From IMG/VR virus record IMGVR_UViG_3300044712_001462, positions 124,001 to 188,000 of that record: 64,000 bases of DNA; one strand, 5' to 3'. Each line of letters begins with the position of its first letter. Position 1 is the first letter of the stretch. Under the pieces are notes generated by a model. That model saw only the letters and a list, made by a program, of their open reading frames with translations. It ran no database searches and was not told where the DNA came from. A program made the translations under genes and the position numbers. This DNA is from a virus. This document shows positions 1 to 64,000 of the stretch, one piece after another.

Positions 1-108
1 TTGGGGGTCCTCGTTATGAATCCAGCCGTTTTCAGCCCAAAAGCGTGATCCGCGCAGTATCGCAACGTGCGCTTTGTTGTGTTGTCCACCAATAATCGTG
101 TAAACCAT
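1..108 (-). CDS. Partial conserved small protein (5' end only)
   Basis: A reading frame starts at an ATG (108) behind a good AGGGG ribosome site and runs off the left edge of the window, giving 36 visible residues beginning MVYTIIGGQHNK. I do not recognise the family. The C-terminus lies outside the window. Confidence 0.55.
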   Translation of the reverse strand, partial: MVYTIIGGQHNKAHVAILRGSRFWAENGWIHNEDPQ

Positions 109-162
109 AAACCCCTGTCTTTCTATTTACCCAGAATGAATCCTATTTCGCTGAATTACCCA

Positions 163-264
163 TTACCCAGTTGTTGCTCTCTCGGCATTGTCATCTGTAC
201 TTGAAAACACCTGACCAAAAGGTATGTTTGGATGCCCAGTTGCGTTGTCTGGCGCTGTAATACC
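163..264 (-). other. Coding-like extension after TGA of the preceding gene
   Basis: Directly after the TGA of the gene ending at 265, the same frame stays open for 33 codons (residues such as ITAPDNATGHPNIPFGQ) to a TAA at 163-165. It has no start codon or ribosome site of its own. It may be a read-through extension, a decayed C-terminus or chance. The rest of 109-264 shows nothing else convincing. Confidence 0.3.
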
Positions 265-585
265 TCATACCCCGTGTGTCCCCTCTACAGCTCTCAGCTC
301 CCTATTCTTTGTCCTCTCATTGAGAACTCTCAGAGCCTCAGCCAGGTAATGCACGGCTAAGGCATTTTCTTCACAGTTGAACTTACTGTTCTGGTAGAAG
401 TTGATCCTATCCTTCGCCGCGGCAATCACATCCTCAACGAACGCTCCATTAGGCTCTTTGCGCTCTTCTCCTCTACCCAGAGGACCATTCTGCCAGCTAA
501 TCGTAAATCCCTTACCCGTCGTCACTCCACCAGCAGGATTACCGTTTTGATCTACCCAGTGCCGACTAAAAAACCCCTGTTGCAT
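265..585 (-). CDS. Conserved phage protein of unknown function
   Basis: The 106-residue product has an N-terminal beta-rich part (GVTTGKGFTISWQNGPLGRG), then two predicted helices, and ends with VEGTHGV. I recognise this pattern from many tailed phages and prophages, where it is an uncharacterised small protein. The ATG at 585 is chosen over an upstream GTG (618) because GGGGGA sits nine bases before it. The gene ends in TGA and the frame stays open beyond it. Confidence 0.75.
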   Translation of the reverse strand: MQQGFFSRHWVDQNGNPAGGVTTGKGFTISWQNGPLGRGEERKEPNGAFVEDVIAAAKDRINFYQNSKFNCEENALAVHYLAEALRVLNERTKNRELRAVEGTHGV

Positions 586-638
586 CGATCTATTCCCCCA
601 CTTGTATCCAACAATCACTGCAAAACGTCTTATTTCAA

Positions 639-806
639 CTATGACTGATCTGTGTTAGCGCTATCAGAGTCTGCGATTACCCAGTAGTTATCTGCTGGGA
701 AATACAGCCTGTTATCACCAATCTCGAGATAGTCGTCATTCGGCTTGAAGAAAGCCTTGATCTTCTCAAGCTCTTCACACGTCTTGATGTATTTAGGAAC
801 ATCCAT
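639..806 (-). CDS. Small acidic hypothetical protein, 55 aa
   Basis: The frame runs from ATG at 806 to TAG at 639 and encodes a charged 55-residue protein starting MDVPKYIKTCEELEKIKAF. No Shine-Dalgarno sequence is obvious. Its 3' end contains a copy of the dispersed operator-like motif (653-666). Function unknown. Confidence 0.6.
   Translation of the reverse strand: MDVPKYIKTCEELEKIKAFFKPNDDYLEIGDNRLYFPADNYWVIADSDSANTDQS
653..666. promoter_or_regulatory. Operator-like palindrome copy (TGTTAGCGCTATCA)
   Basis: This copy differs at one position from the inferred palindrome TGATAGCGCTATCA. It lies inside the end of the 55-aa gene, upstream of the next minus-strand gene, like a phage stoperator. 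Function is inferred from recurrence only. Confidence 0.4.
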
Positions 807-814
807 ACGCGCGA

Positions 815-1639
815 TTATGACAACCCAAAGGCTTTAGGCACTAGACTAGTTACTAATCCAGCCCACATCCCTGTTGATTTGAGTTTGTCTTGTGTCTCTG
901 GGGGCATACCCATCAAGGCTCCTAAGCCTGCGCCTACTAATGCTCCAGAGAGATATCCAGCGCCCATCCCAGCCGCCATACGACCTACATCCATAGGCGT
1001 AACCCATCTTGGATTCTGTTTACCGGGCAGATTGGCAGCACCCGTAAGAAGTCCTGTAGCAGCCGCTTGCATCTGAGGTGTCATAGGCTGCGAAACACGG
1101 GGATCCTTCCACACAATCTGGTTGAATTCATTGACGTCAATGGGCTCGAGATCAAACAACCCAGTAGTAGACTGATAAGCCTGTTTGATTGTCTCGTGGG
1201 CTTCTTGTGGTAAAGTCTTCACTGCTGACTGCCACATCGACATATCGTTAAACGGCTTATTCCCTATCAGATTCGTAGCGCCCATCCCGGCTGGAATAGT
1301 GGCTCCTAAGGCACCCCCCAATAGAGCTAAACTACGTCGTAATTTCCCTCTTTCCCAGTTATTTGGAAGGAGTTTCTCGCCTAATGCGCCTGCCCCGTAT
1401 CCAAGCCCAGCGCCAGCGAGTCCTCCGAAAAGCATGCCTGTTAATGGAGAAGCATGATTGGGGATTGTTCCTAAGTACTTACCAGGTAAGTAGTTAAGGT
1501 TTTGAGCGATTGTTGCTAGGTAGTCAGAATACCCAGACTCTTTCGTCCAGGCCTCAGCAATCGCCTCTCTATGCTCTTCTGCCAGCTTAGCGAGACGCTC
1601 TGGGACCAGTCGCCACTGAAGATGGGAGAGGAGATCCAT
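815..1639 (-). CDS. Glycine/alanine-rich putative virion or membrane-associated protein
   Basis: The 274-residue protein has three long Gly/Ala-rich hydrophobic stretches (about 66-85, 105-125 and 220-245) between soluble helical parts. This composition is common in phage internal virion or membrane-penetration proteins, but no family is recognised. Its ATG overlaps the stop of the upstream gene (TAATG), so the two are translationally coupled. It is larger than its neighbours. Confidence 0.7.
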   Translation of the reverse strand: MDLLSHLQWRLVPERLAKLAEEHREAIAEAWTKESGYSDYLATIAQNLNYLPGKYLGTIPNHASPLTGMLFGGLAGAGLGYGAGALGEKLLPNNWERGKLRRSLALLGGALGATIPAGMGATNLIGNKPFNDMSMWQSAVKTLPQEAHETIKQAYQSTTGLFDLEPIDVNEFNQIVWKDPRVSQPMTPQMQAAATGLLTGAANLPGKQNPRWVTPMDVGRMAAGMGAGYLSGALVGAGLGALMGMPPETQDKLKSTGMWAGLVTSLVPKAFGLS

Positions 1640-1959
1640 TAAAACTGCTCCACAACCTTGTCTACTGGATGAGAGATCACAGGGTTCTCACCCCTCAGAT
1701 ATTCCCTGAAACGATCCCATTTTTGGGAATCAGGAAGATATGCCATCCTCGTCGCTTCATCCGCATACGCTAACTGAACGTTACGTTTCCCCTGTTGCCA
1801 CACCGATTGAAGGTGATTTGAGAGGTTTTTGAGGAGTGGCTGATGCTCATTCCAGATCAAGGGAGTCTGTTGAATCGCTCGTAAGGCATAGCTCTGAGTC
1901 GCGTCTTTGGTGAATCCTAGGCGCTCGAGCTCGGCATCATCCCAAGGTACTTCATCCAT
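1639..1959 (-). CDS. Hypothetical protein, 106 aa, downstream of the tRNA
   Basis: The start is the ATG at 1959 (MDEVPWDDAELERLGF) preceded by AGAGGA; the longer open frame upstream only reads through the tRNA gene. The protein is helical and charged, with no recognised domain. It is co-directional with the tRNA and coupled to the glycine-rich gene, suggesting one transcript: tRNA, this gene, then the virion-like gene. Confidence 0.7.
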   Translation of the reverse strand: MDEVPWDDAELERLGFTKDATQSYALRAIQQTPLIWNEHQPLLKNLSNHLQSVWQQGKRNVQLAYADEATRMAYLPDSQKWDRFREYLRGENPVISHPVDKVVEQF

Positions 1960-1983
1960 AAAGTAATCCTCTAAGAGGGTAAA

Positions 1984-2054
1984 GCCGACGACTGGATTCG
2001 AACCAGTGTAAACTGATTTACAAAAACAGCGCCTAGCCACTCAGCCACGTCGGC
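1984..2054 (-). tRNA. tRNA, probably Thr (anticodon UGU)
   Basis: A 71-nt cloverleaf fits well: acceptor GCCGACG/CGTCGGC (7/7), a 3-bp D stem with GG in the loop, T stem ACTGG/CCAGT with loop TTCGAAT, and a 5-nt variable loop. The anticodon loop TTTGTAA gives UGU (threonine), and acceptor GCCGAC matches bacterial tRNA-Thr. The anticodon stem has a U-U mismatch at 30:40. CCA is not encoded. It sits just after a terminator and a TACAAT box (2063-2068). Confidence 0.85.
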
Positions 2055-2095
2055 ACTAAATAATTGTAGCGCAGAGAGTTAAAACGCTGATAGCT

Positions 2096-2128
2096 AAAAA
2101 AAAAGACCCCACATTACTGTGAGGTCTC
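2096..2128 (-). terminator. Intrinsic terminator
   Basis: On the minus strand AGACCTCAC/GTGGGGTCT forms a hairpin followed by at least eight Ts. It ends the operon that finishes with the gene at 2151 and separates it from the tRNA operon. Confidence 0.85.
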
Positions 2129-2150
2129 TCTTTCGCAGTCTAACAACGGT

Positions 2151-2477
2151 TCAACTTGAAAGCGCACTCCCCGCGGCTCTCAGTCGCCGAATCATATCAC
2201 TCCGCAAATCTTCCCAAGCCTCATAGAGCTCAGATATGCCTGGCAGATCCTTAATCATCTCCATGGCCTCTTGCTCTACCTCCCACGTCCAATGCTCCTT
2301 AAAGGCGTCGAGGAACTTGCGAAAATCAACCTCTTTCCCCTCGATCGAGAACTCAATTCGGTAGTTCCCGTCCGGTGTTGGATCAGAAAAATCCCCAAGC
2401 GCCGCCATGATCGCACGCAGGAAGATTATTTTCTGGGTATGAGGTAACTGGGGATCATCAAACTTGATCACTTGCAT
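2151..2477 (-). CDS. Hypothetical protein, 108 aa
   Basis: The product begins MQVIKFDDPQLPHTQKIIFL and is an acidic alpha/beta protein of unknown function. It overlaps the 3' end of the upstream gene by ten bases and is the last gene before the terminator. Confidence 0.7.
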   Translation of the reverse strand: MQVIKFDDPQLPHTQKIIFLRAIMAALGDFSDPTPDGNYRIEFSIEGKEVDFRKFLDAFKEHWTWEVEQEAMEMIKDLPGISELYEAWEDLRSDMIRRLRAAGSALSS

Positions 2478-2752
2478 TTCTTGATTTCCTTACTCAGCAG
2501 CTCACCCAAACGCCGGATTACCGAGTAGATGTTCGCCCGACCATCCCCGCTCTTCTCGTAATCCGCATCTGCAGAGAAGAACAGATTACGGCCAAAATGA
2601 CCGTTCCAATCTACCGTGTTGTAAAAGGCACCAGCTTTCTCCAAGGCATTAATCACCTTGGTTACAGACAGCCTATCCAAGGCCTCCCACTGCTCTTCGG
2701 TGAGAGGCACACAGACATCAAAGCGGGTAATCTCGTAATTCAGCTCCACCAT
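2468..2752 (-). CDS. Hypothetical protein, 94 aa
   Basis: The product starts MVELNYEITRFDVCVPLTEE and ends with a basic Lys-rich tail. No domain is recognised. Its ATG overlaps the stop of the preceding small frame (TAATG). Confidence 0.7.
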   Translation of the reverse strand: MVELNYEITRFDVCVPLTEEQWEALDRLSVTKVINALEKAGAFYNTVDWNGHFGRNLFFSADADYEKSGDGRANIYSVIRRLGELLSKEIKKCK

Positions 2753-2859
2753 TAATTGTTCTCCTCGTCAGGACTCTCAGCAGCCACCTCCAAGCCAATC
2801 TCACTTAGCGCTTTAGTGAGAGCGTCTTGAGATAGCTCGGAGCGCTGATCATTGTTCAC
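2752..2859 (-). CDS. Very small acidic protein, 35 aa (GTG start)
   Basis: A GTG-initiated frame links the zinc-ribbon gene and the 94-aa gene and overlaps both. It encodes VNNDQRSELSQDALTKALSE and an acidic tail. No clear ribosome site is seen, so support is mainly its perfect fit between two coupled genes. Confidence 0.45.
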   Translation of the reverse strand: MNNDQRSELSQDALTKALSEIGLEVAAESPDEENN

Positions 2860-3388
2860 GTTTACCGATCTTGGGAAACACCCCGCCTTTGAGAGCAGAA
2901 TGAATCAGGTTCAAAGTCTGACCTGGGCTGAACGTCTCAGACAATCTGTCATATAGCTCGTTGACCGAGGATACAACCCACTGAACGTCGTCTTCCATCT
3001 GGAGGGCTGGGGGCTTCGGCGCACCCGTCCCAGAGGCTGTAAGTATCTCCAGAGCCGAAAGAGCCTGTTGCATGAGATACGCGTCGTAGCCTGGTGAGCC
3101 ATGCAGCTGTCCAAGACGCGTTTTCAGAAGTTCAATAATCTCGAAGGGAGTCTTCTTTACAAAAGTATCTTCCGATTTACTGCCAGTAACTTCCACTGGT
3201 ACCTCCTTAGCGTTGTACGTCCGCTTGACTCGCTCCACCACTAGGAATTTGGTTCCACAGTGCGTGCACTGAGCCAGAAGCTCTGAGCCACATCGGGTGA
3301 CGGGTAGATGCGAGAGAACAAGCTGTCTTGAACACGCAGGACAAAACGGAACAGAAGTATTTTCGGCAAACAAGAACTCAGTACTCAT
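2849..3388 (-). CDS. Zinc-ribbon hypothetical protein, 179 aa
   Basis: Near the N-terminus it has CPACSRQ (Cys 16 and 19) and CTHCGTK (about 41-44), a standard Cys4 zinc ribbon. A helical region with a Pro/Ala-rich linker follows. Zinc binding is likely; function is not known. The start overlaps the end of the upstream gene, another Cys-rich protein. Confidence 0.7.
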   Translation of the reverse strand: MSTEFLFAENTSVPFCPACSRQLVLSHLPVTRCGSELLAQCTHCGTKFLVVERVKRTYNAKEVPVEVTGSKSEDTFVKKTPFEIIELLKTRLGQLHGSPGYDAYLMQQALSALEILTASGTGAPKPPALQMEDDVQWVVSSVNELYDRLSETFSPGQTLNLIHSALKGGVFPKIGKREQ

Positions 3389-4119
3389 ACCGGATGTACC
3401 TTTGCTGAATTGGGGACAACGAAGCCATCGTGGTCAATATCCGCAGACAACAGAAAAGCCGCCTTTCTCCCGTCTGACTCCACCTGCTTCAAGGCTTGTT
3501 CCCTCGTGCCTCGCCAGAACTCGGCAATACCATCCGTAGTGATTACACGCCAGCGCTGGGTGACCGGAGGAACAAGTGCGTCATCTGACCATCTTCGGTC
3601 AACAAACGTCGTACCGTCTGTGTGGTAGGTGCTTATAAAACGATCATCTCCCGCAGCGCTTTCGACCACACCTATCAGAGTATGCTTCTCAGGCGCGCCT
3701 ATTGCCAACTCCGGAGGAAGTTCAGCCACGATCGTAACATCCCTATCAAAACCATCCTTATACCTACCCAAACCAAACTTATAGCCCACTGGTTTCTCCT
3801 CTTCTGTTTTGGACTCTGTGATAGCGCTATTTCGATTCAACAACTCATCCACCTCTATGAACCACCTGCGAGGTAGGTAAATATCCGCCTCCTGTTTCTC
3901 TCGCTCGTTTCGCTCGCCTTCGTAGGCGGAAGTCGCGTCCCAGGCTTCTACTAAGAGCTTGTGGTACCAGTTCAAAGCTCCCAGAATATCTAGAGCGTGC
4001 GCTTTGCCGTACCGAGCGTGAATCTCGCAAAGAGAGCTGCAGTAGTTCTGCGTCTCCATGGCTGTACACGAAGTATCCGTGTCATACTCTCCGCCGCACT
4101 GCTTACACGTTAATCTCAT
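3385..4119 (-). CDS. Hypothetical protein with N-terminal zinc finger, 244 aa
   Basis: The N-terminus MRLTCKQCGGEYDTDTSC, then CSSLC, suggests a Cys4-type metal site within the first 35 residues. A helical middle and a beta-rich C-terminal half follow. No named family is recognised. An operator-like palindrome (3819-3832) lies inside it. Confidence 0.7.
   Translation of the reverse strand: MRLTCKQCGGEYDTDTSCTAMETQNYCSSLCEIHARYGKAHALDILGALNWYHKLLVEAWDATSAYEGERNEREKQEADIYLPRRWFIEVDELLNRNSAITESKTEEEKPVGYKFGLGRYKDGFDRDVTIVAELPPELAIGAPEKHTLIGVVESAAGDDRFISTYHTDGTTFVDRRWSDDALVPPVTQRWRVITTDGIAEFWRGTREQALKQVESDGRKAAFLLSADIDHDGFVVPNSAKVHPV
3819..3832. promoter_or_regulatory. Operator-like palindrome copy (TGATAGCGCTATTT)
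   Basis: Twelve of fourteen positions match TGATAGCGCTATCA. It is intragenic and encodes part of NSAITES, so some of the match could be protein-driven, though another unrelated gene carries the same motif. Confidence 0.3.
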
Positions 4120-4520
4120 GCGCTCTCCTCATACCTCTTCATCTGTTTTGCCCGACACTCAGCACACTTCGTCGTAATCCAGCCTCGAGGGGCCGCAACG
4201 GTAACCCCCTCTGTAGAGCCGCACTCCTCACATATCTCATACGATCGCTTTTCAGCCTGCTCTACCGCGTTATACGCCTCGATAGACGAGCCAGACGTGT
4301 AAAATCTCAAGCCCCCAAATTTCTCTTTGATCTGGTAGATCTCGAAATCTTCGGGAACTCCTAATTGTTCCAGCTCTAGGCAGAGATCCCAGAGCAGCTG
4401 AAACCAACCATCCGCACATTCCAGCCCAAACGCCATATTGGATTCCATCGGGGACTTTGTCATCCCGCGGAACCAATTAGGCCATCTCGCTGGGAACTTA
4501 TTTGCTAACTCTTTGCGCAT
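4116..4520 (-). CDS. Conserved phage protein with C-terminal zinc motif
   Basis: The central pattern FEIYQIKEKFGGLRFYTSGS followed by CEECG and CAEC pairs is familiar from uncharacterised proteins in many tailed phages. The 134-residue length fits. Four cysteines at the C-terminus probably bind zinc. It overlaps both neighbours by a few bases. Confidence 0.75.
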   Translation of the reverse strand: MRKELANKFPARWPNWFRGMTKSPMESNMAFGLECADGWFQLLWDLCLELEQLGVPEDFEIYQIKEKFGGLRFYTSGSSIEAYNAVEQAEKRSYEICEECGSTEGVTVAAPRGWITTKCAECRAKQMKRYEESA

Positions 4521-4951
4521 AGTACCTCGTGAGCTTTCCGGTAGTCTTTTACCAGTAAGTCAAAGTGATGAGTGTGATGATCGAGAGCATATTCAGGGAT
4601 CTGGGCCCCGACGTTCGCAAAGGGAATCAGCGCCGTCGTCAGACTTTGGATCTGCTTACGCGCTGCAGAAAGTGGATGATCTGGACATTGTTCAACATGC
4701 TGAGTTAGCACATCGGCCATGGAAACCGGTGTACTATCCGCAGGTCCGTAGCGATGCCCGCAGTAAACACAGTTTACGTATGTGCCTTCCTGCAAGTCAT
4801 TAACCTGAGATTCAAGCCGCCCAATACGAGCTTTGAGATCCTTAATCTCCTGAGCTTGGGCGTCACAGATCAATGCGAGGTCTGACTTTAAAACATCAGA
4901 ATCTACCTGAAACGTCCTGTTACACTGAGGACAATCCGCTTCAATTAACAT
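4505..4951 (-). CDS. Conserved phage protein with two Cys pairs and a coiled coil
   Basis: It opens with CPQCNRTFQV, continues with a short coiled coil (about 30-55), then has CVYCGHRYGP and HVEQCPDHPLS, a C2HC-like zinc motif I recognise from phage hypothetical proteins. The C-terminal helical region is unassigned. No catalytic residues are visible. Confidence 0.75.
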   Translation of the reverse strand: MLIEADCPQCNRTFQVDSDVLKSDLALICDAQAQEIKDLKARIGRLESQVNDLQEGTYVNCVYCGHRYGPADSTPVSMADVLTQHVEQCPDHPLSAARKQIQSLTTALIPFANVGAQIPEYALDHHTHHFDLLVKDYRKAHEVLCAKS

Positions 4952-5136
4952 TCCTCATCCCCCGTCGTGTCCAACAGAACATAGAGTCGCGCACAACAAG
5001 CCAGGTGTACGGAAACAGCTAACGCCGAGGCTATGTAACTACCCGTCCCTGTAACGTTGTACATAGCTATCACGGCGCAGATGAGCGTCAGCACTACCCA
5101 GAGCAGGCACCACAGTTTCTCACTCATACGATTCAT
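4945..5136 (-). CDS. Small membrane protein, 63 aa
   Basis: Two hydrophobic segments (about 8-28 and 33-53) predict a small inner-membrane protein. No lysis-protein signature is visible. It is overlapped by genes at both ends. Confidence 0.65.
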   Translation of the reverse strand: MNRMSEKLWCLLWVVLTLICAVIAMYNVTGTGSYIASALAVSVHLACCARLYVLLDTTGDEEC

Positions 5137-5437
5137 CCTCCTCAGCGTCGTAACTGGGATACTCAGCAGCAGGATCCATCCACTCTCCTACGCAGAACAC
5201 TTCCACACGTCCGTTTTCAAACCGAAAATTATCCTCAAAACCATCCAGCCCTACGGCAGCCATGTAAATACGATTCTTCAACAGGCTGATGATCTGCTTA
5301 TCCACAGCAATCTGACCGCGAAGCTCGTTAATTTCGTTTTTAGCCCGGGCCAGTAATGTGTAAGCATCAGAACTCACACCTTCCAGATACTCTTGAATAT
5401 CCTTGGTGATATCCGTAGACCGTTCTTCCTGTGTCAT
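5120..5437 (-). CDS. Hypothetical protein, 105 aa
   Basis: An N-terminal helical half with heptad-like leucines is followed by an acidic tail (YDAEEDESYE). Family not recognised. It begins three bases after the upstream gene ends. Confidence 0.65.
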   Translation of the reverse strand: MTQEERSTDITKDIQEYLEGVSSDAYTLLARAKNEINELRGQIAVDKQIISLLKNRIYMAAVGLDGFEDNFRFENGRVEVFCVGEWMDPAAEYPSYDAEEDESYE

Positions 5438-5439
5438 AT

Positions 5440-5796
5440 TCAGCCTCCTAGTCCTTTAGCCTTGTCCCGCCAGTAATCACGATCGTTTTCAAGTACCTGG
5501 ATAAGACGCGCAGCATCCTTAAAGATACCGGCATTACTCCCGCCGAGTAACTTTCTGATTCTCTCCTTCGGGGTAGCATGAGGATAAAGCGCATCGAGCA
5601 GAAGGTCAGACGCCGTCTGTCCGCGTTCCGCCAGCTCCGCCGCAATCTCCTCCTGTTCGTCACAGTAAGCCTTGAACTTATTCAAGGCTGAAACCAGCGC
5701 GTTGTGACTTGTTTCTGACTTTCCGGCTTGTCGACCAACCCGGATCAGACTCTCAGTAACAAACTTGTTCAGCTCTTCATTACCGTCGCCCATCAT
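5440..5796 (-). CDS. Helical hypothetical protein, 118 aa
   Basis: The start overlaps the upstream stop in TAATGATG; the second ATG (5793) is better spaced from GAGGAG and may be the true start. The protein is helical and charged, with no recognised motif. Confidence 0.65.
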   Translation of the reverse strand: MMGDGNEELNKFVTESLIRVGRQAGKSETSHNALVSALNKFKAYCDEQEEIAAELAERGQTASDLLLDALYPHATPKERIRKLLGGSNAGIFKDAARLIQVLENDRDYWRDKAKGLGG

Positions 5797-6014
5797 TACT
5801 CCTCCTCAGGGTCATCCCACCAATGTGAATCACCATGCTCAAGACCACACTCGACAAACGGCGCATGCTTACGAGCCGTATGCCAGGCCACTTCCTCGTC
5901 GGTTAGTTCCCGACAAGGCTTATCAAAAGAGAAAAGCCACCACTTTCCATTGTGTAAGCGGTGACTTTGATGAAAAAGATCGCCAATCAACTCTGCTAAA
6001 TCACTCGCTTTCAT
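5796..6014 (-). CDS. Hypothetical protein, 72 aa
   Basis: The product starts MKASDLAELIGDLFHQSHRL and contains WWLF and HWWDDPEEE aromatic/acidic patches. Its family is not recognised. It overlaps its upstream neighbour by 14 bases. Confidence 0.65.
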   Translation of the reverse strand: MKASDLAELIGDLFHQSHRLHNGKWWLFSFDKPCRELTDEEVAWHTARKHAPFVECGLEHGDSHWWDDPEEE

Positions 6015-6339
6015 TCATCTCCCATCGTTCATTCTCACGGACCTCAATCTGGTCCAGTGCGGCACACAGAGCGTCTTGTAGCTTATCTCGCTGAGCGCTC
6101 ATATCGCTAATCAGCGACTCAGTCTCCTCAATCGTCGCCACGGACATCGCTTCAGAGCCCTCGAGCTCTTTGATCCGCTCATCTCGTTCTCTAACCATCC
6201 GGATCAGAGTAATAATCGACGAGAAGATCACTTGCCTCACTGCGTCCAGCATGTCCTCAGAATACCAGTCCCGAAGTACCGCTGGGTCAATAATTCCCAA
6301 CGGCCAAAGACCGTTTTCTGTCTGTCTCCACTCTGGCAT
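6001..6339 (-). CDS. Coiled-coil hypothetical protein, 112 aa
   Basis: The ATG at 6339 (MPEWRQTENGLWPLGI) follows AAGGAG at ideal spacing, so it is preferred over an upstream GTG. Residues 45-105 form long charged heptads typical of a coiled coil. Function unknown. Confidence 0.7.
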   Translation of the reverse strand: MPEWRQTENGLWPLGIIDPAVLRDWYSEDMLDAVRQVIFSSIITLIRMVRERDERIKELEGSEAMSVATIEETESLISDMSAQRDKLQDALCAALDQIEVRENERWEMNESE

Positions 6340-6350
6340 AGTTAACTCCT

Positions 6351-6701
6351 TTACCGCAGGTGCCACACATAAGAACGCCAGGTTGGACAGAGATCCTCAA
6401 GGTCTTTCTGCAGTCTATCAAACGGCAGAATGCCACACTGTATGCGCTGCGTCGAATCCCACTGCTTATCGCGGATGACCATCTCAATAGCCCTGATCGC
6501 GTCTCGATCCTGGTCGCTGTACTGCATCCAGCTTGATTCATGCAAAAACGTAGCCACAGCCTTCACCAGCCACTCAAATTTCCGCGTCATCTCCGAGGCC
6601 GAATTCACCGTCTCATAAGAATCAATAAGGTGGTTCCAAGTACACCCTTCCAAAGAATCAGCCAACTCTCGCAGATTATGCGACAACTCACTCAGTGTCA
6701 T
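6351..6701 (-). CDS. Hypothetical protein, 116 aa
   Basis: The start at 6701 (MTLSELSHNLRELADSLEG) has GGAGG seven bases upstream. The product is mostly helical with several Trp residues and no recognised domain. It overlaps the stop of the zinc-protein gene upstream. Confidence 0.7.
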   Translation of the reverse strand: MTLSELSHNLRELADSLEGCTWNHLIDSYETVNSASEMTRKFEWLVKAVATFLHESSWMQYSDQDRDAIRAIEMVIRDKQWDSTQRIQCGILPFDRLQKDLEDLCPTWRSYVWHLR

Positions 6702-6943
6702 ATTACCTCCGATACTAATTGTTCCGCCTCTTCTACCCATTCTTCTGGCAACTCTAGTCGCCATTGACCGGCAACGAATTCACCCTCATCTACGCCATCT
6801 AAAGCTCGACCCAGCAGAGTATGTGCTTTCGTGCCCCATATCTTCCAGCGCATAATTTCAGCGCTTCTCCAGCAGCAATCGCACAGGACTTTGGCTGGAT
6901 CGTCGTTGATGGCGTAGGAGCCACACTTACATTGTTGGGACAT
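6698..6943 (-). CDS. Small zinc-binding hypothetical protein, 81 aa
   Basis: CKCG and CDCC near the N-terminus (residues 5-24) suggest a compact metal site. The C-terminal half is acidic. No family recognised. Confidence 0.65.
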   Translation of the reverse strand: MSQQCKCGSYAINDDPAKVLCDCCWRSAEIMRWKIWGTKAHTLLGRALDGVDEGEFVAGQWRLELPEEWVEEAEQLVSEVI

Positions 6944-7253
6944 ACATAAGCTCCTCCCACAGGTTCAGGACAGTGCTCCCAATACAGGTGGCGTTGTGGG
7001 ATGTGCCGTACTCGCTGATCCAGCAAGTCGTGTACTCATGCATAAAGAACTCGCCGCCGTGAAAACCCTCGTACGTGGATCCCAGCGCGTTTCGGGCGTG
7101 ATTCAACATGTCTCCAATACACGCATCTTCCTTAGGCTCAAAAGCCAGATCGTCGTAGATACCCCTGAACGAGTCTGGGCTCCCAAATCCGTGAGGGACA
7201 TGGGCCTTAGGATCCTGTTTCTCCAACCACTCAATAAGGTCTTTTAGGAACAC
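6927..7253 (-). CDS. Hypothetical protein, 108 aa (GTG start)
   Basis: The frame opens at a GTG (7253), giving FLKDLIEWLEKQDPKAHVPH. The LIEWLEKQDP start recalls small phage proteins of unknown role. The N-terminal helix is followed by mixed sequence with several His and Cys residues. Confidence 0.65.
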   Translation of the reverse strand: MFLKDLIEWLEKQDPKAHVPHGFGSPDSFRGIYDDLAFEPKEDACIGDMLNHARNALGSTYEGFHGGEFFMHEYTTCWISEYGTSHNATCIGSTVLNLWEELMYVPTM

Positions 7254-7267
7254 GGCATACTCACTTT

Positions 7268-7540
7268 CTATGCTTCACAGGTACACAATTCCGATTCCGC
7301 CACATGAACACCTCCGCAGGTCGGGCAGTGGTATTTGGCCCTAGCGGCCCGCGCATAAACACGCCACCGCGTGAGCCGTTCATTTTCAGCTTGCGCCTCC
7401 GCGAGCTGCTGTTGGATATTTCCCTCCATCACGAACACGGTCGTCGGATTATGCTCATCATTCTGCTGCTGATTCAGCCAATCGATCAGTCGGCGCAACA
7501 GCTTACCGTCATTCGTTATTATGCACGTACTACTAACCAC
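7268..7540 (-). CDS. Coiled-coil protein with C-terminal zinc motif, 90 aa (GTG start)
   Basis: The GTG at 7540 follows GGAGGGGATC, the repeated start junction of this cluster. The middle has QQQLAEAQAENERL heptads like three neighbouring proteins, and the C-terminus has CPTCGGVH and CTC. The longer upstream frame belongs to the overlapping gene. Confidence 0.65.
   Translation of the reverse strand: MVSSTCIITNDGKLLRRLIDWLNQQQNDEHNPTTVFVMEGNIQQQLAEAQAENERLTRWRVYARAARAKYHCPTCGGVHVAESELCTCEA
7395..7410. repeat. Repeated DNA segment encoding QLAEA (copy 1)
   Basis: GCCTCCGCGAGCTGCT recurs almost identically at 8366, 8624 and 8752 in three other genes. All copies encode a QLAEA heptad on the minus strand. 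Confidence 0.6.
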
Positions 7541-7697
7541 GATCCCCTCCCGCCTCGGCGGCTTCTGGATTGCGTTTCTCATCTCGTTTGCGTTGCGCGA
7601 TTTCAGCCTCGCGTTTTCGCTCCATAGCACGAAACATGTCATCCCATGTGCAGTAACACGCAAGCCTCAACGTCGATCCACAATTAGGACACAACAC
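7533..7697 (-). CDS. Small zinc-finger protein, 54 aa (GTG start)
   Basis: VLCPNCGSTLRLACYC at the N-terminus forms a Cys4 motif, followed by a very basic helix (MERKREAEIAQRKRDEKR). The GTG at 7697 lies behind GGAGGGGATC. Its 3' end (AGGDRG) is formed by the next gene's ribosome site, overlapping it by eight bases. Confidence 0.6.
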   Translation of the reverse strand: MLCPNCGSTLRLACYCTWDDMFRAMERKREAEIAQRKRDEKRNPEAAEAGGDRG

Positions 7698-7720
7698 GAT
7701 CCCCTCCCGCCTCTTTGGCT

Positions 7721-7855
7721 CTACTCGTCACTACTTGAAAAGAACATGACCGTCGCCAGCACAGCTGTGATGAACGCACCCTCCATGCCGAGAACTGCTG
7801 CTGCCACCGCTAGCCCCGTCGTGAAACCAGCCAGGAACATTCTGATGGACCTCAT
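7721..7855 (-). CDS. Small membrane protein, 44 aa
   Basis: Starting at ATG 7855 behind GGAGGGGATAA, it encodes one or two hydrophobic segments (MFLAGFTTGLAVAAAVLG and AFITAVLATVMFF). The length and topology resemble very small phage membrane proteins, but no function is assigned. Confidence 0.6.
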   Translation of the reverse strand: MRSIRMFLAGFTTGLAVAAAVLGMEGAFITAVLATVMFFSSSDE

Positions 7856-8061
7856 TTATCCCCTCCAGCATTCGTGTAAAACCACAACTCTTTGCGACAT
7901 TTTGCTAGCTCCGCGTTACTCAGGTGAGTAAGCCGCTCCCACTCTCGCGCATTCCTCTGGGCGTCTTCGTGTTCCAAAGCACGGCCTAGCGCCAATCCGC
8001 ACAGAAACGTGAACGCCGATATCGCAACACTCAGAACCACGGTGTCCAGCCAGTCACTCAC
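7852..8061 (-). CDS. Single-pass membrane protein, 69 aa (GTG start)
   Basis: An N-terminal transmembrane segment (about 7-28) precedes a charged helix ending in AGGDK, where the codons double as the next gene's ribosome site. Type II topology and unknown function. Confidence 0.65.
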   Translation of the reverse strand: MSDWLDTVVLSVAISAFTFLCGLALGRALEHEDAQRNAREWERLTHLSNAELAKCRKELWFYTNAGGDK

Positions 8062-8076
8062 TCCACACCTCCCGCC

Positions 8077-8235
8077 TTACTCGACTGATTCCATCACGGC
8101 CTCAAGCTCCATCCATATATTACCAACGGCAACATACCACGAGTACATTCCGCGTCCGTCCTTATCACGAAGTAGCTTCGCAAGTCGCTCAGCGATCTCC
8201 GCTGCCTTGTCAACGTCGAATGCTTCACTACTCAC
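8077..8235 (-). CDS. Small hypothetical protein, 52 aa (GTG start)
   Basis: The GTG at 8235 (VSSEAFDVDKAAEIAERLAK) follows GGAGGGGATC exactly as in neighbouring genes. The upstream frame belongs to the preceding overlapping gene. The product is a helical acidic protein. Confidence 0.6.
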   Translation of the reverse strand: MSSEAFDVDKAAEIAERLAKLLRDKDGRGMYSWYVAVGNIWMELEAVMESVE

Positions 8236-8506
8236 GATCCCCTCCCGCCGCTGCTCGTTTGATTTCTTTCCACCCGCAATCACACACATGTGCCTCACCT
8301 ATTGAATAGGGGCCGTTAAACGAACAACCACCAGCATGATCTCCGTATTTCAGCAGAGCGTTCTGCGCTTCCGCGAGCTGCTTGGTGAGGGATTCAACTT
8401 GTCGCGACATCTCAGATGCCCGCTTTGTCATCGCAATCAACTGCGACTTTCTCCCTTCCTCGTCCAGTGCGTCCCACAGCAATCCACCTGCTGTTGTCTC
8501 ACTCAC
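8228..8506 (-). CDS. Coiled-coil hypothetical protein, 92 aa (GTG start)
   Basis: VSETTAGGLLWDALDEEGRK leads into a heptad region with QVESLTKQLAEAQNAL and a Cys-containing tail (VCDCGW). It shares the QLAEA DNA repeat with its neighbours and ends in AAAGGDRE, encoded by the next gene's start junction. Confidence 0.65.
   Translation of the reverse strand: MSETTAGGLLWDALDEEGRKSQLIAMTKRASEMSRQVESLTKQLAEAQNALLKYGDHAGGCSFNGPYSIGEAHVCDCGWKEIKRAAAGGDRE
8366..8382. repeat. Repeated DNA segment encoding QLAEA (copy 2)
   Basis: CGCTTCCGCGAGCTGCT differs by one base from the other copies and encodes QLAEAQ in the coiled-coil gene. Confidence 0.5.
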
Positions 8507-8834
8507 TACTCCACCCTCCCTTCGCCGCATTGATTTTGTTAATGGTCTCATCCGTGATCGGTGACTGTTCTGCGACTACAGTTAGTGCCTCTACCCGTCG
8601 TCGCAGTTTGGTATTCTCCGCCCGCGCCTCCGCGAGCTGCCTATCACGCTCTGCAACGTCGAGGCGAGCTGCATCGCGTTCTGCTTGCGTGGTGCCAATA
8701 TCTCGGCACGCTTCCGTGAATGCGTTGAACCACCGCAGTTTTTCTGCATTTGCCTCCGCGAGCTGCTCTCGGAGTTCATCGTTCTCCTGCCGTTCGCGAT
8801 CGTACAGTTCCCATACGTCTCGTTCTCTGCTCAC
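8499..8834 (-). CDS. Coiled-coil hypothetical protein, 111 aa (GTG start)
   Basis: From GTG 8834 (behind GGCGGAGATC) the protein is almost entirely charged heptads, with QLAEANAEK and QLAEARAEN units at about 22 and 69. Two internal repeat copies suggest growth by unequal recombination. Predicted elongated coiled coil, function unknown. Confidence 0.65.
   Translation of the reverse strand: MSRERDVWELYDRERQENDELREQLAEANAEKLRWFNAFTEACRDIGTTQAERDAARLDVAERDRQLAEARAENTKLRRRVEALTVVAEQSPITDETINKINAAKGGWSSE
8624..8640. repeat. Repeated DNA segment encoding QLAEA (copy 3)
   Basis: CGCGCCTCCGCGAGCTG, followed by C, encodes the second QLAEA unit of the 111-aa protein. Confidence 0.55.
8752..8766. repeat. 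Repeated DNA segment encoding QLAEA (copy 4)
   Basis: GCCTCCGCGAGCTGC encodes the first QLAEA unit of the same 111-aa protein. Confidence 0.55.
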
Positions 8835-9172
8835 GATCTCCGCCCTTCTTTCTCCGCAATAGCCGCAGCTGCAATCGTGGCATCCGCGACCCAAGCCAAC
8901 TTCATGGACTCAATCTGTTCTCGCAGTTCAGTGATCTGGTCTTCGCGGTTGTTACAGGCCTTAAGCGTGTCGAGGTATTTTGCATGACTGTCACGCGCTG
9001 CCTGTTGATTATCCTCAAGCTGTTTCTTGAGCTCGGCAAGTTGCTTTTCATGCCTTTGAGAAATTCGCAGAGCCAGTCGCTCTCTCGCCTCATCGAACAT
9101 GGCAGCACCAACGCTGGCATAAATGCAGCAGATGTTGTTGATGTCCTTGCGGACTAATTCAGCTTCACTCAT
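8831..9172 (-). CDS. Coiled-coil hypothetical protein, 113 aa
   Basis: The N-terminus MSEAELVRKDINNICCIYAS is followed by long heptads (about 40-95) and a short Ala-rich stretch. It is the first gene of the coiled-coil cluster, and its last codons (GRRS) overlap the next gene's ribosome site and GTG start. Confidence 0.65.
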   Translation of the reverse strand: MSEAELVRKDINNICCIYASVGAAMFDEARERLALRISQRHEKQLAELKKQLEDNQQAARDSHAKYLDTLKACNNREDQITELREQIESMKLAWVADATIAAAAIAEKEGRRS

Positions 9173-9178
9173 GATTTT

Positions 9179-9361
9179 TTACCGATTTTTGGATCCTGTA
9201 TTTGCAAACTGATAAGAAGTACGCTGTCGGCTGTATTGTCGCGTGCGATTCTGAAGTCCGTTTGTCCAGATGAATCCACACGCACGACAGCGGTATGCAC
9301 GCCTACCATCTAGTGAGCGGCCTTTTTCTACATCTGCACATCGACAGCGCTCACACTTCAC
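9179..9361 (-). CDS. Zinc-finger protein, 60 aa (GTG start)
   Basis: CERCRCADVEKG and CRACG form a Cys4 zinc ribbon, followed by a basic tail. The GTG at 9361 lies behind GGAGAAG and overlaps the end of the upstream gene. Such ribbons often bind nucleic acid, but no function is assigned. Confidence 0.65.
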   Translation of the reverse strand: MKCERCRCADVEKGRSLDGRRAYRCRACGFIWTNGLQNRTRQYSRQRTSYQFANTGSKNR

Positions 9362-9539
9362 AATCTTCTCCTTCTTCCTCGCTGCTGTAGTTCGGATTGA
9401 TCTTGCCGCAGCGGATACAAAATGGTGACTGAAAATAACACCATCTCTCATAGTACAAGAGACCTTTATCTCGCGTACTCACCAGAATTTTGGATATCCA
9501 TCTATGCCCCAGCAAACCACACAGAAACCACCTCAGCAT
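9351..9539 (-). CDS. Small Cys-containing protein, 62 aa
   Basis: MLRWFLCGLLGHRWISKIL then CIRCGKINP resembles short phage proteins pairing GHxW with a CxxC motif. It ends acidic (EEEGEDCEV). Possibly zinc-binding. Confidence 0.6.
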   Translation of the reverse strand: MLRWFLCGLLGHRWISKILVSTRDKGLLYYERWCYFQSPFCIRCGKINPNYSSEEEGEDCEV

Positions 9540-9542
9540 TAC

Positions 9543-9905
9543 TCACTCCTCCACCTGTTTGCGAACATCCATTTTAGCTCTACGCCGAGCACGCTTATTC
9601 ATGGCTCGCTTCACCTGTTTACCCAGGCCTGTCCAGTTGTCATACACCTTGAGAACCCAGCGCCATCCAGACGTCCAATCCATTTCGTTTCCATTCTTGG
9701 CAGGCTCTTTGCGCATCTCTGGTCTCCCTATCAACTCAGAACTCGTATCAAACGCTAATTCCGCGAGCGCCATGTGATAAACATCCAGCCACCTATCGGG
9801 CCAGTAACAAGGATCGTGGTCACAAAAAGGAAGAGGAGCTATGCGCTCCTCGTGATCTGCAATATGGGACGCTCTGAGAGCCAGGTTAGCTGTGTGGTGC
9901 TTCAT
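9543..9905 (-). CDS. Hypothetical protein with basic C-terminus, 120 aa
   Basis: An N-terminal half rich in His, Asp and Trp leads to a strongly basic helix (KQVKRAMNKRARRRAKMDVR) that could bind nucleic acid. No family recognised. Confidence 0.65.
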   Translation of the reverse strand: MKHHTANLALRASHIADHEERIAPLPFCDHDPCYWPDRWLDVYHMALAELAFDTSSELIGRPEMRKEPAKNGNEMDWTSGWRWVLKVYDNWTGLGKQVKRAMNKRARRRAKMDVRKQVEE

Positions 9906-9929
9906 TGTCCCGTTCGGTAAAACACATGG

Positions 9930-10199
9930 TTATTCGTCCTCCTGATCGACGGGTTTATCCTGTTCGGGATCGTTTTCGTCCCTATCGGGATTATCCACTA
10001 GCCACGGATAAAACTCTTTCCAGTCCTCAACTAGTTGTCGCAGCTCAGGAATACCTCCCGACATCGGCAGCAACGTAGTCTTAAAAAGGATTTTCGCGGC
10101 TTCTCTAGCTTCCCGTAGATCTTTGTGAATATCCGTCTTGTTCTCAGGAGCCAGATACTTCTCGTGGAGACTGTAAGAGTGTGTGTATGCGGATTCCTG
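9930..10199 (-). CDS. Coding-like frame without a start codon (in-frame after TGA)
   Basis: The frame stays open for 89 codons from the TGA at 10200 to TAA 9930 and looks coding (APENKTDIHKDLREAREAAK; ELRQLVEDWKEFYPWL; acidic tail). It has no ATG/GTG/TTG near its beginning and continues exactly the frame of the 106-aa gene upstream. It is either a read-through extension giving a protein of about 196 residues or the remnant of a gene cut by a stop mutation. Confidence 0.45.
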   Translation of the reverse strand, partial: QESAYTHSYSLHEKYLAPENKTDIHKDLREAREAAKILFKTTLLPMSGGIPELRQLVEDWKEFYPWLVDNPDRDENDPEQDKPVDQEDE

Positions 10200-10520
10200 T
10201 CAGCATCCCTGTGCATCCAGCCAGTACTCCGTGTCTGGGATGAACAGCAACACAAAGTGGTCGTCTCGGTAGTCGACTGATTCAATGCGGCCTGTGGCCC
10301 CTCGGGCTAGAGTCTTATCACAATGCTTCCAGCCTCCAGAACAAGGTACTTCTCCCACGATTTTGGCTCTTTCGCCCTCTTTAACCGGCGCAAACCGAGT
10401 AAGAAGCGCCTCACTATGTTTCACCAGTTTATCCAACGTGTACTCGATGGGCCCTTGTCGAAACTTGTTCACCGCTTTGTACAAATACTGTAGAGCCTCT
10501 TTAACGTCATCAATGTCCAT
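10200..10520 (-). CDS. Hypothetical protein, 106 aa, ending in possibly leaky TGA
   Basis: The N-terminal half is helical (MDIDDVKEALQYLYKAVNKF); the C-terminal half looks beta-rich (EGERAKIVGEV, GRIESVDYRDDHFVLLF), like a small SH3-type fold. It ends TGC TGA CAG and the frame stays open 89 more codons. No named family. Confidence 0.65.
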   Translation of the reverse strand: MDIDDVKEALQYLYKAVNKFRQGPIEYTLDKLVKHSEALLTRFAPVKEGERAKIVGEVPCSGGWKHCDKTLARGATGRIESVDYRDDHFVLLFIPDTEYWLDAQGC

Positions 10521-10707
10521 CGCAGTCCTCTTCCTTTTTGTGAAAACAAAGGTTCACACGGCGCTCTAGAGCCCTCAATCTGTTCAGTTCGGTAGTCTGG
10601 TCCTCCATCTTCCACCGCAACCGCTCATACCTGAACGACTGAATGACCACCGTCACCGCAGACGCCAGACATAAAACAAACAACATGACATGATCAAACG
10701 CGCTCAT
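10510..10707 (-). CDS. Single-pass membrane protein with coiled coil, 65 aa
   Basis: A transmembrane segment (about 7-26) is followed by a charged coiled coil (LRWKMEDQTTELNRLRALE). The layout resembles an inner-membrane spanin, but no outer-membrane partner lies nearby, so function stays open. Confidence 0.6.
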   Translation of the reverse strand: MSAFDHVMLFVLCLASAVTVVIQSFRYERLRWKMEDQTTELNRLRALERRVNLCFHKKEEDCDGH

Positions 10708-11143
10708 CTGAATTCCCTTTCAGCTTGTCGTACTGTTTCCATACCTGACAGAGGATGCACGACTCTTCATAATCAGGACAGCGTTCTCCCCATTGCTCCT
10801 CGATCGCCTCCACGATGGGATCCTTTTCCGGCTCAGCCTCTTCCTGACTGCAAGGTCGCACTGAAGACAAAAACTCAGACTGTCGGATGCGCTCCGCCTC
10901 AAACTCCTGACAGACCTTTGTAATAGCGCTATCTCGATGTCGGATCGACTCTAGGAGCCAGTTGACGGTGAACGTCTTTTGTTCCAGCTCCTTCTTCGCG
11001 GTGACCAGCTGCTTGATCAGCTCTGATTCCCTTCTTGTGCAGTTCCAGTACTGCCCATCATGCCCCCACCAGTACCCATCTGGAAACTCAAGAGCTTGGT
11101 AATCAGTCAGCCCGTCTTCTACTTTGATACCTGTAAAACGCAT
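10694..11143 (-). CDS. Hypothetical protein, 149 aa
   Basis: An N-terminal WWGHDGQYWNCTRRE stretch precedes a coiled-coil region and a C-terminal CPDYEESCILC motif. Unknown function. An operator-like palindrome copy lies inside the gene (10921-10934). Confidence 0.7.
   Translation of the reverse strand: MRFTGIKVEDGLTDYQALEFPDGYWWGHDGQYWNCTRRESELIKQLVTAKKELEQKTFTVNWLLESIRHRDSAITKVCQEFEAERIRQSEFLSSVRPCSQEEAEPEKDPIVEAIEEQWGERCPDYEESCILCQVWKQYDKLKGNSDERV
10921..10934. promoter_or_regulatory. Operator-like palindrome copy (TAATAGCGCTATCT)
   Basis: Twelve of fourteen positions match TGATAGCGCTATCA. It is intragenic and encodes DSAIT, like the copy at 3819 in an unrelated gene. Confidence 0.35.
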
Positions 11144-11151
11144 GCGATCTC

Positions 11152-11478
11152 CTACTCTGAAAGTCGTTTCACTGTTTCCCTGAGCCGCCGAATCTCTTCC
11201 ACTGCTTTCCTCAGGGTTTCCGTCTCATGGGCATCCCAGTCGTTCATCCAATCAGCCAAGCCATTCAGAGTCTCGATGATGTCCTCTTCTGGCTCTTCTT
11301 CCTCTTCAGGCTCCTCGCTTGTGAAGCCTAATGCGTAAGCTTCTTTTGAAGATAGCTCGAACTCAGTATCGCTGGGCATACCCTCATTCACAGCCCACGG
11401 GTTTATACCCCGCAACTCACAGAACACGTCCCAGCTGTAGTTGTCTAGCAGCTCTTTTGCCGTCACGACGATCTTCAT
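11152..11478 (-). CDS. Acidic hypothetical protein, 108 aa
   Basis: The central run of Glu (EEPEEEEEPEED) separates a mixed N-terminal domain from a short C-terminal coiled coil. No family recognised. Confidence 0.65.
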   Translation of the reverse strand: MKIVVTAKELLDNYSWDVFCELRGINPWAVNEGMPSDTEFELSSKEAYALGFTSEEPEEEEEPEEDIIETLNGLADWMNDWDAHETETLRKAVEEIRRLRETVKRLSE

Positions 11479-11744
11479 ATCAGGTACTCCCTAGCCCATC
11501 GTTCACCATGTTTGTAATAACGCCGCAAAATGACTGGCTTACCGCCCAGTCGTTTCATCCGCATAGCCAGTCTATAAGCCTGCTTAAAGCTCCAGGCAGG
11601 TCGCCAGCTGGAGCAGGGACCAACCACATCGTCAGCATTAAAATCTATCCACCCTTGTCCCGGTTTCCACCAGAACCAAGTGGTGTTGCCTGGCATGTGA
11701 TCATCATAAATGTGGTAGTGAATCTCTCGTCTCCGTCGGGTCAT
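11475..11744 (-). CDS. Basic hypothetical protein, 89 aa
   Basis: Starts MTRRRREIHYHIYDDHMPGN and contains WFWWKPGQGW and a C-terminal Arg/Tyr-rich helix. It overlaps both neighbours by four bases (ATGA type). Confidence 0.65.
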   Translation of the reverse strand: MTRRRREIHYHIYDDHMPGNTTWFWWKPGQGWIDFNADDVVGPCSSWRPAWSFKQAYRLAMRMKRLGGKPVILRRYYKHGERWAREYLI

Positions 11745-11962
11745 TCCAGCATCCTCTTTAGCTCATACGTGCTACCGTCGCGGATCGCCTCAATGAGAGG
11801 AACGATCCAGGTATCCACATATACTTCGGTAGCCAGTTGGATCTTCAACGTATCGTCGTCATCAAAACTCGATCCTGGTAAGCGCAGTTTCGCTTCCTTG
11901 TACCGAACTCGGTCGATCAGCTGACGACACGCTTCCTGAACTGTCTTGTTGGGTTTTGGCAT
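11741..11962 (-). CDS. Hypothetical protein, 73 aa
   Basis: A short helical protein starting MPKPNKTVQEACRQLIDRVR, coupled to the 89-aa gene. No recognised motif. Confidence 0.6.
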   Translation of the reverse strand: MPKPNKTVQEACRQLIDRVRYKEAKLRLPGSSFDDDDTLKIQLATEVYVDTWIVPLIEAIRDGSTYELKRMLE

Positions 11963-11971
11963 CAGCTTCCT

Positions 11972-12232
11972 TTAACTCGTGTGTTTTGAAACGTGACTCT
12001 TCTCCCAGCTCTCACCACCCAGTGCCCACAGCCAGGTGAAGATACATAAGATCGGGTTCGTTCTCCAGAAATACGAAGTCGCCAGGATTGCGACGGTTAG
12101 CCGCGGCGCGAAAAACCAACCTAACCAATACAGCGGACCACCGCCAACGGTAGTTGCCGCCAGCATTGTGATACGCGGAAAGAAGAACATACAAATCAAA
12201 AATCCAATCCCGTGATACTCCCAGAAACTCAT
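11972..12232 (-). CDS. Small multi-pass membrane protein, 86 aa
   Basis: Three hydrophobic, Trp-rich segments (about 7-24, 31-47 and 50-69) predict a multi-pass membrane protein. A holin is possible by size, but the gene is far from the spanin pair. Confidence 0.6.
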   Translation of the reverse strand: MSFWEYHGIGFLICMFFFPRITMLAATTVGGGPLYWLGWFFAPRLTVAILATSYFWRTNPILCIFTWLWALGGESWEKSHVSKHTS

Positions 12233-12235
12233 TCC

Positions 12236-12634
12236 TCACTCCTCATACAACAGCGACACGTACATACCTGAACCGAATACGAGATAAAAGTCGTGTGCTA
12301 GACTGCCCAGTCGATAACCTGCCTCAAAGAACTCATAGCCCCGGTCTGTCTCTGACGTGCCCGGCTGACGCAGAAAGATGCCAGTCACGGCACCTCGATC
12401 GTCCACTAGCGCCGTCGCTGCAGCTACATAGTACGCGTCTTCAGTGAGGCACACATGTGAAATACGCAACCAAACACTTTTTGCTGTGTCCGGTAAGTCA
12501 TAGTATCGGCACAGCCCGTCGTGGCATACAGCTAACTGGTACTCCCTGCCTTGTAGTGAAAACAATCCTGAGATCCATTTATCTTCTGTTCGAAACAACT
12601 GAATGTCGACAGGCATGTCCATGATCCTCTGCAT
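12236..12634 (-). CDS. Beta-rich hypothetical protein, 132 aa
   Basis: Alternating hydrophobic strands (ALVDDRGAVTGIFLRQ; YRLGSLAHDFYLVFGSG) suggest an all-beta fold. No catalytic motif. Several ATGs exist; the first is used, and one six codons in is possible. Confidence 0.6.
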   Translation of the reverse strand: MQRIMDMPVDIQLFRTEDKWISGLFSLQGREYQLAVCHDGLCRYYDLPDTAKSVWLRISHVCLTEDAYYVAAATALVDDRGAVTGIFLRQPGTSETDRGYEFFEAGYRLGSLAHDFYLVFGSGMYVSLLYEE

Positions 12635-12660
12635 GCTGGTCTCCTTTACTATGTGTGAAG

Positions 12661-12873
12661 TTAAAACAACCAGGGGCGTTCTCGTTTAATCTCTCGGCCA
12701 GCCTCGAATATGTTCGTTTCCTCGGTGGTTTCCGGCAAATAGTCAAACATCAGTTGCACCACCTCCATCAAATAACCTATCAGCTTGTCCGTAGTTACTG
12801 TGTTTCTGCAAAAGCCATGTTCCATCCTTGCATGCAATGAGACCAATTTTATCTGTTTCTCTGTGTACGCCAC
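12661..12873 (-). CDS. Hypothetical protein, 70 aa (GTG start), first gene after a phage promoter
   Basis: The GTG at 12873 follows GGGAG. The product (AYTEKQIKLVSLHARMEHG...) is small and helical. It is the first gene downstream of the promoter at 12918-12946 and probably leads the long operon running toward 2151. Confidence 0.65.
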   Translation of the reverse strand: MAYTEKQIKLVSLHARMEHGFCRNTVTTDKLIGYLMEVVQLMFDYLPETTEETNIFEAGREIKRERPWLF

Positions 12874-12917
12874 CTCGTAACTCCCTCCTAAAAGTAGTAA
12901 CTAACAGGCCCTCACTT

Positions 12918-12946
12918 ATTGTGCCGCATTTTGGCTTGTAATTTAG
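12918..12946 (-). promoter_or_regulatory. Phage promoter, CTAAATT-N16-CACAAT
   Basis: On the minus strand CTAAATT is followed after exactly 16 bases by CACAAT, one of six identically spaced instances. It lies between the terminator of the spanin operon and the operon starting at 12873. Confidence 0.7.
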
Positions 12947-12956
12947 TTTGATAGGT

Positions 12957-12988
12957 AAAAAAAAGCCCCATCAAAATGATGAGGCTAT
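12957..12988 (-). terminator. Intrinsic terminator after spanin genes
   Basis: A GCCTCATC/GATGGGGC hairpin with a run of eight Ts (minus strand) follows the gene ending at 13007. Confidence 0.85.
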
Positions 12989-13006
12989 AGTCGTTATCCG
13001 AGATCG

Positions 13007-13198
13007 TTACTTCAGGATCTCACGCAAACTGTCTAGAGTCTGTTCAAGCTTCTCTTGTTCCGCAGTCACTTGCGCTTTCTGCTGATCCACGGCACTGGCT
13101 GCACTCGACAGCATTCCAGCCGACAGCATGGCACCCAAGCACAGACCGAGAAGAACGAACGCCGCACGCTCCAACAGGTACACTTTCCACGTCTTCAT
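13007..13198 (-). CDS. Putative inner-membrane spanin-like protein, 63 aa
   Basis: A basic N-terminus and one transmembrane segment (about 12-35) are followed by a periplasmic coiled coil (VDQQKAQVTAEQEKLEQTL). This is i-spanin architecture, though short. The next gene upstream is a tiny lipoprotein, so the two may form a two-component spanin that fuses inner and outer membrane at lysis. Assignment rests on topology and context. Confidence 0.5.
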   Translation of the reverse strand: MKTWKVYLLERAAFVLLGLCLGAMLSAGMLSSAASAVDQQKAQVTAEQEKLEQTLDSLREILK

Positions 13199-13213
13199 GT
13201 TAAATCTCTTTCT

Positions 13214-13339
13214 CTATTTGAGTTCCCATCGGGCTTCAACATCGACATCATCGATGACTGTCTTCGCACACAGAGTCACACGACTCGAAGCGCATCCTGC
13301 CAACAACAGACACAACACGATCACAATCCATGTACGCAT
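13214..13339 (-). CDS. Putative outer-membrane lipoprotein, o-spanin-like, 41 aa
   Basis: The frame encodes a signal peptide with lipobox LLLAGC (Cys 16) and a mature part of only 26 residues, ending ARWELK. Rz1-type o-spanins are such small lipoproteins. It directly precedes the TM/coiled-coil gene in the same transcript. Confidence 0.55.
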   Translation of the reverse strand: MRTWIVIVLCLLLAGCASSRVTLCAKTVIDDVDVEARWELK

Positions 13340-13354
13340 TGCTTTGCTCCCCTA

Positions 13355-13399
13355 GAAAAACAAAAACCCCGCTAACAACGTGAAGTCATTAGCGGGGCT
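13355..13399 (-). terminator. Intrinsic terminator between promoter and lipoprotein gene
   Basis: The minus strand has CCCCGCTAA...TTAGCGGGG followed by TTTTTG. It lies only about 35 bases downstream of the predicted start of transcription from the promoter at 13439-13467, so that promoter may make a short RNA or be attenuated. Confidence 0.85.
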
Positions 13400-13438
13400 C
13401 GATACGAAGACTACATACTAAGAGGCTAGTCCTCGTGT

Positions 13439-13467
13439 ATTATGCCCGAAATCCGGCCTGAATTTAG
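13439..13467 (-). promoter_or_regulatory. Phage promoter, CTAAATT-N16-CATAAT
   Basis: An exact match to the shared motif. The TAA of CTAAATT is the stop codon of the 29-aa gene. Transcription would start near 13432 and meet a strong terminator within about 75 bases. Confidence 0.75.
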
Positions 13468-13553
13468 GGTAGCAAGAGATACAGACATGCCGACAGTACG
13501 TCGGACAGAAAGCAGATCAACCCAATCCCCGCCGCAACGTGTAACAGCTTCAT
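13464..13553 (-). CDS. Tiny membrane peptide, 29 aa
   Basis: Starting behind GAGGTAG, the frame encodes MKLLHVAAGIGLICFLSDVL and a second hydrophobic part. It overlaps no other gene and its stop codon forms part of a promoter. The translation signal supports a real peptide. Confidence 0.5.
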   Translation of the reverse strand: MKLLHVAAGIGLICFLSDVLSACLYLLLP

Positions 13554-13555
13554 GA

Positions 13556-14113
13556 CTACCTCACAGTTGGAAGTTCCATACCCTGCCGATAATAACACCT
13601 CCGACCACCCCGCCACTCATTCCACGCCAAAATTGATCGAACCCGCATCGAGTGAGCTTTCTTCTTTGATACTGGCTCACCGTGCACAGAGAGCAGGTAC
13701 TTGCGCAGACGAGCTCTGGGATCACTCTGGTCATCCACGCCATCGCGGACTCCCTTCCAGAACTGCCGAGCCTGCTTGTGGTGTTTCTTGAAGGTGTCAA
13801 CCATGGTGCCGATCACCGGCGCTTTGCGAATATGACGCGCCCGACGCTTCAAGACGTCTGGATACAACATGTCATCCAGAAACTGCACCAGCCGATTCTC
13901 TCCCCGCAGCCGACGAGCCCGCTCGATAGGCGACGAACCATTGGGGAGTGCGCTGCGTTCGGAGTAGAGCTCCAGACCCATAACCGCGCGGTCAACCGCA
14001 GAGGCGCTGGCATCAATCCCGTAAAACTCAGCGCACTTCGAGTTCAACTGACTGGTTGTTACAGGGAGCTCCGCTAGCAGACCATGAACCATGTCAAGCA
14101 ATCCAGACTTCAT
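13556..14113 (-). CDS. Basic hypothetical protein, 185 aa
   Basis: The ATG at 14113 (MKSGLLDMVHGLLAELPVTT) follows AAGGAG. The protein is basic, with Arg-rich helices (ERARRLRGENRLV; DVLKRRARHIRKA), suggesting nucleic-acid contact. It is the first gene after the promoter at 14161-14189. No family recognised. Confidence 0.7.
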   Translation of the reverse strand: MKSGLLDMVHGLLAELPVTTSQLNSKCAEFYGIDASASAVDRAVMGLELYSERSALPNGSSPIERARRLRGENRLVQFLDDMLYPDVLKRRARHIRKAPVIGTMVDTFKKHHKQARQFWKGVRDGVDDQSDPRARLRKYLLSVHGEPVSKKKAHSMRVRSILAWNEWRGGRRCYYRQGMELPTVR

Positions 14114-14160
14114 TCCATCTCTCCTTAGTTGGGACATAAAAGGTAACCAGGTGGTCACGT

Positions 14161-14189
14161 ATTATGCCGCTAGGGAGCCCGGAATTTAG
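14161..14189 (-). promoter_or_regulatory. Phage promoter, CTAAATT-N16-CATAAT
   Basis: Perfect match with 16-base spacing. Its CTAAATT contains the stop codon of the 2H phosphoesterase-like gene. It reads into the basic 185-aa gene with a leader of about 40 bases. Confidence 0.75.
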
Positions 14190-14713
14190 CTGGCGCGAGA
14201 GAGCTCATTCGCCTGCAACACACCCGTCTTCCTCGTTGCCACAGTAATGTGGAACTTGAACTCATTGTCTTTAGGAAGCGGCGTGAGCCCATAGCTTTTT
14301 CTTAGCTGTTGGAGCTCAGGCGAATTCACTTCAATAAACCAGACGCGAGAGATACCGGGCCACCCGGCCGGTTTAACCGACCGGAGTGGACCCAGTGTAT
14401 ACCTGAAGACCTGACCCCGTTCTTTGACTTTGTCAGGTCCGCCGATCTGGTCAAGATCTTCGGGCCGCAGCACAGAAATATGTGCATTGAACCCCGGCGG
14501 AAGTTCGGCTCCCGGTTCATGAAGCGCGGCGAACGCTCCACGTACAAGAGCGTTGGGGACTGATAGCAGGCCCCAACCGGACTGGGAGATGAACAATCGA
14601 CCTCCTAAGCTGTACGACAGCTCAGGCGTATCTGCCGCCCGTTTTACGGCGTACCTGCCGAGCAGTTCGGGCAACTGCAGATCGTAACTGTCTGTTATCG
14701 ATATCAGAGACAT
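14186..14713 (-). CDS. 2H phosphoesterase-like protein
   Basis: The 175-residue protein has two HxS/T motifs, HISV (His 78, Ser 80) and HITV (His 155, Thr 157), 77 residues apart, the hallmark of 2H phosphoesterases. The family includes RNA ligases, cyclic phosphodiesterases and the phage anti-CBASS nuclease Acb1, with which length and motif spacing fit. No other Acb1 residue could be checked. It forms its own short unit ending at a promoter; anti-defence is one option, RNA repair another. Confidence 0.6.
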   Translation of the reverse strand: MSLISITDSYDLQLPELLGRYAVKRAADTPELSYSLGGRLFISQSGWGLLSVPNALVRGAFAALHEPGAELPPGFNAHISVLRPEDLDQIGGPDKVKERGQVFRYTLGPLRSVKPAGWPGISRVWFIEVNSPELQQLRKSYGLTPLPKDNEFKFHITVATRKTGVLQANELSRAS

Positions 14714-14909
14714 AAAGGGCCTCCCTGCCCGTTACGATCAACCAACTTCGCTGTCACAGAGATGCATGAGCATCTAACTGGTCTCGGTTTTACCACGCAG
14801 TCCCGTGTGCGCTACTTAAAGTCTGCATCCGTGCAGAGGGATCGATCTAAAACGGCTGTGAAAAGCATCTACTAAATAATGTAGCCAGGCTCTTCACATT
14901 AGCGCTAGG
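14714..14909. other. 196-bp intergenic region
   Basis: No convincing frame. It contains an AGATGC/GCATCT inverted repeat with a four-base loop near 14760 but no T-run. It probably holds the start signals of the 2H gene. Confidence 0.4.
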
Positions 14910-15869
14910 TCAAACGGCTACGGCCTGATCCGAGAACTCTGCAATTGCTTCCTGCCAGGTGGGCATCTCAATCGGAGTCAGGGCTTCCAACTTCTCGATC
15001 GAGAGGGGTGTGGAGTGCACAATCTCAGCAGGCGAATCCCCCATCAGCTGAGCGATCTCCTTGTGCGGAGCGGGTTCGAAAACACGCCCCTGCCAATGAA
15101 TCGCGTTTCGGAGCCGGTATGCAAAGTCAAAGGGCGTGGTCACACCCGAGTTTGCCACATGGTACAGGCCCTGAGGTACCGTCTTCCGGTTCTCAGCCAG
15201 CCAAATGATGACCTTAGCCAGATGCGGCACAAAGCACGGAGTAATCTTCAGATCGTTCGCCAACAAGTGCGAAGGCATTTGTGACGTTCTAGGAGGAGAC
15301 AGAACCTGCTGAGTCAGATCCGTCCGCCACTGACGGTGCTCTGAATACGGAGAAAACAGATGGCCGCATCGGAGAACCCAGTACGAGAAGCCATCGAGCT
15401 GACCCGTCTGGCCCAAACGCATGACTGCGTGCTCGGAATAGGACATGGCAGAGGCCAGGAAGTTGGGAGGGGCCACAGGATCGGTCTCTGTGTACAGATG
15501 AGATGAGGGCTGCATCCCCATCCCAAATACCGAGTGGCACGATAGATGAATTAGTGGGATCTTGAGGAAGGCACCAAGCTTGGCCAGGTTATCTGCCCCC
15601 CGGACAAGCGTATTCCACGTTTGTTCCCTGTTTCGGGCGGCTGCCCTCCAGTCTGCAACTCCCGCGGTGTTAACAATGACGTCTGGCTTCAACAGCTCAA
15701 GCTGCTCGCGGCAAGCCTGAAAATTCGAAACATCAAGCATCTCTCTGGTTTTAACAACGTAATTCCTGACCCCTCCTCCATTCTGTGCATCAAGTTCTCG
15801 TACAATCGCTGATCCTAATTGTCCCGTCGTCCCGGTAATCAGTATCTGGGCGCGTCTTCTCGATACCAT
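14910..15869 (-). CDS. RmlD-like NAD(P)-dependent sugar reductase/epimerase
   Basis: The 319-residue protein has a Rossmann motif near the N-terminus (ILITGTTGQLGS, 9-20), VNTAGVADW, the HLSCHSVFG segment equivalent to ISTDYVFDG, and an RmlD_sub_bind-like C-terminus. It would act on nucleotide-linked deoxysugars. The usual YxxxK is YSEHA here, so the catalytic Lys is missing and activity is uncertain. The ATG at 15869 follows AGGGGAAG. It may serve the glycan genes at 36-40 kb. Confidence 0.7.
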   Translation of the reverse strand: MVSRRRAQILITGTTGQLGSAIVRELDAQNGGGVRNYVVKTREMLDVSNFQACREQLELLKPDVIVNTAGVADWRAAARNREQTWNTLVRGADNLAKLGAFLKIPLIHLSCHSVFGMGMQPSSHLYTETDPVAPPNFLASAMSYSEHAVMRLGQTGQLDGFSYWVLRCGHLFSPYSEHRQWRTDLTQQVLSPPRTSQMPSHLLANDLKITPCFVPHLAKVIIWLAENRKTVPQGLYHVANSGVTTPFDFAYRLRNAIHWQGRVFEPAPHKEIAQLMGDSPAEIVHSTPLSIEKLEALTPIEMPTWQEAIAEFSDQAVAV

Positions 15870-15910
15870 ATCTTCCCCTATTGACAAGAAGGAATTGAGC
15901 CACCAGCGCT

Positions 15911-15938
15911 AATATACCAATTCGCGCGCGCGGATCAA
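15911..15938 (-). promoter_or_regulatory. Sigma70-type promoter for the reductase gene
   Basis: TTGATC and TATATT are separated by 16 bases on the minus strand, about 45 bases upstream of the ATG. It differs from the CTAAATT promoters, suggesting a different transcription class. Confidence 0.5.
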
Positions 15939-15958
15939 CTAGCCTACAGGGGATAGCT

Positions 15959-15994
15959 AAAAAAAACCTGGCCCCCACGAATGTGAGGACCAGG
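15959..15994 (-). terminator. Intrinsic terminator
   Basis: A strong CCTGGTCCTCAC/GTGGGGGCCAGG hairpin followed by eight Ts on the minus strand ends the operon containing 16059-17476. Confidence 0.9.
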
Positions 15995-16058
15995 CTTGTC
16001 ATAGATTCACTGCTCATACAAAGCAGCAAGTCGAATATAGCTCAGAAAAAGGAGCTGT

Positions 16059-16199
16059 CTAGTACTTGTCGGCGCACTCGCAACAAGTTAAACGCCACTC
16101 CGGCACGTAGTACTCCTCGAGCTCTAGATCACAGTCGCTACGACCACAACAGCTGCATCGTTCGGGTTCTCGGGCAGATTCAGGGTACTTTGTGGGCAT
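16059..16199 (-). CDS. Small zinc-finger protein nested in the preceding gene's end, 46 aa
   Basis: From ATG 16199 behind GGAG, the frame encodes MPTKYPESAREPERCSCCGR, then CCEC near the C-terminus. It overlaps the last 76 bases of the coiled-coil gene in another frame. Cysteine spacing suits a zinc ribbon. Confidence 0.55.
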   Translation of the reverse strand: MPTKYPESAREPERCSCCGRSDCDLELEEYYVPEWRLTCCECADKY

Positions 16200-16636
16200 T
16201 TGTCTGTCTCCAAAGGCTGGTGTCCGAGAATCAGACGCGCAGCATATTCCTTGTACTCATCCCAGTCACGCAATCGCTCCGAAGGTGTAATGAACACCAT
16301 ACAAGCGTCTTTCAGTGTTTGCAGCTCTGTCTCCAGATCCGAGACGCGTTGAGTCACGCCTTCCTTCATCGCCTCGTAGCACTCAACCTCTTCACGAAGC
16401 AGGTAGCACTGATCCGTCAGCTTAGAAATGCGGGCATTCGCACCTTTGAGAAGCTCATCCTGATGCGACACACCATCTCGCAGCTGGTCGATAACACGCT
16501 GGGCATGTGTCGCAGCCACAACATACTCGGCGTTGCGAAGCTGCAACCGCTCCTTATCAGCTTTAAGCTGATTATTCTCTTTACCCAGCTCACGGATGCG
16601 CTCAAGCATCTGCATTTTCGAAGCACCGATCGACAT
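16124..16636 (-). CDS. Long coiled-coil protein, 170 aa
   Basis: Residues 8-115 are nearly continuous heptads (MLERIRELGKENNQLKADKE), then a short tail. No enzymatic motif. The 3' end overlaps the 46-aa zinc protein. Confidence 0.7.
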   Translation of the reverse strand: MSIGASKMQMLERIRELGKENNQLKADKERLQLRNAEYVVAATHAQRVIDQLRDGVSHQDELLKGANARISKLTDQCYLLREEVECYEAMKEGVTQRVSDLETELQTLKDACMVFITPSERLRDWDEYKEYAARLILGHQPLETDKCPQSTLNLPENPNDAAVVVVATVI

Positions 16637-16638
16637 GA

Positions 16639-16947
16639 TTATCTCCCAAAATCAGGTACTACGTCACCGGTCGGTTTTGATTTTGACGTGATTTCTACCT
16701 TGCCGCAAAGCGTACACTCTCGTGTCCAGGCTCTCCGGTACCGAGTAACCCAGTTTGTCTCATACCAGATGTCTGAACCCTGCCGAACGCAGTTGCCCAT
16801 TTCCGGAGACTGATAGGCCTCTTGAATAGCCTTAGGCTCACTAAATTGATGAGGACACGCCGCTTCGACTTTTTGAAGCTCATCCCGCAGCTGCTTCACT
16901 TCCAACTGCAGCTGTCTTAGATGTTCCCGTTTTTGCGATATACTCAT
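16639..16947 (-). CDS. Coiled-coil and zinc-motif protein, 102 aa
   Basis: An N-terminal coiled coil is followed by CPHQF, a conserved-looking WYETNWVTRYRRAWTREC region and CTLCGK. The pattern suggests a C3H or C4 metal site. Function unknown. Confidence 0.65.
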   Translation of the reverse strand: MSISQKREHLRQLQLEVKQLRDELQKVEAACPHQFSEPKAIQEAYQSPEMGNCVRQGSDIWYETNWVTRYRRAWTRECTLCGKVEITSKSKPTGDVVPDFGR

Positions 16948-16950
16948 GCC

Positions 16951-17244
16951 TCAGCTCCTGAAGTACAGAACACGAAGCATCTTCACCTCAGCCTTTTCAG
17001 CGGCTCCCTTGGTGAAGAATGCCCCGTGCTCGTCATAGGTCGTAACCCCTCCCATCCGCTCAGCAAACTCACCGAGCCAACGGATCACCCACGTAGGGCG
17101 TCCATCCACAAGCGGGCCTGGGTCGATATGCGAGACCCGCTCGATTTGGCCAAGCGCTCCGAGCTTACTGAGGAATGGCAGAAACTCATCGTGCCATTCG
17201 GCGGTAGTCCCGGACTCCCCGAATTTGATCATACATGATGTCAT
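16951..17244 (-). CDS. Hypothetical protein, 97 aa
   Basis: The ATG at 17244 (MTSCMIKFGESGTTAEWHDE) has GAGG upstream; another ATG is four codons later. It overlaps the previous gene by 59 bases. Product of unknown family. Confidence 0.6.
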   Translation of the reverse strand: MTSCMIKFGESGTTAEWHDEFLPFLSKLGALGQIERVSHIDPGPLVDGRPTWVIRWLGEFAERMGGVTTYDEHGAFFTKGAAEKAEVKMLRVLYFRS

Positions 17245-17476
17245 ACTCGTCCTCGTTCTCCGCTTGGCGCAACTGCGCAAGCTCGCCTGCGAGCCGATCC
17301 ACAACCAGATCGAACTCTTCGTCGTCGAACTCCCTGTCATTCACAGTGATACAGGGATCGGAAATGTACTCTTCCATACAGGTGTGACACACAAACACCT
17401 GCCGACCATCAATACGCTCACCGGCCGACAGAATATCATGGGACTCGCCACAGTAGCAACATTCCTTCGTAGCCAT
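17186..17476 (-). CDS. Zinc-ribbon acidic protein, 96 aa
   Basis: MATKECCYCGESHDILSAGE and CHTC (residues 6-42) form a Cys4 ribbon, followed by a very acidic C-terminus. The start behind GAGGG is preferred to an upstream one. First gene after the promoter/terminator pair at 17510-17603. Confidence 0.65.
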   Translation of the reverse strand: MATKECCYCGESHDILSAGERIDGRQVFVCHTCMEEYISDPCITVNDREFDDEEFDLVVDRLAGELAQLRQAENEDEYDIMYDQIRGVRDYRRMAR

Positions 17477-17509
17477 TTTTGAACACCCTCTAAACAAGAG
17501 ATACCGAGA

Positions 17510-17546
17510 AAGAAAAAGAGGACACAGGTTTTACGCTGTATCCTCT
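17510..17546 (-). terminator. Terminator directly downstream of a phage promoter
   Basis: AGAGGATACAG/CTGTGTCCTCT followed by TTTTCTTTC on the minus strand. It lies between the promoter at 17575-17603 and the first gene, so transcripts from that promoter must pass it. Confidence 0.8.
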
Positions 17547-17574
17547 TTGGGCCGAGGGACTATTCGGTCCACGT

Positions 17575-17603
17575 ATTATGCCGCCATTTTCAACGAAATT
17601 TAG
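17575..17603 (-). promoter_or_regulatory. Phage promoter, CTAAATT-N16-CATAAT
   Basis: Perfect copy of the shared motif; CTAAATT includes the stop codon of the 395-aa gene. Predicted start near 17568. Confidence 0.75.
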
Positions 17604-18787
17604 GCAGCTTCAGCCGTCTCAGTCTCCTTGTCAGAGGGCTCCTCAGCCGGGACCGGGTCAGGTCGCAACACCTTTCTTCGGGTCGTCTCAGAAGACATAC
17701 CCATGATCGAGGTGAACAATTCATCCATGCGTCCCAATACGAACTCACGCTGCGTCCCATCTTTCCGCAAACGATTCGCTACCGTCGTAGCATCCTCGCC
17801 TACCCCTTTCAGAACGTTGTGGAGCTCTTCGAACTGGGCCCCAATCTGGCGACCATTCAAGATGCCAAACGGCTCAATCTTCGACTTGTACTCCTCAATC
17901 GCTTTGAAGACGCGCTCAATCACGCCATCCTTAAACGACTTTTGCGTACCATCCTGCCAGCCGCGGATCGAAGACACCATCTGCTGCAAACCCATCGCCA
18001 TCGCTTCTTCGATCAACTCCGCCTGCTTCTCAGCGACTTCGGTAAATTGCGCATTCAGTCGCGCCTGTTGTCGCCGGTATTCAGCCGGGTTCACCGCCTT
18101 CAAATACTCCGGCAACTCGAAGTTGTAGGTCTCAAAGCCCACGCCGATCTCCTGGTGGAGCCGTTCAGACGTCGGGTAATCCGACTCGTCATGCAACTCT
18201 CGGAGACGCTCCCGACACGTCGCCATGACTTCTGACCAGTTATTAGCCAGCTCATCAATAGCCTGCCGGAAGTCTGAGATCAGATCGTTGATCTCATCCA
18301 GGAACACACGCACTTCCTCATTCTGATCCTGTTCGGTCTCCCCGCGGACACCAAACAAGCGCACCCCATCTTCGGGGTACTTGAGGGTTTTCGATTGCCA
18401 GTACTTGATGAGCTTGGCCTTGGCCACCTGAACCGCGTGAATCGAAGGATGCTTCGCATACAACACTTTAGTAAAGCGGAGATGCGAGGGATCGCAGTCC
18501 ACGCTGCCAGCCAGCTTATGCGCTGCATCACCCTTAATCTTCCGGCTCTTACTCAGGTCATTGAACTTCAACCGGAAAGCTCGGGCGACTGCCTTAATGG
18601 TCTGCCCAGCTTCACGATAGCGCTCACGCTGTACCGCACGATCTTCTGCTGGAGGCAGATCCGCCAGCATCTTATCCACCTGCTCTTTGGTCAGGTGCTT
18701 CGTTGTCGTCTTCTTCTTTTTCTTCGACGACTTCTTCCCCACGTGCTGCTTAAGCTTCTGTAACAATTCAGGAGAGATACTTGCCAT
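17600..18787 (-). CDS. DUF3150-like protein paired with AAA+ ATPase
   Basis: The 395-residue protein has a Lys-rich N-terminus (KKSSKKKKKTTTKH), a helical core with W..V...CRERL..L and DYPTSERLHQEIGVGFETY, and a long C-terminal helical region. This resembles DUF3150 proteins known from phages, but the match is by eye. Its ATG overlaps the ATPase stop (TAATG), so the two are coupled and probably work together, perhaps as substrate adaptor and motor. The acidic tail ends at a promoter. Confidence 0.6.
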   Translation of the reverse strand: MASISPELLQKLKQHVGKKSSKKKKKTTTKHLTKEQVDKMLADLPPAEDRAVQRERYREAGQTIKAVARAFRLKFNDLSKSRKIKGDAAHKLAGSVDCDPSHLRFTKVLYAKHPSIHAVQVAKAKLIKYWQSKTLKYPEDGVRLFGVRGETEQDQNEEVRVFLDEINDLISDFRQAIDELANNWSEVMATCRERLRELHDESDYPTSERLHQEIGVGFETYNFELPEYLKAVNPAEYRRQQARLNAQFTEVAEKQAELIEEAMAMGLQQMVSSIRGWQDGTQKSFKDGVIERVFKAIEEYKSKIEPFGILNGRQIGAQFEELHNVLKGVGEDATTVANRLRKDGTQREFVLGRMDELFTSIMGMSSETTRRKVLRPDPVPAEEPSDKETETAEAA

Positions 18788-21700
18788 TAGTTAACATTGG
18801 GTCGAACTACCGACCGCCTCTTACCTCCGCCAGTGATGTCTGACACGCTGACCACTTGTTTCGCTCCTACATCGTAAAGCCCCGGAGCTGAGGCGTTCAA
18901 ACATCGTCCAGAGGCCCAGGCTCGCAGATCCTGCAGTTTGGTATCTGCCATTCGAGTGACAGGTACCACCTGCTTCGCAGCTTCGTCCAGAGAAACCTCA
19001 CGAATTGCCGCTAGGCGACAGCACGCCTTAATTTCAGCACCCGTCCAGCCCTCACTCAGCGTAAGGAGACTGTGCTTCACCTTGTCTGTCCGCGACTCCG
19101 CATGGCCATACAGATGCAAGTAGATCTGCCAAATAGCCAGGCGCTCTTCCTCTGTGGGAACATCCACAAAGAACACCGCATCAAAACGCTCCGCCCGAGA
19201 GAATTCTGGTGGGAGCATCGAGATGTTGTTGCAATTATGAACCACAACCCCAGACGCCATAAACGAGTGATGGGGCTCCTCAATAACCACATCGTAAACA
19301 GTCTGCTCACCAAGCGGAGAGGGTTCAACAGACACCACACTGACCCACTTCTGAGACCAAATACGTCGAACCTGCTCCAGCTCGTCTGCAATTTCGCGAG
19401 CCGCAGACTCGGACATCTTGGCAACATAGTGATCTACAATCACCTGCCACAACTCCGCCGTATCCGCCGATATTAGCGGAGTGTACTGCCTGTAGTTTGG
19501 CAACACCGATGTATAGCGACCAGCCGCTTTTAAAATAATCTCCAAACAATCATGCATTCCCGGAACACTCCGAACTCCATCTCCGTTAACCTCCTTAGGC
19601 CTACATATCCGACTTTTCTTGTCCGGGTGCTGAAACGGAATGAGCTGTGCAAACCGATGACAAGACTCCGAATCGCGGATACTCAGCTTAGTTACATCCT
19701 TGCGAGGAAGCTTTCGCGAAATCGTTGCAACAGAACCTTGAATATCAAATCTCGTTAAGAGAAGTCGAAGCTGGTCGATCATGACTGGGCTAGTTACCGC
19801 AATCTCAATTCGCCCACGTTTACTGATATAGCCCTCGGCGTCAAAAAGACCCGCTATAAAGGACAACACCACATCCTTGTCCGGAGATGCCATTACATCT
19901 TGAGGTATTTCTCGCACACATTGCAGGCATAAGATGTCTGGAAAATACTGCTCAAACCAATCTAACAGAAGACGACGATCCAGATAGATGTAGTACGACT
20001 GTGCTTTTGGACGCTTATCAATAACCTTTGGCTCTACTCCAAACAAACTACGAATCAGCGAGCATAGGTGCTGAGTCAGACCTGCGCTAAACTCAGATAA
20101 TTGAAGCCGATGGGCCTTCCTGTTTAAAAGCTTACCTTTACCCCCGTCCCCGCAGCAAAATCCAAGAAAATACGCCAATTCTGCTGTTAAGTACTCTGGT
20201 TGTTTAACAGGTTTCTGTCGGGATCGTGCTGGTAACGGCAGATACCGTTTTGCGGGTTTTGATCCCACTGGAGCTTTAGCTTTAGAAAGCAATAGATCAT
20301 CAGCAGTAAGATGCTTCGCTTCTTTCTCAGCTATTTTACCGTTTTGAAAGACAAAGAATCTGTGATCAGGCGTTGCATCGATGAACCCAGCTGACGTACG
20401 TATGCGTAGCATGTCGCGAATACCGCGGCTGTACACTAGCCCGGAGCCAGATACCCACTGACCAGTCTCGTCATCCACACTCAGGAACGTTTCACGTTGG
20501 CCTACAAGCGACTCAAGTTTACAGATACGCCCGTCCGCCAACTCAACAAGTGTTCCACCGGCCAAACACGTACCGATGAAAAACACATCTGACGTATGGT
20601 CGTTCAACCAACTGAGTAACTTACCAAAAATGCGATCACCAGAGCCGCCATCTGTCATCGATGATGACTGACCTGCTCCGGACAGTGCTTTCTCGATTTC
20701 CACTTGTGTTACGAGATACCCGTTTCCGGTACCTCTCTTACGGTTACCCGTAAGGTCAGACTATTTCATCCTGTCGCTGCGACAGGGCCCCCGTTTCGAG
20801 ATCACTTGATCTCTACTTCCTTTCGGAATAGTCGTTGAACGTTTCAGTCATAGACTGACTTCGCTGCAGATAATCCAGGCTAGTGGACTTCCCTGCAATT
20901 AGAGGGCTTTGCATCGGCATGTCACCACGCCGAGGGACTAACGTTAATCCACAAAGAGAATGCACGGCTGCATAGCATCAGCCAGCTTCAGAGCCATCCG
21001 GACATTGGCATCCGTTTCACCCTGAAACTTCGATCTGAGTGCGCCCATATCCATCATGAGCACTTTGCGCTGGGTCTCATTACCCATCGCCTTAATGATC
21101 GCACTCTTACCGGCACCAGGCACACCAAGGAGCAGCATACCACGAGGCTGAAGCAGAGGATTATCTCGTCGCCGAAGTAGCTGCTTCGAGAACTCCTTGA
21201 ATTGCTGCAACCCACCCAACTGCGCATAAGTGTCTGTGCCTTTGTAGATCTCCAGTACACCGCGCTTCTTGAGATCCTGAGCCTTCAGGTCCCAGATCTC
21301 ATTGGGATCGAGCTTACCGGTCTTCGCCAGAGACAAACTCAGAGCATCCTCGAAACCACGTCGAGACAATCCCGCCGCAGCATCTAAGACCAGTCGTTTG
21401 TCGTCATCCGTTTTAGGTAACTCCGTCTCCGCACAGATGTTCTTAGCGATCGACCAGAGTTGTTCCTTACCTGGCAGCTCGTGCTCCAGGATTACAAAGT
21501 CCTTCTCTAGCTCTCGAGGGATCTCAATCATCGGAGAGAGCACAATGGCGCAGCAGGAGACCTGGCCCTCCGCCTTACAATCCGTTACCGCGTTCTGCAG
21601 AGCCTGCATGATGGGTAGGTTGTGAACCAGCTGCTGGTGATGGAAATTCTTGAGAATCCAGATGACGTGAGTAGCACCCTCGCTACCCTGGGACTCTTGA

Positions 21701-21981
21701 GCCTGCCGAAGGGCCAGAGACATCACAGGCATGTCCTGAACCAACGGGAGAGGCTTCATCTGGTAGTTAGTATTCTTCGAAATGAAATCTCTTAGCGTCT
21801 CAGCTGTATCTCGGGGGCATTTGAGGCCCGCGGCGAAGTCCCACACAATGACCGGCCATTGTCTCTCAGCACATACCGGTACGATCTCTGCGATAGCATC
21901 CCCAAACTCATAAGTCTCAACCCAAAGGCCGGTGAAACCGGCTCGCAAATACTGCCGTACTTGCTCCCCAAGTGCTGGCAC
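18787..21981 (-). CDS. Ycf46-like AAA+ ATPase, interrupted by a group I intron and an intein
   Basis: Coding parts are 21981-20947 (345 aa) and 20700-18787; the first codon is GTG. The host protein after splicing is about 537 aa. It has a Ycf46-type N-terminal domain (IVWDFAAGLK, about 45-54), Walker A GVPGAGKS (286-293), Walker B ILFVDE split by the intron after Asp 345, the FFIGT/CNN sensor region split by the intein, and an RFD arginine motif. ATPases of this kind act as chaperone-like motors; the substrate is unknown. It sits between DUF2997 and DUF3150-like genes. Splicing signals in both elements look intact, so the protein is probably active. Confidence 0.85.
19234..20568 (-). mobile_element. 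Intein with LAGLIDADG homing endonuclease, 445 aa
   Basis: The intein begins with Cys 1 (CLAGGTLVELADGR), has the block B histidine in ATPDHRFFV, two DOD endonuclease motifs (FLGFCCGDG and IAGLFDAEG) and ends VVVHN before the extein Cys. All residues for standard splicing are present, and both DOD motifs keep their acidic residues, so homing may be active. Insertion is between FFIGT and CNN of the ATPase sensor region, only 132 bases from the intron site. Confidence 0.92.
20701..20946 (-). ncRNA. Group I self-splicing intron, 246 nt, no ORF
   Basis: Exon 1 ends GTGGAT and exon 2 resumes GAAATCGAG, restoring FVDEIEKAL. The intron starts after a U and ends in G (20701), as group I introns do. 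The R element GTTCAACGACTATT (20829-20840 core) and matching S element GATGAAATAGTCTG (20757-20770) form P7, and extra hairpins lie between them. No endonuclease is encoded, so it is a minimal ribozyme, possibly mobilised in trans. Subgroup IA is likely but not proven. Confidence 0.9.
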
Positions 21982-22175
21982 TAATTCGTCTCCTGTTGGT
22001 AGTCTGTCCCCAACTCCGGATTGTAGAACTCAGGTAGGAGCTCTGGTTCACCCAGAGGGACTCCCATCTTGTTGGCGAAGTTCTGCGCAATCTTCAGACA
22101 CCCCTCACCCTGGTGTCCTTCCACAGTCATCTTAAAGCGCCCATCGGGCCCGCTGGTAAACACTAGCTTTGTCAT
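21981..22175 (-). CDS. DUF2997 family protein, 64 aa
   Basis: The sequence has the DUF2997 pattern: FTSGPDGRFKMTVEGHQGEG, a Cys, a helix and the C-terminal PEFYN. In cyanobacteria and others DUF2997 genes sit beside ycf46-type ATPases and DUF1257 genes, as here. The ATG at 22175 follows GGGAG; the stop TAG overlaps the ATPase GTG. Function unknown. Confidence 0.75.
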   Translation of the reverse strand: MTKLVFTSGPDGRFKMTVEGHQGEGCLKIAQNFANKMGVPLGEPELLPEFYNPELGTDYQQETN

Positions 22176-22372
22176 CGAATCAGCTCCCATTCTCCAATTG
22201 TCGGCAGCAAGTCCACCAACGTTTTCCTACGTTCAGCGGCAGTTTCTAACATCGCGTTATACTTAGATAGCTCTCGCAAAATTGAATTCTCCAGAACGAG
22301 TACTTTGTTCTCAGCGGTCAGCCGCTCTACCTCGCTCTGCAGTACAAGATTTTCATTTACGCCTAATCCCAT
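22172..22372 (-). CDS. Coiled-coil protein, 66 aa
   Basis: Starts MGLGVNENLVLQSEVERLTA; heptad leucines continue to about residue 35. Linked by a four-base overlap to DUF2997. Function unknown. Confidence 0.65.
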   Translation of the reverse strand: MGLGVNENLVLQSEVERLTAENKVLVLENSILRELSKYNAMLETAAERRKTLVDLLPTIGEWELIR

Positions 22373-22385
22373 CGCCTTACCCGCC

Positions 22386-22667
22386 TCACAGTCCCAACAT
22401 ACGTCGTTCGTCCATCGTCAACTTATCCAACGCAGCTTGCTTCATACGTTCGCGTTCTCCACGTTCTTCCTCAGCCTTAATGCGCATCGCATCCGCATAA
22501 TCGTGTTCTCTGATCCACTCTCGGGACTCAGCACACAGTTCAGACTCCAGGCCATGTCGCCGAAGAATCGTCCGCATATCACAACAAAAACGTGTCAACT
22601 CGTTCAAACTCTGGCGTAGCCAGCCTTCTGGAGAATCCTCGTAGTAGTCGTCACAGCGACAGGGCAC
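22386..22667 (-). CDS. MPCRCD-type phage protein, 93 aa
   Basis: The N-terminal MPCRCDDYYE is a recurrent start of uncharacterised phage proteins, followed by a helical, charged region ending with ALDKLTMDERRMLGL. It overlaps its neighbour by one base. Two Cys pairs could bind metal. Confidence 0.7.
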   Translation of the reverse strand: MPCRCDDYYEDSPEGWLRQSLNELTRFCCDMRTILRRHGLESELCAESREWIREHDYADAMRIKAEEERGERERMKQAALDKLTMDERRMLGL

Positions 22668-22876
22668 TACGCCACCTCCGGATTGTTAGGCCCATTAATA
22701 CCTAACAACATTTTGACCACGTCAGAGTACGAAGCTGTCACGTCGGTCATCATCTCCTCACCCGCGAAGGCAATAGATGCACTGCTATCCTCATTTTTCA
22801 GTACATAGTTCACGCGACGGAGATTGACCAATATTGGTGTTTTCGCAACGCTTAGTTCGAATTCCATCCACATCAT
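22667..22876 (-). CDS. Hypothetical protein, 69 aa
   Basis: Starts MMWMEFELSVAKTPILVNLR; beta-strand pattern followed by a helix. Follows the next gene without a gap. No recognised family. Confidence 0.6.
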   Translation of the reverse strand: MMWMEFELSVAKTPILVNLRRVNYVLKNEDSSASIAFAGEEMMTDVTASYSDVVKMLLGINGPNNPEVA

Positions 22877-23242
22877 TCACATAATCCCCTGTGCTAGAAG
22901 CTCATTCGGATCATCCACTGTGGCGCTCTTTACCATCCCCGTGTCCGGGTCGATCTGCTCTTCGTACGCCAAACCAAAGCTGTGGGCTGTCAGCTTTGCC
23001 TTCTCGGCCTCATAGAAATTTTGAAGCATCTTCTGGGTGAGGGATCCTCGATCCTCGTCCATCCCAAGATACTTAGAGTCTTTGTAGAAATAGACCCGAG
23101 TACGTTGGTCAGAAATCACGGTACCTGTGAAGTAATTTCCGTTCTCAGGCTCATAGATGTCCAACAACCGACACCGCAGCATGCTCTCCACAACCGTCCG
23201 ATCTTCCATCTCGTCCATTTTCACTGGAACTGTTGCCGACAT
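22877..23242 (-). CDS. Hypothetical protein, 121 aa, possibly divergent DUF1257-like
   Basis: The C-terminal part (LTQKMLQNFYEAEKAKL, then SFGLAYEEQIDPDTG) loosely resembles the DUF1257 ending found beside Ycf46 and DUF2997. The similarity is weak and partly drawn from gene context. Confidence 0.5.
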   Translation of the reverse strand: MSATVPVKMDEMEDRTVVESMLRCRLLDIYEPENGNYFTGTVISDQRTRVYFYKDSKYLGMDEDRGSLTQKMLQNFYEAEKAKLTAHSFGLAYEEQIDPDTGMVKSATVDDPNELLAQGIM

Positions 23243-23244
23243 AG

Positions 23245-23418
23245 TTACTCCTCAGTAATGTCCCACCAATCGTAATGCCCGTCATAGGAATCCATATCAT
23301 CCGCCACCAGAAAGTCCTCTTCGGGACCATCCACAGGCAGGCCAGAAAGTGCCACCAACTCTTCCGGTAGCTCACGGTGCGTAGCCAAAGGGAGATTAAC
23401 CAGAATCACTTCGTTCAT
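23245..23418 (-). CDS. Small acidic protein behind an operator, 57 aa
   Basis: A strong AGGAGG precedes ATG 23418 (MNEVILVNLPLATHRELPEE). An operator-like 14-mer sits ten bases upstream of the ribosome site. Its position between the integrase module and the ATPase operon makes it the first gene of that operon. Confidence 0.65.
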   Translation of the reverse strand: MNEVILVNLPLATHRELPEELVALSGLPVDGPEEDFLVADDMDSYDGHYDWWDITEE

Positions 23419-23428
23419 AGCTGCCTCC

Positions 23429-23442
23429 TGTTATCGCTATTA
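23429..23442. promoter_or_regulatory. Operator-like site (TGTTATCGCTATTA)
   Basis: Identical, in inverted orientation, to the sites at 48064 and 53804. It lies in the short gap between DUF1580 and the 57-aa gene, close to the integration module, where a lysogeny repressor might act. Confidence 0.55.
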
Positions 23443-23447
23443 GGAAC

Positions 23448-23729
23448 TTACACTTTGTATCCGCGTTTCCTCAATTCCGCGTCAGCATGTACCACGCTGC
23501 CAGGGATACTAGTAGAGCGCATGGGCTCAGGGCGCGTCGAGGTTGCCTCAAAAAAACACTGGAGAGCGCGCCTGCTCGTAAAAATCCGTCCACCTATGCG
23601 CAGAGTATCTAACAGAACCCCGCGATAACCGACGGTGGCCCAGCGCCAGACTGTCGAAGAAGATGTTTTCCCAGGTAACGCCTTCGCTGCCTCAGAGAGC
23701 GAAAGCACGTCTTCGTCGTCGAATTTCAA
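23448..23729 (-). CDS. DUF1580 protein, probable excisionase-like DNA-binding protein
   Basis: The 93-residue protein shows LSLSEAAKALPG, TVWRWATVGYRG and a C-terminal FTSRRALQCFFEA, the pattern of DUF1580, a helix-turn-helix family found largely in Planctomycetota next to integrases. The start is TTG behind GGAGGAA, overlapping the integrase end by four bases. It likely directs excision or regulates integrase, by analogy with MerR-like excisionases. Confidence 0.8.
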   Translation of the reverse strand: MKFDDEDVLSLSEAAKALPGKTSSSTVWRWATVGYRGVLLDTLRIGGRIFTSRRALQCFFEATSTRPEPMRSTSIPGSVVHADAELRKRGYKV

Positions 23730-24919
23730 CCAAATTCCTCCGCAATTGATCGAGCCAGCTTCAAGTTCTTCTCCGCGTAGATTTCGCTGGTGCGAATATG
23801 CTTGTGCCCTAACAACACCTGGCTGCCTTCTACCCCGTACTTTTCACGTACGCGAGTAGCAAGGTTGTGCCGGAGCTGATTAGGAGCCCACGGAGTTACT
23901 CCTGCTGTGATACACGCTCGCTGAACTGCGCGCCGATAGGAATTGTGGTCATAGTGTGTCCCAGGTGATTTCACACGTCTTATCTTGCGGTTAGAGCCTG
24001 GTTTGTTACCGCACGATACGGGAGTAGTGCGCCGCTTATGTCGGGCGGCTAAACGCTGCTCTTCCGCCTCCCGCGGTGAAAAGCAGTATTCCAAGGGTGA
24101 TCGTTGCAAAAAGCGACGGAGTATTTTCTGCGCCCGTCGCCCTATCGAAATTTCCCTGCGAGCATCTTCCTGGTGTGCCAGCTTGTGATCAGGTGGCACG
24201 TAGAGCCACACGGGATCTTTCATGGAAATATCACACGGCCTGAGAAGACAGATCTCCATCGGCCTCATCCCTGTCCAGTACTGCAAACGAACCATCTGCG
24301 CCACCACTTTGGGCAGGTATGGAATCGTCTGTCTCAAGTCTTTCTCAGGCACCGGCAAAATCTTTTCGGTCTCCCTGGCCTTCGTCAGCCCTTTTCTTAA
24401 CCCTTCGAGGGTATTGAGATGAGCATGCGTATTCTTCTCTACCAGCCCAGCGCTCTCTGCCCACTTGAAGAGCCGCTTCACACAACCGATATACCGGTTC
24501 ACCGTGGAGCGCGAGAGCTTGCCTTCGCGGACTAACTGGGACTGGAGATCTCGGAGAGACCGAGCATCAAAGCGATCAGCTAACGTGTGCCCATAGTATT
24601 TGAGCAGCACATCGTTAGCCGCCTTGATTACCGCTACCTGGGAGGATAGCTTCCCCCTCTTAGACTGGTAACGGATATCCACGAACTCGTCCAGATAGCG
24701 CAGGACGAGGTGGTTGACGAACAGCGGTTGAGACCTCTCTTTGGCCACCACCGCGGACCCAGGATGCACCTGCCTCCCAGCGAGATGGTCGGCAATGAGC
24801 TGCGTACCCTGCGCCTCTGCAGAGCTCTTTTCCCGGCCTAAATAAATTCGCTTTCCAGCGATGTGAACGTAGAACTGACCGGTTGCGGCATGCAGACGAA
24901 CTTGGGGTTTGCGTGGCAT
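23726..24919 (-). CDS. int: Tyrosine recombinase (phage integrase)
   Basis: The 397-residue protein starts MPRKPQVRLHAATGQFYVHI, typical of planctomycete integrases, has a SAM-like core-binding domain (about 65-160) and catalytic residues Arg 219, Arg 350, His 372 and Tyr 381 (EIYAEKN). The HxxR motif reads NQLR, with Asn for the first His, as in some relatives. It would join phage and host DNA at att sites. A longer frame upstream starts inside the palindrome; ATG 24919 is preferred. Confidence 0.92.
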   Translation of the reverse strand: MPRKPQVRLHAATGQFYVHIAGKRIYLGREKSSAEAQGTQLIADHLAGRQVHPGSAVVAKERSQPLFVNHLVLRYLDEFVDIRYQSKRGKLSSQVAVIKAANDVLLKYYGHTLADRFDARSLRDLQSQLVREGKLSRSTVNRYIGCVKRLFKWAESAGLVEKNTHAHLNTLEGLRKGLTKARETEKILPVPEKDLRQTIPYLPKVVAQMVRLQYWTGMRPMEICLLRPCDISMKDPVWLYVPPDHKLAHQEDARREISIGRRAQKILRRFLQRSPLEYCFSPREAEEQRLAARHKRRTTPVSCGNKPGSNRKIRRVKSPGTHYDHNSYRRAVQRACITAGVTPWAPNQLRHNLATRVREKYGVEGSQVLLGHKHIRTSEIYAEKNLKLARSIAEEFG

Positions 24920-24930
24920 GGCTGACCTTT

Positions 24931-24956
24931 TTAGTTGGTAGTCGACTACCAACTAA
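24931..24956. repeat. 26-bp perfect palindrome upstream of int
   Basis: TTAGTTGGTAGTC is followed by its exact reverse complement, 12 bases upstream of the integrase ATG. Each half contains AGTTGGTAGT, which recurs twice at 25187-25207 beyond the tRNA-like sequence. Likely an integrase arm site or an autoregulatory operator. Confidence 0.8.
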
Positions 24957-25026
24957 ACTGTAAAGCAATCAGCAGGCCAGCCCTGGCTGTTTTCCTAAGT
25001 TCTTATGCTGTAAGGCTTTACTGAGT

Positions 25027-25107
25027 GGGCCGTGACAGACTCGAACTGTCGCCCTCTTGCATGTCAAGGAAAAACAGGCGAAATGAGGTCACTCGTAAAA
25101 ACGGCCC
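25027..25107 (-). tRNA. tRNA-Val(GAC)-like sequence, likely attP core or divergent tRNA
   Basis: Acceptor GGGCCGT/ACGGCCC pairs 7/7, the T arm GACAG-TTCGAGT-CTGTC is perfect and the anticodon loop TTGACAT gives GAC. The D-arm region is 28 nt and abnormal, and the anticodon stem has a C-C mismatch at 30:40. The 3' half is what a tRNA-integrating phage must carry to restore the host gene. It may be the attP core rather than a working tRNA. Confidence 0.65.
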
Positions 25108-25186
25108 AAAACCTTTACAGATAAGCACTTAAGCGTCATTGCATACTTCGCAGCTGGCTTTACTTTTTGCCCATTTTTTCAGCGAT

Positions 25187-25207
25187 AGTTGGTAGTTAGT
25201 TGGTAGT
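25187..25207. repeat. Two direct copies of AGTTGGTAGT
   Basis: Copies at 25187-25196 and 25198-25207, eleven bases apart, repeat the arms of the palindrome at 24931-24956 on the other side of the tRNA-like core. Candidate integrase arm-binding sites. Confidence 0.7.
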
Positions 25208-25249
25208 CCTAACCGCCAACATACCGCGCCAAAAACGTGCGCCAAGTAA

Positions 25250-25287
25250 CAAAAAACGGCTGTGACAGTTTCCCATCACAGCCGTCT
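25250..25287 (-). terminator. Intrinsic terminator
   Basis: ACGGCTGTGA/TCACAGCCGT followed by TTTTTTG on the minus strand, after the gene ending at 25311. It shields the attP region from upstream transcription. Confidence 0.9.
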
Positions 25288-25310
25288 CTCAGGTTGCTCG
25301 GAGGGCCGAG

Positions 25311-26663
25311 CTATGCTGCAGAATCAACAACCACATCCAACCCCGGTACCGCCTCTCCCCAGAACTCCTCTTCATTGATTCTCGAGGCGTTGAACAGTCG
25401 ACGACCAATAAAGGCATTCCAGGCCTCAATCAGAATCCGCCGATAACACATTCCTGCGGTGTCCGAGCCGCCTTCAGACCGATTAACATCTTTCGCAAAG
25501 TTACACGCCACACGGAGTGCCGAGTAGGACGTATTCGCATTCGCTGTCTGATCAGTCAGTCCTGTGACAAAACTAATAGCAGACGCGGGAAGAGCGTGAA
25601 TGATGTTGTCTTTGGCTTTCTTGTCAGACACCACATGCTTCTTGATGTGATCTGTAATCCGGTCGCACATCGTCCAGCGATCCATCTTCTCCATACCAGG
25701 CAACGGAGTCCAACACGGTAACGGACCACCCGTCAGAGGCTTCTTACCTGTGTACCAACCGTTGGAGCCCAGATAAACCACCGCGGCAATGTCCGAGGCA
25801 TCAAATGGAAAAGCGTTCACCCACTCGTTACGAGTAGTCCGCTTGTTGTAGACCTTTCTAGGGTGATACCGGTCGACGGCCCAAGCGTAAGCATGAATAT
25901 TACGCAGCTCGGAAAGGTAATCGAACAAAATCTCCGCATCAAACGTCGAACACAGTTGCCAAGGCCTACCGCTATTACGACACACATCGTAACTGTGAAT
26001 TCGACGAATAACAGCAGTCACCTGGGAACCAGGACTCCAGCCTAGGGCACCCAGGAGACGTCCAAATTCATCGCTCTGGAAATCACTGGGCAAGGAAAAC
26101 TGCATGGTGTGCCCGCAGAAAGAGGGCAACGTCAATGTGTGAAATGTCCGGTCATCCGGCGCAGGCACGCAGGTTCGTCCGCGGCGAATAGAACATTGAT
26201 AGGCTGGCTCTAAAGCCGCCTGGGGCTCTGGAGGCATGACCTCGTCTACTGGACGGCTGCACTCACCGCCAACAGCTCGCAGCAGTCGATTGTACTCGGC
26301 TACTGTAATGCGCTTCTCTGCGTATTCAGACCAGTTGTGGGAAATCAAAATGGATGTGTGCTTCTTCTTACTTGCGTCAACCGTGTTGTCGAGCACAATA
26401 TCCGAATCGGTTACCACCAGATCAGGGTAGACAGTAGCCTCGTATACGGCATCCTGTTTATAGCTTTGTAGCATAGCCTGTCTGTTAACCGCAACTGTCT
26501 TGTCGGGGGTTGTCTTGTTAGTCTTTTGGATCAGCTCCTCAGTGATCGGAACCACCCCCAACGTAAAAGCGGGTGAGGAATAGAGACGATGTCCACTATT
26601 CTGAAGAAAGGTCTCAAACCATCCTGGTTTGTGGTTAAAAGGTAAAGGCAGCTGACTAGTCAT
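25311..26663 (-). CDS. Hypothetical protein, 450 aa
   Basis: One of the largest frames in the window, starting MTSQLPLPFNHKPGWFETFL. It has several Cys/His residues and mixed alpha/beta character, but no catalytic motif I recognise. It is last in its operon, before a strong terminator and the integration region. The ATG at 26663 overlaps the upstream stop and follows GGAG. Confidence 0.7.
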   Translation of the reverse strand: MTSQLPLPFNHKPGWFETFLQNSGHRLYSSPAFTLGVVPITEELIQKTNKTTPDKTVAVNRQAMLQSYKQDAVYEATVYPDLVVTDSDIVLDNTVDASKKKHTSILISHNWSEYAEKRITVAEYNRLLRAVGGECSRPVDEVMPPEPQAALEPAYQCSIRRGRTCVPAPDDRTFHTLTLPSFCGHTMQFSLPSDFQSDEFGRLLGALGWSPGSQVTAVIRRIHSYDVCRNSGRPWQLCSTFDAEILFDYLSELRNIHAYAWAVDRYHPRKVYNKRTTRNEWVNAFPFDASDIAAVVYLGSNGWYTGKKPLTGGPLPCWTPLPGMEKMDRWTMCDRITDHIKKHVVSDKKAKDNIIHALPASAISFVTGLTDQTANANTSYSALRVACNFAKDVNRSEGGSDTAGMCYRRILIEAWNAFIGRRLFNASRINEEEFWGEAVPGLDVVVDSAA

Positions 26664-26958
26664 ACGTCGAACACTCCATTTTCCTGTACACGTCACGAAA
26701 GAAATCAATCACCTGTTTTGGCGACTCTGCGTGCAGAAGTTCAACGTTAAACGTTGGACCGTCGCCCCGGGTATTGAACTGAGCTTCGGCACTGATGGCT
26801 GACTGCCCCTGATGCTCGAACAGCTCAATACCTACGTTAACCGCCCGGGTCCCCCGGTCATAAATCCACATGTAAGCAGCCCGTCGAGCAGTCGACAGCA
26901 CAAAAACGTTGCTCTCCTTGAAGCCATAATCCAGATAATCATTCCAGGTTGCTGACAT
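26656..26958 (-). CDS. Hypothetical protein, 100 aa
   Basis: ATG 26958 (MSATWNDYLDYGFKESNVFV) follows GGAGAAG. The pattern suggests a small alpha/beta fold (VNVGIELFEHQG; FNVELLHAESP). Unknown function, coupled to the 450-aa gene. Confidence 0.65.
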   Translation of the reverse strand: MSATWNDYLDYGFKESNVFVLSTARRAAYMWIYDRGTRAVNVGIELFEHQGQSAISAEAQFNTRGDGPTFNVELLHAESPKQVIDFFRDVYRKMECSTYD

Positions 26959-27151
26959 CAAACTTCTCCACGGAGTTCTTATACCCGCACGCCGGGCAAA
27001 TACACTCCGACTCACGATCCCACTCAAAACCACCTTCCTGAACAATGTCACTATCCGTGAGAAGAATAGTGCACTCTGCTGCGATCTGCAGAGTCGAGGA
27101 CTGGCCGCACGCCGGGCAGGCCAGTCCCTCTAAGAATCCTGTGTTACTCAT
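26939..27151 (-). CDS. Zinc-ribbon protein, 70 aa
   Basis: CPACGQ at 12-15 and CPACGYK near 53 form a Cys4 ribbon around a beta-rich acidic middle. No other domain. Confidence 0.65.
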   Translation of the reverse strand: MSNTGFLEGLACPACGQSSTLQIAAECTILLTDSDIVQEGGFEWDRESECICPACGYKNSVEKFDVSNLE

Positions 27152-27731
27152 CCTCGAACTCGTCCTCCAGCCATCCTAGAGACTTGAATGCGCTCCATAC
27201 CTCGTCTTCCCCGAACTCACCGTCCCCGATGTTGTGCTCCCACAACCAACTAGAGACCTCTTCTGCCCAGTCATCGGGAAGACCACATATGGCATCACTC
27301 GGACACAACCACTGAATCCGCTCAATAGCGTCTTCGTGTTCTCGCTCATTGAGGTCCGAGTCGTCAAGAACAGGATAGTCTTCTAGCCGATCCTGGATTT
27401 CGTTCCACTTTTTGAAGGCAGGAGTGATCTGCCCTTGGGCGTCATAGACACGGATGGAATACCCTGAGATCCATCCGCAGGCCCAATGACTGTGCTCCTC
27501 CGGAACAGCTGTACCGTCTTCCACAAACGGCTTCATTTCCTCAACGATCGCTGCGGCGTTACTCTGGTCTAAAACATCGGAGTCGCGATTGTGGGTGTAG
27601 ACAATGCACCAGTTCTCAGAATCATCAGGCTCGCCAAACCAACAGAAGCATTCCATCTTGCGCCAACTGCCAGCTGCTTCTTTGGCTAGGTCTTCGAGCT
27701 GAGAACTACTCACGTCGAGCGTCCCAGGCAT
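27144..27731 (-). CDS. Acidic hypothetical protein, 195 aa
   Basis: Highly acidic, with WAEEVSSWLWEHNIGDGEFG near the C-terminus. No recognised domain. Overlaps neighbours on both sides. Confidence 0.65.
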   Translation of the reverse strand: MPGTLDVSSSQLEDLAKEAAGSWRKMECFCWFGEPDDSENWCIVYTHNRDSDVLDQSNAAAIVEEMKPFVEDGTAVPEEHSHWACGWISGYSIRVYDAQGQITPAFKKWNEIQDRLEDYPVLDDSDLNEREHEDAIERIQWLCPSDAICGLPDDWAEEVSSWLWEHNIGDGEFGEDEVWSAFKSLGWLEDEFEDE

Positions 27732-27879
27732 TCAATAGACCTGCCAACTCATCCAGGTCACGATCCCGAATCGTGTAGTATTCCTGCCGCACAAACTCTG
27801 CGGCTTCCTCGTCTGACCAGTCTGGACGGTAGGCCAGAACCCCATCAACACACGACATCTCGTGAATGACTCTAAGCAC
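27706..27879 (-). CDS. Small acidic protein, 57 aa (GTG start)
   Basis: GTG 27879 lies behind GGGAGAAGATC, the same kind of junction as the 7-9 kb cluster. The product reads VLRVIHEMSCVDGVLAYRPD and continues with an acidic helix. Confidence 0.6.
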   Translation of the reverse strand: MLRVIHEMSCVDGVLAYRPDWSDEEAAEFVRQEYYTIRDRDLDELAGLLNAWDARRE

Positions 27880-28069
27880 GATCTTCTCCCTCCACGACTT
27901 CGATCTCGAAATCCTCCAGACAACCGATGGGTATGGTTCTGTGAAACTCATCTAGCGATGCGAAGGAATACTCGCTCCACGCACCTAATCTGTTTTCTCC
28001 GGCTGGCAGAAATGCTCTGTCATCACCGTCACTCAGGTCATTCACAATCTGTGTCACCTTAATCCGCAT
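27872..28069 (-). CDS. Small acidic hypothetical protein, 65 aa
   Basis: ATG 28069 (MRIKVTQIVNDLSDGDDRAF) has CGGAGG at good spacing. The last codons (VEGEDRA) also form the next gene's ribosome site. Confidence 0.65.
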   Translation of the reverse strand: MRIKVTQIVNDLSDGDDRAFLPAGENRLGAWSEYSFASLDEFHRTIPIGCLEDFEIEVVEGEDRA

Positions 28070-28733
28070 GTTTCCTCCGATAGACAAACAATGCATCCCT
28101 GATACCAGGCCACTGCGGGATGCTACATACTTTTACCGACTTCCAGTACTTGTCGAGCTCGCGATGAAACCCCTCGCTGCCTGTACAGCCCCAAGTACCC
28201 TCTCCGACGTACAGGAAATACTCTCCCCGGTAAGTGCGCAGAGCCCTTAAAGCCAAATGGCTTCTGTACGGGGGCCAGCACATAAATAGAGTTCTACCTT
28301 GGTGCTCTCGAGGCGTACGAGATGTTCCGCGATGCACAGAGGTGTACGTTACATAATGCCCGTACGGGTTCTCGCTACAGGCACTTCCAGGCGGGTTCTT
28401 ATCCACAGCCAGAACATCAACACCGCGATGTTCTAATAAGCTGGCCCAATAGCCTGTCCCAGCGCCCACTTCCAGAATGGGAGAAAAGTCAGCCAGCGTA
28501 TCCAAGGCATTCTCGTCGGGAATAGCCCACGCCCACTTGCAAGTACAGGCGTGGCGCAGGGCCCGTACTAACATGAAATCCCAAGGTCGCTCCTTATGAC
28601 AAATCTCAAACACTTGGTGGACAGTCAGATACGGATTCGAGCCCTCTGAGTTTTGCTCAATAAAGAGTCGGGCGAATTCTTTGTTATCCAGCTCTCGCTC
28701 AGTATAAGTAGTCGATTGGTACAACGACTCCAT
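28059..28733 (-). CDS. SAM-dependent methyltransferase-like protein, 224 aa
   Basis: Motif I is ILEVGAGTGYWASLLEHRG (about 86-104) with the acidic end of strand 2 in VLAVDK. MCWPPY resembles the (D/N)PPY motif of N-methyltransferases, with Cys-Trp replacing the first residues. Substrate could be DNA, RNA or protein. Confidence 0.7.
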   Translation of the reverse strand: MESLYQSTTYTERELDNKEFARLFIEQNSEGSNPYLTVHQVFEICHKERPWDFMLVRALRHACTCKWAWAIPDENALDTLADFSPILEVGAGTGYWASLLEHRGVDVLAVDKNPPGSACSENPYGHYVTYTSVHRGTSRTPREHQGRTLFMCWPPYRSHLALRALRTYRGEYFLYVGEGTWGCTGSEGFHRELDKYWKSVKVCSIPQWPGIRDALFVYRRKHAD

Positions 28734-29214
28734 ATTGCTGCCTTTCTAGTTCAGTAGCCACGCGGGCCCGAAACACTTTACGGCCAAAATACTCATCCTC
28801 ATCGCCATCCGCTTCTTCTCGCTGGTACTTGAGCCAATGAGCCATATCTTGAGCCACACACTCAATCCCACGAAACCAACGATCAACCTCCCACTTCCGA
28901 TTGATGTTGAAGGTATTGCTACCTCCCTCGTAGCGAGACTCAATGATTGCTAGAGGTAGCCGCGGGCGAGTAAACTCTTTTTGCTGTTCCTCGCGCTTGT
29001 CTCGGAGGCTCCAAGGAATCCCATCTGGCCAGCGGTCGTACTGCCAACGAGGCATGTTGTGACTACGACATTGGTGCTGACCTTCCCACTTCGTTCCGCA
29101 GAAACCGCAATAGTTGGTTCCGAAACTGCACGCAAGCCAGCGCTCCCCGCAAGCCATACACTCGTACTCTGTCATGCCATCGTCGACATATCCGACCGCT
29201 CGCCATTTGTTCAT
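28699..29214 (-). CDS. Zinc-finger hypothetical protein, 171 aa
   Basis: CMACGERW and CGFCGTKW near residues 19-42 form a Cys4 ribbon. A helical C-terminal half with EADGDEDEYFG follows. Role unknown. Confidence 0.65.
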   Translation of the reverse strand: MNKWRAVGYVDDGMTEYECMACGERWLACSFGTNYCGFCGTKWEGQHQCRSHNMPRWQYDRWPDGIPWSLRDKREEQQKEFTRPRLPLAIIESRYEGGSNTFNINRKWEVDRWFRGIECVAQDMAHWLKYQREEADGDEDEYFGRKVFRARVATELERQQYGVVVPIDYLY

Positions 29215-29226
29215 CCCACTAACCCC

Positions 29227-29790
29227 TTACCAGGAAGATGTGTAAATGTATTCGACGTTGTAGTCGCCTTCATCCTGCTCCAGCAACTCCTCAAGCAGCT
29301 TCTTCGTGTATTGGAGATCCTGAACGTACCAGCCGTTGTACTCGGTCTCTCCGAAAAAGAACCCACTTCTCGTGGGCAAGAGCTCTTCGCATACCTGCGT
29401 ATTGACCACGATCTCCCCGTCTACCATAGTGGTTTCTACCCTGCCGTCACCATGGTACGTCGTACACCCAGGAAGCGGGCACGGAGTTAGCTCCACAGAG
29501 GCCAACACCTCGTTAATTGTTGTCAGCAGCTCTTTGAGTCCCGCTCGATCTGCTCGAAATTCTCGACAATTATCCACGCCATCTTGCACGTTATCGACGA
29601 ACCAGTTGTGTATGGCGTTCGCTTTGCGCCAGTAACCCACCTGCTCAGTAACGTAGCTAACCTTCTTAGGATCAATCTCGGTGTAAGGCTCTCCGCCCCG
29701 CGTCACAGTAACCCAAAACTTATCTTCGTCTTTCTGATGGTCCCAGCGCTGAACGTACGTGCGCCGGTACAAGTACATGTCTAAACCCAC
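29227..29790 (-). CDS. Conserved phage protein (MGLDMYLY family), 187 aa
   Basis: The start GLDMYLYRRTYV, then GYWRKANAIHNWFVDNVQDG and GFFFGETEYNGWYV, is a pattern I know from many phages and some bacteria, always uncharacterised. The GTG start gives Met. Confidence 0.8.
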   Translation of the reverse strand: MGLDMYLYRRTYVQRWDHQKDEDKFWVTVTRGGEPYTEIDPKKVSYVTEQVGYWRKANAIHNWFVDNVQDGVDNCREFRADRAGLKELLTTINEVLASVELTPCPLPGCTTYHGDGRVETTMVDGEIVVNTQVCEELLPTRSGFFFGETEYNGWYVQDLQYTKKLLEELLEQDEGDYNVEYIYTSSW

Positions 29791-30074
29791 TACTTTGGCT
29801 CCGATTCTGTTTTCGCTATCTCAATGTCGCGCACACCCCAAACACGATGTGCATCCTCGTCATACCCCAGTGCATAAAGCTGCTTTTGCAACTCTGGATC
29901 CTCAATCTCCGACGGATATACGCCGAAACTGTCATCTGGAGCCAGATACTCCCCTGAATCAACATCTGGCTCAATCTCCCCTCGCCTGACCATTTCCAGG
30001 GCCTCTTGAAGGTTCTCAGCATCTACGCGATAGTCACAACACCACAGCTCGTAGAGTTGAACCCTATACTTCAT
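29790..30074 (-). CDS. Hypothetical protein, 94 aa
   Basis: ATG 30074 (MKYRVQLYELWCCDYRVDAE) is used. The strand-helix-strand pattern with DAENLQEALEMVRRGEIE resembles small alpha/beta phage proteins. Unknown function. Confidence 0.65.
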   Translation of the reverse strand: MKYRVQLYELWCCDYRVDAENLQEALEMVRRGEIEPDVDSGEYLAPDDSFGVYPSEIEDPELQKQLYALGYDEDAHRVWGVRDIEIAKTESEPK

Positions 30075-30333
30075 TAAAGCACTCCTCACACACTCCGGGC
30101 CCGTAAGGACTGACACGCTCCTGACCACACTCCGTACAGAGAGGCTGGGATGTGACCTTGATCCCAAGATCCTTCAATAGGTCAAAAGCACTATGGTAGG
30201 TGGAGCCCAGATCTGGCCACCATAGCGAGCAATCCGTGTCGTAAAGACTGTGAACTCCGCCCATATGATGCACATCGTCCACAAACTCGAGTATCACTCG
30301 AATCATCCGTTCGGCATCTCGGGGATCTGTCAT
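30064..30333 (-). CDS. Hypothetical protein with C-terminal zinc ribbon, 89 aa
   Basis: The helical N-terminal part is followed by CTECGQERVSPYGPGVCEEC, a Cys4 ribbon. It overlaps the next gene by eleven bases. Confidence 0.65.
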   Translation of the reverse strand: MTDPRDAERMIRVILEFVDDVHHMGGVHSLYDTDCSLWWPDLGSTYHSAFDLLKDLGIKVTSQPLCTECGQERVSPYGPGVCEECFNEV

Positions 30334-30533
30334 GCCGGAACTTGTTCGTTTACCGGCGCATACAACTTCGTATAGTGCTGCGTTGCTGCCAACGCCTCCA
30401 GTCCCTTAAGCGTGTATGCCACCATGACCTCGGCTGGAATATTACAATGCCCCGGCAGTCCGTGCTTCTTGAACAGAGCCTCCAAATCAGACCGCAACAC
30501 AATGTTCTCAATGTACATATCTTTCATATACAT
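30330..30533 (-). CDS. Hypothetical protein, 67 aa
   Basis: Starts MYMKDMYIENIVLRSDLEAL, with a helical remainder. No motif. Confidence 0.6.
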   Translation of the reverse strand: MYMKDMYIENIVLRSDLEALFKKHGLPGHCNIPAEVMVAYTLKGLEALAATQHYTKLYAPVNEQVPA

Positions 30534-30548
30534 GTTCTTCTCTCCTGA

Positions 30549-30704
30549 TTAGTTACTTGTTATTGGCTCAACAGGCACAACATTCCACTCTTGACCGCGG
30601 AACTCCAAATCAGCGTACTCGTTGGCCTGATCCGCGAAATCAAAAGGGCCATACAGACCAATACCATCAAACACATTCCCTACGGCAATAACGTAAAGAC
30701 CCAT
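30549..30704 (-). CDS. Small conserved phage protein, 51 aa
   Basis: Sequence MGLYVIAVGNVFDGIGLYGP, then a helix and EWNVVPVEPI, resembles short phage proteins with an NxFDGxxLxGPF pattern. Its ATG overlaps the stop of the methyltransferase-like gene (TAATG). Confidence 0.65.
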   Translation of the reverse strand: MGLYVIAVGNVFDGIGLYGPFDFADQANEYADLEFRGQEWNVVPVEPITSN

Positions 30705-31144
30705 TAGGCCCTCATCTCATAAGTGACATACCCAGACGTTTTACAGACCACTGGCAGAGGCAACACAATCAGCCCCTGCCAGGTACCAATAGAGGTCCAG
30801 CCATTTAACGCCTCTTTGTCCGCTCGGACTGTGATGTAGGCTGAACCGTTGTGCGCTAGATAAGCAGCGATATCACTGAGTACCGCTTCGCGCTGAGAAA
30901 TATCTGGTATCACGTTTAAGACAAACGTGTTGAGTACCGTATCAAAGAGTCCCTGTGGGCGGTCTGGGAAGAAGTACGGATCATACTTCTCCCAGCCGTA
31001 GGTATCAGCATCTGTGCCGTGACCACACCCGTAGTCCAGCGTACGTCCTGTGATTAACTTCTTTTCAACCAGTTTCCTAGCTGGGGCCGAAGGTTGCTTT
31101 CTGTGCAGCGCTGTTTTGTGTGATTTATTAGATCGCTGGAGCAT
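30704..31144 (-). CDS. SAM-dependent methyltransferase-like protein, 146 aa
   Basis: TLDYGCGHGTDADTYGWEKY is a clear motif I, followed by DPYFF and NVIPD. Short for a methyltransferase but a known phage/bacterial type. Substrate unknown. The N-terminus is basic. Confidence 0.75.
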   Translation of the reverse strand: MLQRSNKSHKTALHRKQPSAPARKLVEKKLITGRTLDYGCGHGTDADTYGWEKYDPYFFPDRPQGLFDTVLNTFVLNVIPDISQREAVLSDIAAYLAHNGSAYITVRADKEALNGWTSIGTWQGLIVLPLPVVCKTSGYVTYEMRA

Positions 31145-31580
31145 CCAGCCTTACTTCGGCCTCAACGTCTGGTTGAAACGTCTGTACCATCCAACCATGC
31201 GATCCGGCTACCCAGGAATCAAAGGCTTTCCGGCGCAGCGACTCTTCGATCTGGTCAGCCGACCAATCCGCCGGTACCCACCCTTGAACGCACTTAGACA
31301 AGTCCACGGTCACTGTCACTGTTGCAGAGACGTGTTTGTAACCGGCCACAAAAGACGGATCTATGGAGTCAAGTGGTGTGAACTCAGCCAGGGAAATAGG
31401 CTCCCATACCTCATACACCTCAGCCCGACCCCAATCATCATCGTCGTCCCAGGCAATTAAGTCGTCAATGCGTAAGCATCTCCACGCCAACTCTTCAGCG
31501 TCGTCTTCGGATTTAGCATCCACGGAAATTACTGCGCCTACATTGGCCAGACGCGTAACTCCTACTTTATACACTGGCAT
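31128..31580 (-). CDS. Hypothetical protein, 150 aa
   Basis: The MPVYKVGVTRLANVGAVISV start and a domain with DAKSEDDAEELAWRCLRIDD suggest an alpha/beta fold. The C-terminal half is beta-rich. Overlaps both neighbours. Confidence 0.65.
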   Translation of the reverse strand: MPVYKVGVTRLANVGAVISVDAKSEDDAEELAWRCLRIDDLIAWDDDDDWGRAEVYEVWEPISLAEFTPLDSIDPSFVAGYKHVSATVTVTVDLSKCVQGWVPADWSADQIEESLRRKAFDSWVAGSHGWMVQTFQPDVEAEVRLDAPAI

Positions 31581-31791
31581 TCTTACACCCCATACATTGT
31601 TTGCAGCTTGGACACACAATATGAGCCATACCTGGACCCAGAACCCCTACTGTGTACTCCTCGTGTGGCTGTGTCCTGTCGAACGGCGCTCCACAATGAG
31701 GACAGTCCCAGTAATCCGGCTCAGGTGGCGGAGGCGTTGTCGTGGGCTTCTCAACCGGTAAAAGAAGCCCATTACGTTTCTTGTACTGCAT
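31567..31791 (-). CDS. Small double zinc-motif protein, 74 aa
   Basis: CPHCGAPF and CPSCKQCMGC at the C-terminus suggest zinc binding after a Pro-rich linker (TTTPPPPEPDYWD). Confidence 0.65.
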   Translation of the reverse strand: MQYKKRNGLLLPVEKPTTTPPPPEPDYWDCPHCGAPFDRTQPHEEYTVGVLGPGMAHIVCPSCKQCMGCKNASV

Positions 31792-32032
31792 TTACCTTCT
31801 TCCTTTGTCTGGAAAACAGGTACGGAATTGAAGACTCAGACCACGGGCTGATTTCCAAATATTCGTCATCTCGATCTTCTTCGAAATCAATACCCAGAGC
31901 TCTAATAACATCATCGTCGTCAGGGACATCTTGACCGTCCGACACATAATAAAACAGTTGAAAGTCTGTGCCATGCCTGTGCGTATGCTCTACCACGTAC
32001 AGTTGCTTACCCCCAACACACAGCTTACTCAT
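31772..32032 (-). CDS. Hypothetical protein, 86 aa
   Basis: Begins MSKLCVGGKQLYVVEHTHRH; beta-rich then acidic. ATGA overlap with the upstream gene. Not recognised. Confidence 0.6.
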   Translation of the reverse strand: MSKLCVGGKQLYVVEHTHRHGTDFQLFYYVSDGQDVPDDDDVIRALGIDFEEDRDDEYLEISPWSESSIPYLFSRQRKKVNAVQET

Positions 32033-32433
32033 GCCGCCTCCTCCACAGCCTCATCATCAATCGTATCAATGTCAGCGGTGGTTACAGCATCCGGATTGAA
32101 GTAGGCCCGAATGTAATCAACCCCCTCGCCTCGCTTAGTTTTTGAAAGGCTGTCGTCACAAATATCCGCGTCATCCAGCATCGCTTCCCGCAGCAGTTCC
32201 AGCGCCCGCTCTGGTGACTTTGCATACACGCCGCCACAAAAGCCGACAGGCCCCTCAAACGAATTACCACAGTCAAAATGATAGTACTTAATCGGCTTAG
32301 CTGTCATAGTCGTTGTTCCACCAGTTCCTTTACACGCTTCGCAAGCCAACCAACTTGAAGCATCATCCGGGCGAACCCCCCAGCGGCTCGCCCCCGTACC
32401 GCCACAGCGGCTACACACCTCTTGCTGCAGCAT
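32029..32433 (-). CDS. DnaJ-like zinc-motif protein, 134 aa
   Basis: CSRCGGTGASRWGV and CEACKGTGG repeat the CxxCxGxG unit of DnaJ zinc centres. After TMTAKPIKYYHFDCGN comes a second, separate-looking domain; that internal ATG could also be used. Function unknown. Confidence 0.65.
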   Translation of the reverse strand: MLQQEVCSRCGGTGASRWGVRPDDASSWLACEACKGTGGTTTMTAKPIKYYHFDCGNSFEGPVGFCGGVYAKSPERALELLREAMLDDADICDDSLSKTKRGEGVDYIRAYFNPDAVTTADIDTIDDEAVEEAA

Positions 32434-32863
32434 AATCCTCTTTCGCAAACTGTAGGCAGCGCTCACGCAGCGATCCCAACTCGCTGATGTGACAGAACTG
32501 ATCGTAGATGTCGGTAGGCGAATCACCCCACGACATCCCTCCGGTAATCAGACAACTGTAAGTCATCTCTGCCAGTCTCAGCGTATCTACGTCGCGACGA
32601 CCGCTACTCATAGCAACATCTCTTAGCGCCTCAACCAAATAATCTCGCACAAGCTGGGCCTGATGCGATTTCCAAGATTCTTCAGTGTGGTCATCTGGAT
32701 GAGTTTCATCCAGCTCCACAACGTGAACGCTTAAAGCCCAGTCGTCAGCAAAACCGAGTAGCTCCTCTGTCGGCTCCCGCTGTAGATCCTGCTTAAACAA
32801 CTCTTCACGCTTCTCGCTCCACTTAAAATGAGGAACGATGGCATACATGAAATCAGCGCCCAT
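32411..32863 (-). CDS. Hypothetical protein, 150 aa
   Basis: Helical, acidic protein beginning MGADFMYAIVPHFKWSEKRE. The MxYAIVP start and the ETHPDD segment recall phage hypothetical proteins. Overlaps the DnaJ-motif gene by 23 bases. Confidence 0.65.
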   Translation of the reverse strand: MGADFMYAIVPHFKWSEKREELFKQDLQREPTEELLGFADDWALSVHVVELDETHPDDHTEESWKSHQAQLVRDYLVEALRDVAMSSGRRDVDTLRLAEMTYSCLITGGMSWGDSPTDIYDQFCHISELGSLRERCLQFAKEDYAAARGV

Positions 32864-32875
32864 AAACCCTCTCGA

Positions 32876-33142
32876 TCAATAGAAACTATGGGGACTACGA
32901 CCAGTGTACGGAGCATATCGCTCGTAAAAATCGATAATCGACTCACACGGACTATGTAGCTCGATGACGGGAGGCTGATTCGCTCTCCACAGAACAGCAA
33001 CAACTGTCAACGTGAGTTGGAATCCATGATTCCACACCTGAGCCGACTGCACCTTGTCTCCGACTCGCGGAACCTCAGGTAGCTCGGTCGGCCATTCTTC
33101 ATAATCCAGATCCAAGTTAGTACGACAATGTACAGCTACCAT
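32876..33142 (-). CDS. Beta-rich hypothetical protein, 88 aa
   Basis: VPRVGDKVQSAQVWNHGFQL and TVVAVLWRANQPPVIELHSP suggest a small beta barrel. No family assigned. Confidence 0.6.
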   Translation of the reverse strand: MVAVHCRTNLDLDYEEWPTELPEVPRVGDKVQSAQVWNHGFQLTLTVVAVLWRANQPPVIELHSPCESIIDFYERYAPYTGRSPHSFY

Positions 33143-33153
33143 AGTGAACTCTC

Positions 33154-33456
33154 CTAATAGTTGAGGTTACGAATCCACACTATCGCGTAATCAACACCCA
33201 GCTCTGTCATTTTCTGACAAATTGCCTCCCAGATATCGTCCGGGAGAACGCTAGGATCTTCTATCTCAGGAGCATTTGACCCGTCGCCGCGGTCATAGGT
33301 AACAAACACATCTGAAAACTCATGTGGAATTTCGCCTTGTGTGTGCCAGGTAGCTACACACGACGAATTAAGGAAAAGGCGAAAATCATCACGCTCATAC
33401 CAGTCAGGCGCGTTGATGGTTACAACGCGCATGGGGGCAATCTCAGCACTTAACAT
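33154..33456 (-). CDS. Hypothetical protein, 100 aa
   Basis: Starts MLSAEIAPMRVVTINAPDWY; an ATG eight codons later (MRVVTINAP) is an alternative start. No known motif. Confidence 0.6.
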   Translation of the reverse strand: MLSAEIAPMRVVTINAPDWYERDDFRLFLNSSCVATWHTQGEIPHEFSDVFVTYDRGDGSNAPEIEDPSVLPDDIWEAICQKMTELGVDYAIVWIRNLNY

Positions 33457-34493
33457 CAGGCTGCCTCGTCAGGTCTCACCAACGGATTCTTCTTACTAGC
33501 CTTTGTGATCAGGTTAGTTGTCTCACTCGTAATGCGGTGCTTCGCGTGCAGAGAAGTCCACTTGTCGTAGGCTTCCTTGGCCTCTCCCACCAGCGGGAAG
33601 CAGTCTAGGGAAGTTGTCGAGCGACTCTTCTTACGATCCTTCTGCTTAATGAAAGCAGCCAGATCGCTCTGTACGCGGGCATACAAAGCTCGTCGAGCTT
33701 CCCGTGACCCTTTCAACTTCGTGCCCATAATGTACTCACGCAAATGCAACGGGCCGGTTTCGTAGTCATGCTTTTTCTTATAGTCCGGGCCCTGCCGATA
33801 AATGTCGCAAAAGTGCTCAAGAATCTCCAAGCGGGTATGCGGAATCGCTCGCGCAACCGCTGCCTGCAGACTAACGTTATTAGCCTTCTGTGGGCAACCT
33901 TTAAGCATCGCTACCGACGGGAGCACCAGCGGCAACATGAGCCGCGTCATGTCTACCGTCTCAGCCCCGGTTGTCTTCCGCTCGTTCACTCCGGGAGCAA
34001 ACCAAGCCATCCGACAAATACCGGAATGCTCTCCAGACACACCGCAGGTGTACTGGATCACTTGGCTGGGAGTTCGACTGGATCCCCTGTCGATGCTGGT
34101 GATGGCGTCTTCAAACGTCATCCCGAACGTCATGTTGAAGGTCTGAGGTTCGCCACAATCGATGAGCGCGGCGAGACGATTTTGCCCGGATAGGAGCTCT
34201 TCCAGGACGCTAATAATCAATGGATCCGCAGAGTGCAGGAACTGTTCCAGCTCCATATCCACTCGCAAAGCCGTGGCGTTGGCCTTGTTGAAAGGCCGAT
34301 TCCGCTTGTTCAAGGTGGCTAGGTGAATAGCCTGATCCTTGTTTATCCGTACGCTCACCGTCGGCAGACCGTCTACCGTGTTGGCGTACGACACGCCATC
34401 CTTGATAAATTTCGCGAACACGGGTACTGATGCAAACGAATGCACCTTCCCGTCCATGTACTTCTGACAGAACATTGACCGCGATCTTCCCAT
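33456..34493 (-). CDS. ParB-like 'GQNRL' phage protein, 345 aa
   Basis: RNRPFNKANATALRVDMELEQ followed by LLSGQNRLAALIDCG is the core pattern of a phage family with a ParB/sulfiredoxin-like fold, where GQHRLxA is typical (Asn here for His). DRGSSRTPSQVI also fits. The C-terminus is basic and may bind DNA. Known relatives are mostly unassigned; nuclease or NTP-dependent roles are possible. Confidence 0.65.
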   Translation of the reverse strand: MGRSRSMFCQKYMDGKVHSFASVPVFAKFIKDGVSYANTVDGLPTVSVRINKDQAIHLATLNKRNRPFNKANATALRVDMELEQFLHSADPLIISVLEELLSGQNRLAALIDCGEPQTFNMTFGMTFEDAITSIDRGSSRTPSQVIQYTCGVSGEHSGICRMAWFAPGVNERKTTGAETVDMTRLMLPLVLPSVAMLKGCPQKANNVSLQAAVARAIPHTRLEILEHFCDIYRQGPDYKKKHDYETGPLHLREYIMGTKLKGSREARRALYARVQSDLAAFIKQKDRKKSRSTTSLDCFPLVGEAKEAYDKWTSLHAKHRITSETTNLITKASKKNPLVRPDEAA

Positions 34494-34507
34494 AGACCGG
34501 CCTTTCT

Positions 34508-34657
34508 TTACTGTTTGACCTCACCATCCAGCAGCATTACACCATCGTAATGCGCTTTCTGGATCTTCTCGACCAGATACTCCCACACGTCGTCCCACGC
34601 CTCTTCTTCGCAATCACCAATCCCCACAGCTGTCACTGTGAACTCGTATGCCGCCAT
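34508..34657 (-). CDS. Small acidic protein, 49 aa
   Basis: ATG 34657 overlaps the stop of the upstream gene (TGATGG). Encodes MAAYEFTVTAVGIGDCEEEA and a short helix. No separate ribosome site is needed if coupled. Confidence 0.6.
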   Translation of the reverse strand: MAAYEFTVTAVGIGDCEEEAWDDVWEYLVEKIQKAHYDGVMLLDGEVKQ

Positions 34658-35247
34658 CACACACTCCTATACTTATCTCGCAACTCGCAGTAGAGCCGCT
34701 CGATCCCTTCGTCCGCCTCAATCCACATCGTTTCATACGGTGCAATGACTTTCTCCGCCGCTTCAATGACTCGCTCCGCAGTCTCTTTCACCGTATCCGC
34801 CCAGGGAACAGACACAGTCTCACTGAAGAAAAGACACCAGTCATCGCCGGTCCACTCACCAGAGCATCCCACATCACAAACCACGCTAAGCGCTAACATG
34901 GAATAACTAGATTTGTCCTCTGCGGTTAAGTCCCATTCACACTCATATGTCGGGTCAACCAGTGTTTTGTGGCCCGATACCCGTACGGTAACAGTCTCGT
35001 CGTTAGCCCCCAGAATCGAATCAATCCCCGTGCAACCTGTCGGCTCCAGGTCCGCATCCTTCCAGCCAAAACTGATTAGATCGAAACACCCAGACAAGCA
35101 CCGCCCGTCGTCGTCATAGCGCTTCAGATTGCGGCCTTCATTCATCTCTCGAAGGGTTATTCGTAACTCATCGATCGCGGCAGCAAGTTCGACCTCCTCC
35201 TGTTCACGGCAATACCAATCCCAGTCTTCGCTAGGACATCTCGCCAT
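34657..35247 (-). CDS. Acidic hypothetical protein, 196 aa
   Basis: Starts MARCPSEDWDWYCREQEEVE; a helical N-terminal and C-terminal part flank a beta-rich middle (TVRVSGHKTLVDPTYECEWD). No motif. Confidence 0.65.
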   Translation of the reverse strand: MARCPSEDWDWYCREQEEVELAAAIDELRITLREMNEGRNLKRYDDDGRCLSGCFDLISFGWKDADLEPTGCTGIDSILGANDETVTVRVSGHKTLVDPTYECEWDLTAEDKSSYSMLALSVVCDVGCSGEWTGDDWCLFFSETVSVPWADTVKETAERVIEAAEKVIAPYETMWIEADEGIERLYCELRDKYRSV

Positions 35248-35520
35248 TTACTCCTCCTCATCCTCTTCTTCCTGCGCCGGTCTGCGGTTTGCCACGTCTT
35301 CAAACGTGCGCCCATCCGAGTCCTCCCCGCCAAAAAAGCAATAATCAAAGACATGCTCGAGGGCTGCATAAGTCTGGGGGTCCAGCTCCGTCGCATCCTC
35401 GTATTCCTCGAAATACGTGTTTACCAGCAGAACAAAAGCATCGGTAAGCTCCTGTTCTTTGAAGTGGTGCTGTATGGATTGCACCAAACAGTTAAATCTC
35501 GCAACTGGATCTTCTTTCAT
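35248..35520 (-). CDS. Hypothetical protein, 90 aa, first gene after promoter and operator
   Basis: The ATG at 35520 (MKEDPVARFNCLVQSIQHHF) follows AAAGGAG. The product is helical and acidic. It is the first gene after the promoter at 35602-35630, with an operator-like site in the leader, so it may be early or repressor-controlled. Confidence 0.65.
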   Translation of the reverse strand: MKEDPVARFNCLVQSIQHHFKEQELTDAFVLLVNTYFEEYEDATELDPQTYAALEHVFDYCFFGGEDSDGRTFEDVANRRPAQEEEDEEE

Positions 35521-35576
35521 ACCCGTCGCTCCTTTGGCTAGACATTCAGACAGAAATGGCAACAAAGAGAACTCTC

Positions 35577-35590
35577 TAATAGCGATATCA
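35577..35590. promoter_or_regulatory. Operator-like site just downstream of a phage promoter (TAATAGCGATATCA)
   Basis: It lies about +5 to +18 from the predicted start of the CTAAATT-type promoter, where a bound repressor would block transcription. It sits within a longer CTCTCT...AGAGAG inverted repeat. Confidence 0.6.
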
Positions 35591-35601
35591 GAGAGTCACA
35601 T

Positions 35602-35630
35602 ATTATGACGCAGAAGTGTCGAGAATTAAG
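35602..35630 (-). promoter_or_regulatory. Phage promoter, CTTAATT-N16-CATAAT
   Basis: One mismatch in the first box, exact spacing. The first box includes the TAA stop of the gene at 35626. Predicted start near 35595. Confidence 0.7.
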
Positions 35631-35862
35631 AAACAGGCTGGATAGCACCACTGCCACCGCGTGTAGCAGTTCCGAAGCCGATCGGTTTGGGCCAAGGACG
35701 CCGCCTCGCTACGACTTGAAGCCCCGGGTTACCCCGCATTCCTGGCGCTATCCGAGACGGCCTTGCAGGCGCGAGGAGCCGTCTTACCCACATAGCCGCA
35801 CACATGCCAATGCGGTCTACCGGGTTACAGATGTTGTCCAAATCTAAGCCTGCCGACAACAC
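35626..35862 (-). CDS. Hypothetical protein, 78 aa (GTG start)
   Basis: GTG 35862 (VLSAGLDLDNICNPVDRIGM) lies behind AGGTGA; an upstream TTG is less likely. The C-terminal half is Arg/Gly/Pro-rich. Last gene of the glycan operon; role unknown. Confidence 0.5.
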   Translation of the reverse strand: MLSAGLDLDNICNPVDRIGMCAAMWVRRLLAPARPSRIAPGMRGNPGLQVVARRRPWPKPIGFGTATRGGSGAIQPVS

Positions 35863-35866
35863 CTTC

Positions 35867-36400
35867 TCACCTGTTATCAACTTTCAAAAGAAATTGCGTA
35901 CCGTGCTGCTGGACGGAGCCAAAACGCCCTAGTTCTTCCGCGGTCCAAGCAGACAGATGACGCTCATAGATATTACCAAATACCTGACTCTGGGCGAAAA
36001 AGTCCACAGGAGTTGCTACAAGGGCTGTCTGGCAGTGTTTCTTTAGAAGTCCGAGAAACTCCAGGGCTGTAGGCTTTTCAAGATGCTCCAGGGCATCGAC
36101 GCACAGGGCCAAATCCCAGTGCTCTCCGCGGCGCATGAATTCAACCATGTCACCGATGATGATGTCGTTGTAGAGAGCTCGGTGCCAGGGTTGGACGTAG
36201 GGTTCGTAAATCTCCACGCCAGCCAGGTAGGTGCGCCGTCCTGGGTATTCTTTTTCTCCCCAACCATCCACATACTCCCGCACCAAGGCTCCCCACTTAC
36301 CGCTCCCAATACCCAGATCCACAATCCGTCTTGGCTTAGGCTTGAGCCACAGCAATTCACAGCAGACGGGACGAAGGTTATCGACAGAAGAGAAGGGCAT
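35867..36400 (-). CDS. Class I SAM methyltransferase, 177 aa
   Basis: RIVDLGIGSGKWGALVREY is motif I and LALCVDALEHLEK is motif IV-like, as in methyltransferases of surface-polysaccharide clusters. It overlaps the glycosyltransferase start by one base. It probably modifies a sugar. Confidence 0.75.
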   Translation of the reverse strand: MPFSSVDNLRPVCCELLWLKPKPRRIVDLGIGSGKWGALVREYVDGWGEKEYPGRRTYLAGVEIYEPYVQPWHRALYNDIIIGDMVEFMRRGEHWDLALCVDALEHLEKPTALEFLGLLKKHCQTALVATPVDFFAQSQVFGNIYERHLSAWTAEELGRFGSVQQHGTQFLLKVDNR

Positions 36401-37206
36401 TAATGGAATACCTCAGGCATCGTTCCTCCAAACCGCCACAAACGCAGACCGTCAGGTAACTCTTCCTGAAACCAAGCTTCACGGCTCACGATCGTCTTAG
36501 GTCTTGTAGCTCGCTCACCTCGGTTGCAGTAGTAATCATTCTTGTCTCGAATGTGCTCTGGATCCTTACAGAACCCAAAGTGCAAACACACTGGCCCAGC
36601 TATCTGCCAAGCATCATCAGCAGAAACTAACCGTCTATCGTGCACGCGCAGACCAAAATCCTGTAACGGATGCGTACCTCGCTCAGGGTAATTGTGATTC
36701 TGTCGATACCGGTCTCCCGAACGCACCCGCCAGAACCGGATATGCTCGATGTCGTAATACCCGCCGGTAATGAACTGATCTGTTGTCTTCCAGAAATGGA
36801 GTGACGGAAACCGCCACGCCCACTTCGAGTCGTCCTGCCTTATCTGTTTGATAATGGCAGACAGCTCATCTCGACGATAGAACTCATCAGCATCAACCGC
36901 GATCAGCAACCCAGGCGTGACATTCTCCATATACCGATTACGAAGCTCACACTTAGCCTGGGCCCCTCCAGTTGAAGTCCAACCATGCTGGATGAATCGA
37001 ATCTTCTTATCTGGGTCTGGAAAATCTCGGACCAGGCTAGCTGTCTCATCAGTTGACAGACCATCCGATGTCACTCGTGTAGCCGGATACAGTCTGTCTG
37101 CTCCCTCCACGACTGTAATGCTATCAGCCAGCGGATAGTGCTGCTCCAGGTTACGCGCAATGTACTGAGCCTCGTTTAACACGATCATACCGATCGATAC
37201 GTGCAC
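36400..37206 (-). CDS. GT2-like glycosyltransferase, 268 aa
   Basis: The N-terminus VSIGMIVLNEAQYIARNLEQ, a GLSTDETASLV stretch and the DADEFY metal-binding motif (about 102-107) are typical of GT-A family 2 enzymes acting on nucleotide sugars. The rest is Trp/Arg/His-rich. Confidence 0.8.
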   Translation of the reverse strand: MHVSIGMIVLNEAQYIARNLEQHYPLADSITVVEGADRLYPATRVTSDGLSTDETASLVRDFPDPDKKIRFIQHGWTSTGGAQAKCELRNRYMENVTPGLLIAVDADEFYRRDELSAIIKQIRQDDSKWAWRFPSLHFWKTTDQFITGGYYDIEHIRFWRVRSGDRYRQNHNYPERGTHPLQDFGLRVHDRRLVSADDAWQIAGPVCLHFGFCKDPEHIRDKNDYYCNRGERATRPKTIVSREAWFQEELPDGLRLWRFGGTMPEVFH

Positions 37207-37215
37207 GGCAGTCTC

Positions 37216-38220
37216 CTAACAGATAGCATTCAACCAAGCTTCCACATGATCTTCTGGCCTGTGTTTATCCGCAGCCCCAGGCCTTACAGCAGGTAAGGGT
37301 CCGCGCATAGCTGCACTAAGCTCAGCCACACTACCCAAGGACGTTACTATCAGTCCGGGTGTGTCTGGTGCTTCCAGAGCCGCGCTACCTACATCCGAGA
37401 CAATTACCGGACGTCTACGAGCCAAGGCTTCGGCAATGGTTAAGTCATACCCCTGTCCATAAGCTGTCGGTACCACTAAGGCGTCCACTCCGTCATACAC
37501 AGCAGGCATATCCCGACGTTTGACATTCGAGATTGTGGATAACCTCACGCCAGCCAACTGTGCTGCTTCGGCTGCTGTCTCAAATAACCGAGTTCCCTGT
37601 CCCGAAATAGAAGCGCACAGAAAAGTATCCTGACGCTTAACAGGAGCCGTCGGAGAACGGAAAAAGTACCCAGGAATCGGGTTGTAAACCAACTTAGCCT
37701 GGGGAAGACACATGTAGTGCCTGAGCATCTGATACTCGTGACGACTGATCCCTAGCACCGTATCAAAAGTAGCTAGAGCCTTACGTTCCCGAAGCATACC
37801 AGGCGCATCAAACCGGGGCTCCTCGCTCGTCTTACCTAGCCAGTACAGATTCCACTGGGTCAGAAACGATCCCCAGCCAAAACCGTGTAACGTACAGGCG
37901 GTTGTCGTATTCGGTAAGTCAGCCCACCAGGTCCTGTGTACATCTAGGGAGTCGCAATGCACGACGTCAGGCCTGATTCGCTCACAGAATGCGCGGCATC
38001 CTTCTGCAAACTCTGTCGAATAGACATGCGGCTCACAGTCAAGATGGTGAACAACCAGGTTAGTTACCTGTGTTACTGCCTGTAATGTTGGATGTCCGGT
38101 AGTTAAAACAAATACCGTATGTCCGGCGGCAGCCAGCGCTTCCGCTCTGTCCTGAACCACAAACGGCATCCCACCACTACGATGTGTAGGATATACCCGA
38201 CAGACAAGTATGATCTTCAT
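37216..38220 (-). CDS. GT4-like glycosyltransferase, 334 aa
   Basis: A GT-B fold is indicated by MKIILVCRVYPTHRSGGMPF, by HGFGWGSF and by the C-terminal GYDLTIAEALARRRPVIVSD, which carries the E-x7-E-like donor site in shortened form. It probably transfers a sugar in the same pathway as its neighbours. Confidence 0.8.
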   Translation of the reverse strand: MKIILVCRVYPTHRSGGMPFVVQDRAEALAAAGHTVFVLTTGHPTLQAVTQVTNLVVHHLDCEPHVYSTEFAEGCRAFCERIRPDVVHCDSLDVHRTWWADLPNTTTACTLHGFGWGSFLTQWNLYWLGKTSEEPRFDAPGMLRERKALATFDTVLGISRHEYQMLRHYMCLPQAKLVYNPIPGYFFRSPTAPVKRQDTFLCASISGQGTRLFETAAEAAQLAGVRLSTISNVKRRDMPAVYDGVDALVVPTAYGQGYDLTIAEALARRRPVIVSDVGSAALEAPDTPGLIVTSLGSVAELSAAMRGPLPAVRPGAADKHRPEDHVEAWLNAIC

Positions 38221-38720
38221 TTACGCGTGCCCCTTAGACAAGCCACAAAATTCAGAGTCAATCTACCACTATCCAGCGAACCAGCGTCATAAGCATGGAA
38301 GTCTAGTAGCGCCGGGCCCAGCATAGACAGATCAAATACGCCTGCTCTGGTGTCTGGTCCAAATGTATACCGCATCTTGTCGCCATCCGGACCTAAACCG
38401 TTCTCTCCGCGATGTCTGAACAACAGGTCCTGAATCCAAAAGCGTTTGCAACACCCCAGCACATTGGAGAACCACCTGCCAGGATCCGGCGAATAATGAA
38501 ACACATTACAAGCCACAACCAGATCCGTTAACTCTCTGCCTTGGTTATTGAGATCCCAGTCACTTACTCGCCAACGTAGAAACTCAGCCCTTGGATATAG
38601 ATTACTAACAATGCGACACTGGCGATCGTTCAACGATAACCCAATAATCTTGCTGACAGGCTCTTTGGACCACTTGAGAAAATATCTCTCGCAAGCCTCA
38701 TAGTCCTGGTCTACAGCCAT
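38217..38720 (-). CDS. Methyltransferase-like protein, 167 aa
   Basis: LVVACNVFHYSPDPGRWFSN resembles the post-motif segment of class I methyltransferases, but the glycine-rich motif I is not obvious (KIIGLSLNDRQ). Possibly a degenerate or shortened member. Confidence 0.5.
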   Translation of the reverse strand: MAVDQDYEACERYFLKWSKEPVSKIIGLSLNDRQCRIVSNLYPRAEFLRWRVSDWDLNNQGRELTDLVVACNVFHYSPDPGRWFSNVLGCCKRFWIQDLLFRHRGENGLGPDGDKMRYTFGPDTRAGVFDLSMLGPALLDFHAYDAGSLDSGRLTLNFVACLRGTRK

Positions 38721-39325
38721 TCCAGCACCTTCTCTACGGGTACTAACAGTGTTCGAATCCGTTCCACGAGATCTCGAACAGGTTTTGGATCAGTCTCCCA
38801 GGGCACATGCAGAGTAAGGACTAGCGGGTACCCAAAGGTCGCCGGGATCCTCTCTACTAACTCGGAAGCTCGTCCATATAGCTCTTTACAGGCAGGCATG
38901 TAGACCGCTGCGCCAACCCGAGAAGGTAGGCAACTAGACGAGATATTTCCCTCATAACCTCCCAAGAAGATTGAGCCACCAGCTTCTGACCAGTTAAGGA
39001 CTGTCTGTCGCGTATAGGCGTTGAATGGTGGAATGTACACCCCTGTCTGAAGCTTTAACCTAGACTCGCGCATTCTGTCCGCCGAGACATCTGCTCCCCG
39101 AGTATGGTCGTAGCCATGAACCGACCACCGCTCTGGTTCCTGCAGATCGACACGCGCCGCAGCTCCCGGCTCCAACCAAGCCGGTACTGCGCCGTAAATG
39201 GCTGGTGTGCCTATCAGACCACAAGCACCCCTCCACCAGTCAAAATAACGCAGAGCGCCATCCGATCCCTGTTCCGGCTTGTCTCCCTCTCGTCTCCCTA
39301 CGTCATCAATCCGTAAGACAATCAT
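38711..39325 (-). CDS. Polysaccharide deacetylase-like protein, 204 aa
   Basis: LRIDDVGRR provides the Asp-Asp pair and VHGYDH the HxxxH metal motif of the NodB/CE4 fold, with PPFNAY matching the RxPxG-type region. It may remove acetyl groups from a glycan. Length is short for the family. Confidence 0.65.
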   Translation of the reverse strand: MIVLRIDDVGRREGDKPEQGSDGALRYFDWWRGACGLIGTPAIYGAVPAWLEPGAAARVDLQEPERWSVHGYDHTRGADVSADRMRESRLKLQTGVYIPPFNAYTRQTVLNWSEAGGSIFLGGYEGNISSSCLPSRVGAAVYMPACKELYGRASELVERIPATFGYPLVLTLHVPWETDPKPVRDLVERIRTLLVPVEKVLEWL

Positions 39326-40272
39326 GCTGCCTCCACAAGCGCCCTAAACGATTCCTTCTTCTGCTCCCACGAACGCTGCTCAGCCCACTGTCGCGCAGCC
39401 AGACTAGCTTCTGAAATATCCTTCCCCAGCCACTTCTGACACAACAGCAACAGGTGGTGCGCATCCGGTAGGTACCAATCTACCGATCGGCCTATCTTTT
39501 TGGTCACCGCACGCGAGTTGATCCTGTCTAGAGCTGGGTATTCGTTCCACGGATTACCGTTCGTGGAGATGACAGGCATTCCACTGGCTGCCGCCTCGAG
39601 GATCTCTAAGCCAATACCGTCCACTGAGTGGGGCACAAGAAGAACATCCCCCTCTGTGTACAGCTCTGCGTTGGACTCAGGACTCGAAGTAGACGCCCAG
39701 TCCAGTTTCTTCTGGCTATAAACTGCAATAGGTATATCCGGCCAGTTATGCCTCAGCCGCTGCACGAGCCCGCCGCCTTTTCTCCCCAAGTACCCACCGT
39801 GCCCGTTGATAAACACAAAACGGCGACAAACAGTTCTCTGTCTGAATACAAACCTAGTCAGATCTACCGGCCAGGGAAAAAAGACACAGGGCAGCCGATC
39901 CTTAAACTGGTTGAAACAGTGTTCAGTCGGACACAGATAACGAGATACACCCCACTGTCGGGCGCTGTCTGGCAACCACTCCTGCATAGGAATGCAGATA
40001 GCAGGGCGACTGTACTCACGGCAGAGCGCAGGCAGAGTAGCAAAATAAGGGTGTTCGCAGAAAACAACCCTATCTACCTTGTCTCGCACGAAAGAGAGTC
40101 CAGCCTGCTCGTCACCGTATGTTGAGTACTCCGCGCGATCAGGAGTTGTGGTGGGAAAATCTCGATGTTTCACCACCAGCCAATGGGCTAAATCAACGTG
40201 GGAATCAATCTGGCGATTGAGTTCACCCAATCCCGAAGCGCAGCAATACCCCGCTAATCCAATACGCGACAT
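39322..40272 (-). CDS. GT-B glycosyltransferase-like protein, 316 aa
   Basis: The C-terminal half has DVLLVPHSVDGIGLEILEAAASGMPVISTNG, here given in part: GIGLEILEAAASGMPVIST, the donor-site signature of GT4-like enzymes. The N-terminal GYCCASGLGELNRQI loop also fits. First full enzyme of the operon. Confidence 0.75.
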   Translation of the reverse strand: MSRIGLAGYCCASGLGELNRQIDSHVDLAHWLVVKHRDFPTTTPDRAEYSTYGDEQAGLSFVRDKVDRVVFCEHPYFATLPALCREYSRPAICIPMQEWLPDSARQWGVSRYLCPTEHCFNQFKDRLPCVFFPWPVDLTRFVFRQRTVCRRFVFINGHGGYLGRKGGGLVQRLRHNWPDIPIAVYSQKKLDWASTSSPESNAELYTEGDVLLVPHSVDGIGLEILEAAASGMPVISTNGNPWNEYPALDRINSRAVTKKIGRSVDWYLPDAHHLLLLCQKWLGKDISEASLAARQWAEQRSWEQKKESFRALVEAA

Positions 40273-40278
40273 ATCCTC

Positions 40279-40506
40279 TTAATCCAAAACAGGTGGATCG
40301 ATAATGATTCCCCGAACCACGCAATTAGGGCGCAGCAGGGGTGGTAACCCTCTCAAGGCAGCTTTGGCTGCGGGGTAGTTATTGAAGACAGGCAAGGCAT
40401 CCTCTAACCCGTGATGATTCTTCCGCATAAAGTCCCACACAGTAATCCAACGATCCTCAGGCGCGAGCCAAATAGAGAACATCCCGGAATACCCGTGATC
40501 ATCCAC
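40279..40506 (-). CDS. Hypothetical protein, 75 aa (GTG start)
   Basis: GTG 40506 follows GGAGG. Starts DDHGYSGMFSIWLAPEDRWI, no known motif. Seven bases before the glycosyltransferase start, so likely the lead gene of the glycan operon. Nothing is seen in 40507-40586. Confidence 0.6.
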   Translation of the reverse strand: MDDHGYSGMFSIWLAPEDRWITVWDFMRKNHHGLEDALPVFNNYPAAKAALRGLPPLLRPNCVVRGIIIDPPVLD

Positions 40507-40586
40507 AATCTGCCTCCATGCTCAGCGAAGATGATTCTCCCCTGTCTGGGACCTATCTTACTACCCTTCAGCAACTTAGAGCCAGA

Positions 40587-40805
40587 TTAACCACTCAGGC
40601 CCATTCCCAGCGGTATAAACACCACACCTATCTTCGCACACTGAATCGCCATCAACGTGCACACGTAGCTCATCGGATCCTCAAAGTAGAAGAAGCTACA
40701 CCCCTTCTGTCTCACCGCGTTCACGGGGTTCGTTGTTAACGCCAGCCACACGAACTGACCTTGTGTCAGCCCAATCATAGCTACGCTCGCCTGGGGAGCA
40801 CTCAT
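40587..40805 (-). CDS. Small membrane protein, 72 aa
   Basis: The ATG at 40805 (MSAPQASVAMIGLTQGQFVW) follows AGGAGG. Two hydrophobic stretches (about 8-28 and 47-69) predict a small membrane protein. It is divergent from the plus-strand operon at 40918. Confidence 0.6.
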   Translation of the reverse strand: MSAPQASVAMIGLTQGQFVWLALTTNPVNAVRQKGCSFFYFEDPMSYVCTLMAIQCAKIGVVFIPLGMGLSG

Positions 40806-40917
40806 CGTCACTACCTCCTCTCGGGTTATGTAACTGATATTGCGCTAGGGTCGCACAACCCTTCACACTGGGAAACACAGGCTGATAAATACAAGACACC
40901 CAAGCGCTGGTCACAAC

Positions 40918-41229
40918 ATGGATGGAATTCCTGTCACCGTCAACCAGAAACGCTGGCGACTTGTATTCCGGCAGTTGGATAAAAACGAACATGGGCGTTG
41001 TGATGCGCCTCATGTGAAAAACAAACAAATCTCTATTTCTCCCACGGTTCTCAACGACGAGGAACTGTATCTAGCCACTGTCCTCCACGAGATCCTCCAT
41101 GCAGCCTGTTGGAGCCTCGACGAGGAATATGTAACGGAATACGCCAAAGCAGCAGCGAAAACAGCCATTCGTCTTGGGTTTCGACTCACTGAGGAGCCCC
41201 ATGGCAAAAAGCCAAAAAACACTCGTTGA
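40918..41229 (+). CDS. HEXXH zincin-like protein, 103 aa
   Basis: HEILHAACW (His 57, Glu 58, His 61) is a zinc-metalloprotease motif, in a short protein with an N-terminal beta sheet (WRLVFRQL). Similar HEILHA zincins occur in phages without known substrates. First gene of the only plus-strand operon; no strong ribosome site seen. Confidence 0.7.
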   Translation: MDGIPVTVNQKRWRLVFRQLDKNEHGRCDAPHVKNKQISISPTVLNDEELYLATVLHEILHAACWSLDEEYVTEYAKAAAKTAIRLGFRLTEEPHGKKPKNTR

Positions 41230-41473
41230 TCTGGCTCGTTCTAAAACTCCTAAACAATCTCCCACGCAAATCAGCTTCATCGACAAACTGCCAGACGAGA
41301 TTCGTCAACAGCTGCTTGATCTGCGTGAGCAATTCCTCGCCGGGAATCTAGGCAACTGGACTCCACGAGGACTCTTGGAAGAAATCGTGGAACCAGCCGG
41401 TGTGGAGATCGGCGTTTCCTTAGCAACGTTTCGACGCTGGCTTTATGAGGGACAACGGAAGAACAAGAAATGA
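41201..41473 (+). CDS. Putative helix-turn-helix protein, 90 aa
   Basis: ATG 41201 follows GAGGAG. The C-terminal TPRGLLEEIVEPAG then SLATFRRWLYEGQR looks like a DNA-binding helix-turn-helix. It overlaps the zincin gene by 29 bases and the phosphoesterase by four. It might regulate or guide the enzyme. Confidence 0.6.
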   Translation: MAKSQKTLVDLARSKTPKQSPTQISFIDKLPDEIRQQLLDLREQFLAGNLGNWTPRGLLEEIVEPAGVEIGVSLATFRRWLYEGQRKNKK

Positions 41474-42750
41474 GAAACACCGGCAGGAAAAACTCAAAGA
41501 GCATGGTTGCCACAGCCAAAGAGCTGGGGAAAAAGAAAGTCATCGACTCACTGGCTAACGACGCCGCGGAAGATACACCTTCTGAGCAGATTAAGATCGT
41601 CCCTATCGGCAAAGACGGCCTCGAGCTGATCATAGCCGGGCCCACTATCCGTACCGTCGAGGAGGCTCTCAAACGCGCTGAAATCGACTTAGCGATCTGG
41701 GACGTTGTTACTCAGGAAGTCAACTCCTGGGAATGTGTGGGGAAGATTAAGCAGGGCCAGGACGCCAGTGGGCGCTGGAGACGAGAGAAGTTGTGGAAAC
41801 AGCCGCTCTGGCAGGTCAAAATCAAACTCCAGAGAAAAGCCCCGAAGCCTATCCAGGAGGCTATCAAAGGCCTGGTGGAGGAGTTCTCAAAGAAGCCGCC
41901 AGCACTGCCCAAAGTCAAATACAGTAAGAGCACCAAGCCCTACATGCTCGAGCTGTCGCTCTTTGATGTGCATCTCGGGAAACGGTGCTGGGGTGCTGAA
42001 GCGGGGGCGGGCGACTACGATCTCAAGATTGCCGAGCTGGATTACCTGGCGGCTGTAGATGACCTCCTGGAGAAGATTCAGCACTACAAGATCGGCAAGA
42101 TCCTGATGCCTCTCGGTTCTGACTTCTTCCAACAGAATAGCTGGATCGCGGAGACGGCTCGAGGAACTCCGGTAGACAGCGTGGATGACCGGTTCCAGAG
42201 AGTGTTCCAAGTCGGATGTCGGGCCCTGGAACATGCCATCAAGCGCTGCCGAGAGGTGGCTCCGGTGCACACCCTGCACATTGCAGGGAACCACGACCCG
42301 GCTACTTCGTGGTATATGTGCGAGTGGCTCAATGCCCGGTTCAACGGGGACAAGCATGTCAGCTTTGACAATGGCCCCTTGTTCCGGAAATATCAGCGCT
42401 GGGGTATCTCCCTGCTAGGCTTCACACACGAGGCTCTCAAGAACCTGCCATTGATTATGGCCCGAGAGCAACAAGAGGCGTGGGCAGAAGCCAAGCACTT
42501 TGAATGGCACGTCGGCCACCTCCATAAGAAGATGGAGACAGTCTACGTAGCGGGAGATACCTACAACGGGGTGCGCGTAGCTGTGCTTCCCAGCCTATCA
42601 GGTACCGACCGCTGGCACCATGAACAAGGGTTCGTGGGCGGGCTGCGTACTGCGGAAGCCTATCTCTGGGGGACAGACGAAGGCTACGTCGGGCATTTCT
42701 CTACCATTGCCCGCACTGAAAGAGCTCGACTAGGGTTGAAAGCGGCTTAG
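41470..42750 (+). CDS. Metallophosphoesterase (calcineurin-like), 426 aa
   Basis: The core has LFDVHLGKR (Asp 166, His 168), LGSDFF (Asp 218), GNHD (273-276) and a late GHLH motif, all ligands of a dinuclear metal site as in SbcD/Mre11-type enzymes. A 150-residue N-terminal extension with charged and beta segments is of unknown role. Likely a phage nuclease or phosphatase acting on DNA. Its stop overlaps a convergent minus-strand gene by four bases. Confidence 0.85.
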   Translation: MRNTGRKNSKSMVATAKELGKKKVIDSLANDAAEDTPSEQIKIVPIGKDGLELIIAGPTIRTVEEALKRAEIDLAIWDVVTQEVNSWECVGKIKQGQDASGRWRREKLWKQPLWQVKIKLQRKAPKPIQEAIKGLVEEFSKKPPALPKVKYSKSTKPYMLELSLFDVHLGKRCWGAEAGAGDYDLKIAELDYLAAVDDLLEKIQHYKIGKILMPLGSDFFQQNSWIAETARGTPVDSVDDRFQRVFQVGCRALEHAIKRCREVAPVHTLHIAGNHDPATSWYMCEWLNARFNGDKHVSFDNGPLFRKYQRWGISLLGFTHEALKNLPLIMAREQQEAWAEAKHFEWHVGHLHKKMETVYVAGDTYNGVRVAVLPSLSGTDRWHHEQGFVGGLRTAEAYLWGTDEGYVGHFSTIARTERARLGLKAA

Positions 42751-42926
42751 AAGCCGTACTTCCTCAACAGCTTCTTTGCTGTGACTTTCTGGGCTTCCGT
42801 CAGATTCTTACGCTGACGGAAGCACACGTTTTCCAGAAAGTCTGCCTCAGCCGACGTGACATCGACGTCCACAGCATTGTCTAGCTCGAGTAGCCTATCT
42901 TTAAGAGCGCGATCCTCAGCGTTCAT
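42747..42926 (-). CDS. Small conserved-looking protein, 59 aa
   Basis: Encodes MNAEDRALKDRLLELDNAVD and ends with RKNLTEAQKVTAKKLLRKYGF-type basic helix (final residues LLRKYGF). It converges on the phosphoesterase gene. Not recognised. Confidence 0.65.
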   Translation of the reverse strand: MNAEDRALKDRLLELDNAVDVDVTSAEADFLENVCFRQRKNLTEAQKVTAKKLLRKYGF

Positions 42927-42943
42927 CTACACATCCGTGTGTC

Positions 42944-43402
42944 TCAGTTGTAGTCATCAATGTAGCCGGATCCGTGATACCGAGCCTCAGACTCGAGAAC
43001 CGCCCAATTCCCTACGTTGTAACCAGGATGTTCACCAATCTCTGGCCGGTGCCCGCTGTATTTCACACGCGTCAAATAGCACCGAGAGCAGTATCCGTGT
43101 ACTTCTCCTACCCCATCCGTATGGTGATAGGCTACATGGTCACCACAGAGCTCGCACCCATAAGCAATCGCGCTTAAAGCCTTCTGCAAAGCCCTTCGTC
43201 GCAACGAAGTCGTACGCACAAGAGACTCGTCGTCAAACAGAAACTGCCAGCAAGAGATATCCTTCTCAAACTGGCAGAGTACTCGGCGTAGCAGTGACTC
43301 GTCATCTGGCAACATCATCTGCTTGACTTGTGCGTACTCGGCATAGCGAGCTTGAAGACGCCCATCCTGGCGGGCAGAGAACACAAGTGATACTGCTGTC
43401 AT
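42944..43402 (-). CDS. Hypothetical protein with Cys/His motif, 152 aa
   Basis: CELCGDHVAYHHTDGVGEVH and CSRC resemble an HNH-like or zinc-ribbon centre. A degenerate HNH nuclease is possible, but the catalytic His-Asn pair is not clear. Confidence 0.6.
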   Translation of the reverse strand: MTAVSLVFSARQDGRLQARYAEYAQVKQMMLPDDESLLRRVLCQFEKDISCWQFLFDDESLVRTTSLRRRALQKALSAIAYGCELCGDHVAYHHTDGVGEVHGYCSRCYLTRVKYSGHRPEIGEHPGYNVGNWAVLESEARYHGSGYIDDYN

Positions 43403-43448
43403 CGTATGTCCATAAATCTAGGGTTGGGTCCTAACTCCTCTGATAGCA

Positions 43449-44039
43449 TCATTTTATCGACATAGCGTGCGATACCAAAGAGAAACCACACGTATCGTCA
43501 TAAAACTGTCCCGCCACACAGTAATGCAGCGCTTCAATTGTTGACGTGTTGTAGATAACCACATCAACACACTCGTCTGGAATCTGCTCAGAGGAATGAG
43601 CCGGAAGTCCGTTATCAAAACCCGGCCTGACGATCTTATAGATCCTCCCGCCGCGCCTGTGAATCGCCTCTGCCTCTTCTACAAACCGCACATCTTTGAT
43701 CACGTAGTCATCCGGCTCACTATCCACCAGACGCTCAAAAATCTTTACCCAGCAATCATACCCGTGGATGTCGCGGCCACCCTCGGTACCATAGCGCTGC
43801 ATCAGGCGTCGAACCTCTGGGTTCTTCTTCGCCTCATCCCAGCCCACTTCCGATATGAGCTGGGATAAGCGCACGATCTGACCAAGCGACACCGGCACCC
43901 ACGGATCGACAGCCAGCAAGCCCTTCTTCATGGCATCCGCAAACGCAAACGGCTTAAACCCCGCCTTGAGAAACGGGATCGCTGCTGTGTCTTTACCATG
44001 CTGGGCTTCACCAGCTAGTCCGATCAAGTGGTATGTCAT
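43449..44039 (-). CDS. Deoxynucleoside monophosphate kinase-like protein, 196 aa
   Basis: The P-loop GLAGEAQHGKDTAA (residues 7-20) is the dNMP kinase version of Walker A, as in T4 gene 1 and its relatives. DVRFVEEAEAI fits the LID/NMP region. It phosphorylates dNMPs for phage DNA synthesis, perhaps including modified bases. ATG 44039 overlaps the previous stop. Confidence 0.8.
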   Translation of the reverse strand: MTYHLIGLAGEAQHGKDTAAIPFLKAGFKPFAFADAMKKGLLAVDPWVPVSLGQIVRLSQLISEVGWDEAKKNPEVRRLMQRYGTEGGRDIHGYDCWVKIFERLVDSEPDDYVIKDVRFVEEAEAIHRRGGRIYKIVRPGFDNGLPAHSSEQIPDECVDVVIYNTSTIEALHYCVAGQFYDDTCGFSLVSHAMSIK

Positions 44040-44146
44040 TTCGTAGTCCACCCGCCATAGTAGCCGGAGTAATGTGGAGAATTACAAATTGCATCCGTGT
44101 ACGCGCGCATGAGCTCTTCCTGCGCGCGCTGCTGGTCATATTGCAT
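44036..44146 (-). CDS. Tiny Tyr/Gly-rich protein, 36 aa
   Basis: From ATG 44146 the frame encodes MQYDQQRAQEELMRAYTDAI and ends SGYYGGWTTK. The same frame stays open upstream (KRAISAISAKTTTLSYDW) without a standard start, so the real N-terminus may lie earlier. Overlaps the kinase by four bases. Confidence 0.5.
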   Translation of the reverse strand: MQYDQQRAQEELMRAYTDAICNSPHYSGYYGGWTTK

Positions 44147-44210
44147 GCTCAAAGCCGACCAGTCATACGAGAGGGTCGTGGTCTTTGCCGAAATAGCTGA
44201 GATAGCCCGC

Positions 44211-44420
44211 TTAACCGCGGCGAAAGGGAATTACCCGGACCTCAAGCCGGTCATCCATGTTCACGAATTCCTCAGGCACCAAGCGCATAGCACGAATCGT
44301 GGCATGCTTCTCGTCTTTCGCCATTACAGCGCTGGGCTGCACCACGATCGAAGTGACTCCGCCCTCTTCCTTCTGCTTTTCCGTGGGGTTCAACAATACG
44401 ATTACCAGATACGGTTCCAT
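44211..44420 (-). CDS. Hypothetical protein, 69 aa
   Basis: Starts MEPYLVIVLLNPTEKQKEEG and has alternating strands (GVTSIVVQPSAVMAKDEKHA). Resembles small phage proteins with an MEPYLVxxLxPT start. Not named. Confidence 0.65.
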   Translation of the reverse strand: MEPYLVIVLLNPTEKQKEEGGVTSIVVQPSAVMAKDEKHATIRAMRLVPEEFVNMDDRLEVRVIPFRRG

Positions 44421-44434
44421 CTTTTTCTACCTCT

Positions 44435-45013
44435 CTACTTCACAACGTTGTTTCCGGTGGCGGCGTACACAGCCTCCACCTGACCAATAATTGATTCCTG
44501 AAAGCTGTTAAACCTCTTTGATAAGAGACCTTGCAGCCTGATAAGCTCTTCAATCCACTTCGCACAATCATCCGTGAATTGCTTGTCTGTAGCGATACGA
44601 TTACTCCACCTAGCTAGCACATCACACCTGCGTGCTTCGCTGATATCGAAATCCTTTTCAAACCGATCTCGTTCCTCTGTCATCTCCGACAGACTAAGTT
44701 CAAGCTCCTCAATCCGTTCCCGCCGTTCCCGCTCAACTGCATAAGTCTGGCGTGCGATGTCCCAGGCCTTCTGAATATCATCACGCTCTGCGGTCAGCTT
44801 GTTGACCTGATCTGCCAACATCGCGATCTCTGACTCGCGCTTCACCAGAAGATCTGACTTATCCGCACACTTGCGCACGATGGCGTTAGTCACATCGAGC
44901 TGCTTCTCAAGCTCCTTCACGACCTTGTTGTACCGGGCCTGCATCGCTATCAGATCGCCCTGGTAGTAATCCTCTCTCCGCCACCGCTTCAAAAACCGCT
45001 TGCACCAATTCAC
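44435..45013 (-). CDS. Long coiled-coil protein, 192 aa
   Basis: Residues 20-140 are heptads (ELEKQLDVTNAIVRKCADKS and following). N-terminal basic/aromatic region MNWCKRFLKRWRREDYYQ. Possibly structural or scaffolding; overlaps the VWA gene by four bases. Confidence 0.65.
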   Translation of the reverse strand: MNWCKRFLKRWRREDYYQGDLIAMQARYNKVVKELEKQLDVTNAIVRKCADKSDLLVKRESEIAMLADQVNKLTAERDDIQKAWDIARQTYAVERERRERIEELELSLSEMTEERDRFEKDFDISEARRCDVLARWSNRIATDKQFTDDCAKWIEELIRLQGLLSKRFNSFQESIIGQVEAVYAATGNNVVK

Positions 45014-45666
45014 TGGGCATCTCCTTCCGCGGACATCTGGGCCCGCTGCTCATCCGTATAGCTCAGCGCCGAGGTGTATACCGCTCGATCCAATCCAGAA
45101 TCCTGCAGCATGCGACTGCGCAGCACATTCCCAGAGGATGCCGCATACACGCCTTTTACGCCAGCTGAGTTGTTCACAAACGAAGCCGACATGTGTTGGC
45201 TCATTCCAAGTGCACCAGACGTAGCAAAGGCATCGATGTTCGCACCCAGGAACAGGAAGGACCAGTTATCCTTCTCCTTGTCCGCCAGCAGCTGCTTTAC
45301 GCGCTCAAGAGAGAACTCGGTAGACGAGTTTTCCTCGCCATCCGTAATGATCATGCAGATCACTTCCGGCTTAGTACTCGCCTTATTAATGCGCTCCGTC
45401 ACATGAGCCACGCCCAAGCCAATGGCGTCTAGGAGCGGCGTACCACCCCGAGGCACCAACGTAATGTCCTTCACCTCGTCCAGCCGAACTCCATCATAAA
45501 CCACTTCCCGCGGATTCACGTTGTCGAACTGAATCAGCGTAAACCGAACGTCTCCATCCAGCTTCTTCTGGTCTTCTACAAAGCTCCGTAGCCCACCCTC
45601 GTGATCCGACTTCGCCGACTGCATCGAACCTGACCGATCAAGGATCACCACAATCTCAGTACTCAT
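45010..45666 (-). CDS. VWA-domain protein, 218 aa
   Basis: VVILDRSGSMQSA (Asp 10, Ser 12, Ser 14) forms a MIDAS metal site; GGTPLLDAIG supplies the Thr and IITDGEENSS the Asp. Such phage VWA proteins often accompany AAA+ ATPases, though here the ATPase lies 24 kb away. The ATG at 45666 follows GGAG; the longer frame belongs to the upstream gene. Confidence 0.8.
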   Translation of the reverse strand: MSTEIVVILDRSGSMQSAKSDHEGGLRSFVEDQKKLDGDVRFTLIQFDNVNPREVVYDGVRLDEVKDITLVPRGGTPLLDAIGLGVAHVTERINKASTKPEVICMIITDGEENSSTEFSLERVKQLLADKEKDNWSFLFLGANIDAFATSGALGMSQHMSASFVNNSAGVKGVYAASSGNVLRSRMLQDSGLDRAVYTSALSYTDEQRAQMSAEGDAQ

Positions 45667-46261
45667 ACAACAACTCCCTATAGCGCTCTGAAACCCCAAA
45701 ATACGCTGCCAGACTCTCCAGAGTCGTGAACACCGGAATGTCTGCCTCGTAAGCCAGCTGAACTTCCTCGTCCGCACCTTTCGAGTCACCTGACACCCGG
45801 TATACCGCTTCCGACCCTAACACCCAAGGCTTGTCTATTTCCGTCCAGATGGCATACGGCACCTCTTCCCAGTTAGGATGAAAAACAGAGAAAGCCGGGT
45901 TCAGCGGTGCCAAACCCAGCTTCCAAATCGCATCAAAAGCTTCTACCGAACGCTTGAGATTCGCTTCCCTAGTCTCAACGCCGCGTAAGGTATCCCCGTT
46001 GCTGATCGGGCACGCAATATAGACTCGTCGGCGCATAATCAAAGAATCCGTTCTCGTGCGAAAACTCCGAATAGCCTTCTCGGCGTCCTCTTTTGAGGCC
46101 CAACGCTGATCGGCATCACTCCGAATGCCCTCAAACCACTCGCCAACCTTATCCATGTACATGAGCCCATCAGGCTCATATACATACCACCCGCGACCGT
46201 CCGCATTACCGACCCGGGCTGATGCCAGCATCCTCTGACGGTACCCTGCGCTGACTTTCAT
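45656..46261 (-). CDS. DUF4406/nucleoside deoxyribosyltransferase-like protein, 201 aa
   Basis: The C-terminal part RRRVYIACPISNGDTLRGVE, NPAFSVFHP and SKGADEEVQLAYEADIPVF is the Rossmann-like DUF4406 pattern related to nucleoside 2-deoxyribosyltransferases. The N-terminal 70 residues form a separate domain (GWYVYEPDGLMYMDKVGEWF). It may act in nucleotide metabolism with the dNMP kinase nearby. Confidence 0.7.
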   Translation of the reverse strand: MKVSAGYRQRMLASARVGNADGRGWYVYEPDGLMYMDKVGEWFEGIRSDADQRWASKEDAEKAIRSFRTRTDSLIMRRRVYIACPISNGDTLRGVETREANLKRSVEAFDAIWKLGLAPLNPAFSVFHPNWEEVPYAIWTEIDKPWVLGSEAVYRVSGDSKGADEEVQLAYEADIPVFTTLESLAAYFGVSERYRELLYEY

Positions 46262-46521
46262 TAGGTCCTCTTCGGCGTGTGAACATAGTGCATGGCAGTC
46301 AAAAATCCCCAGAACCACAGTACCCCAGTCCCGAATCCGCACACAAGCGCAGTCAGAAAACTGTCTGAGATCTGGTGCCCTGCCACAAATCCCAACCCGG
46401 CGCTCAGACAGACATCAATCAGAGCCCGATACGGGTAGGGTTCCGGTTCCGACGGTTTCAGCACAATTTTCGGTTCCTGGTAAATCTGGTCCCACATTTG
46501 CGGACTGATGCGTTGAATCAT
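46261..46521 (-). CDS. Membrane protein, 86 aa
   Basis: ATG 46521 follows AAGGAG. Two hydrophobic segments (about 35-53 and 58-78). Overlaps the DUF4406 gene in TAATG. Function unknown. Confidence 0.65.
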   Translation of the reverse strand: MIQRISPQMWDQIYQEPKIVLKPSEPEPYPYRALIDVCLSAGLGFVAGHQISDSFLTALVCGFGTGVLWFWGFLTAMHYVHTPKRT

Positions 46522-46744
46522 CTTTGCTCTCCTTGATTTCTTGGGATAATCGGGCGCTCGCTTCGTCATATTCGCGCAGCGCCACAACCATCTCGGTTTT
46601 CAAGACACGGGTGTACATATCTCCGCCTATGTCTCCGTAAGATGTATAGGCTTTGAGTAAGTCATAGAATCTGCGCCGGTACTCCGATTCCAAGCCGATG
46701 GCTCGAAGTATGGAGTAGCCCCAACTCAAGTGTGGAGGCCCCAA
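46415..46744 (-). CDS. Hypothetical protein, 109 aa, start uncertain
   Basis: The frame looks coding (SILRAIGLESEYRRRFYDLL; EMVVALREYDEASARLSQEI) but opens with TTG codons and no clear ribosome site. Its last 107 bases overlap the membrane-protein gene in another frame. Confidence 0.45.
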   Translation of the reverse strand: MGPPHLSWGYSILRAIGLESEYRRRFYDLLKAYTSYGDIGGDMYTRVLKTEMVVALREYDEASARLSQEIKESKDDSTHQSANVGPDLPGTENCAETVGTGTLPVSGSD

Positions 46745-47367
46745 GCGCGAGAGGTATCGCCAATTCGGACTGCGAACACTTCGCCTTTACCAGGCCCGTG
46801 ATAAAGAAAGCCGCCGTTAAAGCTATAGGCGTAATAGACCGGTCGGCCCTCGTTGCTCCGCAGATCCCAGATCGTTTCCTTCAGCTCAGCTCCGAACCAG
46901 GTTTGCCTCGTGATGCTCAAACGACGATCAGTTTCTACGTCTACCTCAACGTCATACCACTCCGGATGAGCCATAATTACAGCACTCCGCGTCTCTGCGT
47001 ACAGCTTGGGATGAACAGGCTCATACAAACTGACGGATAATCCGTGAAAAGTACCATCATCGCAGGCCACTACCTTGCGCGAAGGCACCTTATAGTGCAG
47101 ACCAGCGTAGTCATACTCGCAGTAGTCTCCATTGCGCACCAGGTAGTCCAAGCCCTCTCGGAGATCTCTAACAAGTTTCTCAGCCATCTCCTGCTGACCT
47201 GCGGCATACAGCCCCGTAAGCCAGCCGTGAATATGCGCCAGGCGAGTCTTTCCTTCGTTGGACAAATACAACCGTCGATACATCTCTGTGCGGTCAAGGA
47301 TACGCGCTAACTTGCCATATCCCAGGTCTAAAAAATCAAGCTCAGGCGTTCGAACGTCAGTTGCCAC
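46726..47367 (-). CDS. Hypothetical protein, 213 aa (GTG start)
   Basis: GTG 47367 has GAGG upstream. Helical N-terminal third, then a beta-rich part (DYAGLHYKVPSRKVVACDDG). No motif recognised. Confidence 0.65.
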   Translation of the reverse strand: MATDVRTPELDFLDLGYGKLARILDRTEMYRRLYLSNEGKTRLAHIHGWLTGLYAAGQQEMAEKLVRDLREGLDYLVRNGDYCEYDYAGLHYKVPSRKVVACDDGTFHGLSVSLYEPVHPKLYAETRSAVIMAHPEWYDVEVDVETDRRLSITRQTWFGAELKETIWDLRSNEGRPVYYAYSFNGGFLYHGPGKGEVFAVRIGDTSRAWGLHT

Positions 47368-47378
47368 TAATTAGAGCC

Positions 47379-47570
47379 TCACTTTGACCGGTCTTTGTAA
47401 TACGCAGAGTAACAAATAAACTCCCCTATCTCATCCAAATATCCGTTGTCAATCAACGCCCCATAGAATCCCTCGCCAGTCTCTGACGAATGAATCTCGG
47501 CACGCTGCCATAAAGCAACAATAGCTGCTAGTCGTACTGACTCAGCCTCATGGTTAATCTCACGCGGCAT
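47379..47570 (-). CDS. Small hypothetical protein, 63 aa
   Basis: ATG 47570 (MPREINHEAESVRLAAIVAL) follows GGGGAG. Helical with an acidic middle. Overlaps the next gene by eleven bases. Confidence 0.6.
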   Translation of the reverse strand: MPREINHEAESVRLAAIVALWQRAEIHSSETGEGFYGALIDNGYLDEIGEFICYSAYYKDRSK

Positions 47571-47859
47571 TGGTTCTCCCCGCTTCCTGATGCTCCACAG
47601 CATGAAGGGCATCAAACACAAAATCAGCATACTCCGAATCACCCAAGTGCTTTCCTGCCTCGCGCAGCACTCGTGAGATCTTGTCCACAGCTGCCTTGAA
47701 TTGCTCCCGAGACATCGGATAGCTCTCAGACAAACGATCCAAAATGGCCTCCAGTTGCTCTACGGTCATCTCGGCAAGACACAGCTGGATGACCTGGGAA
47801 TACCCGTTTACCGAAGGTTCAATATGCCTCCAGATATCGTCGATCAACTCATTCCTCAT
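47560..47859 (-). CDS. Hypothetical protein, 99 aa
   Basis: All-helical pattern MRNELIDDIWRHIEPSVNGY onward; no motif recognised. Overlaps both neighbours. Confidence 0.6.
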   Translation of the reverse strand: MRNELIDDIWRHIEPSVNGYSQVIQLCLAEMTVEQLEAILDRLSESYPMSREQFKAAVDKISRVLREAGKHLGDSEYADFVFDALHAVEHQEAGRTNAA

Positions 47860-48049
47860 CTAGTAGGTACTCCAGAATCTCGGCCATTGACTCTTTCACC
47901 GGCAACGTACTTCGACCCGACATGTGGACATAACACCCTGCCACACCGTCGGTGAGCTTAATCTCCGAGATCGCTGCAATGTGTCTGGTGAAGATCACTA
48001 GCCGCTCTGTGTCAAATGACTGCGACGTAAGATAGATGTACTCAGGCAT
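47849..48049 (-). CDS. Hypothetical protein behind an operator, 66 aa
   Basis: Starts MPEYIYLTSQSFDTERLVIF; a beta-rich small protein. An operator-like 14-mer lies 15 bases upstream of its ATG. Confidence 0.6.
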   Translation of the reverse strand: MPEYIYLTSQSFDTERLVIFTRHIAAISEIKLTDGVAGCYVHMSGRSTLPVKESMAEILEYLLDEE

Positions 48050-48063
48050 AGCGTCTCTCTTTG

Positions 48064-48077
48064 TAATAGCGATAACA
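48064..48077. promoter_or_regulatory. Operator-like site (TAATAGCGATAACA)
   Basis: Identical to the copies at 53804 and (inverted) 23429. Sits in the gap between 47849-48049 and 48082-48348. Confidence 0.55.
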
Positions 48078-48081
48078 GAAA

Positions 48082-48348
48082 CTACACAGGCAGCCAGATG
48101 CTGTCCTCGACTTCCACAGGGTGAAGCCCCGTGTCATGTAGCCACTGCTCTACGAAGTCAGACAGGTCCAAATCTAGCTCGTCCTTACACAACACGACCT
48201 GTTTACCGTTCACAGTGTCATCCACGAAAAAACAGAATTGCAACTGCTCCACGAGAAGCTCTATCTGCTCGAGTTGCTTGACTTCTTCATCAGTCAGATT
48301 TTCAAATATCCCTGACCTGAATCTAAATCTCGGCAAAGCTAATCCCAT
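48082..48348 (-). CDS. Hypothetical protein, 88 aa
   Basis: Begins MGLALPRFRFRSGIFENLTD; then a helix rich in Leu/Glu and an acidic C-terminus. No motif. Confidence 0.6.
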   Translation of the reverse strand: MGLALPRFRFRSGIFENLTDEEVKQLEQIELLVEQLQFCFFVDDTVNGKQVVLCKDELDLDLSDFVEQWLHDTGLHPVEVEDSIWLPV

Positions 48349-48929
48349 TACGCGCTCTTCCTTTTCTGTTCAAACCGGTCTGCAGCCCAGGCTGCCTCTC
48401 CCGTAAATTCCACTTCCTCATAGTCCACAGGCATGTAATCCCAGACACACGCCATCATGTAATCCGGGTCGTCGTACCCACAGCATCCTTCCACGTAGAG
48501 TCCATCCTCGTCGTAGATCGAAAACTGGTAATACTCGCCGTTGACCCAGGTGTTGTAGGATCCCAGAAAATTGCGGGCATACTCCTTACGCTTCTCATAA
48601 TCCTTAGGCAGGAACTTGGCGTTCTTGGAGATAATGAGCCCACCTACATCCGCAGTATCCCAGCGACATTGCATCCCCTCGCCGCGGAGACTCCAGACCG
48701 TACCGCTGTGCTGGTAGCAGCTGAGAATGAATGCCGAACCTACATCCAGCTTTCTCCGCATCCCGATTGTGGCAGGTGTCGGATCACCAAACTCGTCTCT
48801 TGGACCCAGGTACTTGAAAGGGTCCTGGAAATTAACATGCCGATCACAGAACGAAACAATCTCCCAGTCGCCATACTTACACGGGCTTTCAGCATCTGAA
48901 TCGTATTCCAGCCGCACTTCGTAATTCAT
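48348..48929 (-). CDS. Conserved phage protein (YEVRLEYD type), 193 aa
   Basis: Starts MNYEVRLEYDSDAESPCKYG; the pattern with CDRHVN and a C-terminal YDEDGLYVEGCCGYDDPDY resembles uncharacterised proteins of many phages. ATG 48929 chosen over the upstream frame. Confidence 0.7.
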   Translation of the reverse strand: MNYEVRLEYDSDAESPCKYGDWEIVSFCDRHVNFQDPFKYLGPRDEFGDPTPATIGMRRKLDVGSAFILSCYQHSGTVWSLRGEGMQCRWDTADVGGLIISKNAKFLPKDYEKRKEYARNFLGSYNTWVNGEYYQFSIYDEDGLYVEGCCGYDDPDYMMACVWDYMPVDYEEVEFTGEAAWAADRFEQKRKSA

Positions 48930-49063
48930 ACTGGATCCCAGATATCCAAAGTCATGCGAACATCCGTCACGGATTGAAACTGCGCTGGGCAAATACTCAC
49001 CAGGTCGCCCTCTTCGTCATAAACTCGCTCGTCTTCTTGTGAGACATCTAACACACGTAACAC
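48926..49063 (-). CDS. Small protein, 45 aa (GTG start)
   Basis: GTG 49063 follows AGGAGG. Encodes VLRVLDVSQEDERVYDEEGD and a hydrophobic C-terminal half. Overlaps the next gene by four bases. Confidence 0.6.
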   Translation of the reverse strand: MLRVLDVSQEDERVYDEEGDLVSICPAQFQSVTDVRMTLDIWDPV

Positions 49064-49081
49064 GACACACCTCCTATAAAT

Positions 49082-49116
49082 GAAAAGAGCCTCACCGGTT
49101 TCCCGATGAAGCTCTT
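49082..49116 (-). terminator. Intrinsic terminator
   Basis: An AGAGCTTCATCGG/CCGGTGAGGCTCT hairpin followed by TTTTC on the minus strand, after the gene ending at 49151. Confidence 0.75.
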
Positions 49117-49150
49117 TATCGCGCGCCACTCTTTTCAAATGCCAGAGCAA

Positions 49151-49540
49151 CTACTCTGGCTGTTTGATCTCGGTCTTCTTGTCAATCATCTCGATATACA
49201 GAGCGATACCGTACTTGCCGCACAACCTGGCAGCTCGCACAAGGAACTGCCACTCTGTAGCAGGATCGCTCAGTAGAAGTATCACGCCCGGCTTCTTACC
49301 AGTCAGTTCAGCGTAGTGCAGAGACTGGCCAATGGATTCAGCCCATTTCTTCGGGTAATCTACCTCGATCGCGTAATCATCACTAAGGAGATCTACACGT
49401 GAGCCGTCTTCCAGCCGCACCTCTGTTTTAGCCTTGTACTTCGGAGCCAGGCGAGCGCACTCGTCAAGCTCCCCTGCAAAAGCGGAACCCAGGCACAACA
49501 CACCGCACAACCAGCAGATTATCTTCGTTGCAGAATTCAT
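49151..49540 (-). CDS. Exported PD-(D/E)XK nuclease-like protein, 129 aa
   Basis: A signal peptide (about 1-22, cleavage after AFA) precedes a small domain with RVDLL (Asp 50), AIEVDYPKKW (Glu 59, Asp 61, Lys 64) and GQSLHYAELTGKKPGVILLL. The D...ExD...K and Q/Y pattern fits the PD-(D/E)XK fold. I recognise similar signal-peptide-bearing phage proteins of unknown role. Could degrade incoming DNA in the periplasm (superinfection exclusion); that is inference. Confidence 0.7.
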   Translation of the reverse strand: MNSATKIICWLCGVLCLGSAFAGELDECARLAPKYKAKTEVRLEDGSRVDLLSDDYAIEVDYPKKWAESIGQSLHYAELTGKKPGVILLLSDPATEWQFLVRAARLCGKYGIALYIEMIDKKTEIKQPE

Positions 49541-49558
49541 AGCTTAAAACTAGCGCAT

Positions 49559-49816
49559 CTACTTGTCTTTGAGCAACTGCAACTCGTCACACCAGTCCAC
49601 ATACCTCTCTTGGTCAACTTCGGCCCATTCACCATTCGGTCGAAAGCAGTTATCCTCAATCGTGTTACTCATGTACTCTCGCAGTAACTCCTCATACCAG
49701 GCCGCATACTTCTCCTGGTCAACATCTGCCCATTCAGCCATCGGGCGGCAATCATTGTCCTCAATCATGTTAATCATCTGCATGTGCAGCTCGTCCTCGC
49801 GAGAAAGTGTTGTCAT
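49559..49816 (-). CDS. Protein with internal duplication, 85 aa
   Basis: Two copies of a unit (IEDNDCRPMAEWADVDQEKY and IEDNCFRPNGEWAEVDQERY) follow a short N-terminus, each ending in a W..EL helix. Clear tandem duplication. Function unknown. Confidence 0.7.
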   Translation of the reverse strand: MTTLSREDELHMQMINMIEDNDCRPMAEWADVDQEKYAAWYEELLREYMSNTIEDNCFRPNGEWAEVDQERYVDWCDELQLLKDK

Positions 49817-49987
49817 CTACTTCTCCCTAGTCTTGATTAACTGTAACTGGTCATACCACTGCATGTACTGCTGGCGCGCCTCAGGCGACCAGACATATAC
49901 AGGGGCGTAATCGTAGCTGGTAATCAGATCCAGCATCTTTAGGCGGAGACAGTCGGGATCCAGATCCTCAAGTGTCGATGTGACCAC
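49817..49987 (-). CDS. Paralog-like small protein, 56 aa (GTG start)
   Basis: GTG 49987 follows AGGAGGTGAC. The end YVWSPEARQQYMQWYDQLQL resembles the repeat unit of the neighbouring duplicated protein. Its stop abuts that gene's start. Confidence 0.65.
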   Translation of the reverse strand: MVTSTLEDLDPDCLRLKMLDLITSYDYAPVYVWSPEARQQYMQWYDQLQLIKTREK

Positions 49988-49988
49988 G

Positions 49989-50183
49989 TCACCTCCTTGC
50001 TTCCGGCTCCATGAGCGCAGGGACGCTCACCGAGACCGGGACATAAGATTCAAACCACAGCTTCTCAGCCGCGGTCAGAAGAGAAGACCCACAAATCGGG
50101 CACACTGGCAGGGCAGGGGGTGTAGCGTCTTGCCAGCTGCAATCCACTTCCACCCCGCAACACACCCTGGAGAACTTAATCAT
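49989..50183 (-). CDS. Zinc-motif protein, 64 aa
   Basis: MIKFSRVCCGVEVDCSWQDA and CPICGSS indicate a C4-like site. The ATG overlaps the end of the upstream gene. Confidence 0.6.
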   Translation of the reverse strand: MIKFSRVCCGVEVDCSWQDATPPALPVCPICGSSLLTAAEKLWFESYVPVSVSVPALMEPEARR

Positions 50184-50412
50184 CCGTTGCCAACGGGTTG
50201 AACCGCAGCATCTGCTTTCCATTCCACGTATGGGTAGACGTTGCAGGAGCGGCTTTCCCGGTGCGCTGGTACTTCATATAGGCCGCATGCTCGTAGCAGT
50301 CACGGCAGAAGCGATGGGGCTTTCGCTGCTGATCTTTTATGGTATACCCCCGAAAATCGGTCAGTCCGCAATTCTCGCAAGGCTCTTTTGACAGGTCCGT
50401 CGACTGCAACAT
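50176..50412 (-). CDS. Zinc-finger protein, 78 aa
   Basis: CENCGLTDFRGYT and CRDCYEH (residues 15-40) form a Cys4 finger, followed by a basic helix. Possible HNH remnant or RNA/DNA binder. Confidence 0.65.
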   Translation of the reverse strand: MLQSTDLSKEPCENCGLTDFRGYTIKDQQRKPHRFCRDCYEHAAYMKYQRTGKAAPATSTHTWNGKQMLRFNPLATDD

Positions 50413-50930
50413 CAGAATTCAGCCTCCTTCGGGAGATTCGTTGTGATGTTCCTGGCGACAATATCTCGCGGCGTCTCGTCGAGAGAGGTAACCGGGAAGC
50501 TACTACCTGCCTGAGTCACATAGCGCCAGTCATAGCATTCCCCAAGAGGAATATCACGCTCACCACAGAAGTCGCGTAATGGTGTTCCTACCTCGCTATG
50601 AATCGGTAAATAACGCCCGTTTTTCAGGTTGTGCCACGATCCATCAACCTTCGTCATAGAGTAGACCCGCTCAGGCTGACTTTCTTCTTCCTCTTCTTCC
50701 TCCGTCTCACCCGACGCTCTGTCTGCCGCACAGATCAATGCCTCCAACTCATCGGCCAGATCGTGAAGATCCTCAGGAGTGACCGCCCATCGATCTGTCC
50801 TCAGACAAGCGAAGTGACCACCTCCGCCGGATTCGAGACTGACCTCCAGGTGCTGGGGCATGTCATTGCAGCAATCACCTTCGTAGTCTGTGTACGAGAC
50901 CCGCGACACAAACGTATTCTTCTCTGTCAT
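50412..50930 (-). CDS. Acidic hypothetical protein, 172 aa
   Basis: Starts MTEKNTFVSRVSYTDYEGDC; EEEEEE linker around residue 75; the C-terminal half is mixed. Overlaps neighbours in ATGA style. Confidence 0.65.
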   Translation of the reverse strand: MTEKNTFVSRVSYTDYEGDCCNDMPQHLEVSLESGGGGHFACLRTDRWAVTPEDLHDLADELEALICAADRASGETEEEEEEESQPERVYSMTKVDGSWHNLKNGRYLPIHSEVGTPLRDFCGERDIPLGECYDWRYVTQAGSSFPVTSLDETPRDIVARNITTNLPKEAEF

Positions 50931-51220
50931 GCGAACATCTCCAATCCACCATCTTCATAGCGCACACCGCAACGAACTAAGCTACGAATGTCCTCATCCG
51001 TGGCCACAGCTGCCAACTCCTCGACATCGGTGTCCAGGTAAATAACATCGTGTCTTGCGCCAGACACCATATCCCGCATACCCGGAACCAGCCGATCCAG
51101 AAGCAAAAAGGCATGCAGATCCATACGCTGTGATAGCCTCTCAGTTTCAGGAATGCGCTCGAACTCCAGAAACTCATCATCCAATTCCTCAAACAGATCG
51201 TGCACAGGTTTGCTGAGCAT
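50927..51220 (-). CDS. Helical hypothetical protein, 97 aa
   Basis: MLSKPVHDLFEELDDEFLEF onward; acidic, helical. No recognised motif. Confidence 0.6.
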   Translation of the reverse strand: MLSKPVHDLFEELDDEFLEFERIPETERLSQRMDLHAFLLLDRLVPGMRDMVSGARHDVIYLDTDVEELAAVATDEDIRSLVRCGVRYEDGGLEMFA

Positions 51221-51455
51221 TCTGAACTCCTGTTTTCTCTAGTACGTCGATCATCTTCTTCCAGTCCGCCTTTTTCACCAACCCGCGTCTGAGCCAGATC
51301 TCTGCCATCTGGCTCAGATTCTTCCTAGCCAACTCAGCGTTGATATCCAGATCCTCCATAAATCTCAGCAACATCCATGATGCCTCTGTCAATATGTGTC
51401 GCTGACGCTGATCCAGCGCACACGCATGTTTCTGACTGGCTTTCTTATTACCCAT
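51189..51455 (-). CDS. Hypothetical protein, 88 aa
   Basis: MGNKKASQKHACALDQRQRH onward; a helical body. Similar in size and style to the next gene upstream (51448), perhaps related. Confidence 0.6.
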   Translation of the reverse strand: MGNKKASQKHACALDQRQRHILTEASWMLLRFMEDLDINAELARKNLSQMAEIWLRRGLVKKADWKKMIDVLEKTGVQNAQQTCARSV

Positions 51456-51681
51456 TTTCTCCCGTTCGATGCATGATGTCGTACAGTGTTCCCCACTCCT
51501 GCGCTTTAGACGTCTGGATCAAGTACACCTCCAGCGCCTTAGCCCAATCCTGCTCCGCGCGAATGTAGTCCTCTTGCTCAAGGCTATAGACAACTGATGA
51601 CAAATGCTGGCACAACAAAGCCAGCATGTTCTGTTGTCGACCTGTCAAATATACAGGCTTCCTAATTGTCACATCGGCCAT
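51448..51681 (-). CDS. Hypothetical protein, 77 aa
   Basis: MADVTIRKPVYLTGRQQNML onward; helical; shares layout (RQ, helix, W...LE) with the 88-aa neighbour. Confidence 0.6.
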   Translation of the reverse strand: MADVTIRKPVYLTGRQQNMLALLCQHLSSVVYSLEQEDYIRAEQDWAKALEVYLIQTSKAQEWGTLYDIMHRTGENG

Positions 51682-52039
51682 ATCTTCGCTCTACTCGTTC
51701 TAGCAGCTGTCGCGCTGCAGCAGACCACCCAGCCATCCCTGGTGACGTACACGCCGCAATGCTTGAAATAAAACTCTCTAGCTCCTCAATCCGCTCTGGA
51801 TACTTGGCCTGAATCCAACCCCGTTCCTGAGTATCCTGTACACACTCCATCAAAATCTCTGCCGCCCGAGACCGGGAGATATCCCCTGTCTCATAAGCGG
51901 CTTTCACCAGCGTCTCCATAGTCTGTACAGGCAGGTCTGGATTGATGCTTTTAAACATCTTGTACAGGGCCTGGGCATGCTCGTGCTGCGCAATCTTGGC
52001 CTGTAACTCCTTAATGTATAGTTGCGTGTCCAGAGTCAT
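51662..52039 (-). CDS. Helical hypothetical protein, 125 aa
   Basis: ATG 52039 (MTLDTQLYIKELQAKIAQHE) is used; a GTG six codons earlier is possible. Mostly helices, no motif. Confidence 0.65.
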   Translation of the reverse strand: MTLDTQLYIKELQAKIAQHEHAQALYKMFKSINPDLPVQTMETLVKAAYETGDISRSRAAEILMECVQDTQERGWIQAKYPERIEELESFISSIAACTSPGMAGWSAAARQLLERVERRYGRCDN

Positions 52040-52108
52040 GATAAAACCTGCCTCCACAGCCTAAACACAGGCAGACCCAAAACCCGCCACGTCGTAACAG
52101 ACCACCAG

Positions 52109-52339
52109 CTAGCGTGTTTCCGTACCCGCTCGTTTCTCGTCACTGAGATCAGACTTAGCATTTCCAGTCTCCAGTTGCTCTAAATGCCAACGAAGAACCG
52201 ACGCCGCCCAGCCGTGTCCAGAAAAATAGCCACCATGACCTCCTTTGCCATCGCCGGGTGTCTTATCTGGGCGATACGTATCCTCGCCATAATCCAGAAA
52301 ACACTTGATGGCGTTTCTCACTTCATGCGCATCGTACAT
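52109..52339 (-). CDS. Hypothetical protein with Gly/His-rich patch, 76 aa
   Basis: ATG 52339 follows GGAGG. MYDAHEVRNAIKCFLDYGED, then GDGKGGHGGYFSGHGW, a Gly/His stretch that may bind metal or nucleotide. Confidence 0.6.
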   Translation of the reverse strand: MYDAHEVRNAIKCFLDYGEDTYRPDKTPGDGKGGHGGYFSGHGWAASVLRWHLEQLETGNAKSDLSDEKRAGTETR

Positions 52340-52736
52340 CGCACTCCTCCTCTTCCTCCTCGAAATCACGCACTCCAAGTTCTTCCAGATACTCAGCTAC
52401 GGAAATGTACCATTTCTCAGGCATAGTCACGTAACTTGTACCATCCTCTGTCATGTACACCCCGGTACACTTCGTATCCAACAGCTCAACGCAGCGCTCA
52501 TACTCCGCTACTAGCGCGTCATATTCTCCTTTCAGGACCGCAAAATCTCGGTTGTAGATCGCAAAGTAGTCATTTAACTCTTTCGCCATGCGCTTCTGTT
52601 CCTGCGCAATCTTTTTCAGCTGCCTATCTGGAGATCCAGACCCGGTGATACACCACGCAAAGATCGCCGCGCATACCGACACAGCAAGAATCATGTAATA
52701 AGGAAGCATCTGTTCAAATGTCAACTCAGCTAACAT
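52323..52736 (-). CDS. Membrane protein with coiled coil, 137 aa
   Basis: ATG 52736 follows GGAG. One transmembrane segment (about 13-33), then a long coiled coil and an acidic EEEEE end. Spanin-like in outline but too large to decide. Confidence 0.6.
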   Translation of the reverse strand: MLAELTFEQMLPYYMILAVSVCAAIFAWCITGSGSPDRQLKKIAQEQKRMAKELNDYFAIYNRDFAVLKGEYDALVAEYERCVELLDTKCTGVYMTEDGTSYVTMPEKWYISVAEYLEELGVRDFEEEEEECDVRCA

Positions 52737-53136
52737 TGCGTTTCTCCGCGCCAAGCCTAACAGCTCTCGTATCGATATGGTACGTATTTTTCTGATACCG
52801 GGCGGAAGCCATAGCAGCTTTACGACTCCGGTAGACGAGCATGCCTTCGTCCTCGTCCGTATTCCCGTCCACAGGTAGTACAGGTTCAAACGTATCGGCC
52901 ATCACAACTACCCAGTACCCCTGCTCACACTCCTGAAGCAAACAATCCTTACCCATCGCATCATGTAGATAGTCCGCAACAGCATCCAGCAGGTCTGATA
53001 ATCCTGCTGCCTCATCGCCAGCCTGCTCCAGTAACCACTGGCGTTGTCGACGAAAAAGCGGACCATCTACCGCCCGCAAAGCATTTCGAAACTTCTTAAC
53101 ACGGTCAACACTTAACTCTTTATCCCGAGTATTCAC
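52726..53136 (-). CDS. Hypothetical protein, 136 aa (GTG start)
   Basis: Helical, charged; contains DYLHDAMGKDCLLQECEQGY. GTG 53136 lies behind GGAGGATC. No motif. Confidence 0.6.
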   Translation of the reverse strand: MNTRDKELSVDRVKKFRNALRAVDGPLFRRQRQWLLEQAGDEAAGLSDLLDAVADYLHDAMGKDCLLQECEQGYWVVVMADTFEPVLPVDGNTDEDEGMLVYRSRKAAMASARYQKNTYHIDTRAVRLGAEKRNVS

Positions 53137-53508
53137 CTACAGATCCTCCTCACTTTCTTGGGACAGCCACTCAGTTGTTCTGGCGTCTAAAGCATGTTGG
53201 TTCTTCCTATCCGTCTTCGAACGAGAATTACTACTCGTACCCGCGTGATAATGGTCGTCATAAAAATCAACACCTCCCCCTGACTCTACCAGTTTCTCGA
53301 AGCTCTTCTGAAAAGCCTCGTGAATTCTCTGCAACTCCGATTCCGACTCCACACACCGCACACCCGCCATCGCCGTCTTAGCATCGCGGTACAGCAGGTA
53401 TAAGGCTTCCTGCGATCGCTGGAGCGCACCACGTAACGACTCCAGCTTGCAGCCGTCTCTGTACAAGAGGTCGTACACGTCGTCTAATTCATCAAACAGG
53501 CGGCTCAT
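53137..53508 (-). CDS. Hypothetical protein, 123 aa
   Basis: MSRLFDELDDVYDLLYRDGC onward, helical with a Ser/Arg-rich end. Preceded by a terminator at 53522 for the operon upstream. Confidence 0.6.
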   Translation of the reverse strand: MSRLFDELDDVYDLLYRDGCKLESLRGALQRSQEALYLLYRDAKTAMAGVRCVESESELQRIHEAFQKSFEKLVESGGGVDFYDDHYHAGTSSNSRSKTDRKNQHALDARTTEWLSQESEEDL

Positions 53509-53521
53509 AAACCCTCTTAAA

Positions 53522-53553
53522 TAAAAAACCCACCAGATGGAAAACTGGTGGGA
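53522..53553 (-). terminator. Intrinsic terminator
   Basis: CCCACCAG/CTGGTGGG hairpin with T6 on the minus strand, after the 68-aa gene. Confidence 0.85.
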
Positions 53554-53584
53554 TTATGAACTACGTCGGAGACGGGCGACTAGA

Positions 53585-53791
53585 TCAAGCGTCTTCTTCC
53601 TCGAGCACTCGGTACTGACGACGACACTCCGTAGCCAAATCTCTCAGATTCGACGAGAACTCTTCTACACTGTACCGACCAAACAGCAGCACATGGGCCA
53701 ATTGAACTAGTTTGTCCTCGACCTCTGGACGGTGAGCTGTGAAATGCTGATTGTCGCATACTGTCAACAACTCATACAAAGCATGAAGCAT
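53585..53791 (-). CDS. Hypothetical protein behind an operator, 68 aa
   Basis: ATG 53791 (MLHALYELLTVCDNQHFTAH) follows AGAGGG; a longer GTG frame would translate through the operator. Helical product. It is flanked by operator and terminator, so it may be a single-gene unit under repressor control. Confidence 0.6.
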   Translation of the reverse strand: MLHALYELLTVCDNQHFTAHRPEVEDKLVQLAHVLLFGRYSVEEFSSNLRDLATECRRQYRVLEEEDA

Positions 53792-53803
53792 GTGATCCCT
53801 CTC

Positions 53804-53817
53804 TAATAGCGATAACA
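53804..53817. promoter_or_regulatory. Operator-like site (TAATAGCGATAACA)
   Basis: Same 14-mer as at 48064; 12 bases upstream of the 68-aa gene's ATG. Confidence 0.55.
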
Positions 53818-53825
53818 CAAAGTCC

Positions 53826-54233
53826 TTAGTGCTCAGACGGGAGCATCACCACAAAGCCCATTCGCCCCGGCGAAAGCTCCTGTGCCCCCACAAACAGTCT
53901 AAACGGCTCATCTCCGTCAAACTGGAAATCCGTGTACTCAATATCCTGCGTGATCAGAGCAGGCTCACTGGAATCCGTGCGGGCAGTAATGACCGCTCCA
54001 TCCCCATCGGCCTTTGTCAGCGTCCAGACATGAAAAGAAGCAAAGTTGGGCCCATACAGGGCCTCACATGACTTAAAATTCATCAGGTAGCTGGCAATAA
54101 GGTCTGCCAGCCAATAACACTTACCTTCTTTCAACAGGTGAGCTACCCCATCCGTGCACACAACGTTTCGGTTAAGTGTGACAATGTGGTAATTCTCGGT
54201 CCCAATAAACTGTCGCAATTCTTCGTGTAGCAT
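53826..54233 (-). CDS. Hypothetical protein, 135 aa
   Basis: ATG 54233 (MLHEELRQFIGTENYHIVTL) follows AAAGGG. The product has alternating strands; YWLADLIASYLMNF and ACYG-type residues recall DUF6876-like phage proteins, tentatively. Ends PSEH. Confidence 0.6.
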   Translation of the reverse strand: MLHEELRQFIGTENYHIVTLNRNVVCTDGVAHLLKEGKCYWLADLIASYLMNFKSCEALYGPNFASFHVWTLTKADGDGAVITARTDSSEPALITQDIEYTDFQFDGDEPFRLFVGAQELSPGRMGFVVMLPSEH

Positions 54234-54253
54234 ATGAAAACCCTTTTGTTTAC

Positions 54254-54574
54254 TTATTCGCCCCGGCATTCTTTTTGAAACGCGTCAATAATCGCGCCAA
54301 TCTTGTCGTCATACTCCTGGGTCACACGCTTGGCCTCTTCGGAGTACCGCAGCACTATCTTGTTGCACTCGTGACAGATCATCTCCATGCTGTCTCCGTA
54401 ATCATCCCCCGTTAGCGGGTCCCTCCAGAGCACAACACCACAGTGCATTGTCTCGCAAATGTCCTTGCCACAGCCGTAACACGCATGGAGGCTCGGTGTC
54501 TTTTTTCCGCACACGTCGCAAAAATAGACTGTCCTAGTTTGCTCAACAGTCGTTGTTTCTGTCCTACGGCCCAT
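54254..54574 (-). CDS. Zinc-binding hypothetical protein, 106 aa
   Basis: CDVCGKK, CYGCGKDIC and CHEC motifs (residues 19-70) indicate one or two zinc sites. A helical C-terminus follows. Confidence 0.65.
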   Translation of the reverse strand: MGRRTETTTVEQTRTVYFCDVCGKKTPSLHACYGCGKDICETMHCGVVLWRDPLTGDDYGDSMEMICHECNKIVLRYSEEAKRVTQEYDDKIGAIIDAFQKECRGE

Positions 54575-54941
54575 TAGGTGCCTCCGCTGAAACTGGTGGC
54601 TCAGATAGCTCTGTCAAAGAAGCCAGCCACCCTGTACTGCCGATCTTAATCTCGTATTTATGCCCCTTCTTGATCTGAATGGCATGCATGCAGGCAACAG
54701 TCGTCACAATCTCTACACTTTTGTCATCCTGCAGAGTAAGCGCCAACCAGTAACAGCAATTGGAGCTGCCGCCTCCGCCAATCTGGACGTCTGTGACACG
54801 TCCGGTAACGACTTTCCCCTCCACCTGGTATTCCTTGGGTGTGGCACAGCCAACGATCAGAGCGCTCCCTCCGATAGCCAGCCCAAACAAAATGACCACA
54901 GCTAGAACACTGCCCAGAAGATTACTAATCCGCAATAGCAT
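54564..54941 (-). CDS. Lipoprotein or membrane-anchored protein, 125 aa
   Basis: MLLRISNLLGSVLAVVILFG then IVGCATP give a long hydrophobic segment ending in a lipobox-like Cys. The rest is a beta-rich domain. ATG 54941 lies behind AAGGAG. Probably exported and envelope-bound. Confidence 0.65.
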   Translation of the reverse strand: MLLRISNLLGSVLAVVILFGLAIGGSALIVGCATPKEYQVEGKVVTGRVTDVQIGGGGSSNCCYWLALTLQDDKSVEIVTTVACMHAIQIKKGHKYEIKIGSTGWLASLTELSEPPVSAEAPNGP

Positions 54942-55143
54942 CTGTAGACTCACTCCTTGTTACGTCACTGGAATACGGAACACTCCTATAAGAGTAAGGC
55001 GAAACATACCCACCATCTTCCGCCTTACGCTGTAGCTGGATGACTTCATTCACTAGCCTGGCCGCATCTAAAGACCCAGCCGGTCGCCGATAACGAACCT
55101 CTTCTCGACCACTGGGCCAGGTATACACAATCTCAATGATCAC
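54925..55143 (-). CDS. Hypothetical protein, 72 aa
   Basis: MIIEIVYTWPSGREEVRYRR onward; an N-terminal beta hairpin then a helix. Four-base overlap upstream. Confidence 0.6.
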   Translation of the reverse strand: MIIEIVYTWPSGREEVRYRRPAGSLDAARLVNEVIQLQRKAEDGGYVSPYSYRSVPYSSDVTRSESTDAIAD

Positions 55144-55373
55144 TCCGAATGCTCCGTATCAACTAGGAACGGCCATTGTTCCGATGCCTTCCTTCCTTCA
55201 ATCAAATCATGTACAGACACAACATGAAACAAATATTGAGCCGCGGCCATGGCTGTAGCCTCTTGCAGACTCAGCTCCGCGACGGTGTTAATAAGCCTCT
55301 CGTTCTCCCGAGTCAGCCTGCGCACTTGGTCTCGCAGAGTGGTTGAGGAGAACGACTTACTTGGTTTCTTCAT
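55140..55373 (-). CDS. Coiled-coil protein, 77 aa
   Basis: ATG 55373 (MKKPSKSFSSTTLRDQVRRL) is used; heptads run through the middle. Overlaps the next gene. Confidence 0.6.
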   Translation of the reverse strand: MKKPSKSFSSTTLRDQVRRLTRENERLINTVAELSLQEATAMAAAQYLFHVVSVHDLIEGRKASEQWPFLVDTEHSE

Positions 55374-55887
55374 CGGCGCTCTTTTCTGTCTTAAGGCATC
55401 GAATCTCCCAGGCTCTCGCCGCGGCTCGTGTGCCAAGATAAGCCTGCTCAATGGCCCACAACTGCTCCCAGGCAGTGGAGTTTCCGACGTTCGGATAGTC
55501 GGGTGCCACGGTACGGGCAATATCAGCAATGCGCTGGAAAAGCTGGGTCACCGTAAACTTCGCTGCGTTACACACGCGGACTGGTTGAAGTTCATCCCGA
55601 TTTTCCGGAAGAACATCAGAGATACTGCGTTGCACGCAGTCCACTGTATCCTCGATACACTGTCGATACTCTTTGGCGTAATGGGCAGAATCACGGATGC
55701 GGTCTATGTTCCGGTACACCCACCGAAGCTTCTCTTCGAGTTCCAGCTCTCGCTCTCGAGACTCAGTCAGCCGAGCGTCTAACTCTCGAAATCGCTCCTC
55801 ATTCCGTTGGTCGAGCTGGTTCCACTGCTGGACTGACGCTGCCAGTTCCTGCGTCAGGTCTTTTATCTTTTGGTCTTTGCTGTCCAT
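55357..55887 (-). CDS. Coiled-coil protein, 176 aa
   Basis: N-terminal heptads (MDSKDQKI...LTESRERELELEE) and a more globular C-terminus with WEQLWAIEQAYLG. Unknown function. Confidence 0.65.
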   Translation of the reverse strand: MDSKDQKIKDLTQELAASVQQWNQLDQRNEERFRELDARLTESRERELELEEKLRWVYRNIDRIRDSAHYAKEYRQCIEDTVDCVQRSISDVLPENRDELQPVRVCNAAKFTVTQLFQRIADIARTVAPDYPNVGNSTAWEQLWAIEQAYLGTRAAARAWEIRCLKTEKSADEETK

Positions 55888-56158
55888 CAGTCCTCACCTT
55901 GTAACGGTTAAGCCAACGCATCCAGAAACCGGCTTCAATCTGGTATTTCAAAACCTGCGCCTCGTAGAACGCACGCTCACAATCATTAAGCTGGCGATAA
56001 TGCGTTTCCCAGGTCAACGACGAACACGAGTATCTGACCCGCGGTACCAGTTTGGTTAGCAGACACTTACGGTAGTGCTGTTGTTGTTTTTGACTGTTTC
56101 GGTACCGCTCTTTAGCCTCCCGGCGCATAGCCTGGTACATGGCTGCTTCGCTAGTCAT
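55799..56158 (-). CDS. Hypothetical protein, 119 aa, overlapping next gene
   Basis: MTSEAAMYQAMRREAKERYR onward; basic helical protein. Its last 89 bases overlap the coiled-coil gene in another frame; that tail (Pro/Arg-rich) may be poorly conserved. Confidence 0.55.
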   Translation of the reverse strand: MTSEAAMYQAMRREAKERYRNSQKQQQHYRKCLLTKLVPRVRYSCSSLTWETHYRQLNDCERAFYEAQVLKYQIEAGFWMRWLNRYKVRTDGQQRPKDKRPDAGTGSVSPAVEPARPTE

Positions 56159-56589
56159 TGTCGTTTCTCCAGTTCATCCAGCCGACGTCGCAAAAATCCA
56201 ACCTCATCCACTAGGTCAGCAATCCGCTGATCTTTGGAGTCCAGTTGCGATAAGAGATTCTCCTCGCACTCTTGCATCGCAGCCAACATCCGCTCCAGGC
56301 GCTGCACAGGAGTCTCTGCAGGTTTTGATCTACCACGACACATATGGACTGTGCCGTCCCCGTGGAACAAACGCCAACCACGCTCTGTCTGGCCCCACAC
56401 AAAAGGGCCCTGACCACAGTACTTACAAGAGATGGCTCGTTTGTATCCAGGAGAGTAATACGCGCCATTCTCATCCAGTACGCCTTTGTCCTGGGCCTCT
56501 TCAACAGACAAGTGACCCGAAAAGTGCGCGGAGACATCTTCCTCGAAATCAAGGCACTGATCTGTTAAATCGTCAGCATGTATGCCCAT
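56155..56589 (-). CDS. Hypothetical protein, 144 aa
   Basis: An acidic N-terminus, CKYCGQGPFVWGQTERGWRL in the middle (a zinc-knuckle-like CxxC with FVWG) and a C-terminal coiled coil. The CxxCG...F.W pattern is found in phage proteins of unknown role. Confidence 0.65.
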   Translation of the reverse strand: MGIHADDLTDQCLDFEEDVSAHFSGHLSVEEAQDKGVLDENGAYYSPGYKRAISCKYCGQGPFVWGQTERGWRLFHGDGTVHMCRGRSKPAETPVQRLERMLAAMQECEENLLSQLDSKDQRIADLVDEVGFLRRRLDELEKRQ

Positions 56590-56755
56590 CGGCTAACACC
56601 TCGAACTCATGATCATAGAGACACAGATCTAAGTCATGCCCGTCTGTAGTCTGAATGCGTACGACCGTGTAATCCCAGTCCGGAATCTCATCGATCACGC
56701 GCCCAATAAATCCCTGCCAATGCTCTGAAAGCAATCTAACTGTTGTCACAATCAC
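56573..56755 (-). CDS. Small beta-rich protein, 60 aa
   Basis: MIVTTVRLLSEHWQGFIGRV, then VVRIQTTDGHDLDLCLYDHE; SH3-like pattern. Overlaps both neighbours. Confidence 0.6.
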   Translation of the reverse strand: MIVTTVRLLSEHWQGFIGRVIDEIPDWDYTVVRIQTTDGHDLDLCLYDHEFEVLADGHTC

Positions 56756-56978
56756 AACTCGCTAGCAACCGACTAGACAGAACAAGACAGGCTTTCTGCA
56801 AACTCTGGATCGTATGAGCAGCATCCAAGTCCAGCTCTGATCCGCTTTCTTCTTCTAATTCGCGCAGCAATTCACCGTCAAACCCACACTCATCAAATAG
56901 ACCAGTCATGTCCTCGTCATACCACGATTGTGGCGGAGGATACTTCTTAACCAAATCCCGCAGATCATTATTATTCAT
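56736..56978 (-). CDS. Acidic hypothetical protein, 80 aa
   Basis: MNNNDLRDLVKKYPPPQSWY onward; a helical, acidic body. No motif. Confidence 0.6.
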   Translation of the reverse strand: MNNNDLRDLVKKYPPPQSWYDEDMTGLFDECGFDGELLRELEEESGSELDLDAAHTIQSLQKACLVLSSRLLASCDCDNS

Positions 56979-57228
56979 CCGTTATTCCCAGAAACAATTT
57001 GGTAACTGAGTCGTGCCCAAACTGACACTCACTTTCAGACAACCCTCCCTGACAGCCTCCATAATGCAGCAGTTTAATAGCCTCTACAGCCGCCTCTTGC
57101 ATATCTCGACAACAATATTCACAAGGTCGAGACGGATAACCCTTAAACCACTTCTCAGCACCCTTGCACCAGTGATAGCCGTACTTACACACGACACGGC
57201 CTCCACCAATGCTTATAGTCCTGCGCAT
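56971..57228 (-). CDS. Zinc-motif protein, 85 aa
   Basis: CKYGYHWCKG and CEYCCRD suggest a metal site near residues 14-40. Overlaps the upstream gene by 44 bases in another frame. Confidence 0.55.
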   Translation of the reverse strand: MRRTISIGGGRVVCKYGYHWCKGAEKWFKGYPSRPCEYCCRDMQEAAVEAIKLLHYGGCQGGLSESECQFGHDSVTKLFLGITDE

Positions 57229-57499
57229 TCTCGTAATCTAACTCGATCTGCTTCCACACCTCCTTGAGCGACTTCCCCTCCACACACTCCTTGTGCAGGA
57301 AACAATTAGGCATATCGGATCCACTTGGGATCACAATAATCACAGACGACGTCAGAGCAGGCACAAACTGCTTATGACACAACGGACACCCGTCATACTT
57401 TCCGTAATGATTTCGGGCCTTAATGAAATCCTTTCCATGAGATACCTCTCCAAACTGGATCCGCTTGCCTTCAACAATAATCGTCTGAGAATTCACCAA
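57185..57499 (-). CDS. Hypothetical protein, 104 aa
   Basis: MVNSQTIIVEGKRIQFGEVS, CPLCHKQF and a late HKEC; a C2HC-type zinc site is likely. Function unknown. Confidence 0.6.
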   Translation of the reverse strand: MVNSQTIIVEGKRIQFGEVSHGKDFIKARNHYGKYDGCPLCHKQFVPALTSSVIIVIPSGSDMPNCFLHKECVEGKSLKEVWKQIELDYENAQDYKHWWRPCRV

Positions 57500-57704
57500 T
57501 CACCTCCTCGGCCCGTACTCTAATCAGCTTCGGATCCACTCCTGACGCGCTGTATCTGACTAATTGCTTGACACAACGCTCAAGCTTCTCAATGCGACAT
57601 GCCAGACACGTCTTGCCTGTCTGCTTGTCCCTGTGGTCCGGGCACAGGGGAAGCATCCTGCTTAGCGCCCTGAGTTGGCCCTGCAACACTGTTTCTAGTG
57701 ACAT
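57471..57704 (-). CDS. Cys-containing protein overlapping a membrane gene, 77 aa
   Basis: ATG 57704 follows GGAG. MSLETVLQGQLRALSRMLPL, then CPDHRDKQTGKTCLACRIEK, a C/H-rich site. Its first 116 bases overlap the upstream gene's C-terminal part in another frame. Confidence 0.6.
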   Translation of the reverse strand: MSLETVLQGQLRALSRMLPLCPDHRDKQTGKTCLACRIEKLERCVKQLVRYSASGVDPKLIRVRAEEVIGEFSDDYC

Positions 57705-57822
57705 CTGATTTCTCCGACTTAACAGATAGCTCCAACCGGCACGTACCCTGTGTAATCAGGGCAATCAGCACCGCGGCAATCGCAATCGCGCCCCAGTCGC
57801 TGCACTTCGTACTCTTTTCCAC
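57589..57822 (-). CDS. Single-pass membrane protein, 77 aa (GTG start)
   Basis: GTG 57822 follows AAGGAAC. A transmembrane segment (about 10-30) ends at TQGTC, then a soluble Ser/Pro/Gln-rich tail lies over the next gene. Layout resembles nested Rz/Rz1-like genes, but the second frame lacks a signal peptide. Confidence 0.55.
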   Translation of the reverse strand: MEKSTKCSDWGAIAIAAVLIALITQGTCRLELSVKSEKSDVTRNSVAGPTQGAKQDASPVPGPQGQADRQDVSGMSH

Positions 57823-58128
57823 TTATAGTTCCTTTCCACAGAGATCACACGAGGTATATGCCGCACTACCGCCCGCCGGATCTCCATGATGTGTAGTTTC
57901 CCAGTGCATACAGCTGTTCTGGATTCCACACAACCTGTAGTGCAACTCCTCGTTCTCTTGCATATGTCGCTTCGTTGTCTCCAGGCGGTCTCGGGAGAGA
58001 TCAACAAGCCTCTGCTTAATAGTTCTCTCTCCATCAAGCACCGTTGCCAGGTGTTCACCTAGCGCACTTTCGCGACCATCTTGACCAAGGTAATGATCAA
58101 TAACTCTCTGCAACGTTTCGGCTTTCAT
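57823..58128 (-). CDS. Hypothetical protein with C-terminal zinc motif, 101 aa
   Basis: ATG 58128 (MKAETLQRVIDHYLGQDGRE) follows GGAAC. Helical; ends with TSCDLCGKEL after CMHWETTHHG. C2HC zinc site likely. Confidence 0.6.
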   Translation of the reverse strand: MKAETLQRVIDHYLGQDGRESALGEHLATVLDGERTIKQRLVDLSRDRLETTKRHMQENEELHYRLCGIQNSCMHWETTHHGDPAGGSAAYTSCDLCGKEL

Positions 58129-58130
58129 GT

Positions 58131-58460
58131 TTAGTTCCACAGCGCTGTAAAGTACTCTCCGAACAACCCGTGTCCACGCTGAACTCTCTCCTCATCTACT
58201 TCGTTGTCATACCACAACTCGTCGTTTGCCGAGTATTCCATGGCGTAGATCATGTCATCCAGAATCGCTGCCCACTGCTCCTCTGTGAGCGGATCGGGAA
58301 TACCCGAAATATCTCTGCGAAATGCTTTGAGCCGCGGCAACACAAACTTGGCTATCGTACTATCCAAGCTCCACAACTCACTGTCGTCCCACCCTCGGGT
58401 CCATCGCTGCCACAAATGCCGACACGATCGTCCAATTCTCCACCACGACAAACGACGCAT
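58131..58460 (-). CDS. Helical hypothetical protein, 109 aa
   Basis: MRRLSWWRIGRSCRHLWQRW onward; basic Trp-rich start then helices. The start could be later; no motif. Confidence 0.55.
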   Translation of the reverse strand: MRRLSWWRIGRSCRHLWQRWTRGWDDSELWSLDSTIAKFVLPRLKAFRRDISGIPDPLTEEQWAAILDDMIYAMEYSANDELWYDNEVDEERVQRGHGLFGEYFTALWN

Positions 58461-58479
58461 ATCTCACTCCTTGCCCATA

Positions 58480-58522
58480 AAAAGGAAACAGCCCCAAGCT
58501 AGAGGCTCAGGGCTGTTTTTCG
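58480..58522 (-). terminator. Intrinsic terminator
   Basis: An AACAGCCC/GGGGCTGTT hairpin followed by TCCTTTTT on the minus strand, after the repeat protein at 58549; the reverse side also has T5, so it may be bidirectional. Confidence 0.75.
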
Positions 58523-58548
58523 CAACGACAATCAGACACTACGCGGAC

Positions 58549-59484
58549 TTATTCCGCTGGCGGTTCGTCAACCGGAGGCTCATCCACCGGAGGCTCATCC
58601 ACCGGAGGCTCATCAACCGGCGGCTCTTCGTCGGGAATCTCGACATCGACTTCACCCAACGCCACCAAGCCAACTTCGCCCGGAGCCACTGGAGGAACCG
58701 TGTCCTTGACTTCGACAACAAATTCGGTCTTCTGGCTGACATTGCCAGAGTCGTCGATGTACGCGAACGTACCGACCACAGTCGTGTCTTGGAGCACAAC
58801 GAACTCATCACCAGTAACCTGACGCTCGGCCGTCAGCTGTTGATCCTTCGTGGTCTCAACCGTGATCGCCTTGTCACCGATCACCAGTTCCAACACGCCC
58901 TTCTGGATTTCATTCCATTCGGCTTCATCGGCCGGGGGCGCTGGCAACACTGCCGCGAACTGAATACCTTTCACTTTCGCCATACTAACTTCTCCTACGG
59001 AAACTAAAGAAACTTGACCTGGACGACTTAACAAAAACTTAATACGCCGCAACATGCAGCGCACTTGTATCAATTCCTCACAAGGAGGAGCTGAAATGAT
59101 TGACTGCAGCTTAGACTCAACACTCGCTAACGCACCGGCCAGATACTCAGCCAGATCCGCGACTTGCTGTCTAGACTCACCATACAGCTCTTGCATGTTC
59201 TGGCGCAAGCTGTGAATGTCACCTCGAATCTCTGACACATCAGAACGCAGAGAGGAAATGTCAAGGCGAGCCCCGTATACTGAGGATCTCAGCGCAGTCA
59301 TGTCACTGCTGAGACCCCGGATTTCCGTACGTAGTGCAGCGATGTCACTACGTGAACCTGCAATATCCGTACGCAAGGCCGCAACGCTCTTTTGAAGCTC
59401 AAGCAATACAGTCAACGACATGCTTACTCCAGTATCTGGCTGAGAGCCTCCGCTCCACCACTCACGCAATCGGCGAAACAACAT
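58549..59484 (-). CDS. Coiled-coil and acidic repeat protein, 311 aa, with internal start
   Basis: The N-terminal half has dense heptads (AALRTDIAGSRSDIAALRTE and further RSD units), the C-terminal half is acidic and ends in four copies of PPVDE. ATG 59484 follows AGAGG. Inside the frame GTAGGAGAAGTTAGT precedes ATG 58983, an excellent ribosome site that would give a 144-aa C-terminal protein starting MAKVKGIQF. The two may be separate genes read in one frame, or a full-length and a short form. Possibly a virion or fibre-associated protein. Confidence 0.65.
   Translation of the reverse strand: MLFRRLREWWSGGSQPDTGVSMSLTVLLELQKSVAALRTDIAGSRSDIAALRTEIRGLSSDMTALRSSVYGARLDISSLRSDVSEIRGDIHSLRQNMQELYGESRQQVADLAEYLAGALASVESKLQSIISAPPCEELIQVRCMLRRIKFLLSRPGQVSLVSVGEVSMAKVKGIQFAAVLPAPPADEAEWNEIQKGVLELVIGDKAITVETTKDQQLTAERQVTGDEFVVLQDTTVVGTFAYIDDSGNVSQKTEFVVEVKDTVPPVAPGEVGLVALGEVDVEIPDEEPPVDEPPVDEPPVDEPPVDEPPAE
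58558..58630. repeat. 15-bp tandem repeats encoding PPVDE
   Basis: Four to five copies of ACCGGAGGCTCATCC, with small changes, encode PPVDE units. Copy number may vary between isolates by slippage. Confidence 0.85.
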
Positions 59485-59561
59485 GTGCGCCTCTGTGCTC
59501 AACAGTTGATTAACTGTTCCCAGGCTAGCGCAGAAAGGATTTCGCCGTCAACAGAAGATTG

Positions 59562-59575
59562 AGATAGCGGTATTA
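59562..59575. promoter_or_regulatory. Operator-like site, weaker (AGATAGCGGTATTA)
   Basis: Ten to eleven positions match the palindrome. It covers the stop codon of the 118-aa gene and lies about 80 bases upstream of the repeat-protein start. Confidence 0.35.
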
Positions 59576-59929
59576 GGGACCACCGCTGAAACAACTGAGG
59601 TCGCGCCAGTCATCGACTCCCCAGGGGGCCTCGGAGTCGTAATATCGGCCGTTGTAGCGAACAAAGCAGTGATAGGCATAATCATCCGTATCTTCGTTCA
59701 CCCCGGTCAGCTCGTCTCCCCAGAACGCCTCCGCCCCGGGTACCAAGCCACAAACCTCCTCAGCAAACCACTCGCAGTCTCCAAAGTTGACACCTGCCGC
59801 AGAGCTGTCAAACAGCTCTTTCCAGAGCTTCACTAAAACATCGATCGCCTCGGTTATCGTCCACGACCTCTCTTTTAAAGCATCAATGCGCTGACGAAAT
59901 GTCAGATAATCGTCGGACACAGTAGTCAT
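59573..59929 (-). CDS. Hypothetical protein, 118 aa
   Basis: Contains GVNFGDCEWFAEEVCGLVPG and AYHCFVRYNGRYYDSEAPWG, with Cys and His residues spaced as in papain-like NlpC or amidase folds. The Cys-His pattern is suggestive only. Confidence 0.55.
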   Translation of the reverse strand: MTTVSDDYLTFRQRIDALKERSWTITEAIDVLVKLWKELFDSSAAGVNFGDCEWFAEEVCGLVPGAEAFWGDELTGVNEDTDDYAYHCFVRYNGRYYDSEAPWGVDDWRDLSCFSGGP

Positions 59930-60498
59930 GCTGCTAATTTCCCTGTCAGACGTCCTAGCTCTCGCTTGACATAGGACATTGGGTCATCAGCTAATCGCTC
60001 AAGACTATTCCAGGGTCGAGGAAACAGAATTGCCTCACCGCCCGCGGAATAAAACTCTTTCACATTCTGCTCATAGTCATCGATTAGCACGGCATCCCGG
60101 TGCGCCAGAAAATGCTTAGGTGGACTGCCGCCCTTCTTGGACCGGGTCATAATCGTCGGGATGTACGAGAAGTGCTTCTCAACCCAATCAATCTTCCCCT
60201 CAACACAGCCCGCAGTGTGCGCTGGTGAAGTAACAAACGCCACGTTCGACTGCCCAACAGACTGGATAGCCAGCTCAATTAGCTGGAACGCCCATGAGTA
60301 GGGCTCCAACGTAGCCCAGAACGTGCGGTCCATTCCGTGCCAGAACTCAGCGGGCGTCATATTCCACAACTTATAGACATCCCACCCTGCAGTCCCTCGG
60401 TTAGCCGGGTTATCATACGGCCACGGTTTTCCATGCAGCTTCATCGCCCCTTGGTTAAAATCCACGATCGTTCCATCCAAATCGACTAGCGCCTTCAC
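59926..60498 (-). CDS. HAD-type 5'(3')-nucleotidase, 190 aa
   Basis: VDLDGTIVDF (Asp 6, Asp 8) is HAD motif I, FVTSP motif II, a Lys follows (RSKKG), and LIDDYEQN is motif IV. This matches deoxyribonucleotidases of the NT5C type, which remove phosphate from dNMPs. It overlaps the radical SAM gene by four bases; the pair may make or salvage an unusual nucleotide. Confidence 0.8.
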   Translation of the reverse strand: MKALVDLDGTIVDFNQGAMKLHGKPWPYDNPANRGTAGWDVYKLWNMTPAEFWHGMDRTFWATLEPYSWAFQLIELAIQSVGQSNVAFVTSPAHTAGCVEGKIDWVEKHFSYIPTIMTRSKKGGSPPKHFLAHRDAVLIDDYEQNVKEFYSAGGEAILFPRPWNSLERLADDPMSYVKRELGRLTGKLAA

Positions 60499-61184
60499 TC
60501 AACAACCTCCTCACAGGCCTCTTCTTCGGCCCTTGTAAATTCAGGACTCCACCAACACTCGCCCGGACACGCGGCGATACTAATTCCCGTGTCAACACTC
60601 CCTATCTCAGGAGAATCATCACAACCGCACTGTGTGATCGATCCGTTTGTGCGCACAACCCATTCCGTACAGGCGCACATCCAAGACTCGCGGTCAGCAG
60701 GCTCATCCAATAAGACGTAACCTCTCCCAGCCGGTAGTGGCTCTTGTGTGCCACCCTTAGTAACATCACGGATCGCATCGATCTTTGTAAAGGCATCCAC
60801 CACATCCAGATCGATCGGGTCGTGATACTGATCTTGAGACAGATAGCCGTCGATTACCTTCGCTTTAGTCAGCTGAGCGATCAGAAGAGCCCTGCGCTTG
60901 ATAGAGCCGTTTGTCACGATAAACACAGGATTACCCGTATCCGCAGCGGCAGCCATAGCCTCCACCAGCATCAACTCAAACTGCGGATGTAGCGTAGGCT
61001 CCCCGCCTCCTAGGCAGATGAAGCTGTCGTACTCCGTGGCAATCTCCAGACCTTTTCGGAAAACATCAAGCGACATGTCACTGCCATTGGCTGTTGCAGA
61101 CATACAGCAGTGGGCACAAGACATGTTGCAGCGAGTTGTGAGTTCTAGGTACGTGGGTCGTCCTCCGGACCTGTTACTATCCAC
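60495..61184 (-). CDS. Radical SAM protein, 229 aa (GTG start)
   Basis: CNMSCAHC (Cys 19, 23, 26) binds the iron-sulfur cluster and GGGEPTLHP (about 59-67) binds SAM. Late CAC, CGCD and C residues suggest a second cluster, as in SPASM-type enzymes. Short for the family. Substrate unknown; coupling to a nucleotidase hints at nucleotide or peptide modification. Confidence 0.85.
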   Translation of the reverse strand: MDSNRSGGRPTYLELTTRCNMSCAHCCMSATANGSDMSLDVFRKGLEIATEYDSFICLGGGEPTLHPQFELMLVEAMAAAADTGNPVFIVTNGSIKRRALLIAQLTKAKVIDGYLSQDQYHDPIDLDVVDAFTKIDAIRDVTKGGTQEPLPAGRGYVLLDEPADRESWMCACTEWVVRTNGSITQCGCDDSPEIGSVDTGISIAACPGECWWSPEFTRAEEEACEEVVE

Positions 61185-61456
61185 GTTCCACCGTCGTGAC
61201 GGATCATTTGTGGATACGGCAACAGCGTCTCTAGGAATCTCTCAAACTGACCTGTCAGCCATTTGTCGTTAGGCCATTCGTCTAACTCACCATCATGCCT
61301 GTGTCCTGCAATACCCGCCACAAACCGACGCAGGTCACCCTTACCAATGTCTAAATAAACACACGCATCATCCGCAGCATACAGATATTCCAAGTACATA
61401 TTTATCGCTACTCGTAAAGCCATAACAGCCTTGTCGGTGACTTTATCCCGCGTCAT
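61145..61456 (-). CDS. Hypothetical protein, 103 aa
   Basis: ATG 61456 (MTRDKVTDKAVMALRVAINM) follows GGAGG. Helical start, Asp/Trp/His-rich end. Overlaps the radical SAM start by 40 bases. Confidence 0.6.
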   Translation of the reverse strand: MTRDKVTDKAVMALRVAINMYLEYLYAADDACVYLDIGKGDLRRFVAGIAGHRHDGELDEWPNDKWLTGQFERFLETLLPYPQMIRHDGGTWIVTGPEDDPRT

Positions 61457-61748
61457 AATCATCCTCCTCGTCATCCTCAATGCCCAGATCGTCGTTGTAG
61501 AGCCATAGCCAGGCTTGGACCCAGGTGCCATCGTCCGCCTCACTAGTACCGGCATCATCATCGACTTCAATCTCGTTTCCATCCCGATAATGACCGTACA
61601 CCTCTTGGGCCGTCTTAACCTCGTGAGGTGTAGCTTGCTGGAACGGTCTGACCTCACGGACTTTCACACCTGGAAATGTTTTAATCATGTCAGCAATGGC
61701 ATCCGCTTCCTGCTGGGTACAACCCTCGATCCAGATCTTATGGCTCAC
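61443..61748 (-). CDS. Tandem paralog A, 101 aa
   Basis: MSHKIWIEGCTQQEADAIAD and WVQAWLWLYNDDLGIEDDEE share their layout with the next gene; a clear tandem duplication. Acidic; function unknown. Confidence 0.65.
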   Translation of the reverse strand: MSHKIWIEGCTQQEADAIADMIKTFPGVKVREVRPFQQATPHEVKTAQEVYGHYRDGNEIEVDDDAGTSEADDGTWVQAWLWLYNDDLGIEDDEEDDYDAG

Positions 61749-62038
61749 AGGCTTTCATCCTCCTCCGCATATTCAAGACCCATCTCTTCATTGCTCACCC
61801 AGGTCCAGGCCTGCACCCAAACGCCTTCGTCGGATTGGATGGTTCCCGCATCGTCTTCAATCTTCAGATCATAAGCGTCGGCAGCTTCACTCTCGCGGGC
61901 TGCCTTTATATACCGTGGTGTAGCCAGCTGAAACTCTACCGGGTCGTGTACTATGACCCCCGGCATGGACCTCATCGCACTTACAATCCCGTGCGCATCC
62001 TCTTTCGTGCAACCTTCAATCCAGATCTTGTAACTCAC
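61745..62038 (-). CDS. Tandem paralog B, 97 aa
   Basis: MSYKIWIEGCTKEDAHGIVS and WVQAWTWVSNEEMGLEYAEE match paralog A along the whole length. Overlaps it by four bases. Confidence 0.65.
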   Translation of the reverse strand: MSYKIWIEGCTKEDAHGIVSAMRSMPGVIVHDPVEFQLATPRYIKAARESEAADAYDLKIEDDAGTIQSDEGVWVQAWTWVSNEEMGLEYAEEDESL

Positions 62039-62433
62039 AGGTATCCCTCCACTAACTTTGTCTTACCCAGAACCTTGTCCTGCTGCACTAAGACATCGCA
62101 TAGAGACAATTGACCGGCCAACCAATCCCGGCCAGGCATCTCCGCCGCTGTCACTGCCACATGTCGCAACTCCTCATACAGCGCCTTGTAATCAGGCGGA
62201 GGAACTGGTTTCGCCTGTCTCTCCTCCTCGACGTACTCCATAAACTCCTCAAAAGCTTCGTCCTCATCCCAGTCGTGCTCACTAAAGGGAAAAATCCGCT
62301 GAATAAAGTCTCGCAGATTCGGCAGGGCACAGTTTACCCCGTTTCGCAAATCATCCAGGTCGTCCTGGAAATCCAGGAGATCAGCAACAGCCTGCTCCAA
62401 CAATTTCTTTAACTGAGCTTCAGACAACGCCAT
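62035..62433 (-). CDS. Acidic helical protein, 132 aa
   Basis: ATG 62433 (MALSEAQLKKLLEQAVADLL) follows AAAGGG. Helical and acidic, with a C-terminal LCDVLVQQDKVLGKTKL. No motif. Confidence 0.65.
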   Translation of the reverse strand: MALSEAQLKKLLEQAVADLLDFQDDLDDLRNGVNCALPNLRDFIQRIFPFSEHDWDEDEAFEEFMEYVEEERQAKPVPPPDYKALYEELRHVAVTAAEMPGRDWLAGQLSLCDVLVQQDKVLGKTKLVEGYL

Positions 62434-62437
62434 TCTA

Positions 62438-62743
62438 TTACGCCCTTTCTTTATGCCCACACAACTGACACTGGATATATGCATTGGTTCCATTAAACAC
62501 CACCAGAGGCATGTCATTTCGGCCTAGTCGCCAAACATGCTTACATGGCGGCCCCTTTGACTCTTGTCCAAGATCAATACCACGAGCCATAGCCAGTCGG
62601 TACTGCTCCGTCAGCCACTCGGCAAACTCTCTCGATCGAATGTCCGTAGGTACCGGACAGCCCTGCTCGTTCAAATACCTGAAAACCGCATCCACCTTAT
62701 ACCAGTCCGTGACAAACTCCCAAGTGTTCTTACCGTCGATCAT
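62438..62743 (-). CDS. Zinc-motif protein, 101 aa
   Basis: ATG 62743 (MIDGKNTWEFVTDWYKVDAV) follows GAGGTGG. Late CKHVWR and CQLCGHKE form a C3H-type zinc site. Unknown function. Confidence 0.65.
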   Translation of the reverse strand: MIDGKNTWEFVTDWYKVDAVFRYLNEQGCPVPTDIRSREFAEWLTEQYRLAMARGIDLGQESKGPPCKHVWRLGRNDMPLVVFNGTNAYIQCQLCGHKERA

Positions 62744-62750
62744 TTCCACC

Positions 62751-62951
62751 TCACTTCTCTGCCAGGCAATCACCATTAGTGTTATACGGGTCAAAAGCAC
62801 ACGAGCACTTACAGACAATCGCGCAATCAAAACAAGTAATGCGAAGGTCACATTCCGCGTTTCAATGCTTCAAGGCCTGTTCTGCCCGGTTAGCCCGTGC
62901 GATTAAGCTCTTAATTCTGTCATCCACGGTAGCCGCTGCTTCGTTGGCCAT
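62751..62951 (-). CDS. Cys-rich phage protein interrupted by an in-frame TGA
   Basis: From ATG 62951 the frame gives a 29-aa helix (MANEAAATVDDRIKSLIARA) to TGA 62862-62864, then continues in the same frame with CDLRITCFDCAIVCKCSC and AFDPYNTNGDCLAEK to TGA 62751. The second part looks like a conserved Cys-rich phage domain and has no start of its own. Either read-through or a recent nonsense change. Confidence 0.5.
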
Positions 62952-63129
62952 TTTTCGTTATTACCCTTTCGTGAACAGTCATCTTCCCGGTCTTCGTGAC
63001 ATAGACCTGAACCTCTCCGCGGGGTGATTTCAAGCGAATCACCACCCAGCCCTTCTTCTCGTCGGAGCACATGCGAGATACGTCGACAGCGCCGTACTCA
63101 AAGCCGTACTGAGTCTCTTGGTAGTGCAT
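62920..63129 (-). CDS. Small hypothetical protein, 69 aa
   Basis: ATG 63129 (MHYQETQYGFEYGAVDVSRM) is used; TTG two codons earlier is possible. Beta-rich middle, basic end. Overlaps the split Cys-rich gene by 32 bases. Confidence 0.6.
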   Translation of the reverse strand: MHYQETQYGFEYGAVDVSRMCSDEKKGWVVIRLKSPRGEVQVYVTKTGKMTVHERVITKNGQRSSGYRG

Positions 63130-63131
63130 GC

Positions 63132-63398
63132 TCAAGTCTCACTCGCCTGCTCATAGCCTCGCGAATACAACTCTTCTTTTCCACGGTGATGGCATTCCGC
63201 CCACAGAATATCCACATGCGTGTGATAGTCGCTTCTTGGGTTGTTTGCCGCAAAAGCACTCAGCCAGATCTTCTGTTCGCACTCCTCAACAATCTGCTCG
63301 TCAGTCATCTGAGCCACCTTTTCAATGTACTCTGCCCACGGCTTACCGTAATTGTCTTTGCCCTCAAACCGACTGGCATACTCTCTCGTCTCTACCAT
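63132..63398 (-). CDS. Conserved phage protein, 88 aa
   Basis: SAFAANNPRSDYHTHVDILW followed by ECHHRGKEELYSRGYEQA resembles small proteins of other phages with NPRxDYHxxVDxxxxEAxRRGK. First gene after the promoter at 63449. Function unknown. Confidence 0.65.
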   Translation of the reverse strand: MVETREYASRFEGKDNYGKPWAEYIEKVAQMTDEQIVEECEQKIWLSAFAANNPRSDYHTHVDILWAECHHRGKEELYSRGYEQASET

Positions 63399-63448
63399 TG
63401 GTTAGCTCCCGTAAAAAAAAAACGAACACTAAACCTGCCTCGTCAAAG

Positions 63449-63477
63449 ATTATGACACGAAAAGTGCCAAAATTGAG
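63449..63477 (-). promoter_or_regulatory. Phage promoter, CTCAATT-N16-CATAAT
   Basis: One mismatch in the first box, exact 16-base spacing. It is intergenic, between a terminator and the 88-aa gene. Confidence 0.7.
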
Positions 63478-63484
63478 TTAGCGA

Positions 63485-63522
63485 AAACAGAAAGGGCCAG
63501 TAAGCAAAAGCTCCTGGCCCTT
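63485..63522 (-). terminator. Intrinsic terminator
   Basis: AAGGGCCAG/CTGGCCCTT hairpin followed by TCTGTTTT on the minus strand, after the gene ending at 63551. Confidence 0.85.
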
Positions 63523-63550
63523 ACGTCGTCCACAGGTAAGTATCTCGTCG

Positions 63551-63997
63551 TTACGCCATCGAGGCTCTCGACAGCTCTCCACCTCCGCCACCTTGCGGAT
63601 AAAACTGTCCCCAGAAGTTCTTCATCGTATCATCGTCTTTGTCCTGGTTTTGAGCCAAGAGCTGCCCCAACATTGCACTGGTAGCGTTAGGCTCTCCTCC
63701 GTCCCGCGCAATCGACGGAGGAACCGGATCACGGTAACGCGGACTCAAACCAATCTGCGGAGCGAGTCGGTTATAGTCACTCAGCACATTACTTTTACCG
63801 TTCTGCCACAGACCCTTTATCAGATCCGTAAGACCTCCACCCTGCAGCATCGTGCCTAGACCCTGCATGACTGGGGACTGCGACATGGCATAAGCACCCG
63901 GAAATGCGCCTCGTATGCCTTCTTGAACACTATTCTGTACCTGACCTGGCAACTCTTTCATACGCTCATCAACATACTGCTTGCCCTGGTCCATCAT
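63551..63997 (-). CDS. Gly/Gln-rich putative virion-related protein, possibly partial
   Basis: 148 residues are visible, with a helical first part (QYVDERMKELPGQVQNSVQE), QGLGTMLQGGG and a Gly-rich end (PQGGGGGELSRASMA). The Met codon lies next to the window edge, so the true start may be outside. Composition resembles the 274-aa protein at 815; virion role is a guess. Confidence 0.55.
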   Translation of the reverse strand: MMDQGKQYVDERMKELPGQVQNSVQEGIRGAFPGAYAMSQSPVMQGLGTMLQGGGLTDLIKGLWQNGKSNVLSDYNRLAPQIGLSPRYRDPVPPSIARDGGEPNATSAMLGQLLAQNQDKDDDTMKNFWGQFYPQGGGGGELSRASMA

Positions 63998-64000
63998 CTG

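Follow-up and report, generated by a model that had tools for sequence, protein, structure and literature searches.

Lambda-type heterobivalent integrases combine a three-domain fold and the catalytic residues R, K, R, H, and Y with arm-like repeats that flank the core on both sides (PMC8138268); the survey of YRs with arm-binding domains in the same publication does not mention planctomycetes. Anticodon-centered attachment sites are already known as subsite A of Islander (PMC4383910), where attP contains the 3' half of a tRNA, the crossover is near the anticodon loop, and the tRNA is restored. In the case of IntS of KplE1, int reads away from the tRNA, its leader overlaps the arm sites, the att site overlaps the int promoter, and self-repression by IntS has been shown (PMC2951348). 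Mycobacteriophages with tRNA-dependent lysogeny also aim a tyrosine integrase at a host tRNA gene, with a core of about 10 bp and bringing their own tRNA (PMC10865867).

The locus analyzed here resembles all four systems and differs from each. Fold, catalytic residues, and arm-like repeats on both flanks agree with the lambda-type integrases, but the histidine of the HxxR motif is mostly Asn and one of the putative arms has the form of a palindrome whose distance is fixed. The tRNA 3' half and its arrangement agree with Islander subsite A, whereas here one integrase family is distributed over about ten isotypes with a constant arm geometry. The orientation of int, which points away from the tRNA, and the overlap of its leader with putative arm sites are as in KplE1, but one perfect palindrome makes up the putative site here. 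Unlike the mycobacteriophages, this phage carries the whole 3' half, and the sole tRNA called in the record, which is possibly incomplete, is a tRNA-Thr(TGT). Each individual element of this probable attP is of a known kind. No description of a fixed-distance, family-wide palindromic arm site was found in a limited search of the open-access literature.

Elements between the integrase gene and its upstream neighbor

The window, a stretch of 64,000 nucleotides, represents positions 124,001 to 188,000 of a 224,528-bp virus record. Genes for a large terminase and for a baseplate wedge protein in other parts of this record identify the virus as a large tailed phage. The integrase gene (23726 to 24919, minus strand, 397 aa) starts with the ATG at 24919 and is preceded by AAGG (24926 to 24929, minus strand), by sequence the likely ribosome-binding site. 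About 300 noncoding bases separate it from the hairpin ACGGCTGTGA/TCACAGCCGT followed by a run of T (25256 to 25285, minus strand), the likely terminator of the upstream gene, which codes for 465 aa without a family match (25311 to 26708, minus strand). The first-pass annotation had placed a tRNA-Val(GAC) 3' half between a palindrome and two direct repeats, all sharing a 10-mer, and direct reading bore this out: starting from int, the order is palindrome, tRNA half, and the two repeats, with palindrome and repeats both built from AGTTGGTAGT. The exact 10-mer occurs 5 times on both strands of the record, and 4 of these copies are within 275 bp at this attP-like locus.

The palindrome TTTAGTTGGTAGTCGACTACCAACTAAA (24930 to 24957) is composed of two head-to-head copies of TTTAGTTGGTAGTC. 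It had been annotated with a length of 26 bp, but measures 28 bp and is perfect; the second-longest perfect palindrome of the record has 16 bp. Its DNA hairpin z-score is -5.9. With about 10 nt between palindrome and ATG, it overlaps the int leader, and, judged from the sequence and from the relatives, it is a putative integrase arm site. The two direct repeats TAGTTGGTAGT/TAGTTGGTAGT (25186 to 25208, plus strand), with a spacing of 11, are putative arm sites of the far flank, as indicated by sequence and by the recurrence analysis below. The arm unit AGTTGGTAG is located at positions 24933 to 24942 and 25187 to 25207, and is identical to the common tRNA D-loop consensus. An origin of the arm sites as copies of a tRNA D arm was considered and rejected, since the palindromes of the relatives have unrelated flanks and do not keep AGTTGGTAG; the match is probably a coincidence. 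Paired copies of the 10-mer at other places in IMG/VR were mostly short-period repeats, and none was accompanied by such an integrase in the stretch examined.

The tRNA-Val(GAC) 3' half (25026 to 25068, minus strand, tRNA positions about 31 to 73) reads C-TTGACAT-GCAAG-AGGGC-GACAG-TTCGAGT-CTGTC-ACGGCCC-A, which gives, in this order, the anticodon loop, the stem strand, the variable loop, the T arm, the acceptor strand, and the discriminator. From the loop TTGACAT (25061 to 25067), whose anticodon GAC specifies Val, it extends as far as the discriminator A at 25026. All five T-stem pairs are formed, the T loop is TTCGAGT, and the acceptor strand is ACGGCCC. The Rfam tRNA score of 24.4 bits was below the gathering score of 29 because the 5' half of the stretch is not tRNA, and ARAGORN called no tRNA at this locus. 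The pattern from loop to acceptor strand matched once in the window and not at all in shuffled sequences. The putative attP therefore contains a tRNA 3' half that begins at the anticodon loop. On the minus strand at 25101 to 25108, TGGGCCGT is the exact complement of the acceptor end ACGGCCCA. A whole tRNA-like element, as suggested by the acceptor complement GGGCCGT upstream of the core, was nevertheless rejected: among 35 free attPs, only 1 had a 7/7 match, and this complement is probably due to chance.

Other genes of the record were noted. An AAA+ ATPase gene (CDC48/PAN-like, phrog_8638; 18787 to 21981, minus strand) has two interruptions, a group I intron (20737 to 20956, 71 bits) and an intein with a LAGLIDADG domain. 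Three glycosyltransferase-like genes and one RmlD/epimerase-like gene (36400 to 40272 and 14910 to 15887, minus strand) suggest phage-encoded sugar modification. Outside the window, at record positions 112644 to 114542 (L039:12644-14542), a protein similar to the RNA polymerase beta subunit (phrog_25354; phrog_3015, 2.8e-6) is encoded, and the phage could encode a multisubunit polymerase.

The integrase family, its tRNA halves, and junctions in relatives

The integrase matched PF00589 (4.8e-15) and phrog_1 (3.4e-30). Single-protein searches with the integrase and the terminase of this phage returned no relatives. A degenerate DNA pattern for PNQLRHxxATR identified nine IMG/VR loci, and an alignment of these nine with the window integrase led to 80 loci, which were selected by the protein alone. 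No relatives of the integrase L055 were found in plasmids and isolate phages. The residues R219, K246, R350, H372, and Y381 were invariant among 53 aligned integrases, while the HxxR histidine, residue 347 of the window integrase, was Asn in 41 of the 53, with 10 having His and 2 having Tyr instead. AlphaFold gave no usable model from the single sequence (pLDDT of 36); AlphaFold2 with the 53 relatives reached a pLDDT of 89.8 and predicted an N-terminal beta-beta-beta-alpha domain with three strands (E7-10, E15-20, and E23-28) and a helix (H31-46), the arm-binding fold described for Tn916 Int (PMC8138268). The closest solved structure was that of lambda Int (1z19, Z of 18.0, rmsd of 2.8 over 249), with aligned rows mostly spanning residues 64 to 380, and 1z1b was matched by Foldseek with 2.7e-9, so that the core-binding and catalytic domains are like those of lambda Int. 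The integrase belongs to the lambda-type (arm-binding) tyrosine integrases, with the arm-binding fold being a prediction of the model.

The 64 loci with at least 560 nt upstream of int were searched for a tRNA T arm, with all five T-stem pairs demanded in the strict test. A T arm on the same strand upstream of int was present in 38 of the 64 loci, whereas the wrong strand had none in any of the 64, and remote windows had one in 2 of 206 cases. This indicates that integrases of this family, as a rule, are accompanied by a carried tRNA half. Another 14 loci, a near-identical clade plus L092, possessed the T arm just downstream of int on the opposite strand, and 12 had none by the strict test. 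The clade, L107 to L120, differs from the rest of the family by an attP directly downstream of int, on the opposite strand, with a tRNA-Gly(CCC). Anticodons for Met, Lys, Arg, Pro, Val, Gly, Ala, Ile, Asn, and Gln were found among the relatives, and the integrase tree, in which many inner branches are weak, requires a minimum of 22 changes of the isotype.

Two relatives provided junctions. The record of L056 contains a complete tRNA-Val(CAC) beside int and, at a distance of 33.6 kb, an exact copy of 50 bp; the sequence in common extends from the first base of the anticodon loop to 8 nt past the tRNA. In the L107 to L120 clade, L110 and L115 are integrated forms, each with a complete tRNA-Gly(CCC). 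When pairs of integrated and free forms were compared, they were 92 to 94% identical on the phage side and 22 to 29% on the other side, and identity started two bases before the anticodon loop, which is within the anticodon stem. These junctions mark the boundary between host and phage DNA at the anticodon loop or stem, with a complete tRNA at the junction in L056, L110, and L115, and thereby belong to the anticodon-centered class known from Islander subsite A. On average, 3.2 of the 5 anticodon-stem pairs were kept in free attPs, compared with 1.9 in random sequences and 5.0 in integrated copies, and the value for free attPs is as expected if the stem strands are inverted core sites. In L056 and also in L137, the 50-bp core is followed by a 4-bp difference, after which attL and attR share 19 bp more (CATTTCAGGAACGCCGCTC), as if the phage carried host sequence from beyond the tRNA. 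The records of L054, L059, L093, and L097 contained one copy each of the tRNA half, and no second copy (attR) was seen.

The first-pass annotation had also predicted a host tRNA-Val gene sharing this 3' half. Exact and transition-degenerate patterns of the tRNA half had no match in 84,980 species, represented by one genome each. A loose pattern also had no match in IMG/VR. Since the host tRNA was not found, the reading of the locus as an attP next to the integrase, although strongly supported, rests on the tRNA halves, junctions, and arm-like repeats of the relatives. The host may be a planctomycete, as integrase motifs suggest.

Palindromes at a fixed distance from the tRNA half

A palindrome test was applied to 43 loci (three near-duplicates removed), with a score of at least 7 and a center 76 to 92 nt past the tRNA end required. 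Such a palindrome was present at 22 of the 43 loci, compared with 0 to 2 for search windows that lay upstream or were displaced by 20 to 150 nt. Most centers were at 82 to 87.5 nt past the tRNA end, typically about 85, and about half of the relatives had no clear palindrome at this place. The sequences differed between loci, for instance, CCGAGATCCGGTAGCTTACCGGATCTCGG, CCAAAACGGTACATACCGTTTTGG, and AAAAGTGTGGTCACCTGACCACACTTTT. A copy of the half-site was present beyond the core in 12 of 20 loci, where it beat all or all but one of 39 other loci. It recurred in none of the 3 integrated loci, in which the far flank is host DNA, and it was found again in the attR of L056, 135 nt from the loop. 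In L066, a near-identical palindrome (CCGTAGTCTACGG/CCGTAGACTACGG) is present on both flanks of the tRNA half, which makes it a clear two-sided case. In L060, the tRNA half upstream of int lies between the two arms of an imperfect inverted repeat (CGTGACTTCACCAACGAATTTA/TAAAATCGTTGATAAAGTCACG), which is possibly a second kind of site. As a feature of the family, a second class of core-flanking inverted repeats was rejected because it reached a rank of at most 1 in only 4 of 35 loci.

Similarity of the palindromes correlated with the identity of the integrase N-domains (r of 0.43), also after removal of the catalytic-domain identity (r of 0.34, p of about 0.001), and not with the tRNA isotype (r of 0.03). 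The L056 and L069 types, for example, are 67% identical in the N-domain and 40% in the catalytic domain. This partial correlation held when one to three key loci were dropped, and p rose to about 0.09 with four dropped. The evidence that the N-domain may read the palindrome is good but not final because the locus pairs are not independent and the search windows had been set after some of the loci had been viewed. Judged from about 40 related viruses, the layout of a borrowed tRNA half with a palindrome at a fixed distance appears to be the rule for this little-studied integrase family. Whether these integrases form an undescribed, widespread family with a two-module attP, composed of an exchangeable tRNA 3' half and a palindrome of free sequence at about 85 nt that coevolves with the N-domain, is in our estimation evenly balanced.

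Alternative readings and proposed recombination

Position of the palindrome directly before the start codon is typical of an operator, and KplE1 has RDF sites in a similar location. The tRNA half may thus be an attP while palindrome and repeats serve as operators for a phage repressor or excisionase (RDF). We regard this as unlikely. An operator at a promoter needs no half-sites beyond the core, where they nevertheless recur; the palindrome tracks the N-domain of the integrase beyond the catalytic domain; and the predicted arm-binding-type domain needs sites of its own. Somewhat less probable is a decayed attP, inherited from a temperate ancestor by a phage that no longer integrates. Large phages are predicted to be virulent in 80% of 10,754 genomes (PMC13037316), and no integrated copy of this phage was seen, which would both agree with decay. 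An intact integrase reading frame with all five catalytic residues argues against it, as does the perfect state of palindrome and repeats, which decay would not have kept.

Any palindrome folds as RNA, and this one adjoins the ribosome-binding site, so that a hairpin in the int leader controlling translation, with the far repeats being unrelated, needs to be considered. It is very improbable, since 22 of 43 loci have the palindrome at a constant distance from the tRNA half, and another copy of the identical unit occurs on the far side, where it is upstream of any int leader. As an explanation of the tRNA-like stretch, a phage tRNA gene of degenerate or unusual form, instead of an attachment core, can practically be dismissed: the 82-nt stretch retains a 7-bp acceptor stem and has an RNA z-score of -2.3, but it is without a D arm, has a C-C mismatch in the anticodon stem, and was not called by ARAGORN, its acceptor complement is compatible with chance, and the half serves as core in the relatives.

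The region from 24930 to 25208 is thus very probably the attP of a large tailed phage, whose lambda-type integrase would recombine it with a host tRNA-Val(GAC) gene at the anticodon loop; chance by far does not account for tRNA half, palindrome, and repeats. The core would be the tRNA 3' half. By analogy with the junctions of the relatives, the 7-bp loop TTGACAT may be the overlap for strand exchange, with the two anticodon-stem strands as core sites. The N-domains would grip the palindrome on one side of the crossover, at a distance of about 120 bp, and the direct repeats on the other, at about 133 bp, while the core domains of the protomers sit on the anticodon-stem strands, so that the integrase, with the DNA folded, bridges arms and core. 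Exchange of strands across the loop with the host tRNA-Val would join the host 5' half and the phage 3' half into a working tRNA that is followed directly by int on the same strand, while the host 3' half thus displaced would end up at the opposite end of the integrated element. As in KplE1, integrase bound at the palindrome would probably repress its own gene, which is suggested by the location of the palindrome about 10 to 38 nt before the int start codon.

One putative attP has been turned into a testable rule for a whole family, which concerns the position of the arm site, the domain that may read it, and the change of the tRNA target at constant arm geometry. The locus provides a handle on lysogeny in a phage of more than 200 kb, among which lysogeny is a minority lifestyle, and the carried tRNA halves offer a way to find the hosts of uncultured viruses. 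If the two-module attP is true, target and arm specificity would evolve independently of each other, and the arm sites would therefore be predictable from sequence for dozens of uncultured viruses.
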